The notes under the pieces were generated by a model. The model searched no databases. It was not told the origin of the DNA and saw only the letters and a list, made by a program, of their open reading frames with translations. The translations under genes were made by a program, and so were the position numbers. From positions 1-7,290 of the forward strand of contig PHAM01000073.1 of NCBI GenBank assembly GCA_002841685.1: a stretch of 7,290 bases of DNA. Direction: 5' to 3'. The DNA comes from Elusimicrobia bacterium HGW-Elusimicrobia-2. GTDB taxonomy: Bacteria; CG03. This document shows, piece after piece, positions 1 through 7,290 of this stretch. Each line of letters opens with the position of its first letter. Position 1 is the stretch's first letter.

Positions 1-87
1 TTCAGAGTGGGAACTGTCAGCGAGGGGGAAGGGGTTTTTCTTGATGGGAACAGAACGGATTATAAAGGATTCAGGCATTTCTCTTAA
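1..87 (+). CDS. thiL: C-terminal end of a thiamine-monophosphate kinase (ThiL-like), partial
   Basis: The first reading frame is open from the left edge to a TAA at 85-87 and gives 28 residues. They include GEGVFLDGN and end in GFRHFS. ThiL proteins characteristically finish with a Gly-rich segment of the type G-E-G-V-x-L-x-G followed by G-(F/W/Y)-x-HF, which this matches. ThiL phosphorylates thiamine monophosphate to thiamine diphosphate in the cytosol. The context supports the call, because thiL directly precedes tsaE, tsaB and rimI in Bacillus-type gene orders, and those functions follow here in that order. The tail overlaps the most likely tsaE start by 44 bases. Only the last few percent of the protein is present, so another PurM/AIR-synthase-like family member cannot be excluded. 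Confidence 0.6.
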   Translation, partial: FRVGTVSEGEGVFLDGNRTDYKGFRHFS

Positions 88-526
88 AGAGAGCGCTGTG
101 TTCGAGAGCGGCTCTCCCGAGGAAACCAGGGCGATAGCTTCGGGTTTTGCCGCTACGCTTAAAAGCGGCGATGTTGTTCTGCTGGCGGGAGATCTGGGGT
201 CGGGCAAGACCGAGTTTACCCGGGGCATCGTCTCCTGCTTCGGCTCTGAATCCGATGTCAGCAGTCCGAGTTACAAGCTCATCAACAGATACGACGGTAC
301 CCCCACTGTGTATCACATGGATTTTTACAGGATCAAAGAGAGCGGAGAAATTTTTGACATAGGCATCGAGGAACTTTTCGCGGAAAAAGCGGTTTTCATA
401 GTGGAATGGCCGGAAACAGGCCTCGAATTTTTTAAGAATTTTTATCTCGTCAGAATAAAATCTTTATCCGGAGATAACAGAGAGATCCGGATATTTGAGA
501 GCGGCACAGCGGAAATATCGGAATGA
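44..526 (+). CDS. tsaE: tRNA threonylcarbamoyladenosine (t6A37) biosynthesis ATPase TsaE
   Basis: TsaE is the small P-loop ATPase that works with TsaB and TsaD to place threonylcarbamoyl on A37 of ANN-decoding tRNAs. From the ATG at 44 the protein has 160 residues, the usual size. Visible motifs are the P-loop GDLGSGKT (residues 49-56), VSSPSY (72-77, the family's V-x-SPT-(F/Y) switch with Ser for Thr), HMDFYR (91-96, matching H-x-D-x-YR) and FIVEWPE (118-124), whose Glu-Trp is typical of the Walker B-like strand. The start is uncertain. TTG 41 and ATG 44 follow a G-rich site at 23-34 but make an overlap with the upstream gene. GTG 98 lies 10 bases after the upstream stop and would begin the protein just before the SPEET segment, close to where Bacillus TsaE begins. 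The stop overlaps the next start as ATGA. Confidence 0.95.
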   Translation: MGTERIIKDSGISLKESAVFESGSPEETRAIASGFAATLKSGDVVLLAGDLGSGKTEFTRGIVSCFGSESDVSSPSYKLINRYDGTPTVYHMDFYRIKESGEIFDIGIEELFAEKAVFIVEWPETGLEFFKNFYLVRIKSLSGDNREIRIFESGTAEISE

Positions 527-2793
527 GTGAATTATATGTCAGCACTTCCATGGGCGAGTATGCCATCGCCGCTGTGATGGGAAGCCGCCGAAGTTTTTAT
601 CACACGGATTTCGGCAAGCGCGATCTGGACGGATTCTTTGAATGTTTCGCGAAAGTGAAAGACGAGTTCCCCCTTTCAACGTTTAGAAAAATATTTGTTG
701 AAATAGGCCCGGGTTCCTTTACCGGCGTCAGGGTCGGCGTCACTTTCGCGCGTGTGCTCGCGCAGCAGCTCAGGATCCCGCTCATAGCCATGAGGTCGCT
801 TGATGTGGCCGCCGCGGGTGCGGCTTTTGAGTCCGCCGTCTTAGGCGTGGCGGCCCCGGGTGAAACGGTGGTCGCTATGCTGGATACGGGGAACGGGTTC
901 GTCTACGGAGCTGTTTATCCCGGCGGCGTCATCGGCGCCGCAGCCAATGCGGATATTTACGCTGTGGAAATAGACGAATGGCTTGATTATGCGCTGTCGC
1001 TCCCCGGAAAACTGTGTTTGTGCGGCAGAATATCTCAGCGTGATGAAGATATCCTGAAGAAGAAAAACCTGAAATTTTTAAAGCTCAAAGCTACGGATAT
1101 ACTGGAGAATATGATTCTGCTTTCCGCCTCTGTTGATGATCACGTGGGGGAGGCAAAGGGCGAGGCGGCATCGAGGGCTTCGGAAATAGTGCCGATATAC
1201 ATAAGCCGCAAACAGGCGGAAGCCAAATGGCAGGAAAAATTGGAGGATGAAATGGTCAAAATATCCCAGCTTGTGGCAAAAAAAGAAGGGGTCAGAGAAG
1301 ATATCAAAAACCTTGAAAAGGTAAAAAGGGAGAAGGAGCGGGAGATAGAAGATATCGCGCAGCTCTCAGAGACGGTCGACGCTATCCGCGGGGAATTGGC
1401 ATCTTCCATGGATGAACTGTCAATACTCAACGCCAAAAGAACGGCATATACCGAATCAATTGCGGCGAAAGAGAAAAAAATAGAGGAATATGAAAAGAAA
1501 CTTGAAGATTTAAAAAGCCGTTTGCGGGATTGCTCGCGGGAGCTGGCCTTGAGGGAGGCGAAATATGAGAAGATTAAAAAACTTCCGCCTGAAATCCCGA
1601 GGGAAGTGGAGATCTATATCCAGCAGCGTGATGAGCTCAGGCAGGAAGTGGAGAATCTGAAAGAGGAAAAGGGCAATTACAGCCGCCAGATCGACGAGCT
1701 CGCCACTTCCCGTTTTGAAGAAGTGTTTGAGAGAATAAAGAAAGAAGAAGAGATGCTGGGCGCGCTTTCTGACAAACGCCGCTGGAAAGAGGAAGAAATA
1801 AAGACGCTGGAAGAAAGCATCAAAGATATCAATCGTAAACGGGCTTTGGCGGAAGAAGCCGCGCTTGAGACGGCGGACTTAGACGCCGCGTCAAAAGAAA
1901 TAACAAAGCCCTCCTCGCCCCTTGCCGGGCCGGAAGCTCCGGGCGGGGCTGAAACGGAAACTGAAGCGCCGCCAGAGCCGGAGATAGCCTTCGCGCCTGA
2001 GACGGCGGACTCAGAAGCCGCGCCTGAGATGACGCCTGAAGAGATTGAAGAGCCGCCTGTCATCGTTGCGCTCGCGCCTGAGCCTGAAGCCGCGGGCGTG
2101 CCGTCTTCCTCGTCGGAAGAAGCCGCGCCTGAAACGGCGGACTCAGAAGCCGCAGAGGAACCGCCCCCCCGTGAATCAACTCCCGTAAAAGCAGACGAGG
2201 ATATAACGGAAGAAATATCTGATCACACCGCGCAGGAAAGCTCTGATGAGAAAACGCCTGAAGCTGATGAATTTAAAAAGATGGACAAGCGACTGCCGGT
2301 AGATCCGCTGAAAAAAATGAGTGTTGAGAACCTGGAATATATGGTAAGGCCTTTCGGCATTAAAGATCTTCCCGAAGTCATGAACATAGAAGAGGCTTCT
2401 TCCGAAAGGCCCTGGCGGCGCCAGATGTTCAAGGAGGAACTGGCTATTCCCGTGTCCAAACTTTACACGCTTTCCGGACGCTGGCAGCGGCGTGACAAGA
2501 TGTCCCTTATGGCATACGCGGTGTTCTGGGTCGTTTCGGAAAAAGCGCACATAATCAATTTTGCCGTGGCTCCGGCTGAGTGTAACAAGGGCGTCGGTAG
2601 CTGCCTTTTGTATGAGATTTTGAAAAAAGCCTCAAGCCTGGGCTGCAAATCGGCCTATCTTGAAGTCCGCGTTTCCGGGCAAGCCGCGCATAAATTGCTT
2701 GAGAAAGCGGGTTTTACCAGAACAGCCGAGCGCAAGGATTATTTCGGCTATCCGAAAGAAGACGCTTTTATTTACGAGCGAAAACTGCAATAA
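523..2793 (+). CDS. tsaB: TsaB-RimI fusion: t6A synthesis subunit TsaB, coiled coil, Pro/Glu/Ala linker, ribosomal-protein S18 acetyltransferase domain
   Basis: One unbroken 756-residue frame joins two proteins that are usually separate. Residues 1-236 are TsaB, the inactive Kae1-like subunit that dimerises with TsaD. They carry the hallmark GPGSFTGVRVG (62-72) and the terminal PIYISRKQAE (224-233). Residues about 234-446 are rich in Lys, Glu, Leu and Ile in heptad-like order and look like a long coiled coil, broken by KLPPEIPRE near 353-361. Residues 447-600 are an acidic Pro/Glu/Ala/Ser linker with a repeated segment. Residues 603-756 are a GNAT domain of RimI type: an acetyl-CoA loop, CNKGVGSCLL (687-696); LEVRVSGQAA (713-722), where RimI usually has SN; and the terminal EDAFIYERKL. 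RimI acetylates the N-terminus of ribosomal protein S18. Known TsaB is about 230 residues and RimI about 150, so some 370 residues are extra. The start ATG overlaps the tsaE stop and has no clear ribosome site, so translation is probably coupled. Both end domains are clear; the role of the middle is unknown. Confidence 0.93.
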   Translation: MSELYVSTSMGEYAIAAVMGSRRSFYHTDFGKRDLDGFFECFAKVKDEFPLSTFRKIFVEIGPGSFTGVRVGVTFARVLAQQLRIPLIAMRSLDVAAAGAAFESAVLGVAAPGETVVAMLDTGNGFVYGAVYPGGVIGAAANADIYAVEIDEWLDYALSLPGKLCLCGRISQRDEDILKKKNLKFLKLKATDILENMILLSASVDDHVGEAKGEAASRASEIVPIYISRKQAEAKWQEKLEDEMVKISQLVAKKEGVREDIKNLEKVKREKEREIEDIAQLSETVDAIRGELASSMDELSILNAKRTAYTESIAAKEKKIEEYEKKLEDLKSRLRDCSRELALREAKYEKIKKLPPEIPREVEIYIQQRDELRQEVENLKEEKGNYSRQIDELATSRFEEVFERIKKEEEMLGALSDKRRWKEEEIKTLEESIKDINRKRALAEEAALETADLDAASKEITKPSSPLAGPEAPGGAETETEAPPEPEIAFAPETADSEAAPEMTPEEIEEPPVIVALAPEPEAAGVPSSSSEEAAPETADSEAAEEPPPRESTPVKADEDITEEISDHTAQESSDEKTPEADEFKKMDKRLPVDPLKKMSVENLEYMVRPFGIKDLPEVMNIEEASSERPWRRQMFKEELAIPVSKLYTLSGRWQRRDKMSLMAYAVFWVVSEKAHIINFAVAPAECNKGVGSCLLYEILKKASSLGCKSAYLEVRVSGQAAHKLLEKAGFTRTAERKDYFGYPKEDAFIYERKLQ
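1861..2153 (+). repeat. Three evenly spaced short repeats in the TsaB-RimI linker
   Basis: Three related in-frame segments of about 29 bases begin at 1861, 1993 and 2125, each exactly 132 bases (44 codons) apart. They encode ALETADLDAAS, APETADSEAAP and APETADSEAAE. The second and third differ at a single base over 29 positions; the first is more diverged. The sequence between them is acidic and Pro-rich but does not align by eye, so this is either a decayed 132-base tandem repeat or independently maintained short motifs. Confidence 0.7.
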
Positions 2794-2808
2794 TGCACTT
2801 TGTAAAAT

Positions 2809-2813
2809 GGAGG
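2809..2813 (+). promoter_or_regulatory. Ribosome binding site fixing the hisG start
   Basis: GGAGG lies five bases before the ATG at 2819. The hisG frame is open much further upstream, back inside the rimI domain, but this site, the 25-base gap after the preceding stop, and the family-typical N-terminus (RKLKLGIPKGSL) all place the true start at 2819. An in-frame ATG at 2807 overlaps the site itself and is unlikely. Confidence 0.85.
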
Positions 2814-2818
2814 TGAAT

Positions 2819-3691
2819 ATGAGAAAATTAAAACTTGGGATACCGAAAGGATCCCTGGAAAATTCAACGATAGCGCTCTTTGGCAAAGCCGGTTTCAATA
2901 TTTCCGCCAAATCAAGGTCGTACAGCCCCGACTGCGATGATGATGAGATAGAAGTGCTGCTGATCCGGCCGCAGGAAATGGCGAAGTATATCACTGACGG
3001 CATAGTCGATTGTGGCCTGGCGGGCTTTGACTGGATACTGGAATCCGGCCTCAAGGTCAAAGAGATATGCGAACTCAATTACTCCAAAAGTTCGTTCGGC
3101 CCCGCCAAATGGGTGATAGCCGTCAGAAATGACTCTAAAATCAAGAAAGTGTCCCAGCTTGCGGGGAAACGGATTTCCACGGAGCTCATGAATGTGCTCA
3201 AAAAATGGCTCGTGAAGAAAGGGGTGAGGGCGAAGATAGATTTTTCCTGGGGCGCTACCGAGACCAAGGCCGGCACGCTTGCCGACGCTATATGCGAGCT
3301 CACCGAAACGGGAGAATCCATCAGAAGAAACAACCTGAGGGTCATAGATGAGGTTATGGTTTCCACCACACGATTTATATCATCCCCATCTGCGTACAGC
3401 GACTCCTGGAAAAAATCCAAGATGGAAGACATAGCGCTGCTCCTCAAAGGCGCGCTCAAGGCGGAAGGCCTGGTGGGATTGAAGATGAACGTTTCCGCCG
3501 GACGCGTTAAGAAAGTTGAGCAGATCCTTAAGAAGTACAGCAATCCCACGATATCGTCACTGGCCTTCGGCGGCGGTATGGCCATGGAGGTTGTCCTGAT
3601 GGAGGTGACCGCCAGAAACATAATTCCTCTTCTGAAAAAATCCGGAGCCGCAGATATTATAGAGTACCCGCTGACGAAAGTTATACGATGA
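2819..3691 (+). CDS. hisG: ATP phosphoribosyltransferase, long form (HisG)
   Basis: HisG catalyses the first step of histidine biosynthesis, condensing ATP with PRPP to phosphoribosyl-ATP in the cytosol. The 290-residue product has the classic start LGIPKGSL (5-13), the segment GIVDCGLAGFDWI (61-73) that corresponds to the family's D-x-G-I-x-G-x-D-W, and the PRPP-binding region ADAICELTETG (155-165) followed by SIRRNNLRV. The last 75 or so residues (VGLKMNV, SNPTISSLAFGG, then EYPLTKVI at the end) match the C-terminal regulatory domain of long-form HisG, the site of histidine feedback inhibition in that family. The long form does not need the HisZ partner that short HisG requires. No other histidine gene is in the window, so it is separated from the rest of its pathway or those genes lie elsewhere. 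The stop overlaps the gltX start as ATGA. Confidence 0.95.
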   Translation: MRKLKLGIPKGSLENSTIALFGKAGFNISAKSRSYSPDCDDDEIEVLLIRPQEMAKYITDGIVDCGLAGFDWILESGLKVKEICELNYSKSSFGPAKWVIAVRNDSKIKKVSQLAGKRISTELMNVLKKWLVKKGVRAKIDFSWGATETKAGTLADAICELTETGESIRRNNLRVIDEVMVSTTRFISSPSAYSDSWKKSKMEDIALLLKGALKAEGLVGLKMNVSAGRVKKVEQILKKYSNPTISSLAFGGGMAMEVVLMEVTARNIIPLLKKSGAADIIEYPLTKVIR

Positions 3692-5175
3692 ATGATATAA
3701 GAGTGCGCTTTGCGCCGTCGCCTACGGGGTATTTTCACATAGGCAGCGCGCGCACCGCGCTGTATAACTGGCTCTATGCCCGCGGCCGCGGCGGAAAATT
3801 CATCCTCAGGATCGAAGACACCGATGAGGCCCGCTCCACCGTGCCGTCTGTCAGATCGATAATAAAGGGGCTGAAGTTCATGGGGATCAAATGGGATGAG
3901 GGCCCGCTCATTGTAAAAAATGAAAAAGGCGAAGACGAGATAACCTCGGTCGGCCCCTGCGGCCCGTATTTTCAGGCTCAGAGAAGGAATTTTTACACTC
4001 AGGCCGTTGATACTCTGTTGAGCGCGAAAAGAGCCTATCGCTGTTTCTGCTCTCACGAGGAGCTCGCCGCTGAGAGAAAATCCCAGCTTGAATCGAAGGG
4101 CAGGGTGGGCTATTCTGGCAAATGCCGGGATCTCAGCCATGCTCAGATAAGTCAGCTTATGGCGGAAGGCAGAGAGCCGGTAATCAGGTTCAGGGTGGAA
4201 GAAGGCCGGACTGTGAGTTTTCACGACGGCATAAGAGGCGATATCAGCGTGCGGTCTGATGAGATCGGGGATTTCGTGATCATGCGCTCCGGCGGTTTAC
4301 CGATATATAATTTTGCCTGTGTTGTTGACGATCATATGATGAAGATAAGCGATGTGATAAGAGGGGAAGATCATATTTCAAACACGCCCAAACAGATAAT
4401 GCTTTATGAGGCGCTGGGCTGGGAAGTGCCGCGTTTCACGCACCTTACAATGATCCTTGATATTGACGGCTCCAGGTTATCTAAAAGGAGCGGGGCCCGT
4501 TCCCTGCTGGAATACGCCGATGAGGGTTTCATCAGGGAGGCGATCGTGAATTATCTCGCGCTTCTGGGATGGGCCACGAAAGACAGCCGGAATATTTTTT
4601 CTCCGGATGAGCTTGAAAGGGAATTCTCTCTCTCGAGATGCGGTCAGTCGGCCGCGGTTTTCGATAATGATAAACTTCTGTGGCTCAACGCCCAGCACAT
4701 AAAAAACCTTTCAGGCGCTGATATCAGGCGCCGCGCCTCGGCTGTTATTAAAGAGGCCGGTATGGATAAATATCCGGAAGAGAGGCTCACGGCCGCGATT
4801 GAGATGGAAAAAGAAAAGATAAAGAAACTCACGGAAATACCCGAAAAGATCGGGTTCCTGTTTGATAGTGATTTTGAAGATGACGCCGATGTTAAGAGCA
4901 GGGCCGCCGATACGGTGCGTATCGTGGCAAAGCTGGCGAAAGCGCTTGAGAGCGCGGAACCTTTCAGCGGCGAGAAGATAGAGGAAAAAGTCAGGGCCTT
5001 CGCCAAAGCGGAAGACATCAAGACAAAAGATATTTTCCATCCCCTGAGGTGGGCGCTTTCCGGCCGGTCAAAGGGGCCGTCTCTTTTTCATATGTGCGCT
5101 TTTCTCGGCAAAGACGAAGCGCTTCAAAGAATAGGCGGATATATCGGCCGTTACGGCGGCTCTGGAGGTGAATAA
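3688..5175 (+). CDS. gltX: Glutamyl-tRNA synthetase (class I)
   Basis: GltX charges tRNA-Glu with glutamate; in organisms without GlnRS it also mischarges tRNA-Gln for later amidation, which cannot be decided here. The 495 residues are close to family length. RVRFAPSPTGYFHIGSART (5-23) contains the HIGH-type ATP-binding signature. A zinc-knuckle-like set CFC (119-121) and YSGKC (142-146) follows. RGEDHISNTPKQ (225-236) is a family hallmark. SRLSKRSG (262-269) is the KMSKS loop; most bacterial GluRS have His where this has Ser 268. NYLALLGW (288-295) and the helical anticodon-binding domain complete the protein. Between EGPLI (71-75) and PCGPYFQAQR (90-99) there are about a dozen charged residues more than I would expect. 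The gene starts within the hisG stop (ATGA) with no clear ribosome site, so coupling to hisG translation is likely. Confidence 0.97.
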   Translation: MNDIRVRFAPSPTGYFHIGSARTALYNWLYARGRGGKFILRIEDTDEARSTVPSVRSIIKGLKFMGIKWDEGPLIVKNEKGEDEITSVGPCGPYFQAQRRNFYTQAVDTLLSAKRAYRCFCSHEELAAERKSQLESKGRVGYSGKCRDLSHAQISQLMAEGREPVIRFRVEEGRTVSFHDGIRGDISVRSDEIGDFVIMRSGGLPIYNFACVVDDHMMKISDVIRGEDHISNTPKQIMLYEALGWEVPRFTHLTMILDIDGSRLSKRSGARSLLEYADEGFIREAIVNYLALLGWATKDSRNIFSPDELEREFSLSRCGQSAAVFDNDKLLWLNAQHIKNLSGADIRRRASAVIKEAGMDKYPEERLTAAIEMEKEKIKKLTEIPEKIGFLFDSDFEDDADVKSRAADTVRIVAKLAKALESAEPFSGEKIEEKVRAFAKAEDIKTKDIFHPLRWALSGRSKGPSLFHMCAFLGKDEALQRIGGYIGRYGGSGGE

Positions 5176-5507
5176 TGGATTCAGAATTTTTCGCGTTGGT
5201 GCTCATGTTCCAGCAGTCGGTAATGCTGCATCTGGGGAAAATGTCAAATCCCTCAACCGGTAAAGCGGAAAGGAATCTGGTACAGGCTAAAATGTCGGTG
5301 GATATACTGGAAATGCTCAACAAGAAGACAAAAGGCAATCTGGACAAGGAAGAAGAGAAGTTTCTCGCTAATGTTCTCGCGGACGCCCAGCTCAATTACG
5401 CGTCAGAAGCGGCAAAGACCGAGGCTCAGCTCAAAAAGCCAGCAGCGGACACAGGTACGCCGGCGCCTGACGCCGCCAATGAGAAATCTGAAAAAGATAA
5501 GAAGTAA
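5175..5507 (+). CDS. Small conserved protein of the DUF1844 family
   Basis: This 110-residue protein matches the pattern I know for DUF1844: an N-terminal helix FFALVLMFQQSVMLHLGKM (5-23), then AKMSVDILEMLNKKTKGNL (38-56), a short acidic turn, and a final helix ending LADAQLNYASEA. The KT-x-GNL element preceded by A-K-x-x-(V/I)-D-x-L is the clearest family mark. Residues after about 85 are a Pro/Ala then Lys/Glu tail with low complexity, probably disordered. There is no signal peptide or membrane segment. The function of the family is not known to me. The ATG overlaps the last base of the gltX stop (TAATG), with GGAGG at 5164-5168 giving a strong ribosome site, so the gene is in the same transcript and probably well expressed. 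It is the last gene of the operon. Confidence 0.85.
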   Translation: MDSEFFALVLMFQQSVMLHLGKMSNPSTGKAERNLVQAKMSVDILEMLNKKTKGNLDKEEEKFLANVLADAQLNYASEAAKTEAQLKKPAADTGTPAPDAANEKSEKDKK

Positions 5508-5527
5508 AATACAAACAGTTATAATTG

Positions 5528-5551
5528 AGTTTTTGCCATAAGCGCAAAACT
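5528..5551. terminator. Weak hairpin between convergent genes, possible terminator
   Basis: AGTTTTTGC (5528-5536) can pair with GCAAAACT (5544-5551) with one bulged T and a seven-base loop. It lies in the 63-base gap between the DUF1844 stop and the stop of the convergent radical SAM gene, where termination is needed for both strands. The stem is AT-rich and no proper U-run follows directly in either direction, so it is not a textbook intrinsic terminator. Nothing better is visible in this gap. Confidence 0.3.
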
Positions 5552-5570
5552 TTAGAATTGTAAGGTGAAA

Positions 5571-6989
5571 CTATTTTTTTTGTAATCTGAAAAACACACC
5601 CAGGCCCTCAGTCAGTATTTTAAGGTCACTCAGAGAGGTTATTTTTTTTAGTTTTCTTAGTAAATATTTGGGCCGGAAATAAAATTCTTTAAAAGCTCTT
5701 TTTTGCCATGCGATTAGTTCTTCCTGATTTATGTTTTGCTGCACAAGTATGGGTTTTGATTTTGTAAGTGGAGCAAAATCTTCCCAACGGATAGAGCTTG
5801 ATATGTATCCCGCGTTTAGAGCTTCAGTATAAAGATCTGTCCCCGGGAACGGCGTGGTTAGAAAAAAAGTGGCGTTGTCAAGTTCCAGTTCTTTGGCATA
5901 GTTAATTGTTTGACGTATAGTTTCACATGTTTCGCCTATGTTTCCCAGCATGAAGCTGGCATGTACATTTAATCCGGCTTCAGCGGCTGTCTTTACAGCT
6001 TTTCTGCCCATAGCCACTGTGGCATTTTTCCGCATTATATCCAGTATTTTCTGTGAACCTGATTCCAGGCCGAAAGAAATTTTACGACAGCCCGCCTTTT
6101 TCATTTCATCAAGCATTTCTTTATCAATGACATTTACCCGCCCGAAGCATATCCACGCAATCTCAAGTTTCCGGGCAGTTATCATCCGGCATATATCAAT
6201 AACACGTTTTTTGTTTAAGGTGAAAGTGTCGTCGTAAAAGTTGAATTCCCGTATTCCGTATTTTTCAACACATTCTTCAATTTCATCCACAACCATTTTG
6301 ACCCGGCGGTACCGAACACGCCGTTTCCATACCAGTTTTGAGATACAGTGCATACAGTCGTAAGGGCATCCTCTTGAGGTCATAATTGAAGTTGATTTGA
6401 AATTACTCACTTTTTTTGTCGGTGCCTGGTAATATAAGTCCAGATTAAACAAATCCCTTGCGGGGAACGGGATGGTGTCTATATCTTTAATCAGCTCCCG
6501 TTCCTCGGTTAGACTTACTTTTCCGTTCTGTTTGTAAGCGATTCCTTTAATCTTACTGTAATCGTCGGATCCTGAAGAAATAGCCGCTGCCAATTCGCAG
6601 AAAGTCAGTTCGCCTTCCCCTCTCACGGCAAAATCAATACAACCTGTTTTAATAATTTCTTCGGGGAAAGCGGTTGGATGAGGCCCGCCGGCAATCACGA
6701 ATGTGCGGGCATTAATGCTTTTTACAATTTTTGCTACCGCTACCACATGATTAAAAGCCGGAGTGGGAGCGCTTATGCCAACTAAGTCAGGCTGATATTT
6801 AAGTATGGCCATCTCAATATCGGAGTAATCCATGCCGCATGTTTCAGCGTCTAAAATATTTATGCCGCAATCCAGATGTTCTCTGAGGTATCCAGCCAGA
6901 TAGGCCAGATTAAGAGGGATTGCATGGCCGCCGGAATTTTTTATTCCGCTGAATTTGATGTAAGGCGGATTTATTAACAGTATATTCAC
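5571..6989 (-). CDS. B12-binding-domain radical SAM protein (BchE-like superfamily), substrate unknown
   Basis: The 472-residue protein has the standard two-part layout. Residues 1-140 form a cobalamin-binding Rossmann-type domain: ILLINPPY at the start, PDLVGISAPT (67-76), VIAGGPHPTAFPEE (98-111) and FAVRGEGE (120-127). DAETCG (47-52) sits where the cobalamin-ligating D-x-H-x-x-G motif would be, with Glu for His. Residues about 200-400 form the radical SAM barrel, with the 4Fe-4S motif C208-x3-C212-x2-C215 in TSRGCPYDCMHC, FYDDTFT (251-257), ISFGLESGSQ (304-313) and TPFPGTDLY (379-387). Members of this group methylate or rearrange lipids, pigments, antibiotics and other substrates; the sequence alone does not give the substrate. 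The start is GTG, chosen because xNILLINPP is the usual family beginning; it has no ribosome site of its own. The gene is clearly more AT-rich than the operon it faces, and no partner gene is adjacent. Confidence 0.9.
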   Translation of the reverse strand: MNILLINPPYIKFSGIKNSGGHAIPLNLAYLAGYLREHLDCGINILDAETCGMDYSDIEMAILKYQPDLVGISAPTPAFNHVVAVAKIVKSINARTFVIAGGPHPTAFPEEIIKTGCIDFAVRGEGELTFCELAAAISSGSDDYSKIKGIAYKQNGKVSLTEERELIKDIDTIPFPARDLFNLDLYYQAPTKKVSNFKSTSIMTSRGCPYDCMHCISKLVWKRRVRYRRVKMVVDEIEECVEKYGIREFNFYDDTFTLNKKRVIDICRMITARKLEIAWICFGRVNVIDKEMLDEMKKAGCRKISFGLESGSQKILDIMRKNATVAMGRKAVKTAAEAGLNVHASFMLGNIGETCETIRQTINYAKELELDNATFFLTTPFPGTDLYTEALNAGYISSSIRWEDFAPLTKSKPILVQQNINQEELIAWQKRAFKEFYFRPKYLLRKLKKITSLSDLKILTEGLGVFFRLQKK

Positions 6990-6995
6990 GCTAAA

Positions 6996-7019
6996 TTACC
7001 GGCACATGCAAAAACGCAT
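6996..7019 (-). promoter_or_regulatory. Seven-codon leader ORF with strong ribosome site upstream of the radical SAM gene
   Basis: On the minus strand GGAGG (7023-7027) precedes an ATG at 7017-7019 by three bases. It opens a mini-ORF, MRFCMCR, that stops with TAA at 6996-6998. Six bases later is the GTG start of the radical SAM gene, in the same frame. Because that GTG has no ribosome site of its own, ribosomes ending on the mini-ORF could restart there. Alternatively the TAA is a nonsense mutation that cut an original ATG start off the gene. Confidence 0.5.
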
Positions 7020-7058
7020 TTTCCTCCACTTGCTTCGTAAATCATTTAAAAGCAAAAT

Positions 7059-7084
7059 TGCCATCCCGCCGCGACGCCATGGCA
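7059..7084 (-). other. Hairpin in the presumed 5' leader of the radical SAM gene
   Basis: TGCCAT at 7059-7064 and ATGGCA at 7079-7084 can form a six-pair stem around a GC-rich 14-base loop that has some self-complementarity of its own (GCG/CGC). On the minus strand it is followed by an interrupted U-rich run (ATTTTGCTTTT). It lies between the candidate promoter and the leader ORF, so it could act as a leader attenuator, or simply be a fortuitous structure. Confidence 0.3.
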
Positions 7085-7100
7085 GGCATGCTGATATGAT

Positions 7101-7130
7101 ATTATAAACAGGCGCATGTATCAAGGTCAG
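7101..7130 (-). promoter_or_regulatory. Candidate sigma-70 promoter for the radical SAM gene
   Basis: On the minus strand a perfect TATAAT lies at 7101-7106. An 18-base spacer separates it from CTGACC at 7125-7130, which matches TTGACA at four of six positions. Transcription would begin near 7094 and give a leader of about 105 bases holding the hairpin and the mini-ORF. The -35 is weak, and in AT-rich DNA a lone TATAAT is not strong evidence. Confidence 0.4.
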
Positions 7131-7230
7131 GAATCGCTATTTCAAAAAATGAGCGAATTTGTTACATTTAGTCAATCAATGAAAAAGAGTATTGAGTCTG
7201 TTGCATAAACCCCCACCGACAGGGAAAATA

Positions 7231-7239
7231 TGATATAAT
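7231..7239 (+). promoter_or_regulatory. Extended -10 promoter for the gene at the right edge
   Basis: TGATATAAT is a perfect extended -10 element (TG, one base, TATAAT). No good -35 sits at the normal distance, which is acceptable for extended -10 promoters. Transcription would start near 7246, giving a leader of about 25 bases that ends in the ribosome site of the next gene. Confidence 0.6.
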
Positions 7240-7270
7240 TCAGCAATAACGATTAAAGATGGAGGGAAAA

Positions 7271-7290
7271 ATGGGATACAATTTCAAAGA
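7271..7290 (+). CDS. Start of an unidentified gene, cut by the window edge
   Basis: An ATG at 7271 is preceded by GGAGGG (7261-7266) at good spacing and by an extended -10 promoter. Only MGYNFK is visible before the edge. This is too short to identify. Openings of this kind occur in some IS1182-type transposases, and the preceding segment CTGTTGCATAAACCCCC (7198-7214) could be an insertion-sequence end, but both points are conjecture. Initiation signals are strong, so a real gene is likely. Confidence 0.6.

Follow-up and report, generated by a model that had tools for sequence, protein, structure and literature searches.

Introduction

Fusions of TsaB, a subunit of the bacterial t6A synthase, with the acetyltransferase RimI have been published for Bordetella and Mycobacterium leprae (PMC4926160). 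The reason why rimI so often adjoins or sits inside t6A genes is unexplained. In TsaB, the motif GPGxxTGxR belongs to the helical bundle that faces TsaD, and the C-terminal tail reaches across the interface onto TsaD (PMC9654439). In E. coli RimI, Glu103 takes the proton and Tyr115 gives it (PMC3347575). The M. tuberculosis RimI has a relaxed specificity and accepts N-terminal Glu and Asp as well (PMC4926160). Among eukaryotic acetyltransferases, the inactive yeast Naa50, without catalytic residues, plays a role in ribosome binding, and in the Y190F mutant of C. thermophilum Naa50 activity is lowered, not abolished (PMC9500918).

The protein described here is encoded in a window of 7,290 nucleotides (the whole stretch of DNA analyzed) from Elusimicrobia bacterium HGW-Elusimicrobia-2. 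It is a long-armed variant of the known compact TsaB-RimI fusion, so far seen only in the clade f1 among the matches listed. Compact fusions were also seen in the surveyed genomes (G340/L113 and G042/L124), which together with the published cases bears out an earlier note on this DNA that simple fusions are known elsewhere. They have the same order of TsaB followed by RimI in one chain; unlike the two surveyed ones, with their short spacer, the window protein has a spacer of about 370 residues of coiled coil and linker, and its RimI part has lost the catalytic Tyr and Asn. No description of a long-armed TsaB-RimI protein was found in the literature searched. As judged from the sequences, the join of TsaB, coil, linker and RimI is real and conserved in the clade, and its purpose is unproven. 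A covalent link, a conserved arm and a lost proton donor in one clade separate the physical link from acetylation, and the question of the TsaB-RimI link becomes testable with a single protein.

Locus and gene neighborhood

The genome containing the window (G000) consists of 94 contigs, with a completeness of 95.97% and a contamination of 0.42%. The fusion gene occupies positions 523 to 2,793 of the forward strand and encodes 756 amino acids with zero internal stops in the ORF list of the window. From the N- to the C-terminus it consists of TsaB, a coiled coil of about 230 residues, a Pro/Glu/Ala linker of about 140 residues, and RimI. The single uninterrupted frame from TsaB to RimI read in the earlier note is confirmed by this stop-free stretch and by the same join in six assemblies. 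The domain boundaries given there agree to within a few residues, with the coil corrected from 210 to about 230 residues and the linker from 150 to about 140.

Directly 5' of the fusion gene, and overlapping it by 4 nt, lies tsaE (positions 41 to 526, forward strand; PF02367, 118.3 bits); the next gene 3' is hisG (2,819 to 3,691, forward strand). The run tsaE, fusion gene, hisG, gltX and DUF1844 is operon-like, all on the forward strand, and the gene order tsaE-tsaB-(rimI)-hisG-gltX-DUF1844 is kept across the phylum. A B12-binding radical SAM gene (5,571 to 6,989, reverse strand) is located 3' of the run in a stretch of lower GC.

TsaB domain and TsaD

The TsaB domain comprises residues 1 to 229 (positions 523 to 1,209, forward strand). 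The TsaD/TsaB family PF00814 covers residues 53 to 131 with 48.0 bits against a cut-off of 24.8 (Pfam), and in Foldseek searches with the AF2 model the N-terminus matches YeaZ/TsaB 2gel (E 1e-7) and 3zet. The TsaB fold is modeled with moderate confidence, five relatives included. In common with the TsaB/YeaZ structures 2gel, 3zet and 4ydu the domain has the fold (by Foldseek), the bundle motif, intact as GPGSFTGVR at residues 62 to 70, and the C-terminal tail (P-x-Y-I-S, residues 224 to 228), where PIYIS..AKW aligns to the E. coli tail PVYLRN..AWK. It differs from them in lacking the Asp of the N-terminal ID(T/S) motif and the HT/HS motif, and in its tail, which continues straight and without a gap into the coiled coil of 230 residues. 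In the E. coli sequences used for comparison (TsaB and RimI), the RimI motif region matches PDB 5isv. An intact TsaD gene (385.5 bits) is located at G000:C63, outside the fusion locus, and TsaD scores above the cut-off in 15 of the 16 genomes of the phylum, the window genome among these. The TsaB part of the fusion may still pair with TsaD via the helical bundle and the C-terminal tail.

Coiled-coil arm

The arm consists of helix A (residues 229 to 352; positions 1,207 to 1,578), the Pro break LPPEIP (residues 353 to 358; 1,579 to 1,596) and helix B (residues 359 to 460; 1,597 to 1,902), all on the forward strand. The hydrophobic period of residues 237 to 460 is 3.50, which none of 2000 shuffles reached (p=0.0005); in the linker heptad periodicity is absent (shuffle test, p=0.93). 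The AF2 model of the full protein contains helices at residues 229 to 352, 359 to 395 and 398 to 460 with pLDDT mostly 80-90, and in the coil modeled alone helix pLDDT is mostly 85-97. Periodicity and the break of the helices at LPPEIP both support the coiled coil with a Pro break recognized in the earlier note. The pTM of the AF2 models is only 0.28-0.31, so the geometry of the coil is not fixed by them. The coil alone gave zero Foldseek matches.

Patches at approximately residues 304-320, 354-365 and 396-409 are invariant in the family f1 fusions; helix A has a conserved patch at 296-320 (M-E-L-AKR-Y-ES-E-KI) and helix B the patch SRFExVFxRIxxEE at 396-409. The dN/dS is 0.01-0.03 for residues 350-370, which include the Pro break (G000, G002 and G001), and between G000 and G002 it is 0.20 in TsaB, 0.10 in helix A, 0.02 at the tip, 0.16 in helix B, 0.26 in the linker and 0.08 in RimI. 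The coil is under purifying selection. An insertion of one heptad (7 residues) in the coil of G005 leaves the phase unchanged. Conservation of the spacer within a clade, raised in the earlier note, applies to the coil in family f1 and not to the linker.

A candidate internal start in helix A is formed by GGAGG (positions 1,242 to 1,246, forward strand) and the in-frame ATG of the invariant Met244 (1,252 to 1,254). Of the SD-like sites before internal ATGs, the GGAGG (GGGGG in G006) ahead of Met244 is the strongest in each of the six fusion genes. Synonymous-site conservation around this ATG is not significant, 73 of 300 local permutations being as high, and neither is the most codon-conserved stretch, codons 306-322 (p=0.30). 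ATG 244 is, as a lead only, a possible start of a free coil-RimI protein, the once separate gene.

RimI domain

The RimI-type GNAT domain comprises residues 603 to 756 (positions 2,329 to 2,790, forward strand). Acetyltransf_1 covers residues 617 to 731 with 47.2 bits against a cut-off of 20.7 (Pfam), TIGR01575 (rimI) scores 94.3 bits against 86.4, and the best C-terminal structure matches of the AF2 model in Foldseek are RimI 2cnm and 5isv. With the RimI of E. coli (5isv) and Salmonella (2cnm) the domain shares the fold, the PW motif, the catalytic Glu and an HMM score above the cut-off; it differs from these in that Tyr115 and Asn108 are replaced and that it sits on a coiled-coil arm. RimI is the best-conserved part of the fusion, 67-69% identical between genera versus 33-34% for TsaB. 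No second protein above the RimI cut-off was present in the f1 genomes.

In the window protein Glu103 corresponds to E714, Asn108 to G719 and Tyr115 to L726. The general base Glu103 is kept in all five complete f1 fusions. The position of Tyr115 reads L, L, L, F and F in these proteins, with Phe in G005 and G006, and that of Asn108 reads G, G, S, A and A; Tyr and Asn are each found in 26 of 26 outside RimIs. The structure alignment to 5isv agrees on these changes. The acetyl-CoA loop R/Q-x-x-G-x-G/A is kept in G002, G005 and G006, and has Cys in the first position in G000 (CNKGVG) and G003. The RimI of family f2 keeps Glu103, Tyr115 and Asn108. In the coil-RimI proteins of family f3 (L061:4464-5666 and L062:3023-4219) Glu103 is replaced by Ile or Val and Tyr115 by Val, with Asn108 kept, so catalytic loss may have occurred twice in the phylum.

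Judged by its residues, the RimI domain of the fusion is probably weak or inactive catalytically. Its good conservation in spite of lost catalytic residues suggests retention for binding or an altered chemistry, not decay. Loss of Tyr115 need not end activity, as the Y190F mutant of C. thermophilum Naa50 illustrates, and the high conservation is compatible too with an enzyme that is active but has altered chemistry.

The S18 protein begins with MKKK in the window genome and with MKKK or MEKK across its genus g1 (S18 genes L102-L105); it begins with MARF in G006 and MAQR in G005. Met before Lys or Glu is not expected to be removed. Given the Met-Lys/Glu starts, S18 in the genus of the window lacks the Ala of the canonical substrate, and the MKKK start in the window genome makes an improbable canonical substrate. 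The coupling to S18 acetylation proposed in the earlier note is weakened by these M(K/E)KK starts and by the replacement of Tyr115 and Asn108 in all five complete fusions, and is not supported.

Distribution and origin of the fusion

All six family f1 genomes that have the locus carry the fusion as one frame, at identities as low as about 40%. The proteins have lengths of 756 (G000), 710 (G002), 690 (G003), 689 (G005) and 673 (G006) amino acids, and of at least 492 in G001, where the contig ends. The f1 genome G004, which is 63% complete, gave no match to the locus. In family f3 (G008 and G014) tsaB (187 aa) and a coil-RimI gene (398-400 aa) are separate and adjacent, overlapping by 14 nt (ATGCAAAACATTGA) and one frame apart. 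In families f4, f5 and f6 hisG directly follows tsaB with no rimI between them; the locus was not matched in G012 (f5). The family f2 gene of G007 lies at the start of a contig and has, 41 nt in, an in-frame TAG inside a coil-like stretch (L063:2-130); it is not assignable as fused or separate.

In the tree of RimI domains, f1, f2 and f3 form one group (support 98/99) apart from 27 rows of outside RimIs. As tsaB and coil-RimI are separate in f3, the fusion in f1 is by parsimony a derived step. The coil probably arrived with RimI, TsaB joining later, as judged from gene order and the tree of RimI domains. Sequence comparison does not support homology of the f1 and f3 coils (hhalign probability 3%). 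The f1 and f2 coils align with a score of 20 against 11-14 for shuffles and 16 for the reversed control, which is suggestive only.

Separate genes in relatives, which the earlier note had named as speaking against the fusion, do occur in f3, but no third coil gene exists there and the fused frame stands in six assemblies. That an unrelated gene for a coil separates tsaB from rimI is ruled out, since in f3 the coil forms the N-terminal portion of the protein encoded by rimI. The separate genes of f3 are also what an assembly or sequencing artefact joining two genes would have in its favor; it is ruled out, its probability being minute, since six assemblies with diverged sequences (about 40% identity at the lowest) share the join and selection is purifying to either side of it. 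No other long-armed TsaB-RimI protein was present among the TsaB and RimI matches listed from 386 genomes. No coil occurred in the long TsaB/RimI frames elsewhere among the matches listed (up to 602 codons), which were either compact fusions or overprinted high-GC frames.

Proposed function

The reading favored here, at somewhat less than an even chance, is a TsaB subunit of the t6A synthase with a stiff arm and a tethered, weak or dead RimI binding module near the translation machinery. The TsaB subunit would bear the coil-extended RimI of the phylum at its C-terminus and pair with the TsaD encoded elsewhere in the genome. Because the TsaB tail lies on TsaD and runs into helix A, the coil would form a stiff arm of two segments projecting from where TsaD and TsaB meet, beyond which a disordered tether, about 140 residues long, would hold the RimI domain. 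By analogy with Naa50, this domain may be retained to bind a partner, either ribosomal or a nascent chain, and the net outcome would be a t6A synthase kept close to the translation machinery. The likeness to yeast Naa50 is a functional analogy only: it likewise has a retained GNAT domain without catalytic residues, but is eukaryotic and a separate subunit of NatE, and its ribosome binding is demonstrated, where that of the fusion is a proposal. For the fusion, we infer that it binds TsaD and that it has a partner on the ribosome. The more specific proposal that a rigid TsaB arm tipped by a RimI-derived pseudo-acetyltransferase docks the t6A synthase on the ribosome itself or on a ribosomal protein still being made looks doubtful.

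An active enzyme with two functions, in which the arm couples TsaB, serving t6A, to an active RimI that acetylates N-termini, be it that of S18 or others, is unlikely, even with the tolerance of the M. tuberculosis RimI for Glu and Asp N-termini (PMC4926160). It would account for the RimI HMM score above the cut-off, the retained Glu103, the low dN/dS, and the situation in G005 and G006, where S18 begins with Met-Ala, Phe stands at the Tyr115 position and the RxxG loop is kept. It conflicts with the absence of the proton donor Tyr115 and of Asn108 from all five complete fusions, with the degenerate acetyl-CoA loop of G000 and G003, and with the S18 of genus g1, from which Met removal is not expected. 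Alternatively, the fusion could be incidental to the operon, an indel in the overlap having joined neighbors, with coil-RimI acting independently, perhaps also free from the ATG at 1,252, and the link to TsaB functionless. A single indel could indeed join the f3 frames, which are one apart with a 14-nt overlap, and GGAGG or GGGGG with the ATG at codon 244 is conserved in six of six genes; retention of the join across genera at about 40% identity makes this account somewhat unlikely, as do the unexceptional synonymous sites near the ATG (73/300 permutations) and the fact that Met244 also suits a coil core position. Quite improbable is an arm mainly for oligomerization, whether through parallel coils that bring two TsaB-TsaD units together or through an antiparallel hairpin that spaces them. 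The long, confident helices, the 3.5 periodicity and the phase-preserving 7-residue insertion in G005 point in that direction, but the invariant residues fall in short runs that include surface positions, beyond the needs of a plain dimer coil, and the coil geometry is not resolved by the model (pTM 0.31).

Linker and dispersed element

The disordered Glu/Ala/Pro-rich linker comprises residues 461 to 602 (positions 1,903 to 2,328, forward strand), with pLDDT <50 for 461-593. Its identity between G000 and G002 is 34%, versus 76-87% in the adjoining parts, and its length and sequence vary freely among relatives. A dispersed element about 27 nt long (CGCCTNAGACGGCGGACTNNGAAGCCGC) occurs three times here on the forward strand, at positions 1,862-1,889 (at the end of helix B), 1,994-2,021 and 2,126-2,153, where it encodes ALETADLDAA or APETADSEAA. 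A further copy, on the reverse strand at 820 to 847, falls in a loop of the TsaB domain, and 27 nt are missing at this site in G003.

The element has 12 copies in G000, 8 in G003 and 2 in G001. Five other genomes have 0 copies, G002 being without any, and the reversed control also gave 0. The majority of copies are inside open frames, where their phase is constant, and translate to APxTADxxAA or, in the opposite orientation, to GAAxxSAVxGA. Element-free sites are 27 nt shorter in the TsaB loop and at one linker site (G000 versus G003), and the site in thiL shows a 27-nt difference between G000/G003 and G002. On this sequence evidence the element is inserted in frame into genes of the genus and lengthens the fusion linker; its insertions account for part of the 66-residue length gap between the G000 and G003 fusions. 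Rickettsia palindromic elements likewise insert in frame into genes, but at about 150 bp are much longer (PMC10969869). Further copies of the 27-nt element are located at G000:C27:51356, C55:8194 and 8245, and C60:25069.
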